From Saprospiraceae bacterium (GTDB lineage: Bacteria; Bacteroidota; Bacteroidia; Chitinophagales; Saprospiraceae): 54,330 bases of DNA. Below are positions 1 to 54,330 of this stretch, one piece after another; position 1 is the first letter of the stretch; each line of letters starts with the position of its first letter. The stretch is from contig JABDKX010000226.1 in the NCBI GenBank assembly GCA_013001975.1, forward strand, positions 1 through 54,330, read 5' to 3'. The notes below the pieces were generated by a model. That model was not told the origin of the DNA, did not search any database, and saw only the letters and a list, made by a program, of their open reading frames with translations. A program made the position numbers and the translations under genes.

Positions 1-26
1 TAATTAATCTTCTATATATTCGCATT

Positions 27-89
27 ATGAATTTATTTACAAATACAAATTGGTGGTGGCTGAATACTGATAAAGCATATCGGGATTGA
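27..89 (+). CDS. trpL: trp operon leader peptide
   Basis: This 20-codon reading frame (ATG at 27, TGA at 87-89) has three consecutive TGG tryptophan codons at 51-59. Three Trp codons in a row in a 20-residue peptide just upstream of trpE, followed by a terminator hairpin, are the hallmark of a transcription-attenuation leader. The peptide probably has no function as a product; its translation rate senses charged tRNA-Trp. Its last codons and stop (79-89) overlap one arm of the proposed antiterminator helix. The frame, codons and position are seen directly; the regulatory role is inferred from known trp leaders. Confidence 0.85.
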   Translation: MNLFTNTNWWWLNTDKAYRD

Positions 90-131
90 TAGTCATACTT
101 TGTATTTAAAAAAGGCTTGTCGCAACCCGAT
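79..131 (+). promoter_or_regulatory. Candidate antiterminator helix of trp attenuator
   Basis: ATCGGG (79-84) pairs perfectly with CCCGAT (126-131). After one bulged A (85), TTG (86-88) pairs with CAA (123-125), giving nine base pairs. The 3' arm is the loop side of the terminator hairpin, directly next to its descending strand, so both structures cannot form normally together. A ribosome stalled on the Trp codons (51-59) leaves 79-88 free, so the antiterminator can form. A ribosome that reaches the stop codon covers 79-88, so the terminator wins. Pairing is seen in the sequence; the switching model is inference. Confidence 0.6.
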
Positions 132-143
132 AAGCCTTTTTTT
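108..143 (+). terminator. Intrinsic terminator of trp attenuator
   Basis: An 11-bp perfect stem (108-118 with 132-142) closes a 13-nt loop. The descending arm ends in a run of seven T (137-143). It lies 19 nt after the leader peptide stop and 20 nt before the trpE start, so it can only act as a conditional terminator of the operon. Confidence 0.8.
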
Positions 144-162
144 ATTAATGTATACTAAGCAT

Positions 163-1542
163 ATGAAATATAAATTAATAGAGCGTAAAATGTTGGCAGA
201 CCAATTTACTCCTGTAAGTTTGTTTCTAAAATTACGTCAGAAATACCATCAGGTCCTATTGCTTGAAAGTACTGATTATTCTAGTAAAGAAAACAGTCAA
301 TCGTTTATTTGCTTTGATGTCGTTGAAGGTATCAAACTTATTGAAGACGAGTTGTATAAGTATAAACATAAGGAAATCACTTCTCAAAAAATTGAAAAAA
401 CCGAACTTCTGAGTCATATTCAGTCATTCATAAATCATATCGATGTCGATAACAATGAACCCGGTCATGGCGTTTTTGGATACAGTTGCTATGATAGCGT
501 TGCGTATTTTGAAACGATTAAACTTGATGAGGAAAAACCAAAGGATGCTATTCCAACCATGCGTTATGACTTTTACAAATATGTGATTGTTTTTGATCAT
601 TACCATGAATCATTAACTATAAAAGAATACTTAACTGAAGATTCAACCAGTAATTTGGACGCTATAGAACAAATGCTTAGGTATCAAGACAATCTCAATT
701 TTTCCTTTGACATTGTAGGTGAGGAAACTAGTAATATTACGCCTGAAAAATACATGCAAAACATCAGAGTTGCAAAAGAACATCTTCAACGAGGAGATAT
801 ATTTCAAGTAGTCCTTTCAAGACGATTCGAACAAGAATTTACAGGAGATCCTTTTAACGTTTACCGTACACTGCGATCTATAAACCCAAGTCCCTATCTG
901 TATTATTTTGATTATGGCAATTTCAGAATATTTGGTTCTTCACCTGAAGCAGAAGTTGTTATTAAAGAGGGCAAAGCTGAAATTCACCCAATAGCAGGAA
1001 CTTTTAAAAGGACAGGTGAACATGCCACAGATTTGCAGCGAGCACAGGAATTAAAAGAAGATCCAAAAGAAAATGCCGAACATGTTATGTTGGTCGATTT
1101 GGCAAGGAATGATCTCAGCAGATTTGCAAAGAACGTTACAGTAAAAAAATATAAAGAAATTCAGTATTTCAGTCATGTGATACATTTAACCTCATTGGTT
1201 GAAGGTCAACTTGAAAATATGGATGATGCGTTAAATGTATTTGCAACTACTTTTCCAGCTGGTACTTTATCTGGAGCGCCGAAATACAAAGCCATGCAAA
1301 TTATTGACAAATTAGAATCAACGCACCGAGGTTTTTATGGCGGTGCCTTAGGTATGTTGGGGTTAAATGGTGACATAAATCACGCCATCATTATACGTTC
1401 ATTTTTAGCTATTAACAACACACTTAAATATCAAGCGGGTGCTGGCATCGTCATCAGCTCAGATGAGCAAAAGGAATTAGAAGAAGTTAACAATAAATTA
1501 GGCGCTTTAAAATTAGCCGTTGCTATGGCTTTAAATTTGTAA
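163..1542 (+). CDS. trpE: Anthranilate synthase component I
   Basis: TrpE converts chorismate to anthranilate with ammonia delivered by TrpG, the first committed step of tryptophan synthesis. The 459-residue product shows the N-terminal LLES motif (the feedback-inhibition region in this family), the chorismate-binding core with DIFQVVLSRRF, and AGTLSGAPKYKAMQII near the C-terminus. The frame is open further upstream to a TTG at 100, but that would lie inside the terminator hairpin. The ATG at 163 gives an N-terminus (MKYKL...LADQFTPVSLFLKLR) like that of family members, so I chose it; the ATG at 148 is an alternative. trpG follows after 2 bp. Regulation is probably by the upstream attenuator. 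Confidence 0.95.
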   Translation: MKYKLIERKMLADQFTPVSLFLKLRQKYHQVLLLESTDYSSKENSQSFICFDVVEGIKLIEDELYKYKHKEITSQKIEKTELLSHIQSFINHIDVDNNEPGHGVFGYSCYDSVAYFETIKLDEEKPKDAIPTMRYDFYKYVIVFDHYHESLTIKEYLTEDSTSNLDAIEQMLRYQDNLNFSFDIVGEETSNITPEKYMQNIRVAKEHLQRGDIFQVVLSRRFEQEFTGDPFNVYRTLRSINPSPYLYYFDYGNFRIFGSSPEAEVVIKEGKAEIHPIAGTFKRTGEHATDLQRAQELKEDPKENAEHVMLVDLARNDLSRFAKNVTVKKYKEIQYFSHVIHLTSLVEGQLENMDDALNVFATTFPAGTLSGAPKYKAMQIIDKLESTHRGFYGGALGMLGLNGDINHAIIIRSFLAINNTLKYQAGAGIVISSDEQKELEEVNNKLGALKLAVAMALNL

Positions 1543-1544
1543 TT

Positions 1545-2123
1545 ATGGAAAAGAAAGTTTTAGTAATAGACAATTACGATTCATTCACATACAATTTGGT
1601 GCATAGTATTGAGAAAATACTTAAATCAGAAGTCAGTGTATATAGAAACGATGAAATATCGCTAGAGGCCGTCGATGAATTTGATTACATTTTTATTTCT
1701 CCAGGACCTGGTATACCATCCGAAGCAGGTTTGACAGTAGACATAATTAAATCATATTATAAAACGAAAAAAATATTTGGTGTTTGTCTTGGTCTTCAAT
1801 CCCTAGTCGAAGCTTTAGGAGGCAACATTGAAAACTTAGAACAAGTATTTCATGGCATCGAATCTGAAATGTATCAAACTGAAAACAAAAGCATTATTTT
1901 TCAAGGAATTGATGACACATTTAAAGCAGGTCGATATCATTCATGGGTTGCAAAAAAAGAAGATATCCCAAAAGAGTTAGTAATCACTTCAGTTGATAAT
2001 TCTGGAGAAGTGATGTCTGTTGAGCATATTAATCTTCCAGTCTATGCAGTACAATTTCATCCAGAAAGCATTATGACACCGGATGGTGATAAAATGATAG
2101 AAAACTTCTTAAGTCTTAGTTAA
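1545..2123 (+). CDS. trpG: Anthranilate synthase component II, glutamine amidotransferase
   Basis: This 192-residue class I glutamine amidotransferase releases ammonia from glutamine for TrpE. Visible features are the N-terminal IDNYDSFTYNL motif, the oxyanion segment SPGPG, the nucleophile Cys81 in GVCLGLQS, and the catalytic His-Glu in FHPES near residue 172. It lies 2 bp after trpE and 12 bp before trpD, so it is translated from the operon mRNA. Some bacteria use the same subunit for 4-amino-4-deoxychorismate (folate) synthesis; a dual role is possible here but cannot be seen. Confidence 0.95.
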   Translation: MEKKVLVIDNYDSFTYNLVHSIEKILKSEVSVYRNDEISLEAVDEFDYIFISPGPGIPSEAGLTVDIIKSYYKTKKIFGVCLGLQSLVEALGGNIENLEQVFHGIESEMYQTENKSIIFQGIDDTFKAGRYHSWVAKKEDIPKELVITSVDNSGEVMSVEHINLPVYAVQFHPESIMTPDGDKMIENFLSLS

Positions 2124-2135
2124 ACATTAGAATAA

Positions 2136-3125
2136 ATGAAAAAGATTTTAAATAAATTATTTGAACACCAAAAGCTGAATGCTGATGAGGCCAAGCAAAT
2201 CCTCATCGACATAGCGAATGGCAAATACAATGAAGCTCAGGTTGCTGTTTTTCTTGGTGTCTATATGATGAGAAGTGTGGGTATTGAAGAATTAAAAGGA
2301 TTCAGGTCAGCATTGCTCGACTTATGTTTACCAGTCGATCTGGGAGGAATAGAGTCAATCGATTTATGTGGTACAGGTGGCGATGGAAAAAATACATTTA
2401 ACATCTCTACAACGACTTCTTTTGTAGTTGCCGGTGCAGGATACAAAGTCAGTAAACATGGTAATTATGGTGTATCCTCTATGTGTGGTTCATCAAATGT
2501 TTTAGAACATCTTGGTTATAATTTTACAAATGACGCAGATACCTTGAAAAGAAAAATAGATGAAAATAACATCTGTTTTATGCACGCGCCGTTATTTCAC
2601 CCTTCAATGAAATTTGTTGCGCCTATAAGAAAAGCTTTAGGGATTAAAACATTTTTCAATATGCTGGGACCATTGGTTAATCCTGCTAAACCTACACACC
2701 AATCAGTTGGCGTTTTTAGTTTAGAATTAGCGCGCTTATACAATTATATTTTTGAGGATTCATCTACAAACTACTCTATCGTATATGCTCTAGATGGTTA
2801 CGATGAGGTATCGCTGACAGATCAAACTTATGTCATAAATTTAAATGGAGAACATATTATAAACCCAAATGAGTTCGGTTATACAAAAGTAAAAGCAGAA
2901 AATATTTACGGTGGTCAATCAATTGAAGAAGCTGCAAATATTTTAATAAGTATTTTAAAAAATAATTCTACTGTAGATCAAAAAGAAGTTGTGCTTGCTA
3001 ATGCGGCTTTGGCAATAAATTGTTTCGAAAAAGATAAATCACTATTGGAGTGTAAAGCTATTGCTCAGGAAAGTATTGAGTCGGGCAATGCGTTTCGGGT
3101 ATTGGAAAAAAGTGTTGATAAATAA
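2136..3125 (+). CDS. trpD: Anthranilate phosphoribosyltransferase
   Basis: TrpD transfers the phosphoribosyl group of PRPP to anthranilate, the second step of the pathway. The 329-residue protein has the glycine-rich PRPP-binding motif CGTGGDGKNTFNIST (about residues 79-93) followed by KHGNYGVSSMCGSSNVLE, both characteristic of the family. It is a stand-alone enzyme, not fused to TrpG as in some enterobacteria. The next gene, trpC, is 128 bp away across a repeat array; this is the only large gap within the operon. Confidence 0.95.
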   Translation: MKKILNKLFEHQKLNADEAKQILIDIANGKYNEAQVAVFLGVYMMRSVGIEELKGFRSALLDLCLPVDLGGIESIDLCGTGGDGKNTFNISTTTSFVVAGAGYKVSKHGNYGVSSMCGSSNVLEHLGYNFTNDADTLKRKIDENNICFMHAPLFHPSMKFVAPIRKALGIKTFFNMLGPLVNPAKPTHQSVGVFSLELARLYNYIFEDSSTNYSIVYALDGYDEVSLTDQTYVINLNGEHIINPNEFGYTKVKAENIYGGQSIEEAANILISILKNNSTVDQKEVVLANAALAINCFEKDKSLLECKAIAQESIESGNAFRVLEKSVDK

Positions 3126-3126
3126 A

Positions 3127-3250
3127 GATTAAGAATTATGAATTGAGAATTATGAATTATGAATTATGAATTATGAATTATGAATTAAAGATTAAAGATT
3201 AAAGATTAAAGATTAAAGATTAAAGATTAAGAATTAAGAATTAAGAATTA
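3127..3250 (+). repeat. Heptameric tandem repeat array between trpD and trpC
   Basis: About 17 adjacent units of 6-8 bp (mostly 7) fill almost the whole trpD-trpC gap. There are three blocks: units of GAATTAT (3133-3181, one variant copy), units of GATTAAA (3190-3224), and units of GAATTAA (3231-3250). The junctions between blocks contain single-base length changes. The array has no spacers and is not a CRISPR. It ends three bases before the trpC start codon. Such short direct repeats are prone to copy-number change by slippage. Confidence 0.9.
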
Positions 3251-3253
3251 AAA

Positions 3254-4057
3254 TTGAATATTCTAGATAAAATAGTGTTACAAAAACAGAAAGAAGTGGA
3301 GCTTGCAAAAGCTCAATACACTATCTCTGATTTAAAGAAGTCTGTTCTTTATAAAAGACCATGTTATTCATTCGCTGAATCTATCTTACAAAATAATCGG
3401 CTAGGTATCATTGCTGAATTTAAAAGAATGTCGCCTTCAAAAGGATTAATCAATATTCATAATAATGAAATCAAGGATGTCGCAGCGGGATACGAGAAAG
3501 CGCAAACAAGCGCAATGTCAGTTTTAACGGATCAGCAATTTTTTGGTGCAAATGATAAGGATATCTTATTAGCCAGAGCATTTACGTCCTTGCCTCTTCT
3601 AAGGAAAGAATTTATTATTGATCCTTATCAAGTGCATGAAGCAAAGGCACTGGGTGCAGATGCCATTTTATTGATCGCTGCTATATTGAATAAAAAAACA
3701 GCAACCAAACTTTTTGAAGAAGCACAATTATTAGGATTAGAAGTTCTATTTGAAATTCATGATGTAAGTGAAATTGAAATTATTCCTGACGATGTAAAAA
3801 TCATTGGTATCAATAACAGAGACTTAAAATATTTTAAGGTAGACTTCGAACGATCTATGAGGATGTTTGATCAATTACCAAATGATAAAATAAAAATTTC
3901 AGAAAGTGGTCTATCAGATTCTAAAACTGTAACAGAATTAAAAAGGAAAGGGTTTGATGGATTTCTTATTGGAGAAAATTTCATGAAAACAAATAACCCA
4001 GGTCTCAGTTGTGCCCAGTTTATTAATGAATGTAAAGCATTGCTCGATGATAATTAA
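3254..4057 (+). CDS. trpC: Indole-3-glycerol phosphate synthase
   Basis: TrpC closes the indole ring, turning carboxyphenylamino-deoxyribulose phosphate into indole-3-glycerol phosphate. The 267-residue TIM barrel shows IIAEFKRMSPSKG (substrate-binding, catalytic Lys), LLRKEFIID, GINNRDL and SESGL, all in family order. The start must be the TTG at 3254: an in-frame stop lies at 3242-3244 and the next Met is inside the conserved KRMSPSKG motif. The product begins NILDKIV, as in homologues. The 3' end overlaps trpF by 11 bp. The repeat array directly upstream may affect its translation. Confidence 0.93.
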   Translation: MNILDKIVLQKQKEVELAKAQYTISDLKKSVLYKRPCYSFAESILQNNRLGIIAEFKRMSPSKGLINIHNNEIKDVAAGYEKAQTSAMSVLTDQQFFGANDKDILLARAFTSLPLLRKEFIIDPYQVHEAKALGADAILLIAAILNKKTATKLFEEAQLLGLEVLFEIHDVSEIEIIPDDVKIIGINNRDLKYFKVDFERSMRMFDQLPNDKIKISESGLSDSKTVTELKRKGFDGFLIGENFMKTNNPGLSCAQFINECKALLDDN

Positions 4058-4655
4058 AGTTTGTGGTTTGATTTCAAATAAAGCAGTGGATTCAATGTCT
4101 GGTGTTGGTGCGCAATGGGTAGGACTTAATTTCTATGCAAAGAGTAAACGATTTATATCTAAAGATTTTATAATTGAGAATAATAAAGTCAAAAAAGTTG
4201 GTGTCTTTGTTGATCCAACTATTAATGAAATTAAGAAGAAATTCGAATTTTACAACTTAGATTTTATTCAATTACATGGCAATGAAAACAAAGCTTTTTG
4301 TCAAAAAGTGCAATCATTCTGCCCGGTTATTAAAGTATTTCATATTGACAAAGATTTTGATTTTTCCATAACACATGAATTCGAATTTTGTGATTACTTT
4401 CTATTTGATACAGCAACTTTTGAATTCGGGGGTAGTGGAGAAAAATTCAACTGGGAAAAACTAGATGATTATAAAGGCAGTACGCAATTTCTTCTGGCAG
4501 GTGGTATTGATGAAAATGATGCCATCAGTATTTCAGAAATCAATCACCCTCAATTTCTCGGTATTGACATCAATTCTAAATTTGAGATTGAACCCGGTAT
4601 AAAAGATCCTGAAAAAGTTAAATCATTTATAGGCAAAATAAATTTAAAATTATGA
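4047..4655 (+). CDS. trpF: Phosphoribosylanthranilate isomerase
   Basis: TrpF isomerises phosphoribosylanthranilate in the third step of the pathway. The 202-residue protein starts with IIKVCGL, the conserved beta-1 motif carrying the catalytic Cys; QLHGNE is in the middle and [10 protein letters not shown] near the phosphate-binding end. The frame is open from 4011, but starting at the ATG at 4047 places the conserved motif at the N-terminus as in the family. It overlaps trpC by 11 bp and trpB by 4 bp (ATGA), which suggests translational coupling. Confidence 0.93.
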
Positions 4656-5854
4656 CAAATACACAAGTAAAACATGCTATAGACAAGGATGGATTTTATG
4701 GAGACTTTGGTGGAGCTTTTATTCCTGAAATGTTGTTTTCCAATATCAACAAATTACAAAAATCGTATGTCGAAATTTTAAATGATGAAAGCTTTAAAGA
4801 AGAGTTTCAAGACTTATTAAAACAATACGTAGGCAGACCAACACCGCTATATCATGCCCAACGTTTGTCATCCAGGTACAATACCAACATATATTTAAAA
4901 AGAGAAGATTTATGTCATACTGGAGCACACAAAATAAACAATACGATTGGCCAAATTCTCTTAGCCAAAAGATTAGGTAAGACGAGAATCATAGCTGAAA
5001 CGGGTGCTGGTCAGCATGGCGTTGCTACGGCAACAGTATGTGCATTAAAAGGCATGGAGTGTATCGTTTATATGGGAGAAGTTGATATCGCCCGTCAAGC
5101 TCCAAATGTTGCAAGAATGAAAATGCTGGGCGCTGAAGTGAGGCCTGCTATAAGTGGAAGTCGGACTTTAAAAGATGCAACAAATGAAGCTATTAGAGAT
5201 TGGATAGATAACCCAGTTGACACCCATTATATTATAGGTTCTGTTGTTGGACCGCATCCTTATCCTGATATGGTGGCACAATTTCAATCCGTAATCAGTG
5301 AAGAAATAAAAAAGCAACTAAAAGAGCAATTAAATCGAGACAAACCTGACCATATCATCGCCTGTGTGGGTGGAGGTTCTAATGCAGCTGGCGCTTTCTT
5401 TCATTATCTTAACGATGAAGATGTCAATTTGATTTTAGTAGAAGCTGCAGGTAAAGGCATTGATACTGATCACTCTGCTGCGACAAGTATTTTAGGTTCT
5501 CAAGGTGTTATTCACGGAAGCTTGACGATGCTCATGCAAGATCAAGAAGGACAAATTATTGAACCCTATTCAATATCCGCTGGATTGGATTACCCTGGCA
5601 TTGGTCCCTTACATGCACATTTAATAAAAACAAAACGGGCAGAAGTATTTTCTGCAACGGATGAAGAAGCTATTAAAGCTGCTTTCGAATTAACAAGACT
5701 CGAGGGTATTATTCCAGCTTTGGAATCTGCACATGCCTTTGCTGTTCTAAATGAAAAAATATTCAGTAAAGATGATGTAGTTGTGATCAACTTATCAGGA
5801 AGAGGAGACAAAGATTTGGAGACATATATTTCAAAATTAACGGACCACAAATAA
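4652..5854 (+). CDS. trpB: Tryptophan synthase beta chain
   Basis: TrpB condenses indole with serine to make tryptophan using pyridoxal phosphate, in a complex with TrpA. The 400-residue product has the PLP lysine in HTGAHKINN, the GGGSNAAG phosphate-binding loop, and the typical N-terminal motif [12 protein letters not shown]. The length matches the usual TrpB1 type that partners TrpA. The start codon overlaps the trpF stop and trpA follows after 7 bp. Confidence 0.96.
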
Positions 5855-5861
5855 AATCAAA

Positions 5862-6632
5862 ATGGAAATCAATCGAATACAAAAAGCATTTCAACATTCT
5901 GATGGTGGGCTTCTTAATATATTTTTTACGGCCGGATTTCCTACACCAGAAGACATCGAAAGCATCATTACCAAGCTTAATGATTCTGGCGTGAACATGA
6001 TTGAACTTGGCATTCCATATTCAGACCCACTTGCAGATGGATTAACCATTCAAAAAAGCAGTAAAATAGCGTTAGAAAATGGAATGAATTTAAACATTGC
6101 TTTTGATGCAGTGCAAAAAATAAGAACCAAAGTAGACTTACCTATTATCATGATGGGGTACTATAATCAATTCTTACAATATGGCTTTGACAAACTAATG
6201 TCTAAAATGAAAGCGCATGATGTTGATGGTTTAATAATTCCAGATATGCCGTTAGATTATTATGAGAAATTTTACAAAGGAAAATTTGAAAAAGCGAATA
6301 TTGCCATCTCATTTCTTATCACACCAGAAACATCTGAAGAGCGCATCAGATATGCTGATAAACTAACGACAGGATTTATTTATGTTGTCGCACAATCAAG
6401 TTTGACAGGGAATGCAAACGACATCTCACAAGATCAAAAAAAATACTTCGAGCGTATTAAAAACATGAATCTCAGCAATCCTAAATTGATAGGATTTGGC
6501 ATTCATGACAAAACAACTTTTAACAATGCTTGCCAATTTGCAGAAGGTGCCATAATTGGAAGTGCATTTATACGCTGTTTAGAGAAATACGGGACTGATG
6601 GTATAGAATCATTTATTGAAAATATTTTATAA
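5862..6632 (+). CDS. trpA: Tryptophan synthase alpha chain
   Basis: TrpA cleaves indole-3-glycerol phosphate and channels indole to TrpB. The 256-residue TIM barrel shows the catalytic Glu and Asp region ELGIPYSDPLADG (about residues 47-59), MGYYNQ, DGLIIPDMPL, and the phosphate-binding GFGI near the C-terminus. It is the last trp gene. No clear terminator follows, and the next gene begins 29 bp later. Confidence 0.95.
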   Translation: MEINRIQKAFQHSDGGLLNIFFTAGFPTPEDIESIITKLNDSGVNMIELGIPYSDPLADGLTIQKSSKIALENGMNLNIAFDAVQKIRTKVDLPIIMMGYYNQFLQYGFDKLMSKMKAHDVDGLIIPDMPLDYYEKFYKGKFEKANIAISFLITPETSEERIRYADKLTTGFIYVVAQSSLTGNANDISQDQKKYFERIKNMNLSNPKLIGFGIHDKTTFNNACQFAEGAIIGSAFIRCLEKYGTDGIESFIENIL

Positions 6633-6649
6633 TTGTTGCCTAACGAAAG

Positions 6650-6657
6650 TAATTTTG
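6650..6657 (+). promoter_or_regulatory. Candidate -7 box of serine hydrolase gene
   Basis: TAATTTTG fits the Bacteroidota -7 consensus TAnnTTTG. It ends only 4 bp before the ATG at 6662, so any transcript from it would have almost no 5' leader. I could not identify a convincing -33 element. Confidence 0.35.
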
Positions 6658-6661
6658 TAAC

Positions 6662-7978
6662 ATGAAAAAAAAGCTTTTAATTCTTTTCGTAATCATTCTT
6701 GCTTTAATCGGGATAGCTTACTTTCTTGTCTATCCAAAAATGCCAATTCTTACTGGATACGCTGCAAAAAAAGCATGTTCATGTTATTACATCGCTAATA
6801 GGAATAAAGAATCAATTCTTAATTACGATCTGGCTAAAAGTCCATTGAATCTCGCAAGTATTGACATTTTAGAAAATGAAAATATGGCAGAAGCCAGTGT
6901 TTTTGGACTTGGCAATTCCAAGGCTTACTATTCACCAAAACTTGGGTGTAGGTTGATCAAAAATGATAACTTAACTTCAAAAGAAATAGAATTAAGAACA
7001 CATCCAAAAGTTTCAGGTTTTAATTTTGATCAAAAGCAAGTTGGCTTCGATCAAAGTAAAATCAATGAAGCGATTAGAGAAGCTTTTGATGATGATGAAA
7101 AATGGGAGAAACAAACCAGAGCATTAGTTATTATTCAAGATGATTCATTAATAGCAGAACATTATGCTCCTGGATTCAACAAAGACTCTAAGATTTTAGG
7201 ATGGTCGATGACTAAAAGTATTACAAATGCCTTAGTGGGCATACTTGTCAAACAAGGAAAATTGCAAATTAATAAAACGGCATTATTTGAAGAATGGCTC
7301 GATGATAAACGACGAAATATCAGTTTAGATCATTTATTAAGAATGAACTCTGGATTAGAATGGGAGGAAAATTATGCTGAGATTTCTCCAGCCACTAATA
7401 TGTTATTTCAGACACATAATATGGGAGACTATGCGTCTAGTTTTAAATCAGAATTTGAACCAGGAGATCATTGGGAATATTCAAGTGGTACAACAAATAT
7501 TATAAGTAAGTTGATTAGGGATCAATTTGACAATGATGAAGACTATCATGACTTTCCCTACAAACTGTTCAGCAGACTAGGCATAGAATCATTTGTCATG
7601 GAAGCAGATGCTTCAGGTCATTACGTTATGTCATCTTATTGCTTTGGCACACCAAGAGATTGGGCAAAACTAGGATTGTTGTATCTAAACGATGGTATAA
7701 TGGGTGAAGATACTATTCTTACAAAAGAATGGATTGATTATTCAATAACACCTACAGAAAATTCTACGAATGGATGTTACGGTGCTCATTTATGGTTAAA
7801 CACAAATCAGAATGAGCTCAAAAACTTGCCTTCTTCGATCTATAAATTCAGTGGCTTTGAAGGTCAGTATGTATATATCATTCCTTCCAAAAATGCAGTT
7901 GTTGTCAGGATGGGTCTTTCAAAAGGACCTCCCTTTGATGTAGAAAAAATGATGAATTTAATATATGATGCCCTTTAA
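6662..7978 (+). CDS. Membrane-anchored serine hydrolase, class C beta-lactamase fold
   Basis: This is a 438-residue serine hydrolase of the penicillin-binding-protein/beta-lactamase superfamily (Pfam Beta-lactamase, as in EstB or NylB). One N-terminal hydrophobic segment (residues 4-24) anchors or exports it. The catalytic SxxK is Ser182-Met-Thr-Lys185 in GWSMTKS. The second-motif tyrosine is probably in WEYSSGT, and the FSGFEGQYVYI segment near the C-terminus replaces the KTG motif. A short Cys-Ser-Cys motif follows the anchor. The substrate is unknown; esterase, amidase or transpeptidase-like activity is possible. It lies 29 bp after trpA, so it may be read from the trp operon or from its own promoter. 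Confidence 0.8.
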   Translation: MKKKLLILFVIILALIGIAYFLVYPKMPILTGYAAKKACSCYYIANRNKESILNYDLAKSPLNLASIDILENENMAEASVFGLGNSKAYYSPKLGCRLIKNDNLTSKEIELRTHPKVSGFNFDQKQVGFDQSKINEAIREAFDDDEKWEKQTRALVIIQDDSLIAEHYAPGFNKDSKILGWSMTKSITNALVGILVKQGKLQINKTALFEEWLDDKRRNISLDHLLRMNSGLEWEENYAEISPATNMLFQTHNMGDYASSFKSEFEPGDHWEYSSGTTNIISKLIRDQFDNDEDYHDFPYKLFSRLGIESFVMEADASGHYVMSSYCFGTPRDWAKLGLLYLNDGIMGEDTILTKEWIDYSITPTENSTNGCYGAHLWLNTNQNELKNLPSSIYKFSGFEGQYVYIIPSKNAVVVRMGLSKGPPFDVEKMMNLIYDAL

Positions 7979-8151
7979 TAAGTTTTAAATAAAAAGTCTT
8001 TTCCAACTAACAATCGAGAATATAATTATTATAATTCGCTAAAATTTTATAACTTTAGAAGGAGTACGATCTGAAAGAATGGGAAAATAGTCCTGCTAAC
8101 TAGATATTTTACTCTCCTTATTTTTCAATTTATATCAGATTTTTACTGTAA

Positions 8152-8159
8152 TACTTTTG
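8152..8159 (+). promoter_or_regulatory. Candidate -7 box upstream of LuxR-type gene
   Basis: TACTTTTG matches the Bacteroidota -7 consensus TAnnTTTG. It lies 57 bp before the ATG at 8217. A perfect inverted repeat starts 2 bp after it, at about the expected transcription start. Confidence 0.4.
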
Positions 8160-8160
8160 T

Positions 8161-8184
8161 AAATTTTGTACACATACAAAATTT
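8161..8184. promoter_or_regulatory. Perfect 10-bp inverted repeat upstream of LuxR-type gene
   Basis: AAATTTTGTA (8161-8170) is repeated as its exact complement at 8175-8184, with a 4-nt spacer. No T-run follows, so it does not look like a terminator. Overlap with the expected transcription start suggests an operator for a dimeric regulator, perhaps the LuxR-type protein itself, or a hairpin at the mRNA 5' end. The repeat is seen; the role is inference. Confidence 0.5.
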
Positions 8185-8216
8185 AGAAACGCTTTTGATG
8201 AAACTAAATTTTGAAC

Positions 8217-8420
8217 ATGGTTTACGATCTAACCTATCGAGAACAGGAGATTGTATATCTCATATCAATGGGATTCTCCTCAAAGGAGATTGCACAAAAA
8301 CTATTTATCAGTAAAGAAACCGTGCGATCTCATAGAAAAAATATATTTATAAAAATGGATGCCAGAAATGTAGCTGGGTTGGTTAGAAGAGCTTTTGAAA
8401 ATAAAATCCTAGAAATATAA
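8217..8420 (+). CDS. Stand-alone LuxR-type helix-turn-helix protein
   Basis: This 67-residue protein is only a GerE/LuxR DNA-binding domain. It has LTYREQEIVYLISMGFSSKE, then the recognition region QKLFISKETVRSHRKNIFIK and a C-terminal dimerisation helix. There is no receiver, PAS or ligand-binding domain, and no room for one: the upstream sequence is non-coding. I chose the ATG at 8217 over the in-frame TTG at 8211. Proteins of this type (GerE-like) bind DNA as dimers without phosphorylation. Targets are unknown; candidates are its own promoter and the secreted protein gene downstream. Confidence 0.8.
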   Translation: MVYDLTYREQEIVYLISMGFSSKEIAQKLFISKETVRSHRKNIFIKMDARNVAGLVRRAFENKILEI

Positions 8421-8613
8421 CACAATGCTCATTAAATACAATTAAAAATATAAATCACGAAAATCTTTTTAACCGACCAAAAAGTGTGCGTAAAATACTA
8501 TTCTAAAATAATGAACTAGAATATTATTACTAAATAAAGTAAGATTTTATAACAAATCAAAATCCAACAGATATTAGTAATGGAATTGATTATTAACTAC
8601 AAAAACACTTACA

Positions 8614-9426
8614 ATGAAAAACTTAATTAAGATTTTCTCATTAGCATTCTTTTTAACAGTTGTATTTAATTTACAAGGACAAGATGCGGCGCCTCGTTCT
8701 TACAACTCCATTGCATATATGAAAGTCGAACCAGGAATGCATGATGAATACGTAGAACTAGAAAAAGCATGGCAAAAAATTCATCAAAGAAATATTGATG
8801 CTGGAAAATATGGCTCTTGGCACGTGTACCAAGTATTATATCCTAACGGCGCAAACGAAAGCTATAATTATATTGTTAGAACGCATTTAGAAAATGAAGA
8901 TCAACTTGCGGCATACATAAATAATTATTCGATGCCAGATGATTGGAAATCAATCTTAAGTGAAGAAGAGATTGCACTCATTGATAAAACATCTGAAATT
9001 AGGACTTGGGTTAATTCAGAAATTTGGGCAACCCTAGAATATGTTTCAAATGAAGGTGATGACAATGAGATTACTGTTTTCAACTTTTTCAGTATACCTG
9101 AAGGAAGTTCCAGAACTGCACATCAGAAAATGGAAAACGAAGTATGGAAGCCTGTACATCAAGCAAGAATGAACGATGGCCAAATGGAAGGCTGGGCTAT
9201 GCTGACAAGAAGGTTGCCCTACGGTTCTGATAATCCATACGTAGATGGTACGGTAGATATTTATAAAGACATGGATCAGCTTATCAAATCCCAAACTTTT
9301 CCGTACTTCGAGGATGTGCATCCAGGCGTTTCTACTGATGATATATTTGAACAAACCCTTCAAGTGTGCGATCTTAGAAGATCAGAAGTTCGAAAGAAAT
9401 TGTTATCAGCTGCAAAAAGTAATTAA
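8614..9426 (+). CDS. Secreted protein with duplicated alpha/beta domain
   Basis: The 270-residue product has a clear signal peptide (residues 1-22, ending LQGQ). The mature part looks like two copies of a domain of about 110 residues. The first has YMKVEPGMHDEYVELEKAWQ and the second FFSIPEGSSRTAHQKMENEV, each followed by W-K/Q-x-(I/V)HQ and then a Trp. The pattern resembles dimeric alpha-beta barrel (ABM or NIPSNAP-like) folds, but I do not recognise a named family. It is followed by a strong terminator. A separate transcript is likely, since 193 bp of non-coding sequence precede it. Confidence 0.65.
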   Translation: MKNLIKIFSLAFFLTVVFNLQGQDAAPRSYNSIAYMKVEPGMHDEYVELEKAWQKIHQRNIDAGKYGSWHVYQVLYPNGANESYNYIVRTHLENEDQLAAYINNYSMPDDWKSILSEEEIALIDKTSEIRTWVNSEIWATLEYVSNEGDDNEITVFNFFSIPEGSSRTAHQKMENEVWKPVHQARMNDGQMEGWAMLTRRLPYGSDNPYVDGTVDIYKDMDQLIKSQTFPYFEDVHPGVSTDDIFEQTLQVCDLRRSEVRKKLLSAAKSN

Positions 9427-9430
9427 TAAT

Positions 9431-9469
9431 AAAACACGTATTTAAAATGGTTTTTAAATACGTGTTTTT
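9431..9469 (+). terminator. Strong intrinsic terminator
   Basis: A 17-bp perfect stem (9431-9447 with 9452-9468) with a 4-nt loop ends in five T. It begins 4 bp after the stop of the secreted protein gene and separates it from the monooxygenase gene. Confidence 0.85.
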
Positions 9470-9498
9470 CGTATTGTCTATTATTTGTAAATTGGGTC

Positions 9499-10797
9499 AT
9501 GGTTTTAGACAAAAACAAAGAACCCAAAATTTGTATTATCGGTGCAGGCTGTTCTGGATTAACAGCTATTAAAAACTTAATATCAGCTGGAATAAAAAAC
9601 GTCACCTGCTTTGAGCAAAATGATTATATAGGAGGAAATTGGAAATACACTGCCGAAACAAGTCACTCCAGCGTTTGCTCAACTACGCATATCATCAGTT
9701 CTAAAAAGATGTCAGAATATACTGACTTTCCTATGCCAGAACATTATCCAGACTACCCTTCCCACACTCAAGTTCTTGCTTACTTTGAATCCTATGCTGA
9801 AACATTCCATTTAAAACAGCATATACAGTTTAATACAAAAGTTATTCGTGTTTCCAAAAACCAAGACGAGAGATGGGCAATCCAAACAAATGATAATGTA
9901 ACACATCTCTTTGATTATCTTGTTATTGCAAATGGACATCACTCTGAACCCCGACATCCTGATTTTGCTGCGTCCTTTCAAGGTGAGTATTTACATTCCC
10001 ATAATTTTAAGAACAATACACCGTTCAAAGACAAAAAAGTATTGGTGATAGGTGCAGGCAATTCTGGTTGTGATTGTGCAGTCGAGACAAGTCGTGTCGC
10101 GAAAAAAGTTGACATCAGCCTTCGAACACCCCAATATATTATTCCTAAATTTTTCCTTGGAAAGCCGAGTGATACTTTTAATGAAAAGACATTATTTCTA
10201 CCCATGTTTGTTCGTAATTTTCTCTTAAAAACTTCATTGAAGTTTCAAATCGGCAAATACTCAGATTATAACTTACCGAATCCGAAACATGGTATTTTAA
10301 ATGCACATCCTACATTAAATTCTGAATTGCTTTATAAAATCAGACACGGAAAAGTGCATCCCAAACCTGCTGTTAGTAAAATTGAAGGCCGACGTATTTA
10401 TTTTGCTGATGGGCAACAAGAAGAATATGATTCAATAATTGCCGCTACAGGATATAAAATTTGGACGCCATTTTTTGACAGTGATTTTTTAGATTACTCG
10501 AATGCAGATCGCGTCCCTTTGTATTTGAGGATGTTTCACCCAGACCACAAGCATCTCTTCTTTATTGGATTGTTCCAACCGCAAGGTGCAATATGGCCAG
10601 CCAGCGATCTGCAGTCACAACTGTTAGCGCATCATTTAAGTGGTAAATGGCAGTTACCAGAAAACATAGCTGAAAAAGCAGAAAAGGAATGTGATGAAAT
10701 TGAAGCAACATTTATGAAAAGGAAGCGACATACCATCGAGGTAGATTATCACAAATTTGCTAACAGATTAAAAAAACAAATTCAATCGACAGCTTAG
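9499..10797 (+). CDS. Flavin-containing monooxygenase
   Basis: This 432-residue protein is an FMO-type NADPH-dependent monooxygenase. It has the FAD-binding GAGCSG (about residues 14-19), the FMO signature FxGxxxHxxxF as FQGEYLHSHNF (about 158-168), the NADPH-binding GAGNSG (about 182-187) and the ATGYK motif (about 317). Members oxygenate N or S atoms in small molecules or act as Baeyer-Villiger enzymes; the substrate cannot be read from the sequence. No pathway partner lies next to it. The next gene is convergent, 18 bp away. Confidence 0.85.
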   Translation: MVLDKNKEPKICIIGAGCSGLTAIKNLISAGIKNVTCFEQNDYIGGNWKYTAETSHSSVCSTTHIISSKKMSEYTDFPMPEHYPDYPSHTQVLAYFESYAETFHLKQHIQFNTKVIRVSKNQDERWAIQTNDNVTHLFDYLVIANGHHSEPRHPDFAASFQGEYLHSHNFKNNTPFKDKKVLVIGAGNSGCDCAVETSRVAKKVDISLRTPQYIIPKFFLGKPSDTFNEKTLFLPMFVRNFLLKTSLKFQIGKYSDYNLPNPKHGILNAHPTLNSELLYKIRHGKVHPKPAVSKIEGRRIYFADGQQEEYDSIIAATGYKIWTPFFDSDFLDYSNADRVPLYLRMFHPDHKHLFFIGLFQPQGAIWPASDLQSQLLAHHLSGKWQLPENIAEKAEKECDEIEATFMKRKRHTIEVDYHKFANRLKKQIQSTA

Positions 10798-10815
10798 AGC
10801 AATTAATTATTGAAA

Positions 10816-11448
10816 TTAATTTAATTCGACAAAGCCATTGAGCAACTCCTCACAAACAGATTGGTACTCATCTATAAGATTCTGAGAAGTATAGGTTACA
10901 AATTGAAGTGTGCCGCCTTCATCCGAGTGATAATAACCAACATATGAAAACTTGATTCCTTGTGTTGTCCCGTTCATTTGCAAGTAAAGCAGTTTCATTC
11001 CATTAACCATGCGATATTCCTCTTTCACAATCTTTAAATCAGGTGCAACACTTCTCCCGTTTTCTAAGGCAATTTGACGTAATGACAACAATGGAATTTG
11101 AATTTTCTCCGAAATGATCATTCCATACAAATCACCATCTTTCATTTGAAGATCATACTCTGCTTCAGTTCCATCCTCACCTTTTTTGAACATCCATTTT
11201 TTAGGATTTATATAAAAACCTTTATCAATTTTTTCACTTTTCAATAAAAAACCAGCATTATCACTTTTTGAAAACTCAGTTGGATTTAAAGGAATTTCTT
11301 GCGTTTCAATTGGGTCGCCATTTTTGAAAATCCATGTGCCATCTTCGTACAATATAACTTCTTCTCCTACTTCGGTAACAGCATTGATTTGCGCATAATT
11401 AACATTAGATGCCAGCAAAAAAACCAATAATATTAACGTGTTCTTCAT
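10816..11448 (-). CDS. Secreted protein of unknown function
   Basis: The 210-residue product has a signal peptide (residues 1-20, ending NYAQ). The next segment, VTEVGEEVILYEDGTWIF, matches a short motif common in secreted Bacteroidota proteins, where a small beta-hairpin carries a DGTW sequence. The rest is beta-rich without a recognised domain. Start and signal peptide are clear. The 79-bp gap to the next minus-strand gene leaves open whether the two are co-transcribed. Confidence 0.65.
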   Translation of the reverse strand: MKNTLILLVFLLASNVNYAQINAVTEVGEEVILYEDGTWIFKNGDPIETQEIPLNPTEFSKSDNAGFLLKSEKIDKGFYINPKKWMFKKGEDGTEAEYDLQMKDGDLYGMIISEKIQIPLLSLRQIALENGRSVAPDLKIVKEEYRMVNGMKLLYLQMNGTTQGIKFSYVGYYHSDEGGTLQFVTYTSQNLIDEYQSVCEELLNGFVELN

Positions 11449-11527
11449 AATTTTAAATTAATGTGATTTTGAATGAAATCAATATAAATGTATTTAATTA
11501 GAGGCTATATTTCAAAGTTTAAGAATG

Positions 11528-12460
11528 TCAATGATTAGATGATTCCAAACCTAATTCTTTTCTTAAATGTGCATCACTTACACTATTATGATTCCAATAA
11601 GGACTCTTTAGTGTATTTGTAAGGACACCGGTTGTGACCAAACTTTTTTCGCTACCAAATCCACTCTTTACCTTCTCACTCCAAGATATAATTTTGAATG
11701 GAAATTCATTTTCAAATATTATTGCTAATTCTCTTTGAATCGAACTGTAATCAATTGAATATTTCAGCATTGGTTTATTGGATAGGTTTTCATCATTATA
11801 TTGACCAAGTGTGGCAGTAGCAGATTCAGCTCGAATAGGCAAATGTCGCATTCGCAAATGTTGGGTATTTGGAATCATACGCACTTTTCCAGTAGGAAGT
11901 TCTGCAGGATTTAATCTGATTCGAGTCCATACTTCATCTTCAAGCACGGCCATTGGCAAATTAACTTCTGTGTCTCCTTCATTTTGAAAGTATGAAAACA
12001 ATTTAGACTTATACTTTTTCTTATCTAAATTTATTTGCATAAACGTATGACCACACCACTCTTGAGCAGAAGTAGTCACTTTGATTGTAGGCTTATTTTT
12101 ATCCACGGGAGTAAACACGGATGACATCAACGAATATGGATAGAGACCAGTAAAGAATTTTCTGGTAAAGTTCAGTTTTAAAATTGGAACAACATTATTT
12201 CTATCACCACCTTCAAATTTAACTTGTTTGTCTTCTCTAAATTCTTCTGTAACAAAAATTAAGACCGCTTCTCCTTTATGTAACTCACCGTAACGAGCTT
12301 GTTTCAATTCGTACCTAGCTAGTTCTGCTTCACCATTGTACCAATATTTATCAAATTCTTCTTGACTAAAGTCATCAATTTTGATTTGTTGCCCTTCAGC
12401 ACAACTAATTAAAAAAAGAGATAGCATAAAACACGAAGATAAAAGATATAGGTTTTTCAT
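11528..12460 (-). CDS. Lipoprotein of unknown function, conserved Bacteroidota type
   Basis: The 310-residue product starts with a lipoprotein signal peptide whose lipobox is LISC. Conserved-looking stretches are ELKQARYGELHKGEAVLIFV, FFTGLYPYSLMSSVF and QEWCGHTFMQI. To my recollection, relatives are often labelled 'septum formation inhibitor Maf', but the true Maf motifs are absent and the protein is exported, so I do not use that name. The frame extends to an ATG at 12469 and a TTG at 12475; the ATG at 12460 gives the most typical signal peptide. Confidence 0.65.
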   Translation of the reverse strand: MKNLYLLSSCFMLSLFLISCAEGQQIKIDDFSQEEFDKYWYNGEAELARYELKQARYGELHKGEAVLIFVTEEFREDKQVKFEGGDRNNVVPILKLNFTRKFFTGLYPYSLMSSVFTPVDKNKPTIKVTTSAQEWCGHTFMQINLDKKKYKSKLFSYFQNEGDTEVNLPMAVLEDEVWTRIRLNPAELPTGKVRMIPNTQHLRMRHLPIRAESATATLGQYNDENLSNKPMLKYSIDYSSIQRELAIIFENEFPFKIISWSEKVKSGFGSEKSLVTTGVLTNTLKSPYWNHNSVSDAHLRKELGLESSNH

Positions 12461-12637
12461 AGTATACATATTCAAACTTTTAAACTTAAGTATGGTATTT
12501 TTTTATATTTAAAGAACATGTGGCATCATTAATAGTTTAGTCAATTGCCTTTAATTGAGAAAAATGTAATCTATCCAAAAGAATCGAATACATTTAATTA
12601 AATTAGGTCACTTTTTAAGATAACCTAAATTCATATC

Positions 12638-15600
12638 ATGCGAATCTTTCTATTTGGATTTCTTTTTCTATTGACGAGTGGTCTAATTGGTCAAGATAAT
12701 TTTGAAAATATACGTGCACTTGAATGGCGAGAAATTGGCCCGTATAGAGGCGGAAGATCTTGTGCAGTAACAGGTGTTATGGGTAAACCTAATCTCTTCT
12801 ACTTTGGATCTACAGGAGGCGGAATTTGGAAATCTACAGATGGAGGCAGATCATGGGAAAATATTTCAGATGGATTTTTCGGTGGCTCCATTGGTGCCAT
12901 TGCTGTATCTCAATCGGATAACAATGTCATCTATGTAGGAGGTGGAGAAAAAACAGTGCGGGGCAATGTGTCTTCAGGATATGGGCTTTGGAAATCTGAA
13001 GATGGTGGCAAAACATGGCATTCTAAAGGATTGAAAACGTCTCGTCATATTTCTAGAATTAGAATACATCCCACCAATCATAATATTGTTTACGCAGCTG
13101 CAATGGGCAATCTTTATAAGGACACATCAGATAGAGGCGTTTATAAAAGCACAGATGGTGGCAACACTTGGAAAAAAGTATTATTTGCCAATAATAAAGC
13201 TGGAGCCGTTGATTTAATTATTGACCCTAACAATTCAAGAAACTTATATGCCAGCACATGGAATATTAGAAGAACGCCTTACTCTTTGTCAAGTGGCGGA
13301 GAAGGCTCTGCCCTCTGGAAAAGCACCGACTCTGGTGAAACATGGAAAGATATTTCTGCCAACAAAGGATTGCCGGAAGGAACATGGGGAATTTCTGGTA
13401 TAACAGTATCGCCTGCAAATTCTGACAGGTTATGGGCGATTATAGAAAATGAAAAAGGAGGTGTTTATCGTTCTGAAGATGCAGGTAAAACATGGGCCAA
13501 AGTTAACGACAAAAGAGATTTGAGACAGCGCGCGTGGTACTACACTAGAATATATGCTGACCCACAAGATGAAGATATTGTTTATGTCGTCAATGTTTCA
13601 TACCATAAATCAAAAGATGGCGGAAAAACATTTAAATCAAAAAGAGCCCCACATGGAGATCATCATGATTTATGGATCGCTCCAGAAAATCCAGACAGAA
13701 TGATTATTGGAGATGATGGTGGTGCTCAAGTCACTTATGATGGCGGAGACACATGGTCAACCTATCACAATCAACCAACGGCGCAATTTTATCGCGTAAC
13801 AACTGACAATCATTTTCCTTACAGAATTTATGCCGCACAACAAGATAACAGTACGATTAGAATTTCAAGTCGCACAAGCAGTTCTGTAATAAATGACAAA
13901 CATTGGGAAAGTACAGCCGGCGGAGAATCTGCACATATTGCTATCGATCCGAATAACAATGAAATAGTATATGGTGGAAGTTATGACGGATATTTAACAA
14001 GACTTGATCACAGCACTGGACACAGACGTGCCGTTAATGTTTGGCCTGACAATCCTATGGGTCATGGTGCTGAAGATTTTAAATTCAGATTCCAATGGAA
14101 CTTTCCAATCTTCTTTTCACGTCATGATTCTAAAAAGCTATACACAGCTTCAAATCATTTACATGTTTCTACTGATGAAGGACATTCATGGGCAACAATC
14201 AGTCCTGACTTGACTCGAAATGACAGCACCAAGTTGGGTTCTTCAGGTGGTCCCATCACAAAAGATAATACGAGTGTAGAATATTATTGCACCATATTTG
14301 CTGCTCAAGAATCATCTATTACAGAAGGGTTAATTTGGGTGGGCACTGACGACGGCTTGGTCCATCTTACTAAAGATGGTGGAGAAAATTGGACTGATAT
14401 AACACCTAGGAATATGCCAGAATGGATGATGATTAATTGTATTGAGCCAGATCCACATGATGCAGCGACGTGCTATATTGCGGGCACCAAATACAAAACT
14501 GGCGATTTTAATCCTTACATCTATAAAACTACAGATTATGGAAAGAGTTGGAAAAAAATAACAAATGGTATTGATCGTGAGCATTTTACACGAGCCATAA
14601 GAGTTGATTTGACTACGCCTGGACTGTTATATGCTGGAACAGAAACTGGCATGTATTACTCTAACAATGATGGCGAGCAATGGCATCCATTACAGCTGAA
14701 TCTGCCAATAGTTCCCATAACAGATCTTGCCTTAAAAAACAATGATTTAATAGCAGCAACTCAAGGCAGAGGATTGTGGGTATTAGATGATTTAGATCTT
14801 ATAAAGCAAAGTCTTAAATCCAATGGTAATGAAGACATTTTATTTAAGCCTGAAGATGTTTACCGTATGGATGGGCGTCAAAATAAAAAACCAAAGGGAG
14901 CTGGAAAAAATCATTACTCAGGTGTCAATACTTATTATTATTTAAATGACTATGATTCTAAAAAAGACACAATAACGATTTCTTATATAACGACTGATGG
15001 AGATACAATCAATTCATATTCGACGCATTCAAAAGAAAAAACTAATAAATTAAAAGACTTAATGAAAGGATCTAATCTTCATAATTGGAATATGAGATAT
15101 CCCAATGCTAAAAAATTCGAAGGCATGATTTTTTGGTGGGGCTCACTCAGTGGCTCGAAAGTGAACCCAGGTGAATACCATGTTTCATTAAATATCAATG
15201 GCAAAACACAGGACAAATCATTTTCTGTTTTAAAAGATCCAAGAATAAATATATCTGATGCTGATTTCGTAGAACAAACCACATTTATAAATTCAGTTAA
15301 TAGCAAGGTAACAGAAGCACATGAAGCAATCATTGAAATGAGGAAAATTAAAGCGCAGTTAAAAGCATTTCAAAAGAATCATAAAATCGAAGTCATCGAT
15401 AATAAGATTTCTGAAATCGACTCTACCCTTTCCGTCATTGAAAAAGAATTATATCAAACTAAAAATAAAAGTGGTCAGGATCCGCTTAACTTCCCAATTA
15501 AATTGACGAACAAGTTAGCGCATCTCAATTCACTGGTTCAAGTTGGTGATAGCAGACCTACGAAACAAATGTATGCTGTAAGAGATGAACTCACAGGGAT

Positions 15601-15703
15601 GATAGATGCTCAATTAGCGAAATATTTTTTAATACGTGATGAAGAGTTGAAGGTATTAAATAATTTAATACGAGAAAATGTGGAGGATTTTATAAAGTAT
15701 TAG
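12638..15703 (+). CDS. Large secreted Asp-box (BNR/sortilin-like) propeller protein
   Basis: The 1021-residue product has a signal peptide (residues 1-19) and at least eleven Asp-box motifs (SxDxGxTW type), for example KSTDGGRSW, KSEDGGKTW, KSTDGGNTW, RSEDAGKTW, VSTDEGHSW, LTKDGGENW and KTTDYGKSW. These occupy roughly residues 50-700 and predict one or two beta-propellers, as in VPS10/sortilin and BNR glycosidases. The C-terminal 300 residues are different: a possible Ig-like strand region followed by a helical segment (about 870-1020). No type-IX sorting domain is visible. Databases commonly call such proteins 'glycosyl hydrolase', but no catalytic residues can be assigned here. Confidence 0.8.
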   Translation: MRIFLFGFLFLLTSGLIGQDNFENIRALEWREIGPYRGGRSCAVTGVMGKPNLFYFGSTGGGIWKSTDGGRSWENISDGFFGGSIGAIAVSQSDNNVIYVGGGEKTVRGNVSSGYGLWKSEDGGKTWHSKGLKTSRHISRIRIHPTNHNIVYAAAMGNLYKDTSDRGVYKSTDGGNTWKKVLFANNKAGAVDLIIDPNNSRNLYASTWNIRRTPYSLSSGGEGSALWKSTDSGETWKDISANKGLPEGTWGISGITVSPANSDRLWAIIENEKGGVYRSEDAGKTWAKVNDKRDLRQRAWYYTRIYADPQDEDIVYVVNVSYHKSKDGGKTFKSKRAPHGDHHDLWIAPENPDRMIIGDDGGAQVTYDGGDTWSTYHNQPTAQFYRVTTDNHFPYRIYAAQQDNSTIRISSRTSSSVINDKHWESTAGGESAHIAIDPNNNEIVYGGSYDGYLTRLDHSTGHRRAVNVWPDNPMGHGAEDFKFRFQWNFPIFFSRHDSKKLYTASNHLHVSTDEGHSWATISPDLTRNDSTKLGSSGGPITKDNTSVEYYCTIFAAQESSITEGLIWVGTDDGLVHLTKDGGENWTDITPRNMPEWMMINCIEPDPHDAATCYIAGTKYKTGDFNPYIYKTTDYGKSWKKITNGIDREHFTRAIRVDLTTPGLLYAGTETGMYYSNNDGEQWHPLQLNLPIVPITDLALKNNDLIAATQGRGLWVLDDLDLIKQSLKSNGNEDILFKPEDVYRMDGRQNKKPKGAGKNHYSGVNTYYYLNDYDSKKDTITISYITTDGDTINSYSTHSKEKTNKLKDLMKGSNLHNWNMRYPNAKKFEGMIFWWGSLSGSKVNPGEYHVSLNINGKTQDKSFSVLKDPRINISDADFVEQTTFINSVNSKVTEAHEAIIEMRKIKAQLKAFQKNHKIEVIDNKISEIDSTLSVIEKELYQTKNKSGQDPLNFPIKLTNKLAHLNSLVQVGDSRPTKQMYAVRDELTGMIDAQLAKYFLIRDEELKVLNNLIRENVEDFIKY

Positions 15704-15759
15704 AAATTAGATTGATCTCTATTTTGTATATAAAATTAAAAACTTGATTAAATAGCAAC

Positions 15760-16161
15760 TTGAAAAATTTAAAAGATATCTCTTCTTTAGAAGACATCAA
15801 ATTAATGATCGACACATTTTACGAAAGTGCAACCCAAGATTCTACAATCGGATTTATTTTCCAAAACCATATGTCGAAATCGATGGAAGAACATAAGCCA
15901 AAAATTTATAACTTTTGGAATTCGATATTATTCAGCAAAGGAAATTATAAAGGCAATCCGATTAAAACACATATCAACCTTGACCAAAGAGTTCAATTGC
16001 TTCCATTGCATTTCCAAACCTGGATAGAATTATGGGAAGCTACAATTGATGGATTATTTGAAGGACCAAAAGCAAATGAAGTCAAAGAGAAAGCTGGACT
16101 GATGAAAACCTTAATGATGGTTAAACTTAATGATAGCCGCAACCCGAATTTTATTCAATAG
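15760..16161 (+). CDS. Group III truncated haemoglobin
   Basis: This 133-residue protein matches the group 3 truncated haemoglobin family by length and pattern: FYESATQDSTIGFIF, HKPKIYNFWNSILF, and HFQTWIELW carrying the probable proximal haem-ligating His. Such proteins bind oxygen or nitric oxide; their exact role is unsettled. The start is the TTG at 15760; the next Met (residue 17) would cut the first conserved helix. It converges on the next gene with 10 bp between stops. Confidence 0.85.
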   Translation: MKNLKDISSLEDIKLMIDTFYESATQDSTIGFIFQNHMSKSMEEHKPKIYNFWNSILFSKGNYKGNPIKTHINLDQRVQLLPLHFQTWIELWEATIDGLFEGPKANEVKEKAGLMKTLMMVKLNDSRNPNFIQ

Positions 16162-16171
16162 CGTTTTCTGT

Positions 16172-17152
16172 TTATTTATCTTGCGCTGCTTTCTTCTTTT
16201 TCATCTCAGCAACTTTCTTTCTATGCTTAGCAGGATCCCATTGGATGTCCCATCTAGCACCATAATCTTGCAACGGTCCTAAGCCAACACTTCGGCGTGT
16301 GCTGTCAATTTTTTCTGGGTTGAGGATTTCTCCGAAATAATGTTCATCCGTATCGGGATCTCGACTGACTTGACTGCCATATATTTGAGGAAGACTGTTT
16401 CTCATGTTTATTCTATCAACCAACATTGCTACAGAAGACCATTTTAATTCACCTTGATCAGCAGCTTCTTTGATCATATCTACATACTTTTCTTGAATCT
16501 CTAAATCTGCGTGTTGAATAACAAAAAAAGCTGTACTCGCATGTGCACCACCTACTAAGCTTTTACCTGGATATCCTATAGAATCCATTATAGCAACTAT
16601 TCTTTCCGTATTTACAGAATCTGAATAATTTTGAAGTTTCCAAAGTGAATCCATTTGAGGGGATTCCCAACCATACTTTTCAGAAATTGGGCCCATCTCT
16701 TGTCGCTGTGTTTGATCAGTCCTACTAATTTCATCGAACTCTTCCATTAAATTTAAATCAATACCAGAAGCATTTGCAGCTGCCTCCCATTTAATCATCA
16801 AATTTTCTTCAAATTTGGAATCATGTAAGTATTGAAATTCTTCATAGCTTTCGAATATCTGTCTTGTCCCACTCCAATTTATTTCTATTGCCTTATTTAA
16901 ATGGGTTTGATAAAATTCTCTATCTCTTCCGCTATAGCCACAAGCTGCTGCCCGTAAAGTACTTAAGAAACTTGTTTGCTTAATTTCAAAAGCATTCTTC
17001 AAATAAATCATGCACGAATCAAACTTTTCTTCAGCCAAACATCGTTCCCCAGCTTTAGCATTTATAATATAAGCCGGATTGTCAGAGGAATAATTTTGGG
17101 CCATTAATGAAAATGACAACGAGACAAATAGCATTAGCAAAAATGGCTTCAT
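16172..17152 (-). CDS. Secreted DUF6624-type protein
   Basis: The 326-residue product has a signal peptide (residues 1-19, ending LMAQ) from the ATG at 17152; the frame extends to a TTG at 17170. The N-terminal part resembles a short TPR-like helical region. The C-terminal half carries the DUF6624 pattern: LVDRINMRNSLPQIYGSQV, then a Pro-Glu-(K)-Ile-Asp segment and RRSVGLGPLQDY. The domain's function is unknown. The start lies 7 bp after the stop of the DUF389 gene, so the two probably share a transcript. Confidence 0.75.
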   Translation of the reverse strand: MKPFLLMLFVSLSFSLMAQNYSSDNPAYIINAKAGERCLAEEKFDSCMIYLKNAFEIKQTSFLSTLRAAACGYSGRDREFYQTHLNKAIEINWSGTRQIFESYEEFQYLHDSKFEENLMIKWEAAANASGIDLNLMEEFDEISRTDQTQRQEMGPISEKYGWESPQMDSLWKLQNYSDSVNTERIVAIMDSIGYPGKSLVGGAHASTAFFVIQHADLEIQEKYVDMIKEAADQGELKWSSVAMLVDRINMRNSLPQIYGSQVSRDPDTDEHYFGEILNPEKIDSTRRSVGLGPLQDYGARWDIQWDPAKHRKKVAEMKKKKAAQDK

Positions 17153-17159
17153 TTCCTTT

Positions 17160-18578
17160 TTATTTTTCAATAAGTTTTAAGGTATCTAAATTATACTCCA
17201 GCTTTATGTAGTCATGTAATTGTTTGTTTCTCTTTTTTGAGGGTCTCTTCCATTCAACAATGACTGTTGGAATTTTAGCAATAGAATCATCATGTGTTTT
17301 GTATTGCATCAATGCCATGCCAATTTCTTCAATCTCAGGCATTAAAATTTTAAGGCTTGAGTTCACGCTTTCAAACTTAACAGAATCTCGAATCAGATAA
17401 TCACTATTGGATTTTAATCTATTAACGACCTCGCGTTGTTCTTCACGCTCTTCCTTTAGTTTATCTATCTGTGCAGAATAGCGCTCCCCAACTTCTCGGA
17501 CTTGGGCTTCTAATTCATTAAACTTCTCTAGTTTAATTTCAGTAGTCGGAATTATTTGAATAGAGATATTTTTTAGTCCTAAACTGTCTAATGCATTTTT
17601 AAAAGCTGGTTTGTCTTTGTCGCTTATCACTTCTCCATAAACTTTTAAAAGTAAAAGTTTTTGCCCATCAACTGGTTCTGATAATGTATAATCATCTAAA
17701 TAAATTCTTTTATTTCCAATAACCTCATTTACAAACGTTTCGATCTTTTTACTAAACTTATAATCTACATAAACATTTCTAAAAATAAGGAAACTTGGAA
17801 TAATCATGATAAGACTAAAAAAACCAACAATCATTATATTCTTTCGTTGTTCTTCTTTGGAGGAATGTTCTTTATAAGGAAAGTGCATCCTTCGTAAAAT
17901 AAGGTAAGTTGCAAAAGCAACGAAAAATGAGTTTAAGAAAAATAAGTAGAATGATTTTGATGCAACATCCCATAATCCATTTGCGATACCAAATCCAGTC
18001 ACACATAACGGTGGCATCAATGCAGTAGCAATAGCAACGCCAGGCAAAGTTGTTGAAACATCCTTACGAGCAATAGAAACGATTCCCGCAATCCCACCAA
18101 AAACAGCTATAATAATATCGAAGAAGGTAGGAGAAGTCCTGTCAAGAATTTGTTTGGTTAATTCATCCAAAGGAGACAACCAAAAATAAATAATTGACGT
18201 CAATAACGCTATGATAATAGCAGCTCCAAAATGCATTAAAGCATGATACAAGGCATCTCTGTCATTGATAGCAACTCCAGTTCCAATACCAAGTAGTGGT
18301 GACATTAAAGGAGAAATGAGCATGGCGCCAATAATAACAGCTTGGGAATCAAGGTTTAGACCAATGGATGCAATCATAATACTACACATCAACATCCATG
18401 CGTTGGCTCCGCTCATGGATTGTTTAGCCTTAATGACCGAAATGGTTCCTTCCTTATCTACGCCATGATCTAAGTCTATAAATTCTTTGAATAAGTCAGT
18501 AAAGTAAAACTTGACATCAGAAGCAGTGATATGCTTGTCAACATCCTCATTCTTTGACTTATCTGCCTTTTCCTTCAT
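17160..18578 (-). CDS. DUF389 membrane protein
   Basis: The 472-residue product contains the DUF389 core: GANAWMLMCSIMIASIGLN, then AVIIGAMLISPLMSPLLGIG and further hydrophobic helices to about residue 270. After the membrane part there is a periplasmic or cytoplasmic domain (about 280-350) and a charged coiled-coil stretch (about 355-420, rich in Glu and Arg) that is longer than the bare domain. The function of DUF389 proteins is not established. It heads a probable two-gene transcript with the DUF6624 gene. Confidence 0.85.
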   Translation of the reverse strand: MKEKADKSKNEDVDKHITASDVKFYFTDLFKEFIDLDHGVDKEGTISVIKAKQSMSGANAWMLMCSIMIASIGLNLDSQAVIIGAMLISPLMSPLLGIGTGVAINDRDALYHALMHFGAAIIIALLTSIIYFWLSPLDELTKQILDRTSPTFFDIIIAVFGGIAGIVSIARKDVSTTLPGVAIATALMPPLCVTGFGIANGLWDVASKSFYLFFLNSFFVAFATYLILRRMHFPYKEHSSKEEQRKNIMIVGFFSLIMIIPSFLIFRNVYVDYKFSKKIETFVNEVIGNKRIYLDDYTLSEPVDGQKLLLLKVYGEVISDKDKPAFKNALDSLGLKNISIQIIPTTEIKLEKFNELEAQVREVGERYSAQIDKLKEEREEQREVVNRLKSNSDYLIRDSVKFESVNSSLKILMPEIEEIGMALMQYKTHDDSIAKIPTVIVEWKRPSKKRNKQLHDYIKLEYNLDTLKLIEK

Positions 18579-18687
18579 AAAATAAATTATAAGTAAATTT
18601 AAGTAATATTACGAGAATGACAATTTATTATAAACAACTGAAATTAATATTAATATTAATTCTGACAACTGAGAGAGCTTAAAAAAT

Positions 18688-19464
18688 ATGCGCATAAAAT
18701 TAGTACTAACGGGGGGCGGAACAAGAGGAATATACCAAATTGGCGTCATTAAGGCTTTACAAGAATCCCAATTATGGGATAGTATAGTGTCAATTTCTGG
18801 TTGCTCTATTGGTGCTATCAATGGCGCAGCGATATTACAATATCCTATTGACAAGGTGTATGAACTTTGGATGGAAATAGCGAAAAGAGAAATTTTCGAA
18901 GGTATTGATCAACAAGCTTCAGATTTTTACGTTCAAATAGCGAAGGAATCCATCTTAAATGATGGTGTAAATATCAATCCATTTATAGGATTCTTTGAGG
19001 AATATTTAGACGAAGATATAATAAGAGAATCTGATAAAGAATTTGTTATTACCGCTTATAACGTATCTGATTTAAAACAAGAGTATTTCTCATTAGATAC
19101 GATTAGTAAAGGGCAATTAATTGATCATGTAGTTGCCAGTTCAAGATTGCCATTTTTTCAACCCATTTATATAAATGAAAAGAAGTACATCGATGGTGGC
19201 GTTGGAGACAATCAACCTTATTTTTCATTTTTAGAAAACAAGCATTTTGATTTGATTATTACGATTAAGATTATGTACATTCCTTACTATATTCCAGGAT
19301 TAAGAATAGACAATATAACAGCGGATGATAATTTGGTGATTGCGTCAAAAAAGTATCTAGGAAATCCCCTCAATTTCAAAAAGCCAACATTTAAGGAAAA
19401 ATTTGATATTGGTTATGCAGATGGACTTGAAGCAATAGAAAATTATAAGAAAAATTTCATGTAG
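18688..19464 (+). CDS. Patatin-like phospholipase
   Basis: This 258-residue cytoplasmic or peripheral lipase of the patatin family has the oxyanion motif GGGTRG (residues 8-13), the nucleophile serine in GCSIGA (G-x-S-x-G) and the catalytic Asp in DGG (about residue 171). These form the Ser-Asp dyad expected for acyl hydrolase activity on lipids. No signal peptide is seen. Its stop codon is only 3 bp from that of prfB on the other strand. Confidence 0.88.
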   Translation: MRIKLVLTGGGTRGIYQIGVIKALQESQLWDSIVSISGCSIGAINGAAILQYPIDKVYELWMEIAKREIFEGIDQQASDFYVQIAKESILNDGVNINPFIGFFEEYLDEDIIRESDKEFVITAYNVSDLKQEYFSLDTISKGQLIDHVVASSRLPFFQPIYINEKKYIDGGVGDNQPYFSFLENKHFDLIITIKIMYIPYYIPGLRIDNITADDNLVIASKKYLGNPLNFKKPTFKEKFDIGYADGLEAIENYKKNFM

Positions 19465-19467
19465 TTC

Positions 19468-20545
19468 TTACGGATTCCACATTAAATAGGCTTTCAAAAA
19501 ACCGTCTAAATCTCCTGATAAAACAGCATCAGTGTTTCTATTTTCGAAATTCGTTCTGTGATCTTTTACACGTCGGTCATCTAAAACATAAGATCGAATT
19601 TGACTACCCCACTCATTTTTCATTTTTTGAGATTCGGTTTCACTTTTTGCCTTTCTTTTTTCTTCTAAAGCCCTTTCGTATAATCGAGACTTCAGCATCT
19701 CAATCGCTTTTTCTCTGTTAATATGTTGAGATCGTTCTGCTTGGCATTCCACGACAACACCTGAAGGCAAATGCCTCACCCTAACTGCAGATTCCGTTTT
19801 GTTTACGTGTTGACCTCCAGCTCCAGACGCTCTAAATGTGTCCCAATCTAAGTCCGCTGGATTAACATCAATTTCTATACTGTCATCAACTACAGGATGA
19901 ACGAATACGGAAGCAAATGAAGTCATTCTTTTTCCTTGTGCATTAAATGGACTGACTCTTACCAAACGATGGACTCCATTTTCACTTTTCAACATACCGT
20001 AGGCATAGTCACCAGATAATTCCAATTCAACAGATTTTACACCTGCAACATCTCCTTGGACTCTATTTAATTCTTTGACTTTGTAACCTGCTTTCTCTCC
20101 ATACATGACATACATTCTATAAAGCATTTCTGCCCAGTCACAAGCTTCAGTTCCTCCAGCACCCGCATTAATTTCTAATAAACAAGAAAGGATATCTTCT
20201 TCTTGATCTAACGTAGACCTGAATTCGACATCTTCAACAATTGTTAACGCTTTTTGGTATTGTTTCTCAACATCCTCTTCACTTGACTCTCCTTCCGAAT
20301 AAAATTCAGACAGAACTTCTAAGTCGTCCATGGCATCGGTGATTATTGAAAATTTATTGACCCAGAGTTTGTTTTCTCTGATCTCTTTCATTACTACTTG
20401 AGCCGTTTTAGGATTATTCCAAAATTCTGGATCTGCAGATTGTTGTTCTTTATCTTTAATTATATTTAGTCGTTTGTCGACGTCAAAGATAGCTCCTTAA
20501 CGACGCCACACGATCTTGTAAAGCTTTGTATTGCTCTATTGTCAT
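19468..20545 (-). CDS. prfB: Peptide chain release factor 2, with programmed +1 frameshift
   Basis: RF2 releases finished proteins at UGA and UAA stops. The uninterrupted frame covers only the last part. The true start is the ATG at 20545; 20 codons (to 20486) end at an in-frame TGA (20485-20483). Skipping the T at 20485 continues directly into the main frame (Asp-Val-Asp-Lys...), giving a 358-residue product, close to the usual RF2 length. The SPF tripeptide (RVSPFNAQ), which reads the stop codon, and the GGQ motif (GAGGQHVN), which triggers hydrolysis, are present. As known for RF2, low RF2 makes the UGA slow to terminate and favours the frameshift, giving autoregulation. Confidence 0.95.
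20482..20500 (-). promoter_or_regulatory. RF2 programmed +1 frameshift site
   Basis: Read on the minus strand: an SD-like AAGGAG (20498-20493), then C, TAT, the slippery CTT (20488-20486), the TGA stop and a C. This is nearly identical in layout to the E. coli prfB site, where an internal SD stands three bases before CTT-TGA-C. Bacteroidota rarely use SD for initiation, so this copy most likely persists for recoding. Confidence 0.93.
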
Positions 20546-20577
20546 TTCGCCCTCTGTTTAATTATTTATACAACTAT

Positions 20578-21450
20578 TTACTTTTCAATATTTTCAACTT
20601 GGACCCAAAATATAAGGTCCGATTTTGGGGGAATCAAATCTCCGCTTCCTTCATTGCCATATGCCATAGCATGTGGAATATCTAAAATAGCAGAAGCCCC
20701 TAATTTTACTTCGGGAATCCCAATATCCCAACCTTGTATGACACCGCCTCTTCCAATTTTAAATTGGTACGGTCTCCCAACTCGATAAGAATTATCAAAG
20801 CTTTTTCCATTTCTTAAAAAACCATAATAATTTACTGTCACCTTCTCATTAAATTTTGGTTTGGCGCCATTTGTATCATTAACAACAGCTACTTTGACAC
20901 CACCATTTTTCGTTATTATCTTACCCTCATATTTACCAGACATATAATCATCGAAAGCACTTTTTGCTACAGCCAAAGATTCACGCTCAATAGCTGCCTG
21001 TTCAGCTCCGATTCTATTGGTATAAACACCAGGATCTTCAATCTTTAGTATTTTAATGACATACCTTACGATTTTACTTTGAAGGAACTCTTGAGGAGGT
21101 GAGCTTAGAGAGTCAACTGGGACATACACAGTCGCACTATCCCCTGCAGCCATGACTTCTACAATTCCCAATAAAGGATTTCGTTTCATTTTTGAATCTG
21201 GGTTGTCAGGAATTTGAATGGTCGGGCGAATACCAGCAGTTTTAGAATCAGAAAGGACATTTTTAAAATCATCCACGATTTCAAAATCCAAAGTTACTAC
21301 TTGCCCTTTTTTAGGAGTGGCTCCATTGGTTTGCATATGCCATTCATATTCATATCCATTTTCTAAATATAGTTTTGAACTTTTACCTGTGCTATTGTCT
21401 GATTTACAAGAAAGTAAGAACAGAAGTAATAATGAAAAATACTTAATCAT
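20578..21450 (-). CDS. FKBP-type peptidyl-prolyl isomerase lipoprotein
   Basis: The 290-residue product is a lipoprotein (lipobox LLSC at residues 12-15). The N-terminal half (about 30-140) looks like a degenerate FKBP-like domain (VVTLDFEIVDD, ...YVPVDSL). The C-terminal 90 residues are a full FKBP domain: VTVNYYGFLRNGKSFDNSY, GRGGVIQGWDIGI, and ILDIPHAMAYGN. It should assist protein folding in the periplasm or at the outer membrane. Its 3' end lies 33 bp upstream of the prfB start on the same strand. Confidence 0.88.
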   Translation of the reverse strand: MIKYFSLLLLFLLSCKSDNSTGKSSKLYLENGYEYEWHMQTNGATPKKGQVVTLDFEIVDDFKNVLSDSKTAGIRPTIQIPDNPDSKMKRNPLLGIVEVMAAGDSATVYVPVDSLSSPPQEFLQSKIVRYVIKILKIEDPGVYTNRIGAEQAAIERESLAVAKSAFDDYMSGKYEGKIITKNGGVKVAVVNDTNGAKPKFNEKVTVNYYGFLRNGKSFDNSYRVGRPYQFKIGRGGVIQGWDIGIPEVKLGASAILDIPHAMAYGNEGSGDLIPPKSDLIFWVQVENIEK

Positions 21451-21463
21451 ACTATAACTTTTT

Positions 21464-22480
21464 TTAAACTACTTTTTTCTCTACAAAATCAGGTAGAATT
21501 TTTTTAAAGCGATATACGATATCTTCTAATTTAGCATATGCTGCCCCACCTGATGCATTTTTATGTCCACCGCCATTGAAGTGCTTTCTTGCCATTTCTT
21601 GTACTGAAATATCTCCTTTAGATCTTAAAGATAATTTGACGATAGTCGGTTGCTCTCTTATAAAAGCAGCAATCTTAATTCCTTTTAACATTAGAATATA
21701 ATTGACAATGCCCTCAGTATCTCCTCTTTGAATTTCGAAATCCAAATAATCTTTCTTGGTCAATGCAATAATGCCTGCAGAATATTCTGGAATGACTTCC
21801 ATCCTATTAGCCAATGCATGTCCCAAAAGTCTCAACTGCTTTTCAGTAAATGTATTAAATATATTATCCTGCAAAGTGTAATCGTCAATGCCTCGATTTT
21901 TAAGATCAGAAGCGACTTGGTAAGTGTGTGCGTTGGTACTATATTTAAACGAACCTGTATCTGTGATTAGACCTGTAAACAATGCTTCGCCTATTCCTAT
22001 ATCTATCTTGTCAGATTCTCCTAGATCATAAATAAATCGATGAATCAGTTCACATGTAGAACTGGCTGATGTGTCTGAAAAAATATAATCAGCGAAAGGT
22101 TCAGGATCTAAATGATGGTCGATTAATATTTTTTTGGCGTTTGATTCTTCAACGACTAGACCCATTCTATCAATTCTGTCAAGAGAATTAAAGTCTAAAC
22201 AGAAAATAACCTCGGCACTTTTAATGGCGTCCATTGCGCGCTCACGATTTAGATCATGAACAATACAATCTTCAATTCCATTTAGATATCCAAAATTGAC
22301 TGGATATTCACTCGGTAAAATGACTTTTGCAACGTGATTAAACTTTTCCAAAAAGAACTTTAATGCCAAACTTGATCCTAGGGCATCACCGTCAGGATTC
22401 CTGTGAGTAAGTATCGTTATTGATTTTGGAGAAGCCAAAATATCTTTTATTTCTGCTATTTCTTTTTCTGTCAATTTCAT
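21464..22480 (-). CDS. DHH-family phosphoesterase, NrnA-like
   Basis: The 338-residue protein has the DHH-DHHA1 layout of NrnA (oligoribonuclease / pAp phosphatase). Metal-binding motifs are THRNPDGDALGSS (residues 26-38), FCLDFNSLDR and the DHH motif LIDHHLDP; the C-terminal DHHA1 motif is FNGGGHKNASG. NrnA degrades short RNA oligomers and 3'-phosphoadenosine 5'-phosphate; cyclic-dinucleotide phosphodiesterases share the fold. The ATG at 22480 is chosen over an in-frame TTG at 22489. It lies 13 bp upstream of the FKBP gene, so they are likely co-transcribed. Confidence 0.87.
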   Translation of the reverse strand: MKLTEKEIAEIKDILASPKSITILTHRNPDGDALGSSLALKFFLEKFNHVAKVILPSEYPVNFGYLNGIEDCIVHDLNRERAMDAIKSAEVIFCLDFNSLDRIDRMGLVVEESNAKKILIDHHLDPEPFADYIFSDTSASSTCELIHRFIYDLGESDKIDIGIGEALFTGLITDTGSFKYSTNAHTYQVASDLKNRGIDDYTLQDNIFNTFTEKQLRLLGHALANRMEVIPEYSAGIIALTKKDYLDFEIQRGDTEGIVNYILMLKGIKIAAFIREQPTIVKLSLRSKGDISVQEMARKHFNGGGHKNASGGAAYAKLEDIVYRFKKILPDFVEKKVV

Positions 22481-22560
22481 TGTTGGCAAAAGTGACTAAA
22501 AATTAACAAAACTTCAAGGAATTAACCTGCTTAAATCAAGCATGATGATTTCCATTTTTA

Positions 22561-22568
22561 TACATTTG
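22561..22568 (+). promoter_or_regulatory. Candidate -7 promoter box of ndk
   Basis: TACATTTG matches the Bacteroidota -7 consensus TAnnTTTG and lies 26 bp before the ndk ATG, a normal leader length. The -33 element is not obvious. Confidence 0.5.
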
Positions 22569-22594
22569 CAGCCGAAAAAAATAAAAACAATACA

Positions 22595-23017
22595 ATGGCA
22601 GGAAATATCACATTTACAATGATTAAGCCGGATGCAGTAAGAAACGGGCATATCGGTGCGATTTTAAACAAAATTAACGAAGGTGGATTTAAGATTGTGG
22701 CTATGAAGTACACTAAACTAAGTACTGAAAAAGCTGGGGAATTCTATGAGGTTCATAAAGAGAGGCCTTTTTATGGAGAGTTGGTAGAATTTATGTCTTC
22801 AGGTCCAATCGTAGCAGCTGTTTTACAGAAAGACAATGCTGTGGAAGATTTCAGAACTTTAATTGGAGCTACCAATCCATCTGAAGCTGCAGAAGGTACT
22901 ATCAGAGCTTTATATGCGACAAGCATAGGTGAAAATGCTGTGCATGGTGCTGATTCTGATGAAAATGCGCTGCGTGAGGCTAATTTTCATTTTGCAGGAA
23001 CTGAGACGTTTGCTTAA
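22595..23017 (+). CDS. ndk: Nucleoside diphosphate kinase
   Basis: NDK transfers the terminal phosphate of ATP to other (deoxy)nucleoside diphosphates through a phosphohistidine. The 140-residue protein shows the N-terminal [10 protein letters not shown], the substrate region [29 protein letters not shown], and the active-site His in [11 protein letters not shown] (usual form NxxHGSD). It is monocistronic: its own promoter box upstream and a strong terminator downstream. Confidence 0.96.
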
Positions 23018-23024
23018 AAATATA

Positions 23025-23063
23025 GGACCTGTCAGGTTGTACAACCTGACAGGTCATCTTTTT
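23025..23063. terminator. Perfect 30-bp palindromic bidirectional terminator
   Basis: A perfect 30-bp palindrome (23025/23026-23055; 15 bp per arm, centre TGTACA) starting GACCTGTCAGGTTG sits between the convergent ndk and mutS2 genes. It is followed on the + strand by a run of six T; on the minus strand the exit side is A/T-rich. It can serve both genes. Similar ACCTGTCAGGT hairpins are, from memory, common in Bacteroidota genomes. Confidence 0.85.
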
Positions 23064-23068
23064 TAAGG

Positions 23069-25447
23069 TCAAAAAGAAATATAAGTAACCCCTGTTCCTC
23101 CAAATTCCTCTTCTGGGTGCCATATTTTCTTGATGTCCTTATATTCTTTGGCTTTGGTCCAAAGCGTTTTCTTCAGTACTCCCGATCCTTTTCCATGAAG
23201 CACTTTGAGCATTGTTGCACTGCTCATCAATGAATTATCTAAAAACTCTTCAATTGAATCCAAAGCATCTTGTCTTGTGTATCCTCTGATATCCAATTTG
23301 GATTCCAAATTACTGGGATTATATTTTGTATCTGTTGTTATACTTTTTGATCTTGATTCTATTGGTCGGTCAGATAACATAAGCTCACTCCGCGGCACTT
23401 CAAATTGCAAGAGTCCCATTTCCAACTTTACCCGTTTATCATTAAAGTCAATTACTTTACCGGGATCACCTCCTGATCTTAATTTAACGAATTGTCCAAT
23501 TTTGAGATCTTTTACTTTTGAAATTTCATTATTGAACACTTCTTCTGTCAAATTAGAGATTTCATCTTTGGTATCTGCTTTTTTCGCCTTTATACCTTTT
23601 GAAATATTTTTGGCCTTCTCTAGGTTTTTCTCTTCCTTGATTTCCTTTATTAGCTTTTGGAGTTCTTTTTCATAATCAGAAATATTCAGGTATTTTTTTT
23701 CTCGAGCTTCGAGCTTCAATTTCTTTCTTCTGATGTCAAGATCATCTTTCATTTTCTCATAGTTCTCTATGAGTTTTTTGAGTCTGTGTTGTTCATCAAA
23801 AGCATTCAGAAGCTGTTCGTCAAGTTGCTTTTTCTCATCTTGTAAATCTACCAGAAGTCGATCTACCAATTCTGTATCTTTTCCTGCTTTATTTTTTGCG
23901 TACTTTAGAACATCTTTTCCAAGTCCAATTTTATTTGCAATTTCAAATGCAAACGACGAACCTGGTTGACCAGTCTTTAAAATATAAGTAGGTTGCAATT
24001 CTTCTTTATCAAACAGCATAGCCCCATTTACTATGTGTTTTGACTTATATGCATAGTTTTTGATATTGGAATAATGGGTTGTTATTAAGGAATTGCATTT
24101 TTTAGCAACCAATTTATGCAGGACTGCCTCTGCAATTGCGCCACCCATTTTAGGGTCTGAGCCACTGCCAAATTCATCCATTAGTACAAGACTTTTTTGA
24201 TCAGCTTTATCAATAAAGTTTTTCATGTGGATCAATCTTGAGCTATAAGTACTTAAGTCTCCTTCTAGAGATTGTTGGTCGCCTATATCTATCATGACCT
24301 TACTAAAAATCTTAAAGCTGCTGTCTTCATTAACTGGTATAAGAATACCGGCTTGTAACATTAGTTGATTAAGGCCTAATGCTTTTAATGTGACCGATTT
24401 ACCTCCAGCATTCGGACCACTAATTACTAAAATCCGATTTTCGTTATTCAATTTGAGAGAAAACGGAACCGTCTTTTTACCTTGCTCTTCATTTAAAATA
24501 AAAAGTAATGGGTGATAACCTTCTTTAACTTCGATCTCTCCATTTTCAACAATCTTTGGTTTGATCCCATTATAGCTTTTAGAAAACAAGGCTTTCGATC
24601 TAATGACGTCATAACGGACAAGAATACGTTGCCAAAGTAAAAAGTCATCTAAGTAAGGCCTCAAATCATTGCTTAACGATTTTAGTATTTTATACACTTC
24701 ATGTCGCTTACTGGCTTCTAATTCAAACAAGTCGTTATTGATGCCCATCACTTCATCTGGCTCGATGAATACCGTTTTACCTGTGCCAGACTCATCATGA
24801 ATTATGCCTTTTACTTTTCTTTTATTTTCAGCATTGACCGTAAGTACCCTCCTACTGTTTTTATAACTTTCAATGCTGTCATTTAAAAGACCTGACTTTT
24901 TATACTTTGCAATCAAAGATTTGAAGACTTGTTCTAATTCTCTTTCTTTGGAACTGATGGCACTAAATATCTTTTTTAGCTCAGGTGATGCTGTTGGTTT
25001 AATTTTGCCATCATCTGTAAAAATGCGATCAAACTTTTGGAGCAACGCTTCATTAATTTCAATTTGTGAGGCAATATTATATAATATGGGTAATGCTTCT
25101 TTTCTTTCTTTCTCTTTAAAGAATATTACAATATTATAGATAGATTTAATATGTACATAAAGTTTAATATAGGAATCGATTTCTAAGACATAATCAACTG
25201 TTCTTAGCAATCTTAATTCATCTATAATAGAACTGTAATTTACAATCGGAAACTCAAATTGCATTTCTATACACTTGAGGTATTCTAGTACCTCGTCCAA
25301 CATTTGTTCAATTCTCTTTTTATTATTGAACAGTTTCATGTTGACCATCAGATCATGAGCAGGTTGTCCCATTGCGGAAACTGATAGACGCTCTAAAATC
25401 TTATCAAATTCTAATTTTTCAAATATGTCTGATGGATATAAATACAT
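23069..25447 (-). CDS. mutS2: MutS2 family protein with Smr nuclease domain
   Basis: The 792-residue protein has the MutS2 layout: N-terminal clamp and lever helices, then the ATPase domain with Walker A GPNAGGKS (about residue 345) and Walker B DEFGSGSDP, a long coiled coil (about 510-620), and a C-terminal Smr domain with LDIRGYTRQDALDSIEEFLD and the HGKGSG motif. It lacks the mismatch-recognition domain of MutS1. MutS2 acts against homologous recombination intermediates and, in some bacteria, on collided ribosomes. It ends at the bidirectional terminator shared with ndk. Confidence 0.94.
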   Translation of the reverse strand: MYLYPSDIFEKLEFDKILERLSVSAMGQPAHDLMVNMKLFNNKKRIEQMLDEVLEYLKCIEMQFEFPIVNYSSIIDELRLLRTVDYVLEIDSYIKLYVHIKSIYNIVIFFKEKERKEALPILYNIASQIEINEALLQKFDRIFTDDGKIKPTASPELKKIFSAISSKERELEQVFKSLIAKYKKSGLLNDSIESYKNSRRVLTVNAENKRKVKGIIHDESGTGKTVFIEPDEVMGINNDLFELEASKRHEVYKILKSLSNDLRPYLDDFLLWQRILVRYDVIRSKALFSKSYNGIKPKIVENGEIEVKEGYHPLLFILNEEQGKKTVPFSLKLNNENRILVISGPNAGGKSVTLKALGLNQLMLQAGILIPVNEDSSFKIFSKVMIDIGDQQSLEGDLSTYSSRLIHMKNFIDKADQKSLVLMDEFGSGSDPKMGGAIAEAVLHKLVAKKCNSLITTHYSNIKNYAYKSKHIVNGAMLFDKEELQPTYILKTGQPGSSFAFEIANKIGLGKDVLKYAKNKAGKDTELVDRLLVDLQDEKKQLDEQLLNAFDEQHRLKKLIENYEKMKDDLDIRRKKLKLEAREKKYLNISDYEKELQKLIKEIKEEKNLEKAKNISKGIKAKKADTKDEISNLTEEVFNNEISKVKDLKIGQFVKLRSGGDPGKVIDFNDKRVKLEMGLLQFEVPRSELMLSDRPIESRSKSITTDTKYNPSNLESKLDIRGYTRQDALDSIEEFLDNSLMSSATMLKVLHGKGSGVLKKTLWTKAKEYKDIKKIWHPEEEFGGTGVTYISF

Positions 25448-25704
25448 TTAAAGGACTTGAAAATCAATATCTAGATTGAATACGACTAAATCTTACATTT
25501 ACAATGTGTGCAAAACTAACAATTGTTTGTGTAATATGTTTTTGACATTCTTGATAATTAATCAAACGATTTTATAGTGTTTTACCGAACATTTCACGAT
25601 TATTTTTATTTTTTAACACATCAAAGCAGCATTTTTCAGTAATTTGACGTTGCTTTCGACTTTCAATCAACAATAGGGCAAAACGATAACTTAAAACCTT
25701 ACTA
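25448..25704. other. Divergent intergenic region between mutS2 and giant secreted protein gene
   Basis: This A/T-rich region holds the upstream sequences of two divergent genes. On the minus strand TAGTTTTG (25518-25511) fits the -7 consensus for mutS2, about 63 bp before its ATG. No good -7 box was found for the giant gene; TAATTTG near 25640 is one base short of the consensus. No small ORF or RNA was recognised. Confidence 0.5.
25511..25518 (-). promoter_or_regulatory. Candidate -7 promoter box of mutS2
   Basis: TAGTTTTG on the minus strand fits TAnnTTTG and lies 63 bp upstream of the mutS2 start codon. Confidence 0.35.
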
Positions 25705-28700
25705 TTGAACACCAAAATAGTTATTGGAATAATGGCTTTTTGTCTTATCCAAACTTGTCTTTTTTCACAATGTGATACAGGATCTGAACCTGAATGTGAA
25801 TGCGAAACTGCAGATATTTTATGTTCTATTAATGAATTAGATGGCTATTCATTCAGCATGTCTGATTACCAACATCCCGAAGATGGTCCCGACCCTTTGT
25901 GCGGAGGTTCCTGGGTACCCAACAATCCTACATGGTTTTCATTTATAGCATGGTGTGAGGAGTTAGAAATTACAGTGGAAATTAGTAATTGTAGTTTTAC
26001 AGGCTCAACAGGTGCTCAAGTTGGGGTTTATTCTGATTGTACTTCGTTTACTGAGGTAGAATGTATTGGTGATGATTGCGGAAATGAAGATGATAAGGTA
26101 TTAGACTTAGATGGTTTGATAATTGGTGAGATTTACCATTTTATGATTGATGGTTGCTTAGGTTCTGCTTGCGATGTTGTTATTTCAGTTGATGGAATGT
26201 GTACAGAAGAAATCGAAGATTGGACAGATGGAATTGATGGTCCAACGGATGCTTGCTCAGGCGATGTGATTACTTACCCAACAGACGATTTATCAGGTGC
26301 TACTACTTACCATTGGTATATAGATGGTGTTGAGGAAGCTACCACATCGGATCCAGAGTATGATGTAACATGGGGGGCTGCAGGAACATACGAATTATGC
26401 GTTGATGCCAGTAATGAATGTGTTGATGAAGATGAGGATCCAGTTGAAGATTGTATTACTGTCACTGTCATAGAACCTGATGCTGGAACGATAACTGCAA
26501 CGCCCAATCCTTTGTGCCCAGGTGAAACAAGTGATGTTGAAGTAACAGGTTATAATGAGGACACTGGAATTTCAGAAGCCATAATTGTCGTCGATCCAAA
26601 TGGAGAAGTCATTGAAGTGCTTACTAACGGATCTACTTTTCCCGTAACGTACGATGAATGCGGAGATGTGACAGTTTACAGCTTAAATTATGCAGATTTT
26701 GAAGGCTTAACTATTCCTGCTGTTGGAGAATCTTATAGCGGAACAGATTGTGTCACACTATGTTGTGATGAAACAGATTTGGTAATTAGTTTTGAAGATG
26801 ATGAAGATCCTGAATTTGTAAATCCACCTGGAGACGTTATGTTAATGTGTTTCGACGAAGTTCCGCCATTGGAAGATCTCGATGCAACAGACAATTGTGC
26901 GCCAGACGCTACCGTATCCCCATCTGAAACAGGCACAGCTGATCTTTGTGATGGTGGCATGTTGGAAAGAGAATGGATGCACACTGATGATTGTGGAAAT
27001 CAGACGATACATGTTCAAGTCATTGTTATTGATCCAATTGAGGCCCCAGAATACATAAATCCACCTGCTGATATTGAAATTATTTGTTCGGATATGATAC
27101 CAGATCCTGTCGATCTTATGTATACTAACGGTGGTGTAGGTGGTTGCTTGATTGATGGTGCTGTGGTACCTGTTGTTACGGGTATGTTTGACGTTTGTGG
27201 CTCTATGATAACATACGAATGGGATTTTACCGACATGTGTGGCAATATTTTAAACCATGTGCAAACTATTAATGTACTGCCTGCTGAAGTTCCAGAATTT
27301 ATTAACCCACCACAAGATGTCATTATTGATTGTGATGGAACCGTTCCTGACGCTATTGACTTAGAATATACAAATGGTGATGTTGCACCTTGTTTGGATG
27401 AAGCTTTTATAAGTCCGGTTGTCACTGGAGCCTTTGATGCTTGTGGTACAACTATCGAATATGAATGGGATTATACAGATGCATGTGGTAATAATATAAA
27501 TCATATCCAAAAGATTGAAATAATACCGGCTATCGAACCTACATTCATCGATCCGCCAGCAGATTTAACCCTGGATTGTGATGCATATAACATGTATACA
27601 TTCGAAGATTTAGATTATACAAATAGTCAAACATCTCCTTGTGAAATTTCTGGTACTGTTTCACCAAACATTGTAGACAATACAAATACATGTGGCGGAA
27701 CAGTTGAGGCCGAGTATGAATATGAAGATGATTGTGGTAGATCTATCATATATGTTCAAACAATTACTGTTGACCCTCCACCTGCCGCCGATTTCACATC
27801 GATGCCTGCAGACATTACCGTTGATTGTAGTGATATCCCTGATCCTGCTGAAGCATTAATGTATAGCAATGGAGATGCTGGCATTTGCCTTATAGAAGGA
27901 GAAGCAGATCCAATTATTGATGAAGATATTGATGAATGTGGAGGAACAATAACGAATACATGGGAATTCACAGATGATTGCAACAGAACCATTGAATATG
28001 TACAAACAATTACAATTACGCCGGCTCCAGAAGCCATGTTTGAATCGCTGCCTACTGACATGAGTTTGACATGTTCCGAATTTGAAGAATTTGAACCAGA
28101 GATATTAGATTATACTAATAATGAAAGCGGTGTTTGTCTGATAGAAGGAGAAATCGATCCAAGTTCAAGTGGGGATATTGATGAATGTGGAGGTGTTATT
28201 ATTTATTTGTGGGAGTTTACAGATAATTGTGGTCGTACGATTGAACATGATCAAACTATTACAGTAAGTCCAGCACCTGAAGCTGAGTTTATAAATGTGC
28301 CTTCCGATGAAATAATAGCCTGTGAAGATCCTGATGACAATCTTTTATTTTTAGAATATGATAATGAGGAATCGGGCATTTGTCAAATTCAGGGATTTGT
28401 AGAAGCCATTCCTTCGGGAGTGGTAGATGCATGTGGCGGAATGATCACAATGACTTGGACATATACAGATATTTGTGGCAGAACAATTACAGATTCCCAA
28501 GAGGTTACTTATTTACCGGCTGAAGAGCCAGAATTTATTGATCCACCAGAGGATATGATTATTGATTGTGATGAAGACTTGCCAGATGCAGACCCACTTG
28601 AATATGATAATGATGAGGATGAGCCATGTGAAATAAATGGTGAAGTAGATGCTGTTGTCACTGTTGACGATAACATATATACTTACTATTGGACTTTCAC

Positions 28701-31700
28701 CAACCTATGTACAGATAATACAATCGAGCATACTCAAATTATAGAACAAAGACTTCCTGTTGAATTTGAAGAAGATGAATTTGAAGTTGAAACTTGCATT
28801 GGGAATGAGTTTGATTTGAGTACTATTTTAATTATTGATGAAAACGACACTGACCCCGACATAACTTTTCATGATGACTCTCCACCTGACGATTCGAATG
28901 AAATTGATCCAATCATTACTTTAGAAGATGAAGAACAAGAATTTTTTATTTTAGGCACCAATGAATTTGATTGTTTTGATGAAGCGGTTGTGGTTATTAT
29001 TGCTGAAGAAATGGCACTTGCAGGAGATGATATTGAAGAGGAATTTTGCATTGGCGATGAATTACTTGACTTATACCAATATTTAGAATTTCCAGCTTCC
29101 TTTGATGGTGAATTCTCTCAAACAGATGGACCCGAAGATTTGGATTTTGCATTTGCTGATGAAATCAATGTTTCAAATGCTGAGCCAGGAATTTATACCT
29201 TCCTTTACTATGTCACATCTGAAAATTCTTGTCCAGATGATGAAGCTGAATTTGTCATTGAATTATTGGAACCAATTGAGATTGAACTCATTTCAATTGC
29301 CTGCAGTCCTGATGGTCTGACATATACTATCGTAATCAGTAATGACAATTATGATGTGAACATTTCAGACGGAGTCATTATTAGTGAAACGCCAACAGAA
29401 ATAACAATCGTTGATATTCCTATTGATGTTGATATAACACTTGAGGTTCAAAACACATCAACGAGATGTGAGGCGACATTTACTTTCCAACACCCTGATT
29501 GCTCATGCCCGTCGGTTAACGCACCTGAAATTGTAACAAACGAACAAATATGTGAGGGCGAGGACCTCCCAACGCTACAAGTTACTACAGATGTTGATGT
29601 TATTGCCAATTGGTATGATGCACCAATAGGTGGGACTTTACTTATCGCAAATAGTTTGATTTATATGCCAACAAATCCACAACCTGGTATCTATACATTT
29701 TATATCGAAGGAGAAAGTACTATTCAGGCGGGTTGTTTCAGTGCCGTTCGAACGCCTATTCAATTAGAAATAATTCCAGCACCTATTGTTATGGATACAA
29801 TAATTGACTATTGTGATATTAACCAAACTGGATTTATTGAAATATTACAGAGTGAACTTGATGCTGTTGTATTCAACGGAATATCTGGACTAACCTCTAC
29901 TTACTATATAAATGAAAGCGATTTAAACAATCAAATAAATCCAATAATTTTTCCATTTACCAATTCTGAAATAAATAACCAAACCTTATACTTTGAAGTA
30001 ACGAACTCAGCCAATTGTTCATCGACCGGAGCAATTGAGGTTATAATAAATGCATTGCCAACCATTATGCCGTTAATAAATCATGAAACTTGTTTAGGTG
30101 CAACAGACGGATTTATAGACATTGAAGTTTTTACACCAAAACCACCTCATAAACTTGTCTATAATGGCGATACTTTAAATAATAATTTAATTCAAAACCT
30201 AAGTCCTGGCATTTATACTATTGAAGCCATTGATTCGATAGGTTGCAGTAATAATGTGGATATAACAATTGAACCGGGTATCGAAATAAATTTTGACAAT
30301 ATCTCAATCACCTGTGAAGATAACGGAACGAGTACAGACGCCAGTGACGATTTTTATAATATAGAATTTTCAGTAAATTCAACAGCGCAAAATGGAGGCA
30401 TGTTTTCTTTAGAACAAGTGCCTTCTGGTGTAACCAACAATTATGAATATGGTGTCCTTAATACGATTCAACTAGATGCAGATGAAACGATGCTGTCTTT
30501 CATAGCTACTGATCTCCTCCTTGGCTGTATCATCGAACAAGACATTGCAACATTGACTTCATGTTCGTCAGATTGTGAAATAACATTTATACTGTTGGAT
30601 TACTTTTGCTCAGATAACAACACACCACTCGACCCTAGCGATGATTTCTATGAGTTTTCAATTGATGCAGATGTCGTTAATGGAGGCTCAGCAAATACTT
30701 ATAATGTATTTTTAGATAATATTCTAACCTATTCGTTTGACTATAATAATACTCATTCATTCAGCATTCCTGCAATGAATCAGGCAGTCAACATAAGAAT
30801 TGAAGACAGCGAAATCACAAATTGCTTTACATCAGATATTACAGATATCTTAGCGCCATGTTCAAATGCATGTTTAATCGAGACAGAACTACTAAGTGTT
30901 GAATGTAATGATAATGGCACTCTCGCAGATGAGAATGATGATCTATTTAGTTATACTTTTCAAGTCTCACCTACCAATGCATCAGATTCATTTTCAGTTG
31001 TTGGCGTGAATGGGTTTTTTGGATATGACGAAGAAGTCACTTTTGAAAATAACGTAATCATCAATGGCGATATTTCATTAGAAATAACAGATCAACTTGA
31101 TGTGACATGTATTGTTGATCTTCTTATTTCCCCTCCCCTTCCTTGTTCTGAACCGTGTACAATAGAAATTCAAGCATTAGAAATTTCAGATTGTGATGAT
31201 AATGGTACAAATTTAGATCCTGCAGATGACACGTTTTCTGTTTCATTCATAATTGTAGCTACCGATGGCAATGTTGGAAACATAGAAATTATGGATAACA
31301 TAGGCAATGCGTATGGTCCTTTTAATTATGATCAGACAATCAACATTACAGGCTTACCTGCTGACGGATCTGATGTTACACTAACATTTACAGATACGCT
31401 AAATGGAACTTGCTTTCTAGAACAAGTTGTGTCCCAAAATTCTTGTTCTGCTGCTTGTGAAATTACAGCTACTGTAATCGATATCATCTGTTCTGATAAT
31501 GGCACAGCAGCTTCGAATGATGATGATATTTATAACGTCATAATCTTAGTTGAAGGCGTGAACAATTCCGTGAGTGGATATACAACGGATATTGGTGTCG
31601 CTGGGAACTATGATGAAGAATTGACAATTAATGATTTGCTGATATCGGATGGTGATTTTGAATTAACAATTTCAGATTTTGACCAGGTAGGCTGTCAAAC

Positions 31701-34134
31701 GAATCTTCAAATTGTAGCTCCATCTCCTTGCTCCGAACCTTGTACAATTGACTTTTTATATGTTGATATTTTAGATTGTGAAGATAATGGTACAAATACA
31801 GAAAGTGATGATGATTTCTACTCCGTCGCATTTGCAGTGAACCCGATAGCTGGTCAGGTTTCTGAATTTACAATTTTAGATAATTTAGGTAACACCTATG
31901 GACCTTTTGAATATGATACAGACATAGAGTTAGGACCTTTTGTTGCTGACGGATCTGTTATAACCTTGACCATAAACGATGTGACTAATGGAACATGTCT
32001 TTTGGAAACATCAGTTTCGCAAGAATCTTGTTCTAATGCTTGTATTATTGACGCTCAAATAATAGAAATTAATTGTAATGACAATAGCACGCAAGGGACT
32101 AATGATGACGATACTTACACAGTTGGTTTGTTAGTTGAAGGTATTAATACATCCGGTGAATATCTTATTGAAGAAATAGGGACATCCAATATGTTTGGAA
32201 TGAATGTTATACTGGGTCCGTTTAACATTTTAGATGGAGATCAAACATTTACAATTTCAGATGGATTCAATAATTCTTGCTTTACAACAATTGTAGCCAC
32301 TGCTCCTGCTCCTTGCTCCGATCCTTGTAACGTGGCTTTGTTAAATCTTGAAATTGGAGATTGTAATGATAACGGATCAGGCGATTCCAGTGAAGATGAT
32401 TTTTATAATATAAGTTTCGAAATTTCAGGTATTGAAGGCAATGGCAACAACTTTGAAATACGAGATAATGATGGCAATATCTATGGTCCATTTGATTATG
32501 ATATTTTAAATAACTTGGGGCCATTATCAGCAAATGGCAATGAAATTACTTTTACATTAGTTGATAATCTAAATGGATCGTGCATGTTAGAATTTGTTTC
32601 TCAAAGCGACCCATGTTCTGATTGTGATAGAAGCATTAATCTTGATGCTTCAACCTTAATTTTGGATTGTGATATTACTACCAGTACGCTAACTATTGCT
32701 TCTGACCCAGATATTGTTTCAATAGAATGGACGGGGCCATCATTAATAGAAACAGGAAACAGTATTGATGTTTCTTCACCAGGAACATACATTGCTTTAG
32801 CAACATTTATTGATGGTTGTACGGCGAATGCGAATGTTCAAATAACAATTGAAGACGACACACCTATTGCTGACGCAGGAGCTGATGGGGTTATTAATTG
32901 TGAAATTGAATCTTTTACACTTGATGCCAGTGGAAGTACATTTACCAATAATACGCTCGTAGAATGGCGTAATATGAATGGGGAGGTTATTTCAAACGAA
33001 ATAATGTTCACTATTGAAGAAGGAGGTACTTATTCACTTACACTTATCGATCTGAATACTTATTGTATTTCTAACACAGACGAAGTCACTGTAAACGTAT
33101 TTGACAATACGCCTTCAGCCGTTATTTTTGCAGACCCCGGAAACATTTTTAATTGCTTTATTGAATCAATTAATCTGAGTACGGAAGAAGAAGAAAATGT
33201 CATTTATAGTTGGTTGATCAACAATCAACTAACCAATGAACTAATTGTAACTATAACTGAAGTGGCAGATGTTTCATTAATAGCTCTAGATACTTTATCA
33301 AATTGTTCCACTGAATCGACAATCGTCTTTAATGACCTTACAGCTTTTCCAATAATTGCTTTAAACGATATTGAAAAAATTGGATGTAACAATGAGGCAA
33401 CATGTATAGAAGTTAATTCACTGCAATCAATGACACCTTACGAATATCGCTGGTACAATGAAGCCGGTGAACTTGTTCAAGATGGTGGAAATACATTTTG
33501 CACTAATATTGAAGGGACTTACGAAATTGAATTGACAGATACTGAAAATGGCTGTGTCAATTCACAAGATTTTGAAGTTGAATCTTCAATCGTTCCTATT
33601 GCGTCTCTACCTCAAAGTATAGAACTAAAAATTGATGATGACTTTCAACTTTCGCCAAATATTAACTTAACATCATCTAATATTGAAAGTATAGTTTGGT
33701 CCGGTAACCCTACTTTGAGTTGCAACGATTGTCCAGAACCAACCATCCTTGATTTTGTTGATAATGATATCATAATGTTAACAGTCACTTCAATTGACGG
33801 TTGCCAAGTTATTGTTGAAACGAGATTACTTTTACTTGAAGATGTTATAGTTCCAAAAGTTTATATTCCAAATGTATTCACTCCAAATATTTCTGAAAAC
33901 TTCACTATTTATGCAAGTCCAGAGATTGATATTATTGACAACATGTATATCTATGATCGTTGGGGTGAATTAATTTTTACAAATATCAATTTTGTACCGA
34001 ATGATGAATCATTAGGCTGGGATGGCTACTTTAATGATAAGCCAGTTGAGCAAGGCGTATATGTCTATATGTTTGTTTTCAAAATAAATGGTCGTGAGAC
34101 TATAGAAGTTGGTGATATTACTTTATTGAGATAA
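25705..34134 (+). CDS. Giant secreted repeat protein with type B T9SS sorting domain
   Basis: The 2809-residue, very acidic, Cys-containing protein begins at a TTG with a signal peptide (ending LFSQ). Order of parts: an N-terminal adhesion-like domain (about 25-170) and a PKD-like segment (about 180-260); eight copies of an 81-residue repeat (368-1018) with a CxG...W.(F/Y)TD.C core and a QxIxxxPAPE-type linker; linker domains (to about 1525); eight copies of a 97-residue repeat (1527-2307) starting with C.DNGT....DDxF/Y; PKD/Ig-like domains; and a C-terminal CHU_C-type domain (2714-2809) with IPNVFTPN and YDRWGELIF. The last marks export by the type IX system with type B sorting. Likely a cell-surface adhesin; the DN/DD loops suggest calcium binding. 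No partner gene (PorP/SprF type) is adjacent. Confidence 0.88.
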   Translation: MNTKIVIGIMAFCLIQTCLFSQCDTGSEPECECETADILCSINELDGYSFSMSDYQHPEDGPDPLCGGSWVPNNPTWFSFIAWCEELEITVEISNCSFTGSTGAQVGVYSDCTSFTEVECIGDDCGNEDDKVLDLDGLIIGEIYHFMIDGCLGSACDVVISVDGMCTEEIEDWTDGIDGPTDACSGDVITYPTDDLSGATTYHWYIDGVEEATTSDPEYDVTWGAAGTYELCVDASNECVDEDEDPVEDCITVTVIEPDAGTITATPNPLCPGETSDVEVTGYNEDTGISEAIIVVDPNGEVIEVLTNGSTFPVTYDECGDVTVYSLNYADFEGLTIPAVGESYSGTDCVTLCCDETDLVISFEDDEDPEFVNPPGDVMLMCFDEVPPLEDLDATDNCAPDATVSPSETGTADLCDGGMLEREWMHTDDCGNQTIHVQVIVIDPIEAPEYINPPADIEIICSDMIPDPVDLMYTNGGVGGCLIDGAVVPVVTGMFDVCGSMITYEWDFTDMCGNILNHVQTINVLPAEVPEFINPPQDVIIDCDGTVPDAIDLEYTNGDVAPCLDEAFISPVVTGAFDACGTTIEYEWDYTDACGNNINHIQKIEIIPAIEPTFIDPPADLTLDCDAYNMYTFEDLDYTNSQTSPCEISGTVSPNIVDNTNTCGGTVEAEYEYEDDCGRSIIYVQTITVDPPPAADFTSMPADITVDCSDIPDPAEALMYSNGDAGICLIEGEADPIIDEDIDECGGTITNTWEFTDDCNRTIEYVQTITITPAPEAMFESLPTDMSLTCSEFEEFEPEILDYTNNESGVCLIEGEIDPSSSGDIDECGGVIIYLWEFTDNCGRTIEHDQTITVSPAPEAEFINVPSDEIIACEDPDDNLLFLEYDNEESGICQIQGFVEAIPSGVVDACGGMITMTWTYTDICGRTITDSQEVTYLPAEEPEFIDPPEDMIIDCDEDLPDADPLEYDNDEDEPCEINGEVDAVVTVDDNIYTYYWTFTNLCTDNTIEHTQIIEQRLPVEFEEDEFEVETCIGNEFDLSTILIIDENDTDPDITFHDDSPPDDSNEIDPIITLEDEEQEFFILGTNEFDCFDEAVVVIIAEEMALAGDDIEEEFCIGDELLDLYQYLEFPASFDGEFSQTDGPEDLDFAFADEINVSNAEPGIYTFLYYVTSENSCPDDEAEFVIELLEPIEIELISIACSPDGLTYTIVISNDNYDVNISDGVIISETPTEITIVDIPIDVDITLEVQNTSTRCEATFTFQHPDCSCPSVNAPEIVTNEQICEGEDLPTLQVTTDVDVIANWYDAPIGGTLLIANSLIYMPTNPQPGIYTFYIEGESTIQAGCFSAVRTPIQLEIIPAPIVMDTIIDYCDINQTGFIEILQSELDAVVFNGISGLTSTYYINESDLNNQINPIIFPFTNSEINNQTLYFEVTNSANCSSTGAIEVIINALPTIMPLINHETCLGATDGFIDIEVFTPKPPHKLVYNGDTLNNNLIQNLSPGIYTIEAIDSIGCSNNVDITIEPGIEINFDNISITCEDNGTSTDASDDFYNIEFSVNSTAQNGGMFSLEQVPSGVTNNYEYGVLNTIQLDADETMLSFIATDLLLGCIIEQDIATLTSCSSDCEITFILLDYFCSDNNTPLDPSDDFYEFSIDADVVNGGSANTYNVFLDNILTYSFDYNNTHSFSIPAMNQAVNIRIEDSEITNCFTSDITDILAPCSNACLIETELLSVECNDNGTLADENDDLFSYTFQVSPTNASDSFSVVGVNGFFGYDEEVTFENNVIINGDISLEITDQLDVTCIVDLLISPPLPCSEPCTIEIQALEISDCDDNGTNLDPADDTFSVSFIIVATDGNVGNIEIMDNIGNAYGPFNYDQTINITGLPADGSDVTLTFTDTLNGTCFLEQVVSQNSCSAACEITATVIDIICSDNGTAASNDDDIYNVIILVEGVNNSVSGYTTDIGVAGNYDEELTINDLLISDGDFELTISDFDQVGCQTNLQIVAPSPCSEPCTIDFLYVDILDCEDNGTNTESDDDFYSVAFAVNPIAGQVSEFTILDNLGNTYGPFEYDTDIELGPFVADGSVITLTINDVTNGTCLLETSVSQESCSNACIIDAQIIEINCNDNSTQGTNDDDTYTVGLLVEGINTSGEYLIEEIGTSNMFGMNVILGPFNILDGDQTFTISDGFNNSCFTTIVATAPAPCSDPCNVALLNLEIGDCNDNGSGDSSEDDFYNISFEISGIEGNGNNFEIRDNDGNIYGPFDYDILNNLGPLSANGNEITFTLVDNLNGSCMLEFVSQSDPCSDCDRSINLDASTLILDCDITTSTLTIASDPDIVSIEWTGPSLIETGNSIDVSSPGTYIALATFIDGCTANANVQITIEDDTPIADAGADGVINCEIESFTLDASGSTFTNNTLVEWRNMNGEVISNEIMFTIEEGGTYSLTLIDLNTYCISNTDEVTVNVFDNTPSAVIFADPGNIFNCFIESINLSTEEEENVIYSWLINNQLTNELIVTITEVADVSLIALDTLSNCSTESTIVFNDLTAFPIIALNDIEKIGCNNEATCIEVNSLQSMTPYEYRWYNEAGELVQDGGNTFCTNIEGTYEIELTDTENGCVNSQDFEVESSIVPIASLPQSIELKIDDDFQLSPNINLTSSNIESIVWSGNPTLSCNDCPEPTILDFVDNDIIMLTVTSIDGCQVIVETRLLLLEDVIVPKVYIPNVFTPNISENFTIYASPEIDIIDNMYIYDRWGELIFTNINFVPNDESLGWDGYFNDKPVEQGVYVYMFVFKINGRETIEVGDITLLR
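26806..28758 (+). repeat. Eight-copy 81-residue repeat region inside giant protein
   Basis: Eight successive coding repeats of about 245 bp (residues about 368-1018). Consensus points: (E/D)F(I/T)xxPxD near the start, a Cys about 12 residues later, Y(T/D)N in the middle, CGG(T/M)I and W(E/T)(F/Y)TDxCGRTI near the end. Copies 5 and 6 are the most alike; copy 8 is the most degenerate. The pattern resembles HYR-type surface domains. Confidence 0.85.
30283..32625 (+). repeat. Eight-copy 97-residue alternating repeat region inside giant protein
   Basis: Eight successive coding repeats (residues about 1527-2307), each opening with a Cys followed by (D/E/N)DNGT and an Asp-rich DDxF/Y, and ending in C(S)xxC. 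From copy 3 on, two subtypes alternate. Copies 4, 6 and 8 share NxGNxYGPF(N/E/D)YD and an LNGTC-like end; copies 3, 5 and 7 share an NDLLISDGD-like segment and the ending APxPCSxPC. The evolving unit therefore seems to be a two-repeat block. Confidence 0.8.
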
Positions 34135-34212
34135 CAATCAAATCTAACTTTGTATCATTTTAAAAAAGTGTATAAATTTTACAATACCTTTATGCACTAA
34201 AAAAATTTTAGA

Positions 34213-35289
34213 ATGGCAGGAAATAGTTTTGGTGAAATATTTAAAATTCATACGTTTGGTGAATCACATGGTGTTGGCATTGGCGTGATCATAGATGGGT
34301 GTCCTCCAGGCATAATCATATCAGAAGATGTTATAAATAAAGAACTTGAACGTCGTAAACCGGGTCAATCAAAAATTACCACACAGAGAAAAGAAGCAGA
34401 TAAAGTAATTATACAATCGGGCATTTTTGAAGGTAAGACCACAGGCACGCCTATTTCTTTGTTTATTGCTAACCAAGATCAAAAGAGTAAAGATTATAGT
34501 CACATCAAAGATAAATTCAGACCCTCACATGCTGACAAGACATATGATCAAAAATATGGACACCGTGATTACCGAGGTGGTGGCAGATCTTCTGCAAGGG
34601 AAACTGTAGCCAGAGTTGCCGCTGGAGCCATTGCTAAATCTATTTTAAAAAAACATGGGGTTGCAATTCATGCTGGTGTTACTCAAGTTGGCAAATTGAA
34701 ACTTCAAGAAGATATTCAAAAATTAGATTTCTCTGAGACCGAGAACAATGTGGTCCGTTGCCCAAATTCACAAATGGCTGCAAAAATGGAGTCTTTAATT
34801 TTAGATATAAAAAAACAAGGCAACACAATTGGTGGTGTCATATCTTGCTTGATAAAAAACTGCCCCCCAGGCATTGGGGACCCTGTCTTTGATAAATTAC
34901 ATGCTGATTTAGGTAAGGCTATGTTGAGTATAAATGCAGTAAAAGGATTTGAATATGGCTCTGGATTTGGCTCAGTCAGTCAATTGGGTTCCGACCATAA
35001 CGATGCTTGGATTAATGAAGAAGGAACGATCAAAACAAGCACAAATTTTTCTGGAGGTATTCAAGGTGGAATCAGTAATGGTATGCCGATATACTTTAAT
35101 GTTGCTTTTAAACCAGTAGCAACGATTATGAAAGATCAAACTTCTATTGATAAAGACGGATTAGAAACAACTGTCAAAGGAAAAGGAAGACATGATCCGT
35201 GTGTGGTTCCTAGAGCGGTGCCTATTGTTGAAGCTATGGCTGCATTAGTCATCTGTGACCATATCTTAAGACAAAAAGTAAACTTATAA
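34213..35289 (+). CDS. aroC: Chorismate synthase
   Basis: AroC makes chorismate from 5-enolpyruvylshikimate 3-phosphate using reduced FMN; chorismate feeds the trp operon, folate and other aromatics. The 358-residue product carries the family signatures [18 protein letters not shown] (residues 16-33), [23 protein letters not shown] and [18 protein letters not shown]. It is a single gene between the giant protein gene and a convergent tamB-like gene (10 bp apart). Confidence 0.96.
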
Positions 35290-35299
35290 ATAGGAGATT

Positions 35300-38200
35300 T
35301 TATTCGTTTGAACCTTCTGGAGATTTTGAGCTTTGAGCATCTCCTATTTTAGTTGTAGATTTTACATCTTCTTTAAAGGTATCCATCAAATTGGTAATTG
35401 ACCCAAATTCTTTTCGGTAACTAAGACCTACACCATACTTTTGTTCATTCTGACCAAGATTTCTGTCTTTGTCCCACTTACCATAAGCTCTTAGTTTCAA
35501 TCTTCGATCACTGGTTAGGTAATATTCAAGAATAAAATCATGAATAACATAATTAGTTACTTGTCCTCCTGTTGCATTCACAAAACTGGTACCGTAATCA
35601 AAACCCCATTTATCATTTTGGAATCGTGGTTTGAAGTGAACTTCAATTTCATCGGGAAAATAATTATCTGATTGTGGCGTCTCATCAAATATGCCTGAAG
35701 ACTTTGTAAAACCCAATTCAAAATCAATTCCTGAAACGAAACCATTTTCCGTCAAAGCTCCTTGAAATAATCCTGACAAGAAGAATGACAATTGGTTCGA
35801 CACAAATTCACTCAATGTATTGTACGTCGTTTCAACTACGCTGTTGGTGCTTGCAAAAACATTACCTAATGAATTGGTTGGTAAGAAACTTCTAAACATA
35901 ATAAGTCCTGCAACTTGCTCATTCAGGTCAGCTTCATTGTCTCGGAGAATCCTCATTTTACTATCTGCATAAGTTCTTAACTCTCCTTGCAACTCTGGGA
36001 ATGCCATATCAAAATTTATTGTTGGCTTATAAAGCGTTCCTCCAATTTTCAGTTTCAAATCGACGATTGTCCTTTTTTTAGATTCATTTTCGATAGCCGA
36101 ACCCGGTGCAATGTATTCTGCTAACAATACATTAACTGGAACGCTCAAATCATCATATGCCGCTTCTATATTTAAATTTGCATTAATAGGATCTCCAGTC
36201 CATATAATTTGTCCTCCCCTTTTTACTTTAAACGGCTTTGATACTATGCCTACTAATGCAGTAAATAAATATTCACCTTGTTCAACTTCATAAGAACCAT
36301 AGATATCAAAATCACCATTTCGCGAAACCGTAATCCTTAAATCACCATCACCTGTTCCTTTAATGATATCATTCCTCCTTTCATCAAATATTATATTAAC
36401 CTGAGCATCTTGAGTTATCGTTAAATTCATTTCAACATCAACGCCTTCCAACTTCACAGATTCAGTTAACGCTATTTGTTGCTTCTTCCTTACGATGTCT
36501 TCACGATTAAAAAACTTAATGAAATTTTCACTTACATCTGATTGAGAATCTTCAATAGGAATATTCAATATGGTTCCTGGTCCTGTTATGGCATCGATAG
36601 TAATATCTGTTTTAGAGAACGGTCCATAGTAATTAATATTCATCGCTCCGATGCCTATACCATAATATCGGGGGTTATCTATTTTTTCTGTATCAAGAGC
36701 TAGGAATTTGTCGGATTTCATGTTTAAATCAGAGCTGAACTTTTTAAAGAGATCATGATTTAAACCACCAGTCATAATAGCTGCGTTTCCAAATTTATCA
36801 AATAATCTGACATTAGTCAGATCAATAAATTTCTCACTTATTTTAAAAGTCTCCGTTCCCAGACCTATCAAGGCTCCAATGTAATTTATCTTTGTGTAAC
36901 CATTTTTAACATTGCCTGAACCATCAATTTTTATATTATCAAGTGTTCCAAAAATTCTTGCATTTAAATCTGCCGCACCTGAAGTTTCTGAAATCCCATC
37001 GTTAATAATAAACTCAAAAGTATTCATAACTAAATTTCGAGCTTGCAAGCTGCCTTCTATTTTTTTAGATTCTTTATTTAACTCGGCATTTATTAACAGC
37101 ATTTGAGCATCTTCAACTCTGTTAAGATTGACAGAAGCATTTATGATTCCAGAGTCATCACCTAATCGAACACTCAAAGAACCATAATCAACACCATTGA
37201 GGGTAAATTCTGGAATCTGTATGTCTGCTACAACCTGTGGTTTATCAAAAATGTCGGCTACTCTAGCGAAGACTGTTCCTTCTCCAGCAAAATCTATTTT
37301 GTCATAATTTATGATGCCGTTAGCCAAAAGAAAATCAAAATTATTTAGATTTAATTCTACACCTTTATTTTTATAATCATCTAATGAAAAGTTTCTATAA
37401 CCATCCGTTAATATAAAATCATTTATTTCAATAAACTCCTTACCAAATATGACTTGATTATTTTTATCAATATCCCATTGCGCACTAAACATCTGCAGAT
37501 TTTGATTGCTCAAGTTGAAAATAATATTCTCACCATCTAGTTTAGCGTTAACAGAGACGTCAACATATCCTACAGAGTCAAGTACATTACTTGTTGACAA
37601 TTGGATGTTAAGATTATCATTTATTAAATCTGATTTTATTTTTAACGGATCATAAAATTTTGATCCAGAAGAAATTTCGTCTACGTTTAGAAGAAGACTT
37701 GATAATTCTTTAGCATTTAAAAAATCAACTCCAAGACCACTTATAACGTAATCTTTATAAAAAGAGCTGTCTACGCTTATTGTTGCATCAATTGAATTTC
37801 GACCTAAGGCAGATTTCCCATAGATTTTTGCATTTTTAAATCTGAGGTCATAAACGTTAGCCAATTCCAAGTAATCTTTAGTATCAAATATTTCAAATTT
37901 GAATGTAAAATTTTGGACACCAACTGAAGCTTGACCATTGCTTCTAATATTTAATCTTTTAGCCCAACCTGGATGATTATTATAAATGTAGTTTTTCAAA
38001 TTGCCTTCAAGTTGTGCAAAATTAAAGTCACCATCAATACTGGCATTCATGATGTCTGAACTGAAAATAAGATTTCGAGAATTTATACCACCTGGAGCTG
38101 AGCTTAAATATAATTTCTCGAAAACGAATTCTTTTTCCTTATAAATCAGATCTAAATTTTTAACATCAACTGAACCGATAAAGTCAGTTACTGAAGATCC

Positions 38201-40183
38201 TTCAACACTCAGATCAAAGTTTCCTGTGACCATTGAATAATCTGTTGATAAATTTAAAGCACTTGGATCTATCTTTTCAATTTGCGCCTTAAAATCAGAT
38301 TTGATGTAGTTGTCGCCAATATTTAATTGACCATCAAAATCAAGGTCAACATTTGGATCCTTAATTGAAAATTGACCATCAAACAAATTCTTCTCTAAAA
38401 TTCCTTCCAGAATAATATTTGAGTATTCATATCCTTTAAAATCAAATCTTTCTAACTCAGCGTTGAGATCAGTTTTAACAGACTCAAGCGTTAATCCTTT
38501 TCCATCTTGTATACTCGCTTTTAAAGTTGCTAATCCCAAATTTTCATTATCAGACCATGTTTTTAAGTCAAAACTATTTAAGAAAATTTCTCCACTATAC
38601 GATGCTTCATTAACACCACCTCTTGTATCCAATCTCGTATCCAAAATAACATTTCCCAAACTGCTTTCTAAGTTACCATAGATTACAAAATCATTAAAAA
38701 ACCCTTCGATGTCACCAGTAAAACTGATTGGGTCTAACTTATAGAATTGCTCAGGAGGTCTGAATCCAGGAATAATTCGCTTTAAATTATTCATTGAAGT
38801 ACTCAAATCATCAACATAAAGATTGACTAAGGCGGAAGAAGCATTTGTCAAATTGATAGTGCTTAAAGTACCGGACAATTCAATTAGGTTATCAATAGAA
38901 AGCAAAAAGTTGTTGGCATATAAATCATCAACTGTTCCATTTAATTTTCCAGAAAGCTTAAATCTTCTGCCTTGATTTAATTTAAAAAAAGGACTGTTCT
39001 TTAAATCAGGAAAGAAGTAAATAAGATCGCTGAAAGTAACTTCAGAATTACTCATTAATGCATCAATATTGATAGCCTTGGAGAATCTTGAAAAATCACT
39101 TATATCATTAAACTTAAATTCCAGATAGTCACTCAATTGACTTTCATCCGTATTTAATGCAAATCCACTCAGCAGCAATTGCTCTTGATTAAATCTCAAA
39201 CTGTCTATACTTAAATTTTCAATAGCAAAACCATTGTTTTCTTCAAGTTTCAATGATTGGATTTGGGCAACGATGCCATCATTGTCATTCATAACAAAAT
39301 CCTTTGCTAATACCTGGACCTCTATTATGTCCAAATTGTTTGGATCTAAGGCATCAACTTCGCCATTTGTTTTATTGGGATCAAATAATTTAAACGCACC
39401 CTCTTGAATATCTAAATATCCAACATTTAAATAAAATGAATTGCTTTCATTTAAAGTTGTATCGATATTTTCGTTTGAGCTTATATTGTCAATAGGTTCA
39501 TTCTTTTTGCCTTTTAAAATATCAATCGTTGGCCTCAACAAGGAAAGACTTTCAATAACTATTGAATCATTGGTTAAATCAAAAACTTTTAAAGCAACAT
39601 GACCCTCTTTTAGCGTAATTGAGGATCGTGTACTCTGATCTTCATTGGTAATATCAAATGCGACATTTCTCAAGTTTAAATTTCTAATATCCAAACTAAA
39701 AGGGTTTGCCTTGCTATCAGTTTTTTCTTGGTTAGGTGACAACGCTTGAAGAAAAGAAGCCATATTACTTTGAGAAGAATCAGAAGGAGTAACAATCTGT
39801 AATTGTGTATCAAAGAGATTTATATCCTTCAAATTGGCTTTATTCTTTAACAGACTAATGATATTTTCTTTCAATGTCGTCGAAGCCTCTCCTATAAACG
39901 CCATTGTATCTTGAGATTGGTAAGGCGTTGAAATATAGAGGTCTCTAAGAATTATTCCTTTAAACATTGAAAAATCAACTTCGCCTAATGTAATAGCACT
40001 GTTGGTTTTTTCTGATAGGTTATTGCATATTTTATTACCAATCCAATTTTGTACAAAGCCGATATGAAGAATTAGAGGAGATAAAATAATAAGTAAAACC
40101 AACAATAGGAATGTTCGTGCGAGCCACTTAAACAGCTTTGATCTTTTTTTAACTTCAGTATTCGTTTCTGGCTTTTTCTCCAC
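35300..40183 (-). CDS. TamB-like translocation/assembly module protein (DUF490)
   Basis: The 1627-residue product has one N-terminal membrane anchor (about residues 18-45) followed by a very long beta-rich periplasmic region. The C-terminal 400 residues carry the TamB/DUF490 domain, with GEYLFTALVG, (R)GGQIIWTGDPINANLNIEA, and a final segment VGLSYRKEFG typical of an outer-membrane-facing beta end. Proteins of this AsmA/TamB group form a hydrophobic groove across the periplasm and help deliver lipids or outer-membrane proteins. It starts at a GTG (40183). No TamA/Omp85 gene is adjacent. Confidence 0.85.
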   Translation of the reverse strand: MEKKPETNTEVKKRSKLFKWLARTFLLLVLLIILSPLILHIGFVQNWIGNKICNNLSEKTNSAITLGEVDFSMFKGIILRDLYISTPYQSQDTMAFIGEASTTLKENIISLLKNKANLKDINLFDTQLQIVTPSDSSQSNMASFLQALSPNQEKTDSKANPFSLDIRNLNLRNVAFDITNEDQSTRSSITLKEGHVALKVFDLTNDSIVIESLSLLRPTIDILKGKKNEPIDNISSNENIDTTLNESNSFYLNVGYLDIQEGAFKLFDPNKTNGEVDALDPNNLDIIEVQVLAKDFVMNDNDGIVAQIQSLKLEENNGFAIENLSIDSLRFNQEQLLLSGFALNTDESQLSDYLEFKFNDISDFSRFSKAINIDALMSNSEVTFSDLIYFFPDLKNSPFFKLNQGRRFKLSGKLNGTVDDLYANNFLLSIDNLIELSGTLSTINLTNASSALVNLYVDDLSTSMNNLKRIIPGFRPPEQFYKLDPISFTGDIEGFFNDFVIYGNLESSLGNVILDTRLDTRGGVNEASYSGEIFLNSFDLKTWSDNENLGLATLKASIQDGKGLTLESVKTDLNAELERFDFKGYEYSNIILEGILEKNLFDGQFSIKDPNVDLDFDGQLNIGDNYIKSDFKAQIEKIDPSALNLSTDYSMVTGNFDLSVEGSSVTDFIGSVDVKNLDLIYKEKEFVFEKLYLSSAPGGINSRNLIFSSDIMNASIDGDFNFAQLEGNLKNYIYNNHPGWAKRLNIRSNGQASVGVQNFTFKFEIFDTKDYLELANVYDLRFKNAKIYGKSALGRNSIDATISVDSSFYKDYVISGLGVDFLNAKELSSLLLNVDEISSGSKFYDPLKIKSDLINDNLNIQLSTSNVLDSVGYVDVSVNAKLDGENIIFNLSNQNLQMFSAQWDIDKNNQVIFGKEFIEINDFILTDGYRNFSLDDYKNKGVELNLNNFDFLLANGIINYDKIDFAGEGTVFARVADIFDKPQVVADIQIPEFTLNGVDYGSLSVRLGDDSGIINASVNLNRVEDAQMLLINAELNKESKKIEGSLQARNLVMNTFEFIINDGISETSGAADLNARIFGTLDNIKIDGSGNVKNGYTKINYIGALIGLGTETFKISEKFIDLTNVRLFDKFGNAAIMTGGLNHDLFKKFSSDLNMKSDKFLALDTEKIDNPRYYGIGIGAMNINYYGPFSKTDITIDAITGPGTILNIPIEDSQSDVSENFIKFFNREDIVRKKQQIALTESVKLEGVDVEMNLTITQDAQVNIIFDERRNDIIKGTGDGDLRITVSRNGDFDIYGSYEVEQGEYLFTALVGIVSKPFKVKRGGQIIWTGDPINANLNIEAAYDDLSVPVNVLLAEYIAPGSAIENESKKRTIVDLKLKIGGTLYKPTINFDMAFPELQGELRTYADSKMRILRDNEADLNEQVAGLIMFRSFLPTNSLGNVFASTNSVVETTYNTLSEFVSNQLSFFLSGLFQGALTENGFVSGIDFELGFTKSSGIFDETPQSDNYFPDEIEVHFKPRFQNDKWGFDYGTSFVNATGGQVTNYVIHDFILEYYLTSDRRLKLRAYGKWDKDRNLGQNEQKYGVGLSYRKEFGSITNLMDTFKEDVKSTTKIGDAQSSKSPEGSNE

Positions 40184-40281
40184 TTCGCTTTCGGCTTTAC
40201 AATATTAAACATGTAAAATGGAATATTTGATGGTCAAACAGCCCAGTTTAATCTTTAATTAACAAACAAATTTACCACATA

Positions 40282-41115
40282 TTAACTTGTTTTTATGTGC
40301 TCAAATAAAGTAATCGTTTGAACAGCTTCTTTCACATCGTGAACCCTAAGAATGGAAGCCCCTTGCATCAAGGCTTGCCAGTGCAAAGCTGTCGTTCCAT
40401 TTAATGCATCTTCTGACTTAGTTTTCAAGACTTTATATATCATAGATTTTCTGCTTAGACCAGCTAAAATCGGTAATTCAAATACGGAATATAATTCCAA
40501 GTTTTTCAAAATGGCGTAATTGTGTTCGATCGTTTTGCCAAAGCCAAAACCAGGATCTAGAATAATATCATCAATACCTTTTTTTCTCAGTTCAGTAAGT
40601 TTATTTGAGAAAAATTTCAAAATGTCAAAACGGACGTCGTCATATTCTGGTTTGACCTGCATAGTTTCAGGACTGCCTTGCATATGCATGAGCACGTAAG
40701 GAAATCCATGCGCTGAAACACAATCAATTAATTTTTCATCCTTTTTACCCGCTGTAATATCGTTTACTATAATGGCCGTGAATTTTGCGATCGTATCAAC
40801 TACTTCACTTCTAAAGGTATCTACACTAAAAATAAGATTGGGATATGTTTGAGTAGCTTCTTTTAGCAATGGAATAATTCTATCCAATTCTTCAGAAACA
40901 CTGATCATTTGAGCTGATGGTCTGGAAGAGAAACCACCAATATCTATTATTTGAGCGCCTTCATTCTTCATTTGCTCAACTCTTAGTAATGCATCTTCGA
41001 TTTTATCATATTTCCCGCCGTCAAAGAATGAATCTGGCGTCAAATTAAGAATGCCCATGACAACAGGACTTTCCATGCTCAATAATTGCCCTCCTACTTT
41101 AATACTATTGATCAA
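40282..41115 (-). CDS. folP: Dihydropteroate synthase
   Basis: FolP joins para-aminobenzoate to the pterin pyrophosphate in folate synthesis; it is the sulfonamide target. The 277-residue TIM barrel has VMGILNLTPDSFFDGGKY (about 19-36), IDIGGFSSRP, NDITAG and DPGFGFGKT. The start is the TTG at 41115, since the next Met (41076) would remove the first strand that family members keep. It lies 98 bp upstream of the tamB-like gene on the same strand. Confidence 0.94.
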   Translation of the reverse strand: MINSIKVGGQLLSMESPVVMGILNLTPDSFFDGGKYDKIEDALLRVEQMKNEGAQIIDIGGFSSRPSAQMISVSEELDRIIPLLKEATQTYPNLIFSVDTFRSEVVDTIAKFTAIIVNDITAGKKDEKLIDCVSAHGFPYVLMHMQGSPETMQVKPEYDDVRFDILKFFSNKLTELRKKGIDDIILDPGFGFGKTIEHNYAILKNLELYSVFELPILAGLSRKSMIYKVLKTKSEDALNGTTALHWQALMQGASILRVHDVKEAVQTITLFEHIKTS

Positions 41116-41455
41116 ATTCTTGCGTTTTTTATAGTATCTGGATTTTGTACGAATTTATGTCTAAATGAAACCTATAATTTTGACATAATTTTTTTAATAA
41201 TATCAAATAGATATTATACTTTTTTGTAAAGTAAATACATATTAGTTAAATCATTAATTATTGTAACAATTAAATGAAAATCAAGTTAATAAAAATTATT
41301 CTTTTACATAATATGTTTGAATAAATTTGGTTATAGCGCAATACCTTACTAATTTCACTTTTGTTGAATAGGTCTCATATGTTTTAATTTACAAATGTAT
41401 CACCTACTTTTGGCAAGATTTTGACAGATAAAAAAGAAGAAAACTGAACTACACG
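41116..41455. other. A/T-rich divergent intergenic region, 340 bp
   Basis: This stretch separates the divergent folP and M23 peptidase genes. It contains two + strand boxes fitting TAnnTTTG: TATGTTTG (41312-41319) and TACTTTTG (41405-41412), the latter 43 bp before the peptidase start. No coding-like frame, RNA gene or clear hairpin was seen. Confidence 0.5.
41405..41412 (+). promoter_or_regulatory. Candidate -7 promoter box of M23 peptidase gene
   Basis: TACTTTTG matches TAnnTTTG at a normal distance (43 bp) from the TTG start at 41456. Confidence 0.45.
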
Positions 41456-42742
41456 TTGAAACAGAAGGAATCTTTAGCCGTTAACATATCTATTTGTATA
41501 TGTCTAATTCTCGCAGGTATTTTCCTGTTTAATAGATGTAACAACTCTACCCAAATTAACCCCGATGAATTGGTATCAGTCGTCTTACCAGAAAAAAAGT
41601 TTGGTTACGAGAAAGATAAATACCATTTTGAAACTTACAATCTGTCCTCCAATCAAACATTAGGTAGTTTATTACTTTATCAAGGAATTCCTTGGGATTC
41701 AATTCTTAAGTTGGACAAAGTATCCAAAGATAAATTCAGTATCCGTCGATTCAGAGCAAAAAAGCCATTTACACTTGTCAAAGAAGATTCTTGTGCTGCT
41801 CCTTGCTGTTTGGTTTATGAGCCCAACAAACTGACCTATATCAAATACCATTTAAAAGATAAGATTGAAGTCGACGTAATAAAAAAACGATATGAAGTTT
41901 GTGAAGAACAAGCTTCTGGCGAAATAGAATCTTCATTATGGATGGCGATGAAAAAGAGTGGGCTGGGATTTGAGATTATAGACAAAATGGAGGACGCCCT
42001 TGCTTCAAGCGTAGATTTCTATCATGCTCAAAAAGGAGATCAATTTAAACTGATTTTCGAAAGGAAATATATTGATGGCGTACCAGTTGAATTCGGTGAG
42101 ATTTTGGCAGCTGCTTATAAAAATGATTATGGTGAACAATATTCAGTGTATTTTGAAAATGATAACTACAGTGGATTTTATGACTTGAAGGGTCAACCTA
42201 CAAAAAAGACTTTTTTGCGAGCACCCTTAAAGTATTCAAGAATATCTTCCAGATTTAATCCTCGGAGATTTCACCCGATTAAAAAACGAAGAATTCCACA
42301 TTTGGGAACAGACTATGCAGCGCCAATTGGAACACCAATCTATGCCGTTGCTGATGGTGTAGTTGAAGTTGCAGGATATGCCAAGAACAACGGAAAATAT
42401 GTTAAAATAAGACACGACGATGTTTACAAAACGCAATACCTTCATATGCACAGATTTTCGAAAGGCATTAAAAAGGGTGTTCGAGTCAAACAAGGACAGC
42501 AGATTGGAGAAGTGGGTCAAACAGGTTTAGCAACAGGTCCACATGTCTGTTATAGATTTTGGAAACATGGTCGTCAAGTCAATCATTTACGTGAAAATTT
42601 TCCTCCTAAAGATCCACTTCCAGAGTCTGAATTGCCAGAATTCTTTAAGCAACGAGATCTTCTCTTAACAAGATTGTCGCTTGTTCCTTATCCTGATGAA
42701 AAAAGAGAGAGCAATATCCTAGAAATGGATATTCAAACCTAA
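41456..42742 (+). CDS. M23 family metallopeptidase, envelope-anchored
   Basis: The 428-residue product has an N-terminal hydrophobic anchor (residues 9-26) and a C-terminal peptidase M23 (LytM/lysostaphin-like) domain. Zinc ligands are His282 and Asp286 in HLGTD and His332 in the HxH motif of YLHMH. The middle (about 150-240) resembles the OapA/LysM-associated region found in many DD-endopeptidases of this type. It probably cuts peptidoglycan cross-links during growth, since both catalytic motifs are intact. The TTG start at 41456 is the only one before the anchor. Confidence 0.88.
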   Translation: MKQKESLAVNISICICLILAGIFLFNRCNNSTQINPDELVSVVLPEKKFGYEKDKYHFETYNLSSNQTLGSLLLYQGIPWDSILKLDKVSKDKFSIRRFRAKKPFTLVKEDSCAAPCCLVYEPNKLTYIKYHLKDKIEVDVIKKRYEVCEEQASGEIESSLWMAMKKSGLGFEIIDKMEDALASSVDFYHAQKGDQFKLIFERKYIDGVPVEFGEILAAAYKNDYGEQYSVYFENDNYSGFYDLKGQPTKKTFLRAPLKYSRISSRFNPRRFHPIKKRRIPHLGTDYAAPIGTPIYAVADGVVEVAGYAKNNGKYVKIRHDDVYKTQYLHMHRFSKGIKKGVRVKQGQQIGEVGQTGLATGPHVCYRFWKHGRQVNHLRENFPPKDPLPESELPEFFKQRDLLLTRLSLVPYPDEKRESNILEMDIQT

Positions 42743-42756
42743 TTTCAGTATTACTA

Positions 42757-43812
42757 TTATTGAGATTTCTTTAAAGTAAAACCAAAAGTTGATCCTTTAC
42801 CTAATGTTGATCGAACAGTAATCTTTTGTTTGTGTGCTTCAACAATATGCTTGACAATTGATAACCCTAACCCTGATCCTCCAATTTGTCTTGCCCGACT
42901 TTTATCTGCTCTGTAAAATCTATCAAACAGATGCTTTAAGTGTTTGTCTTCAACACCAATTCCGTCATCTGAAACTTCTATCAAAATTAACTCTTCCATA
43001 TCATAAAAACTGATCTTAGTCTGACCATTTTCCTTACCATATTTAATAGAATTTGAAATCAGATTAACGAAAACCTGACGTGTCTTATCTCTATCAGCTT
43101 CTACATTAAAATCCTGATCAGCACCAGCTTTAAAAAAGATTTTAATGTTTTTCTCACTGGCTAGAATTTCAAAATCTTCTATAACTTCAGATGCTAGTTT
43201 TTTTAAGCTGAAGTTACTATACTCTAACTGTGAGGATTCTGATTGCAAATTATTTATAAGCTCTAAATCTTCTACAATAAGCTGAAGTCGTTCTGTATTT
43301 TTAGCAGCACGTTCAAGGTATTTAAAATTTATATTTTCATCATACATTCCTCCATCTAGTAACGTGTGTAAGAAACCTTGAATCGCGAAAATGGGTGTTT
43401 TTAATTCGTGAGAAATATCACCAACAAAATTTTGTCTATAATTTTCAAGCGACTTTAATTCAGATATTTCTTCCTCTCTTTGTTCTGCCCAATTAATTAC
43501 ACTTTCATTAACTTCTTCCAAGGTGATGCCGATGTTTTCATCAACACTTGACATTGAGTTTTTCGACTTACTAATAAATTTGTAGATCAATTTTATTTTA
43601 CGAAAAACAAATTTTTCGAATAAGTATTTAATCACCAAATAACTGATGAGGATAGAACCCACGATGTAGACGACAACACTTAATAATGAAACATGTGGTA
43701 AGCCATCAATAAGAAAAACGACAAGAATAAAAAACAGATAAATCAACCATACCAAAAGCGTTACATAAAATGAAATTTGCTTAACACTAAGGTTTTTTAA
43801 TAACGCTTTCAA
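42757..43812 (-). CDS. Sensor histidine kinase, PhoR-like
   Basis: The 351-residue protein has two transmembrane helices (about 12-34 and 42-64) with almost no periplasmic loop, a short linker, a HisKA domain with the phospho-accepting His135 in DISHELKTP, and a HATPase domain with N-box NLISNSIKYG, DDGIGV and GSGLGLSIVKHIV. The tiny extracellular part suggests it senses a membrane or intracellular signal. Its gene follows the response regulator gene by 29 bp on the same strand and the two form one system. It starts at TTG. Confidence 0.93.
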   Translation of the reverse strand: MKALLKNLSVKQISFYVTLLVWLIYLFFILVVFLIDGLPHVSLLSVVVYIVGSILISYLVIKYLFEKFVFRKIKLIYKFISKSKNSMSSVDENIGITLEEVNESVINWAEQREEEISELKSLENYRQNFVGDISHELKTPIFAIQGFLHTLLDGGMYDENINFKYLERAAKNTERLQLIVEDLELINNLQSESSQLEYSNFSLKKLASEVIEDFEILASEKNIKIFFKAGADQDFNVEADRDKTRQVFVNLISNSIKYGKENGQTKISFYDMEELILIEVSDDGIGVEDKHLKHLFDRFYRADKSRARQIGGSGLGLSIVKHIVEAHKQKITVRSTLGKGSTFGFTLKKSQ

Positions 43813-43841
43813 ATAATCCTCTTTACTTTAATAGTAAGATA

Positions 43842-44525
43842 CTAAAAATTAAATCGATATCCAATTCCTTTCAGCGTAACAATAGAGTCATTTCCTATTT
43901 TTTCACGTAACTTTCGAACGTGAACATCAATAGTTCTATCCCCTACTATTACTTCGCGTCCCCAAACCTTTTGTAGAATTTCAGCGCGTTTAAAAACTTT
44001 ACCTGGCTTTGAAATGAGCAAATCTAAAAGCTCAAATTCTTTCTTTGCTAATGGAATTGTTTTATCATTTATTTCAACAGTAAATGATTCTTTATTAATG
44101 GTCATTTTCCCAAACGTAATGACTTCATTTGTTTCTTTTTTATTTCCAGGATGTCGCCTGAGCAATGCTTTAACTCTGCTTTTTAAAACATTTGGTTTAA
44201 TGGGCTTATTAATAAAATCATCACCACCGGAGTCAAGCGCGGAAATATGTGTGAAGGATTCTGATCTTGCCGTTAAAAAAGCAATAAGCACATCCTTCAT
44301 TTTAGCTTCAGTCCTAATTTTTTCACACATTTCAATGCCATCCATTTTTGGCATCATTACATCTAAGAGGATGAGATCAGGTTTGAAATTAATTGCTTTT
44401 TCATATCCTTCTTCACCATCATACGCGGTTTCTAGAATGTAGCCTTCTTTCGCTAAATTATATTCCAAAAATTCAACGATATCTTGTTCATCTTCAACAA
44501 TTAAAATGCGTGCTGCATTGTTCAT
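43842..44525 (-). CDS. Response regulator, OmpR/PhoB family
   Basis: The 227-residue protein has a receiver domain with acidic pocket residues in VEDEQD (10-15), phospho-accepting Asp55 in LILLDVMMPKMDG, and Lys near 104, followed by a winged-helix DNA-binding domain (VIVGDRTIDVHVRKLREKIG). It partners the kinase encoded next to it. The pair resembles the PhoB/PhoR-like system found in most Bacteroidota, but its stimulus and targets cannot be read from the sequence. Confidence 0.93.
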   Translation of the reverse strand: MNNAARILIVEDEQDIVEFLEYNLAKEGYILETAYDGEEGYEKAINFKPDLILLDVMMPKMDGIEMCEKIRTEAKMKDVLIAFLTARSESFTHISALDSGGDDFINKPIKPNVLKSRVKALLRRHPGNKKETNEVITFGKMTINKESFTVEINDKTIPLAKKEFELLDLLISKPGKVFKRAEILQKVWGREVIVGDRTIDVHVRKLREKIGNDSIVTLKGIGYRFNF

Positions 44526-44586
44526 TTCACAATTTTTTTATAAAGTTGTACAAACATTGATTGATTTCACTTTAATACTAGGTTAT

Positions 44587-44952
44587 CTAATTGTTAATTT
44601 TTTTAGTTTTTTTATTTGGTGGTTTCTTTTTTCGAAGTCGATCACTCTTTTTTTGAATAGTATCTCTTACTGCTTTATGAAATTCAACATACCTGTTTAG
44701 ATCAGATTTCAATGTGGCAATATCAGCTTCATATAAGCTCATTTTAATATCATGAATAGTTTCTATCTGGTTATTATAGAGATTTCTTAAACTATCTGCT
44801 CTGTAATTATCAACTTTTTTTAGAGTCTCTGAAGCAACATATAAATCTTCAGTTACAGCTGCTAATTTCTCTTCGCTATAATTTAGCTTGCTCCCCTTTT
44901 GTTGACAACTACCAAAGCAAATTAATACAACTATAATTAAAAGTAATTTCAT
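44587..44952 (-). CDS. DUF4296-type lipoprotein
   Basis: This 121-residue lipoprotein (lipobox FGSC, Cys16) is mostly helical and ends in a Lys-rich tail. The pattern DLYVASETLKKVDNYRADSL...YNNQIETIHDI fits DUF4296, a small Bacteroidota family of unknown function. Its start codon overlaps the stop of the upstream phosphatase gene by one base (TAATG), so translation is probably coupled. Confidence 0.75.
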   Translation of the reverse strand: MKLLLIIVVLICFGSCQQKGSKLNYSEEKLAAVTEDLYVASETLKKVDNYRADSLRNLYNNQIETIHDIKMSLYEADIATLKSDLNRYVEFHKAVRDTIQKKSDRLRKKKPPNKKTKKINN

Positions 44953-45437
44953 TAAATGCCTTTTGGGTAAATAAATGATTCGATTTTACTATTTCTGCAA
45001 TCAACCTCTGACCACTCGTTTGCAGAAGATTTTATATGAACGACACCACAAGTTGGAACATTATCAATATAATCACCTTCAAAACTGTTTGCGAAATATG
45101 TTATTGTAGGGTTATGACTAAAAAAAGCTGGAAACTTAATGTCCTCATCCAATTGATTTATAATATCCAACCAGTCCGATTCTTCCCCAAAATATAGGTC
45201 TGTTTCTATATCCACATCTAAGTTTCCATATATCTCACTAAAAATGCTTGCCGTTGTAAAAGCCCTTACCGCTGGACTGCTAATTATATTGGTTAACGCC
45301 AAACCATTGTCTTTACAATAAGCGGCCATACGGGGTGCATCACGCTCTCCTCTAGGATTAAGCGGCCTTTCCTTATCTTTTAAATGTGGGTGTTTCCACG
45401 ATGATTTTGCGTGCCTAACAAGGAGAAATTCTTTCAT
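44952..45437 (-). CDS. SixA-like histidine phosphatase
   Basis: The 161-residue protein is a short histidine-phosphatase-superfamily enzyme. It shows the catalytic LVRHAKSSW (His9), RPLNPRGERDA, SSPAVRAFTTA and a second catalytic His in FSHNPTI. The close relative SixA removes phosphate from histidine phosphotransfer proteins; other members act on small molecules. The ATG at 45437 is chosen over an in-frame TTG at 45455 because the family motif begins at residue 5. It overlaps the DUF4296 gene by one base. Confidence 0.88.
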   Translation of the reverse strand: MKEFLLVRHAKSSWKHPHLKDKERPLNPRGERDAPRMAAYCKDNGLALTNIISSPAVRAFTTASIFSEIYGNLDVDIETDLYFGEESDWLDIINQLDEDIKFPAFFSHNPTITYFANSFEGDYIDNVPTCGVVHIKSSANEWSEVDCRNSKIESFIYPKGI

Positions 45438-45613
45438 ACAATGGTCAATAAACAAAAAATTCTTTAATCAAAATAAAAAATTGGTTGTATATTTATAAGA
45501 TTCTAGTGGAAGTAACGAGTCATATTTAAAAATATTCTAATTTATTATTCTATTTATTCGCTTGATTTTCAGATGATTTATTCGAAAATAAATTAAACTA
45601 CCCTATTCAAACC

Positions 45614-46924
45614 GTGCAACGAAAGCAAAAGTTAAAAATCAAAGAAATAATTGATGAACTCGATCTTGAGTCCGTTAAGAACTTCCTTATGCAATATGCA
45701 AAAAACGATCATTCTTTTGAAATTGCATTTAAATCACACTTTATTTCAAGAATTCGAACAGGTGTAGATGAAAACGATAAGTACAAAAGAATTCTAGATG
45801 AAATTATAAAACCAATAAATGCTCACAACCAAAAAATAGGTCCTACTTTAAAAAAGACTATCTCAATTGTCCTCAAAGATTTGGCTTTACAAATGAATGA
45901 TTGTTTAAGCACAAATAACTATACAGAATCTTACAGTCTCATAAAAGAAGCACTTGAGAAAATTGAATATCTGCAACACAGATACTTTATCAAGGATCAA
46001 AGCATCGAAAGATGTCGTGTACATTTTATAGGAGGCTTGGATGTCATCTTGGACATGGAATTGGCACCAGCATTTAGGAAAAAAATAGAAAAAGAGCTTA
46101 TTGACCTTACTCAGAAATCTTACTTCTATCCTCAGCAAAACAATCTTGTTGAATTGTTGAATTCAAAAAATGTTTTAATACAAGAAGACAAGGAACTGAT
46201 AAGCGAAAGTCTTTATAATAAAATCAAACAGATTCCAGACGAAGAAAACTTGGTAAAAACAATAGTTCAACTGGCTCACCCATTTGACAATCTCGCAAAA
46301 AAAGCCATTAAAACTTTTGGAAATAATAAATTGTTTAATGCACTAAAAGCATTGATAAGAGAAGGTAAATTTATTTATGTAGATTACTTTTTAAATAACA
46401 AAAAAATAAACTTAAGTCTTAATACTGATATTCTGAATATTTTAAAACTCATTGAAAAGAAAGACTTCGGGGCAATAACAAGAGGATTGACAAGATTAGA
46501 AGACAACGCTATCCCAATTCTTGAACTCAGATCCATACTTGAAGAATTACCAGATTTATATTTGAAAAAAGAATTCAAGAAAATAAGAAAATGGGTCGAT
46601 ACACTACAGTTTGGTCTCAGAACGAATATGTATTTCAGAGCTGGATATCATAATGAGTTAATTACAATGTTGGAAGACAAAAATGATGTTGAATGGATTA
46701 AAGTTTATGATAACGGACTTCTACAAAACGGCTTTGATAACGAAATTGCACACTTGTACCAAAATACGATGGAAAATTATCTATCCAATCATATTGGGAT
46801 AAAAGCTAAAGAATATCTAGATAAAATTCAACAACATTTATTTAAAAATGGTCATCACAAGATCGCAGAAGATCTGCTCGATCACGTAATGAAAAAATAT
46901 GACTATCGAATCTCCCTTAACTAA
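45614..46924 (+). CDS. Helical protein of unknown function
   Basis: I do not recognise this 436-residue protein. It starts at a GTG, has no signal peptide or membrane segment, and is rich in Lys, Glu, Asn, Ile and Leu, suggesting an all-helical, repeat-like (TPR- or HEAT-like) fold. The opening (IKEIIDELDLESVKNFLMQYA, then NDHSFEIAFKSHF) resembles the helical regions flanking SWIM zinc fingers, but no zinc-binding Cys/His pattern is present. Its stop is 3 bp before the HAD hydrolase start, so the two genes are probably co-transcribed. Confidence 0.6.
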   Translation: MQRKQKLKIKEIIDELDLESVKNFLMQYAKNDHSFEIAFKSHFISRIRTGVDENDKYKRILDEIIKPINAHNQKIGPTLKKTISIVLKDLALQMNDCLSTNNYTESYSLIKEALEKIEYLQHRYFIKDQSIERCRVHFIGGLDVILDMELAPAFRKKIEKELIDLTQKSYFYPQQNNLVELLNSKNVLIQEDKELISESLYNKIKQIPDEENLVKTIVQLAHPFDNLAKKAIKTFGNNKLFNALKALIREGKFIYVDYFLNNKKINLSLNTDILNILKLIEKKDFGAITRGLTRLEDNAIPILELRSILEELPDLYLKKEFKKIRKWVDTLQFGLRTNMYFRAGYHNELITMLEDKNDVEWIKVYDNGLLQNGFDNEIAHLYQNTMENYLSNHIGIKAKEYLDKIQQHLFKNGHHKIAEDLLDHVMKKYDYRISLN

Positions 46925-46927
46925 ATA

Positions 46928-47578
46928 ATGGTTGAAGCATATATTTTTGACTTTGATGGCGTACTTGTAGATACTGTAAACCTCCACTTTAAAAGTTGGC
47001 AAAAACTATCGCATTCCTTAGGTCATAATCTTCCTGCAGAAATGGAAGATAAATTTAGAGGTGCAAGCAGAGATAAATCACTACAATTGGTCTTAGATAA
47101 AATTAATATAAGCGCAACGCAACATGAGAAAATCACTTTTTTAAAACAAAAAAATGATTGGTTCACTCAAAGTTTAAATGATATCTCTGAAGATATACTA
47201 TTACCTGGATCGAAGGAACTGTTGCTGGAATTAAAACATAAAAACTTAAAAATAGGATTGGCATCAGCAAGCAAAAATGCTGTTAATATTATAAATCGGT
47301 TAAAGCTTGGTAAATACTTCGACGTAATGGTCGACGGTAATGAAGTTATAAAGTCAAAACCTCATCCTGAAGTCTTTCTCAAAGTTGCAGATAAGTTAGG
47401 TTGTAAGCCAGAAAATTGCATAGTGTTTGAAGACAGTCCATTAGGCGTCGAAGCAGCCGCTAAGGGAGGTTTTAGGGTAATTGGGGTCGGAAACCATACT
47501 GTTTTAAAGAACACAGACTCAAATATTGCTGACCTATCACAATTTAAACTCTCAATGTTTTCAACTTTTGATGAATAA
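46928..47578 (+). CDS. Beta-phosphoglucomutase-like HAD hydrolase
   Basis: The 216-residue HAD-superfamily protein carries DFDGVLVDT (nucleophile Asp8 and acid/base Asp10), GLASASKNA (motif II), KSKPHPEVF (motif III Lys) and FEDSPLGVEAAAKGG (motif IV). The HFKSWQKLSHSLG cap segment is typical of beta-phosphoglucomutases, which isomerise beta-glucose 1-phosphate from maltose or trehalose breakdown. No maltose phosphorylase is nearby, so another sugar-phosphate phosphatase activity is also possible. Confidence 0.82.
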   Translation: MVEAYIFDFDGVLVDTVNLHFKSWQKLSHSLGHNLPAEMEDKFRGASRDKSLQLVLDKINISATQHEKITFLKQKNDWFTQSLNDISEDILLPGSKELLLELKHKNLKIGLASASKNAVNIINRLKLGKYFDVMVDGNEVIKSKPHPEVFLKVADKLGCKPENCIVFEDSPLGVEAAAKGGFRVIGVGNHTVLKNTDSNIADLSQFKLSMFSTFDE

Positions 47579-47734
47579 TTAACTTTGGTCAACAAAGCGC
47601 TATTTTTGAAGATGTCTTTAGGTTAAATTAGACTTAAATATTATTTACTTTGTTAATGAATATTTAAATTCGTGTTTTTCTCGTCCTTATCTGAACAAAT
47701 CTGCGTTATTTTTTTGGATTAGCTAATTAATATA

Positions 47735-49531
47735 ATGAAAGAAACTCTAAGCATTCTTTTTCTTCTACTTACAATTGTAAGTTATTCTCAAGAATCTAAT
47801 AAGAAATACGACCTCGTTATAGAAAGGGTTTCTGGATTCTCTTCTAACGACAGAATTGAAGATATTACTGTTAAAAAAGACATGGTCTTTTTTGCTGGTA
47901 AAGATGGAGTTGCCAGCTTCAACAATCAATCTTCAACCTTATCAAAAGTATTAAATAAAAGGAATGCAGTTGCCGTAAAAGTTTCTCGAAAAAATCAAGT
48001 TTATTCCGCTTTCAAGAATAATAAAATATATAGGGACGACGAACACATTTATACTATTATAGAGAACAATGTATTTATAAATGATATTGAGTTGTTTAAA
48101 GGCAAACTTTGGATAGCAACCAATAATGGTATTTATGCTATAAGTACTAGTAGTAAAAAATTGACAAACCATTTTAAAACGAGCAACTCCAAACTAAAAT
48201 CAAATGAAATTAATTTCGTACAATATTTTCCAAAATTGGAAAACCTTTGGATAGGTACTGCGAAAGGCGTGAATGAGGTCAAAAAAGATGGAAAATGGAC
48301 TAAAACGGATTTCAGCAAAGAAAATTTCAAAGCGGTTACAGTCAGTATTGATGGCCTTTGGTTATTAAGCGATAAAGAACTTCACTTGGTTTATGAAGAT
48401 TTTGGTAAAGCCAGATTTCAGCCACAAGGATTGAAGAAAGGCTTATTTCTAGGAAGCGTAAATGATCTTGCTTTGGACATGAAGGACAATTTATTTGTTG
48501 CTTCAGACATTCTTACTCGTTATAATCCTTACACGGATAAGCTTGATAAATATGGAGAGAACATAGGATTAATCGCCAGTAAATGTATTGCATTAGCAAG
48601 TGATCAAAGTGGAGCACTTTGGTTAGGAACTGAAAATGCTGGATTGTATCGTATTTATAAGGATTCTGTTGATATCAATGAAATGATGATAACAACTATA
48701 CTCGAAAACCCAATAAGTTGCCCAGGAGCCATGGATGGAAGTTTGCTTGTTGAAGTCTCAGGCGGTAGTCCCCCTTATAAATATGCATGGGAACGCGTCA
48801 GATTAAATGGGCAAAACAACCCTAAAAATTTAAAATCAGGTAATTATAAAGTTACTGTTGAGGATAACTTTGGAACAAGACAAACATCAGCCATTAGAAT
48901 TGATGATCCACAAAAACTGGGATTCAATTTGATAGAAACTAAAGGTATTTCTAAAATAGGTAAAAAAGATGGACAAGCACATGTTGAAGCAACAGGTGGA
49001 ACACCGCCTTACACATACAAATGGGATAATGGGGAATCAGGAGCCATAGCTTCAAAACTCAATTTTGGGTTTGCTAATGTTACAATTTCTGATGTGAATG
49101 GATGCTCCATTGAAGAAAAAGTAAAAATTTCCAAGCCTAAGATTATGCCTGACTTGGATATTGCTAAATTAAGTGTAGGTCAAACTTTAGCACTGAATAA
49201 ATTATTTTTTGCTGCAGACAGTAGCGCAATACAAGAAGAATCATATGCTGTCTTAGAAGAAGTTTTTGAGTTTTTAAATCTTAATAATGGTGTAGTTGTT
49301 GAAATAGGTGGCCACACCAATAACATTCCAACTCACGAATATTGCGACAGATTATCTACAAACAGAGCCAAGTCTATTGCTGATTATTTGTACGTAAGAG
49401 GTTTAGCTGAAGATAGAATCACTTATAAAGGTTACGGTAAAAGAAATCCTATTGCCACTAATAAATCGGCTGCTGGAAGAAGAAAAAATCAGCGCGTTGA
49501 GATTAAAATCTTAAAACTTAGTGAAGAATAA
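47735..49531 (+). CDS. Propeller-SprB-OmpA fusion outer membrane protein
   Basis: The 598-residue protein has a signal peptide (ending VSYSQ). Residues about 25-310 look like a two-component-regulator-type beta-propeller (ELFKGKLWIATNNGIYAI, ENLWIGTAKGVNEV, GALWLGTENAGLYRI). Two SprB-type repeats follow (about 325-385 and 400-460), each with the GGxPPYxYxW core. The C-terminus (about 480-598) is an OmpA domain, with peptidoglycan-binding residues in GGHTNN...RLSTNRAKSIADYL and GKRNPIAT. It is probably attached to peptidoglycan at the outer membrane and exposes the propeller for binding. The combination is unusual but each part is clear. Confidence 0.8.
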   Translation: MKETLSILFLLLTIVSYSQESNKKYDLVIERVSGFSSNDRIEDITVKKDMVFFAGKDGVASFNNQSSTLSKVLNKRNAVAVKVSRKNQVYSAFKNNKIYRDDEHIYTIIENNVFINDIELFKGKLWIATNNGIYAISTSSKKLTNHFKTSNSKLKSNEINFVQYFPKLENLWIGTAKGVNEVKKDGKWTKTDFSKENFKAVTVSIDGLWLLSDKELHLVYEDFGKARFQPQGLKKGLFLGSVNDLALDMKDNLFVASDILTRYNPYTDKLDKYGENIGLIASKCIALASDQSGALWLGTENAGLYRIYKDSVDINEMMITTILENPISCPGAMDGSLLVEVSGGSPPYKYAWERVRLNGQNNPKNLKSGNYKVTVEDNFGTRQTSAIRIDDPQKLGFNLIETKGISKIGKKDGQAHVEATGGTPPYTYKWDNGESGAIASKLNFGFANVTISDVNGCSIEEKVKISKPKIMPDLDIAKLSVGQTLALNKLFFAADSSAIQEESYAVLEEVFEFLNLNNGVVVEIGGHTNNIPTHEYCDRLSTNRAKSIADYLYVRGLAEDRITYKGYGKRNPIATNKSAAGRRKNQRVEIKILKLSEE

Positions 49532-49552
49532 CCCTTCACAGCAAAGATTTAA

Positions 49553-49810
49553 TCAATTAAATAAGGACTTCTTTATTAATTCCGCAAGCTGAAGTAGATT
49601 TTCTGCTGGTGTTTTAAATCAAAATGCCGGATATTAAAAAGAATAATAAGAATTAACTATATCAGGGAGCATCGTTTCGGTGTCTCCCTTTTTTTTTATA
49701 ATATCATTTAACTTTATCTTATCAATATGTTCACGCCAAAATTCACACCAAGGACATGTTGCTGCTTCTAACTGAATGCCATGTTAAAATTTCCAACTTA
49801 TTAATTTCAT
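49553..49810 (-). pseudogene. Decayed gene with three in-frame stops and a CPWC motif
   Basis: One minus-strand frame starts with an ATG (49810) and runs 86 codons to a TGA (49555-49553), interrupted by TAA (49786-49784), TAA (49636-49634) and TGA (49621-49619). Between the stops the translation looks like protein: EAATCPWCEFWREHIDKIK, then TETMLPDIVNSYYSF, then KTPAENLLQLAELIKKSLFN. No frameshift is needed, only stops, as in a recently dying gene. The CPWC segment could come from a thioredoxin-like or metal-binding protein, but I do not recognise the family. It follows the 201-residue protein gene by 15 bp on the same strand. A chance open frame remains possible. Confidence 0.4.
49664..49697 (+). 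terminator. Intrinsic terminator downstream of OmpA-fusion gene
   Basis: AGGGAG-CATCG (49664-49674) pairs with CGGTG-T-CTCCCT (49678-49689) with one bulged T and a 3-nt loop; nine T follow (49689-49697). It lies 133 bp after the + strand stop codon. The same bases form part of the minus-strand decayed frame, so the hairpin may be older coding sequence that happens to fold. Confidence 0.65.
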
Positions 49811-49825
49811 TAAAAACGCCCCTTC

Positions 49826-50431
49826 CTAATTAGGACAAGTTATCGCTGTCGACACAAAGTTTCCTGTATCATCAACTGTCATTCTCCAGCAATTCCCGTT
49901 TGGTGATTTCATTATAACCCCATTGTTAATATCATTAATGTAAATATCTCCATCTTTAATTTCCAGTTTTGAAAATGGGTCATCAGTTCCGATGCCGACG
50001 TTACCATTCTCAGCGATGCGCATCCTTTCCAACCGTGTGGTTTCATTTTCATTAATTGTTCCAAAAATGATATAAGAGGAATAACTGCTATTATTTATTG
50101 TTGAACCAGCAAACATTTCAACAGCTGCTGAAACTCTGTAATCATTATCTATGAATTGACTTCCGTACAATCCTGTAATCCGATCTCCAGGCAATATATC
50201 CAATGCTCCACCAAATTGTCCTCTTGATCTGAACCCAACAAATACAGGAATTTCAAAAACTGAATTCGAATAAGTATAACTAGCCACTCTGGAATAGTTG
50301 TTATTATGTAAGGTAACCATATCGTTATTGAATCCTGTTCCAATTACTTCGAGTCCTTGAACAATTTGTGCATTTAGATTTTGGCACAATAAGAAACTAA
50401 TGAAGAATAGAAAAAATGTGATTCGCCTCAT
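49826..50431 (-). CDS. Secreted protein with fibre-like C-terminal motif
   Basis: The 201-residue product has a signal peptide (residues 1-22, ending LNAQ). The N-terminal part is beta-rich with repeated Gly-Arg-Asn turns. The C-terminus has the motif ENGNVGIGTDDPFSKLEIKD followed by GVIMKSPNGNCWRMTVDDTG, a pattern widespread in secreted Bacteroidota proteins related to phage tail-fibre or structural repeat proteins. The function is unknown. It is transcribed divergently from cysE. Confidence 0.7.
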   Translation of the reverse strand: MRRITFFLFFISFLLCQNLNAQIVQGLEVIGTGFNNDMVTLHNNNYSRVASYTYSNSVFEIPVFVGFRSRGQFGGALDILPGDRITGLYGSQFIDNDYRVSAAVEMFAGSTINNSSYSSYIIFGTINENETTRLERMRIAENGNVGIGTDDPFSKLEIKDGDIYINDINNGVIMKSPNGNCWRMTVDDTGNFVSTAITCPN

Positions 50432-50469
50432 CTTGTTGTTTTTAATGATAAAATAATATATTATGCGTT

Positions 50470-50483
50470 GAAAGTTAACTTTC
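50470..50483. promoter_or_regulatory. 14-bp perfect palindrome upstream of cysE
   Basis: GAAAGTTAACTTTC is self-complementary over 14 bp. It lies in the 156-bp divergent region between the secreted protein gene and cysE. It could be a dimeric regulator site; no regulator is identified. Confidence 0.35.
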
Positions 50484-50518
50484 TTAAGATTAAAGAAAAA
50501 ACATATTGAGTAAAATAA

Positions 50519-50540
50519 TCAAGTTTGTCCTTGAACTTGA
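50519..50540. promoter_or_regulatory. Inverted repeat TCAAGTT-N8-AACTTGA upstream of cysE
   Basis: Two 7-bp arms (50519-50525 and 50534-50540) are exact complements separated by 8 bp. The centre lies about 58 bp before the cysE start. A regulatory site for the cysteine genes or for the divergent gene is possible; this is inference. Confidence 0.35.
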
Positions 50541-50587
50541 CATAAATTCAATTGTTAAAGTTGGCTGCTTCGAATGTAATATGAGTA

Positions 50588-51364
50588 GTGCAATTCGTTT
50601 CTTTACATGAACAAGCTAAATTAGTTTCGATGAACTTAAAAGTAAAAACACATCTCTTTATAGAAAAAATATTGGACACCATATTTCCAGTTAGGTTAGG
50701 CTTGAGGTCAAAGCCAATACAAGACTTAGATGAGTTACAAGCTAATTTATTAAGTATCTTAGATAATAATATTGAACAATCACATATCAAGAATAAGGAA
50801 GTTGCGCAACGATTTATAGATAACATAGATACCCTCTACTCTGATTTACAAAAAGATCTTCAAGCCATCTACAATGGAGATCCCTCTGCTAAAAGTATAA
50901 ATGAAATCATTTTAACTTATCCAGGATTCCAGGCCATTGCTTGTTATCGAATGGCTCACTATTTATTAAACAATGGTGTTTGCTTAATACCACGACTCAT
51001 AACAGAATACGCACATAGCCAAACTGGAATTGATATTCATCCTGGTGCTGAAATTGGTCATCATTTCTGTATTGATCATGGTACTGGTATTGTGATAGGT
51101 GAAACAACCATCATTGGCAATCATGTTAAAATATATCAAGGCGTCACTTTAGGAGCATTAAGCATTCAAGATAGAAACAAATCAAAAGGTAAAAGGCATC
51201 CTTCAATCGGTCATAAAGTCGTCATTTATGCTCATGCCATTATTCTTGGTGGTGAAACTACAATTGGAGATAATTCAATTGTTGGTGGAAATGTATGGCT
51301 CACCGAAAGTATACCAGCCAATTCGAAAATATATTTTGATAATAAATTTACGCGCCAGTATTAA
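50588..51364 (+). CDS. cysE: Serine O-acetyltransferase
   Basis: CysE acetylates serine to O-acetylserine, the substrate of cysteine synthase. The 258-residue protein has an N-terminal helical domain and a C-terminal left-handed beta-helix with hexapeptide repeats, with conserved GIDIHPGAEIGHHFCIDHGT, GIVIGETTIIG, and KGKRHPSIG. The GTG at 50588 is the first possible start (an in-frame stop lies at 50582-50584); the ATG at 50630 is an alternative that shortens the helical domain by 14 residues. cysM follows after 14 bp. Confidence 0.92.
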   Translation: MQFVSLHEQAKLVSMNLKVKTHLFIEKILDTIFPVRLGLRSKPIQDLDELQANLLSILDNNIEQSHIKNKEVAQRFIDNIDTLYSDLQKDLQAIYNGDPSAKSINEIILTYPGFQAIACYRMAHYLLNNGVCLIPRLITEYAHSQTGIDIHPGAEIGHHFCIDHGTGIVIGETTIIGNHVKIYQGVTLGALSIQDRNKSKGKRHPSIGHKVVIYAHAIILGGETTIGDNSIVGGNVWLTESIPANSKIYFDNKFTRQY

Positions 51365-51378
51365 CCTGAACCTTATAT

Positions 51379-52266
51379 ATGAAAAGTATGAAACTTGAAA
51401 ACTTAATTGGAAATACGCCTTTGGTTTTATTGGAAAAAATCAACCCCAATCCAAAAGTTAAACTTTATGCCAAATTAGAGGGACAAAACCCAGGTGGAAG
51501 TGTAAAAGATCGCGCTGCTTTATTTATGATACAAACAGCCATAAAAAATGGATTGCTTAATCAGGGGGATACCATTATCGAAGCTACAAGCGGCAACACA
51601 GGTATTGCTTTAGCTATGATAGCAGCCAGATTTGGTATCAAATGTATTTTGGTAATGCCTTCAAATGCTACACCAGAACGTATTAAAACGATGAAAGCCT
51701 ATGGCGCAAAAGTTGTCCTAACGCCAGAAGAGAAGACAATTGAATATTCAAGAGAGTGGGCAAAACAAGAAGCTTTAGAAAAAGGTTATGTCATTCTTGA
51801 TCAATTTAATAACGAAAGCAATCGTCAAGCACACATTGAAACAACGGGCCCTGAGGTTTGGCGTGATACTCAAGGCGAAGTAACCCATTTCGTTTCAGCC
51901 ATGGGAACAACTGGAACCATTACTGGAACCTCAACATATTTAAAAGAAAAAAATCCTAACATAAAGATAGTAGGTGCTCAACCTACTGAAGGCAGTCGTA
52001 TACCAGGAATCCGAAAATGGTCACCTGCATTCTTGCCTAGCATCTACCAACCTAAGCGAGTTGATGAAATTATTTATGTAAGTACTGATGACGCAAAGGA
52101 AAAAACCAGACTACTTGCTGAACAAGAAAGTATTATGGGAGGCATGTCATCAGGAGGTGCATTACATTGTGCTTTAGAAGTATGTTCTAAACTAGAAAAA
52201 GGTGTTGTCGTTTTTATTGTTTGTGATAGAGGAGATCGGTATTTAAGTTCTGAATTATATGAATAG
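51379..52266 (+). CDS. cysM: Cysteine synthase B (O-acetylserine sulfhydrylase)
   Basis: This PLP enzyme replaces the acetyl group of O-acetylserine with sulfide to make cysteine. The 295-residue product has the PLP lysine (Lys43 in GGSVKDRAA), EATSGNTGIALAM for phosphate binding and substrate recognition, and MGTTGTITGTSTYL. The EGSRIPGIRKW segment fits CysM rather than CysK. It forms an operon with cysE, which supplies its substrate. Confidence 0.93.
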   Translation: MKSMKLENLIGNTPLVLLEKINPNPKVKLYAKLEGQNPGGSVKDRAALFMIQTAIKNGLLNQGDTIIEATSGNTGIALAMIAARFGIKCILVMPSNATPERIKTMKAYGAKVVLTPEEKTIEYSREWAKQEALEKGYVILDQFNNESNRQAHIETTGPEVWRDTQGEVTHFVSAMGTTGTITGTSTYLKEKNPNIKIVGAQPTEGSRIPGIRKWSPAFLPSIYQPKRVDEIIYVSTDDAKEKTRLLAEQESIMGGMSSGGALHCALEVCSKLEKGVVVFIVCDRGDRYLSSELYE

Positions 52267-52287
52267 GATAAGGTTCTATTTTATCCT
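52265..52287. terminator. Weak bidirectional hairpin between convergent genes
   Basis: AGGATAA (52265-52271) and TTATCCT (52281-52287) form a 7-bp stem with a 9-nt loop that contains or touches the stop codons of cysM and the convergent lipoprotein gene. No long T-run follows, so termination by it is uncertain. Confidence 0.35.
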
Positions 52288-52788
52288 TCTCATTGTTGCT
52301 CTTGATTTCTTGAAATTGATAACATCTTCTATGATCAATTCATTTTCATCAACGGATAAAACCGGGATTCGAATAGTGTCTCCTAATAAGTAAAAGTGTA
52401 ATTCAGAATTGTCATATTCAAACAAACCCCAATCGTCTTCTTTACAAGGATTGTTAATAATTACATAGTACAAAACATAGTGTCCATCATCTCTCAATTC
52501 AAAAGCATCAGAATAATATTCGCCAAACATAAAACCAGTATGACTCTCTCCTTCTTCGTAATAGGTACTATCGCCCGTTTCATACTCTAATATAACTTTA
52601 GGTTCCCACCGTCCATAGATATGATCAAGGCCTTCCTCGAATACATAGGAGCAATCTTCTTCTATTGTTTCGTCTTCTTCCATAGGTATCTGTTCTTCTA
52701 TCGGCTCATGAGTGCAAGAGAATAAAAGAAAGTTCGTGCATAATAGCAAACAATAAAAGACAGATTTATTTTTAGTTAGAACAACCAT
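52276..52788 (-). CDS. Small acidic lipoprotein, lipocalin-like
   Basis: The 170-residue product has a lipoprotein signal peptide (lipobox LFSC) followed by a Glu-rich linker. The rest has the GRWEPKVILEY start, alternating beta strands and a late L(I/E)xDxxxF pattern that resembles lipocalin-like domains of Bacteroidota lipoproteins. Function unknown. It converges with cysM, 9 bp between coding ends. Confidence 0.6.
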   Translation of the reverse strand: MVVLTKNKSVFYCLLLCTNFLLFSCTHEPIEEQIPMEEDETIEEDCSYVFEEGLDHIYGRWEPKVILEYETGDSTYYEEGESHTGFMFGEYYSDAFELRDDGHYVLYYVIINNPCKEDDWGLFEYDNSELHFYLLGDTIRIPVLSVDENELIIEDVINFKKSRATMRRIK

Positions 52789-52859
52789 AATTTCGTTTAA
52801 AGTAGACTTTGCTCATATAAATAAAGAATAACATTATTAAAAATAAGAAAAATATGCAG

Positions 52860-53630
52860 TCAATTCTTCAGGATAAACTTCATTTCCATTTTATCATTAA
52901 ATCTATTGCTAATTTGAATGATAAATTCATCAAGTCCTTGATCTATAAGATCATAAAGTAGTTCTCTTGATATCGATTTCTTAAATGTATATTCTGACAG
53001 TAAAATCCCCTTTCCATAAAATTTACCTACCAAATTAAATTTACCGTATATCCTAAAAGCGTTAGGTACTCTTTCTAAAAGATAAATACCGCTTGACAAC
53101 TCTCCAGGGTATATGTAATTTAAACTCGTTTTTGGTTGAAAATAATATTCATTGAATATATTAACCGAAAATAAGATGTGCGGATCATAAAAAATGGAGT
53201 TTCTTTTAGGAATAAAATATTCGTAGTATTTCTTGTTTTCTAAAAAGTTTTTTGAATATTTCGCTCTTTCAATATCATTAGTGAATTCAGTTTTCCGATA
53301 TTTACAATCTTCTGCATTCAAATAATAAGTTCGTCTTATTTTCGCTTCATTTAACTTATCATATTTAGTATCCCAGCCAGATAAATCTTCATGTATAATA
53401 CAAGAATCGATAAGCTTGTAATCTTGAGTGATTAAATATTCTTTTTCCTTTGTCTCAATACCATCTAACTCTTCTTGAATAAGCAATTCATCTATGAATG
53501 CAAATTGGCTTGATAAAGAGAGTTTACCAAATATGATGAAAATTAATATCAGCAAGTATAACTTGACGCTATATACCAAAAACTTAATCTTATAAAATAA
53601 TTTCAAATCTATAATTTCTAATTTTATCAA
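52860..53630 (-). CDS. Exported protein of unknown function
   Basis: I do not recognise this 256-residue protein. Residues 20-40 form a hydrophobic segment ending LSLSSQ, likely a signal peptide with an unusually long charged N-terminus; a start at a later TTG would give a shorter one. The mature part is rich in Tyr, Asn, Lys and Ile without a named domain. The first annotated codon is a TTG. It starts 13 bp after the stop of the small upstream ORF. High A+T and the lack of recognisable relatives suggest a lineage-specific gene. Confidence 0.5.
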   Translation of the reverse strand: MIKLEIIDLKLFYKIKFLVYSVKLYLLILIFIIFGKLSLSSQFAFIDELLIQEELDGIETKEKEYLITQDYKLIDSCIIHEDLSGWDTKYDKLNEAKIRRTYYLNAEDCKYRKTEFTNDIERAKYSKNFLENKKYYEYFIPKRNSIFYDPHILFSVNIFNEYYFQPKTSLNYIYPGELSSGIYLLERVPNAFRIYGKFNLVGKFYGKGILLSEYTFKKSISRELLYDLIDQGLDEFIIQISNRFNDKMEMKFILKN

Positions 53631-53642
53631 ATTCTTCCATAC

Positions 53643-53870
53643 CTAATTTGAATAAATGCTTAAATCCAAGTTTAGATATTTCGCATAGGATGCATCTATC
53701 ACAATACTTTTTGCTCCAAAAGAAATTTTAATTCTGTTTATATCCATTAACGTTAATAATGGCATACCAGAAACAAGATTGCTTATCGGACCCAAAGCTT
53801 GAGACATAAAAGGTATTTCGTTTGATGTATATGCTGTCACGTACACCTTAGTATTGTCACCTGGTCTCAT
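53643..53870 (-). CDS. Small ORF or 3' remnant of unknown function
   Basis: A 75-codon frame starts with ATG at 53870. Coding-like sequence (LYLVEKGQTN...YGYKCYEVKI) continues upstream in the same frame for 26 more codons to a TGA at 53951-53949, with no ATG, GTG or TTG start in between. The ORF may therefore be the tail of a longer gene that has lost its 5' part. The C-terminus (RIKISFGAKSIVIDASYAKY) has a retropepsin-like feel but lacks a clear D(T/S)G motif. It probably shares a transcript with the gene 13 bp downstream. Whether it is functional is unclear. Confidence 0.35.
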   Translation of the reverse strand: MRPGDNTKVYVTAYTSNEIPFMSQALGPISNLVSGMPLLTLMDINRIKISFGAKSIVIDASYAKYLNLDLSIYSN

Positions 53871-54106
53871 TATTTTGACTTCATAACATTTATATCCATA
53901 AATAATTTTACGGAAAAATATGTTCGTTTGACCCTTTTCTACTAAATATAATCAAATTCTAGATTTGAGTATAATATGGTATTGCTTAAACTGATTAGCA
54001 AATTTTAAAAATGATTATATTAGTTACAGTTTTCTATTTAACTCTATAACCCCAAATCAAAGAACATTTACCATTTTCCATCAATTAAAATTTAAACCAA
54101 ATAAAA
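53871..54106. other. A/T-rich region before phosphoesterase gene
   Basis: This 236-bp region separates the small minus-strand ORF and the + strand phosphoesterase. Part of it (53871-53948) reads as a possible 5' extension of the minus-strand ORF. No promoter box fitting TAnnTTTG or hairpin was found. Confidence 0.4.
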
Positions 54107-54330
54107 ATGGGAAAAGTATTTGAACGAATAGTAACAGTATTTCTTGAAAACACTATGCGTAGTTCTGCATTGGCGAATCCTTATTTAAACGCACTTCGAA
54201 ACAAAGGCGTATTTATGACCAATGCTCAAGGAGTGACACATCCCTCACAACCTAATTATATTGCTACCATTGCAGGCGATACAATGGGTATCGCGGATGG
54301 TGAAGCCCATTATATGGATTGGTATTGGGT
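54107..54330 (+). CDS. Phosphoesterase family protein, 5' part only
   Basis: An ATG at 54107 opens a frame that runs off the window end. The 74 visible residues match the start of the phosphoesterase family (Pfam PF04185: acid phosphatase / phospholipase C type). They have the metal-binding ENTMRSS segment where ENHS/ENxS is usual, ANPYLNAL, and GVTHPSQPNYIATIAGDTMG, a strong family signature. Most relatives are exported, but no signal peptide precedes this start, so the product may be cytoplasmic. The C-terminal part cannot be judged. Confidence 0.8.
   Translation, partial: MGKVFERIVTVFLENTMRSSALANPYLNALRNKGVFMTNAQGVTHPSQPNYIATIAGDTMGIADGEAHYMDWYW

Follow-up and report, generated by a model that had tools for sequence, protein, structure and literature searches.

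The window (the whole stretch of DNA that was analysed, 54,330 nt from a Saprospiraceae genome of 98.63% completeness) starts at a contig edge and carries, next to that edge, a short leader followed by a complete trp operon in the order trpEGDCFBA, as assigned from best NCBIfam matches. The curated cut-offs were passed by trpG (TIGR00566, a subfamily model), trpD, trpC, trpB, and trpA; trpE (TIGR00564; E = 3.5e-126, 421.9 bits, under a curated cut-off of 517.7) and trpF were best matches only, under the curated cut-off. The listed reading frames of trpC (3254-4057) and trpF (4011-4655) share 47 nt, perhaps through translational coupling or a start that was called too early. A second contig of the same genome (C234) shares exactly 127 nt with the window (window positions 1-127), so that the DNA upstream of the window could be recovered. 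Searches of this genome for the Trp repressor (TrpR) and for TRAP families gave no match, while the control searches gave matches. The features of the leader and operon are as follows:

15-22, + strand: candidate -7 box TATATTCG, with one mismatch to TAnnTTTG, ending 4 nt before the leader ATG
27-89, + strand: leader peptide ORF of 20 codons, MNLFTNTNWWWLNTDKAYRD, with its ATG at 27 and its stop codon at 87-89; read from the sequence and kept in relatives
41-107, + strand: predicted hairpin 1:2 (41-64/86-107 plus 67-72/78-83), with the Trp codons in the 5' arm; from folding against shuffles and the Rfam RF01692 model
51-59, + strand: three consecutive Trp codons, the presumed sensor; read from the sequence, with WWW conserved upstream of trpE
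74-95, + strand: segment 2, the predicted antiterminator 5' arm, which includes the leader stop codon; from duplex prediction
108-142, + strand: intrinsic terminator (3:4; 108-122/128-142) of 15 bp, with loop CAACC and a U run; from the fold and an alignment of the inner pairs
113-136, + strand: predicted 3' partner of the antiterminator, made up of segment 3, the loop, and the top of segment 4; from duplex prediction
148-1542, + strand: trpE, anthranilate synthase component I, with a start at 148 or 163; best NCBIfam match TIGR00564
1545-6632, + strand: trpG, trpD, trpC, trpF, trpB, and trpA; NCBIfam matches

Regions upstream of trpE were collected by a TrpE search of three genome sets. Amongst 60 relatives, counting the genome of the window itself, 30 had a match at E ≤ 1e-60; a named genome collection gave six loci; and in a phylum-wide draw of 198 genomes, 99 matched at E ≤ 1e-80. 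The upstream DNA of all TrpE matches was taken, which after duplicate removal gave 131 distinct regions (L010 and L011 were dropped as duplicates of L001 and L004). Loci L001-L039, from the same genus, family, and order together with the named records, constitute the closer set, of which 30 passed all filters. Eight regions entered only the ORF count (n = 131) and no other test. Amongst the remaining 123, a short Trp ORF followed by a terminator-like hairpin was found in 116, the exceptions being L008, L032, L077, L101, L102, L105, and L116; a few of the hairpin picks in this count look wrong, in at least L018, L028, L106, and L124. A stricter terminator finder removed seven of the 116 leaders (L018, L021, L028, L078, L106, and L124 among them), leaving the 109 leaders used in the folding tests. 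The promoter counts were made on all 116 leaders, L124 included.

The leader ORF with its three Trp codons before trpE, as described in the initial annotation of this DNA, is part of a widely conserved arrangement. A short ORF with WWW or a longer run was present in 104/131 distinct upstream regions, at distances from genus to phylum, with WW in a further 17/131 and W.W in 5/131; five regions (L008, L077, L101, L105, and L116) had no short ORF of any of these kinds. The WW-only ORFs of L032, L102, and L124 are far from trpE and are probably chance occurrences. In ten dinucleotide shuffles of all 131 regions WWW was never seen and WW or more occurred in three to eight regions per run (the shuffle tally covers WWW and WW, with W.W left out), and the opposite strands of the 131 regions had WWW in none and WW or more in one. 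Conserved TGG runs, which the initial annotation had named as a check on its reading, are present in relatives. Within the genus (sample of n = 14) the leader was found in all eight genomes with a trpE match, the window's own included. Outside of the Trp run the peptide sequences differ widely between genera. Some leaders have more than the usual three Trp codons, with WWWW in L024, L106, and L112 and W-A-W-W-W in L104, L111, and L119. One locus (L036, genome G010) has two complete WWW leaders in tandem before trpE, at about -261 and about -152 from the trpE match, each with its own terminator-like hairpin behind it, as might result from a serial duplication of the attenuator. Also, in a same-genus genome, a tmRNA gene (L016:591-981; RF00023, 119.8 bits) is located ~360 nt upstream of the trp leader.

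The terminator described previously as a perfect 11-bp stem (108-118/132-142) is real, but it is longer than that, with 15 bp (108-122/128-142; -18.0 kcal/mol) of which one is a G-U pair. Its nine inner pairs (114-122/128-136) were followed through an alignment of 14 loci (alignment A1), in which 99.2% of the cells were paired and five pairs had changed on both sides, a number reached in 1/500 shuffles. By contrast, further pair types were no more numerous than in the shuffles (226/500). Alignment A1 was used for the terminator pairs only; column covariation is not claimed for helices 1:2 and 2:3 because segments 1 and 2 align unreliably in it.

Between the Trp codons and the terminator lies the 5' arm of a second helix, the antiterminator (2:3). 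The competing helix that had been proposed at 79-88/123-131 is retained here as the core of a larger, interrupted helix between 74-95 and 113-136, with an outermost pair of 75-135 (-19.6 kcal/mol, z = -3.9, p = 0.005 against 200 shuffles). Of the terminator arms, this duplex would take up 10 of 15 nt on the 5' side and 9 nt on the 3' side. In each of the 109 leaders, the terminator region was searched for its best duplex with the bases that follow the Trp codons, and this duplex was scored against 200 shuffles, giving a median z of -2.26, with p ≤ 0.05 in 69/109, p ≤ 0.01 in 36/109, and p ≤ 0.05 in 19/30 of the closer leaders; 40/109 leaders missed p ≤ 0.05. The paired sequences vary widely between lineages while complementarity is kept. 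When the arm of each leader was paired with its own terminator and with those of other genomes, the own terminator had a mean fractional rank of 0.183 (n = 30) and 0.159 (n = 109), where chance would give 0.5, and was the single best partner in only 7/30 and 8/109. That the end of the leader ORF and its stop codon serve as the 5' arm, as had been suggested, agrees with the position of the stop codon inside the arm in 26/30 closer leaders and 58/109 overall. Many of the lineages further away have an arm that stops short of the stop codon and, as in the classical scheme, finds its partner in the 5' arm of the terminator.

Segment 2 is also part of a hairpin with segment 1, which, like the promoter, had been absent from the initial annotation. 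In the window, hairpin 1:2 consists of pairs 41-48/100-107, 52-55/96-99, 57-62/90-95, 63-64/86-87, and 67-72/78-83 (-17.7 kcal/mol, z = -3.6, p = 0.02). Using a segment that starts 15 nt ahead of the Trp codons and extends to the terminator, p ≤ 0.05 was reached in 24/30 closer leaders and 60/109 overall, with 49/109 leaders missing this level, and the bases of the Trp codons were at least half paired in 26/30 and 88/109. This longer segment was chosen after the Rfam alignment had been viewed; an earlier test on a shorter segment, which began at the Trp codons and ended 12 nt from the stop, gave p ≤ 0.05 in 15/30 and 25/109. The RF01692 model contains a hairpin of the same extent as that of the window.

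Folding with a masked ribosome footprint, assumed to reach 11-12 nt beyond the A-site codon, predicted distinct states along the transcript. With no ribosome, the window leader formed 1:2 in transcripts ending at 131, 133, and 136, and in the last of these 3:4 as well. With a ribosome stalled at the last Trp codon, the probability of 2:3 was 0.66, 0.72, and 0.82 for transcripts ending at 131, 133, and 136, respectively, with 3:4 at ≤0.01 (at 136, 0.75-0.82 depending on the limits set for the arms), and a stall at the first Trp codon gave 0.59 to 0.64 for the transcript to 136. With the ribosome at the stop codon, 2:3 was lost at all three transcript ends; at 136, P(2:3) was 0.00 and 3:4 formed alone. 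As the U run was added under a Trp stall, P(2:3) fell to 0.55 at 138, 0.11 at 140, and 0.01 at 142, such that equilibrium favours the terminator. The antiterminator and terminator are thus predicted to be mutually exclusive, with the antiterminator winning only in transcripts that end before ~138. When the 109 leaders were truncated where the 2:3 partner ends, P(2:3) was higher by >0.2 in the Trp stall than at the stop position in 80 and lower by that margin in none, and relative to the ribosome-free state the Trp stall raised 2:3 in 65 and lowered it in two. Folded to the end of the G+C part, most relatives formed the terminator (median P(2:3) of 0.04 in the closer set and 0.06 in all). An RNA polymerase at 142 would still hold roughly the last nine bases, so that the helix able to exist at the time of the decision would be 2:3. 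Since the finished terminator wins at equilibrium, the switch needs 2:3 to have formed first and to persist; this persistence while polymerase holds the last bases is assumed, as it is in the scheme for E. coli.

The E. coli trpL leader has tandem Trp codons in segment 1, exclusive helices 1:2, 2:3, and 3:4, and a U-run terminator before trpE, and the window has predicted counterparts of each. In E. coli trpL the stop codon lies between segments 1 and 2, whereas in the window it lies inside segment 2; the window further differs in that hardly any 5' UTR is predicted and in that TrpR had no match. At the level of RNA families, bases 1-200 searched with lax filters matched RF01692 (Bacteroid-trp) at window positions 4-121 over model positions 1-131, the full length of the model, with 42.2 bits against a gathering cut-off of 49 (E = 0.00048 for the 200-base search; ~0.13 by simple scaling to 54 kb). 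The match lies before a trp operon in Bacteroidota, and among named records the nearest are MAGs of Saprospiraceae and Bacteroidetes. As the score is below the cut-off, the leader is called related to RF01692 and not a member by Rfam's rule; for the same reason, it would be missed by routine annotation, and Rfam run at gathering cut-offs across the whole window gave no match. When 20 of the 131 loci were scanned, three (L057, L049, and L017) reached the RF01692 cut-off. Other Rfam families tried on bases 1-200 (Thr_leader, MicC, the trpB motif, and others) scored far under their cut-offs, and none of the 25 Rfam matches with E ≤ 5 was to a Trp leader family of the E. coli type.

Bacteroid-trp was listed as a cis-regulatory RNA of Bacteroidetes by Weinberg et al. 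2010 (PMC2864571), and a 2019 paper likens it to the E. coli attenuator and places the RNA before trp in Flavobacterium psychrophilum (PMC6414381). A trp leader RNA in Bacteroidota had accordingly been described already. The window leader shares with Bacteroid-trp its place before Bacteroidota trp genes, a leader ORF rich in Trp, a long hairpin that includes the Trp codons, and AAAAGGCUUGUC at the 3' end of the RF01692 model; it differs in that the model ends in the terminator 5' arm, without a 2:3 or 3:4 helix. The leader is regarded as a diverged relative of this described RNA. A transcriptome survey of F. psychrophilum, from the same phylum, gives clues that amino-acid operons are attenuated through leader peptides and reports structured elements ahead of pheA and hisG (PMC9723704), and so resembles the present case in its structured 5' regions before amino-acid biosynthesis operons; the passages of the survey that deal with these elements describe neither a three-state trp switch nor a leaderless trp start.

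The promoter region of the leader was examined with the recovered upstream DNA. The Bacteroidota -7 box has the consensus TAnnTTTG at -12 to -5 (PMC9723704), and the candidate box of the window ends 4 nt before the ATG, which places the predicted +1 at the A of the ATG. A -33-like TTTG is present on contig C234, 21 nt upstream of the -7 box. A relaxed box (TAnnTT[TC][GA]) was found 3-8 nt before an in-frame ATG in 56/116 leaders, compared to a mean of 3.61 in 100 shuffles (maximum, 8), and the exact consensus in 30/116, compared to 1.11 in shuffles (maximum, 5); any in-frame ATG of the leader was allowed, also in the shuffles. Amongst the 56 leaders with a box, 46 also carried TTG between 17 and 25 nt upstream, against an expectation of 9.3. 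A second group of 27/116 leaders had the box 12-22 nt before the ATG (6.8 expected; maximum, 14), an indication that the leaderless geometry is not universal. The nearest box was at 16-22 nt in 19 leaders, 12 of which belong to one family (f24) that is also the source of two of the three loci that reached the Rfam cut-off.

From these spacings, it is about an even chance that in approximately half of the Bacteroidota trp attenuators transcription starts at, or no more than ~4 nt from, the leader AUG, with ribosomes loading on the bare nascent 5' end and the promoter-to-ATG spacing held as a part of the attenuator. Bacteroidota is the phylum reported to be without Shine-Dalgarno sequences. Leaderless mRNAs account for 5.5% in F. 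psychrophilum, and 5' UTRs <10 nt for ~3.7% in Bacteroides thetaiotaomicron (PMC9723704, PMC7366714). The geometry has a precedent in the Alphaproteobacterium Sinorhizobium meliloti, where the 5' end of the attenuator RNA rnTrpL is the ATG of trpL (PMC7298713); the start here is predicted from promoter geometry, and the S. meliloti RNA differs further in that trans functions have been reported for it. Judged from sequence, the leaderless start is what may be new here. A literature search of titles and abstract openings, which took in few subscription papers, named no leaderless trp leader in Bacteroidota, and this constitutes weak evidence of novelty.

Overall, the leader is very probably a cis-acting, ribosome-mediated trp attenuator of the Bacteroid-trp kind that follows E. 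coli-like logic; it is real, conserved, ordinary in kind, and in all likelihood functional. The helix competition that the initial annotation had ascribed to trp attenuation at this locus is conserved in relatives. For its operation we infer the following sequence of events. The transcript would begin at the leader ATG or a very short distance from it. When charged tRNA-Trp is ample, the ribosome would translate to the stop codon (87-89) and cover segment 2, and after its release segment 2 would pair back into hairpin 1:2; with segment 2 covered or back in 1:2, the terminator (108-142) would form and the RNA would end near 143. When charged tRNA-Trp is scarce, the ribosome would stall at 51-59 and hold hairpin 1:2 open, so that segment 2 (74-95) could pair with 113-136 before the 3' arm of the terminator is complete, and RNA polymerase would continue into trpE.

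The initial annotation had favoured a simplified, two-state form of the switch with no separate pause hairpin, in which hairpin 1:2 does not matter and the terminating ribosome itself masks segment 2, the stop codon being inside it. Such a form would be consistent with the stop codon lying within the antiterminator 5' arm in 26/30 closer leaders, with the predicted loss of 2:3 in the window once the ribosome masks up to the stop codon, and with the shorter 1:2 segment, which reached p ≤ 0.05 in only half of the closer leaders and 25/109 overall. It has to contend with the predicted hairpin at 41-107, with the longer segment (p ≤ 0.05 in 24/30 and 60/109) and its Trp codons that are at least half paired in most leaders, with the 1:2 hairpin carried by the RF01692 model itself, and with the ribosome-free window, which folds as 1:2 plus 3:4. 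The claim that the pause hairpin is dispensed with is thus not upheld, and the two-state form is considered unlikely.

Two other explanations were considered. The terminated leader RNA or its peptide might act mainly in trans, as rnTrpL and peTrpL do in S. meliloti, and the predicted start geometry, equal to that of rnTrpL (PMC7298713), as well as a predicted terminated RNA of ~117 nt would suit such a role; the divergence of the peptides outside of the Trp run between genera points weakly in the other direction, as it fits a cis role better, and action mainly in trans is judged to be very improbable. Still less probable, to the point of being barely credible, is that the helices are by-products and the leader irrelevant because the promoter of trpE is inside or downstream of it. 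The start site at this locus is a predicted one, which would leave space for such a promoter; position 142 is separated from the ATG at 148 by 5 nt (20 nt for the ATG at 163), such that the promoter would have to be inside the leader. Against this, the -33/-7 pair stands directly before the leader, and leader and terminator are conserved. The three-state cis attenuator is therefore preferred.

On this preferred reading, attenuation of the E. coli-like kind would be present before almost all trpE genes retained by the search cut-offs, far beyond the reach of the Rfam cut-off (3/20 scanned loci), in leaders that have strongly diverged in sequence and kept the same helices. As attenuation needs ribosomes close behind the polymerase, these leaders would lend themselves to tests of transcription-translation coupling, and also of leaderless initiation, in a phylum that does without Shine-Dalgarno sequences. 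Separately, a search of this genome for runs of His codons gave 67 matches, compared to six in the reversed control.
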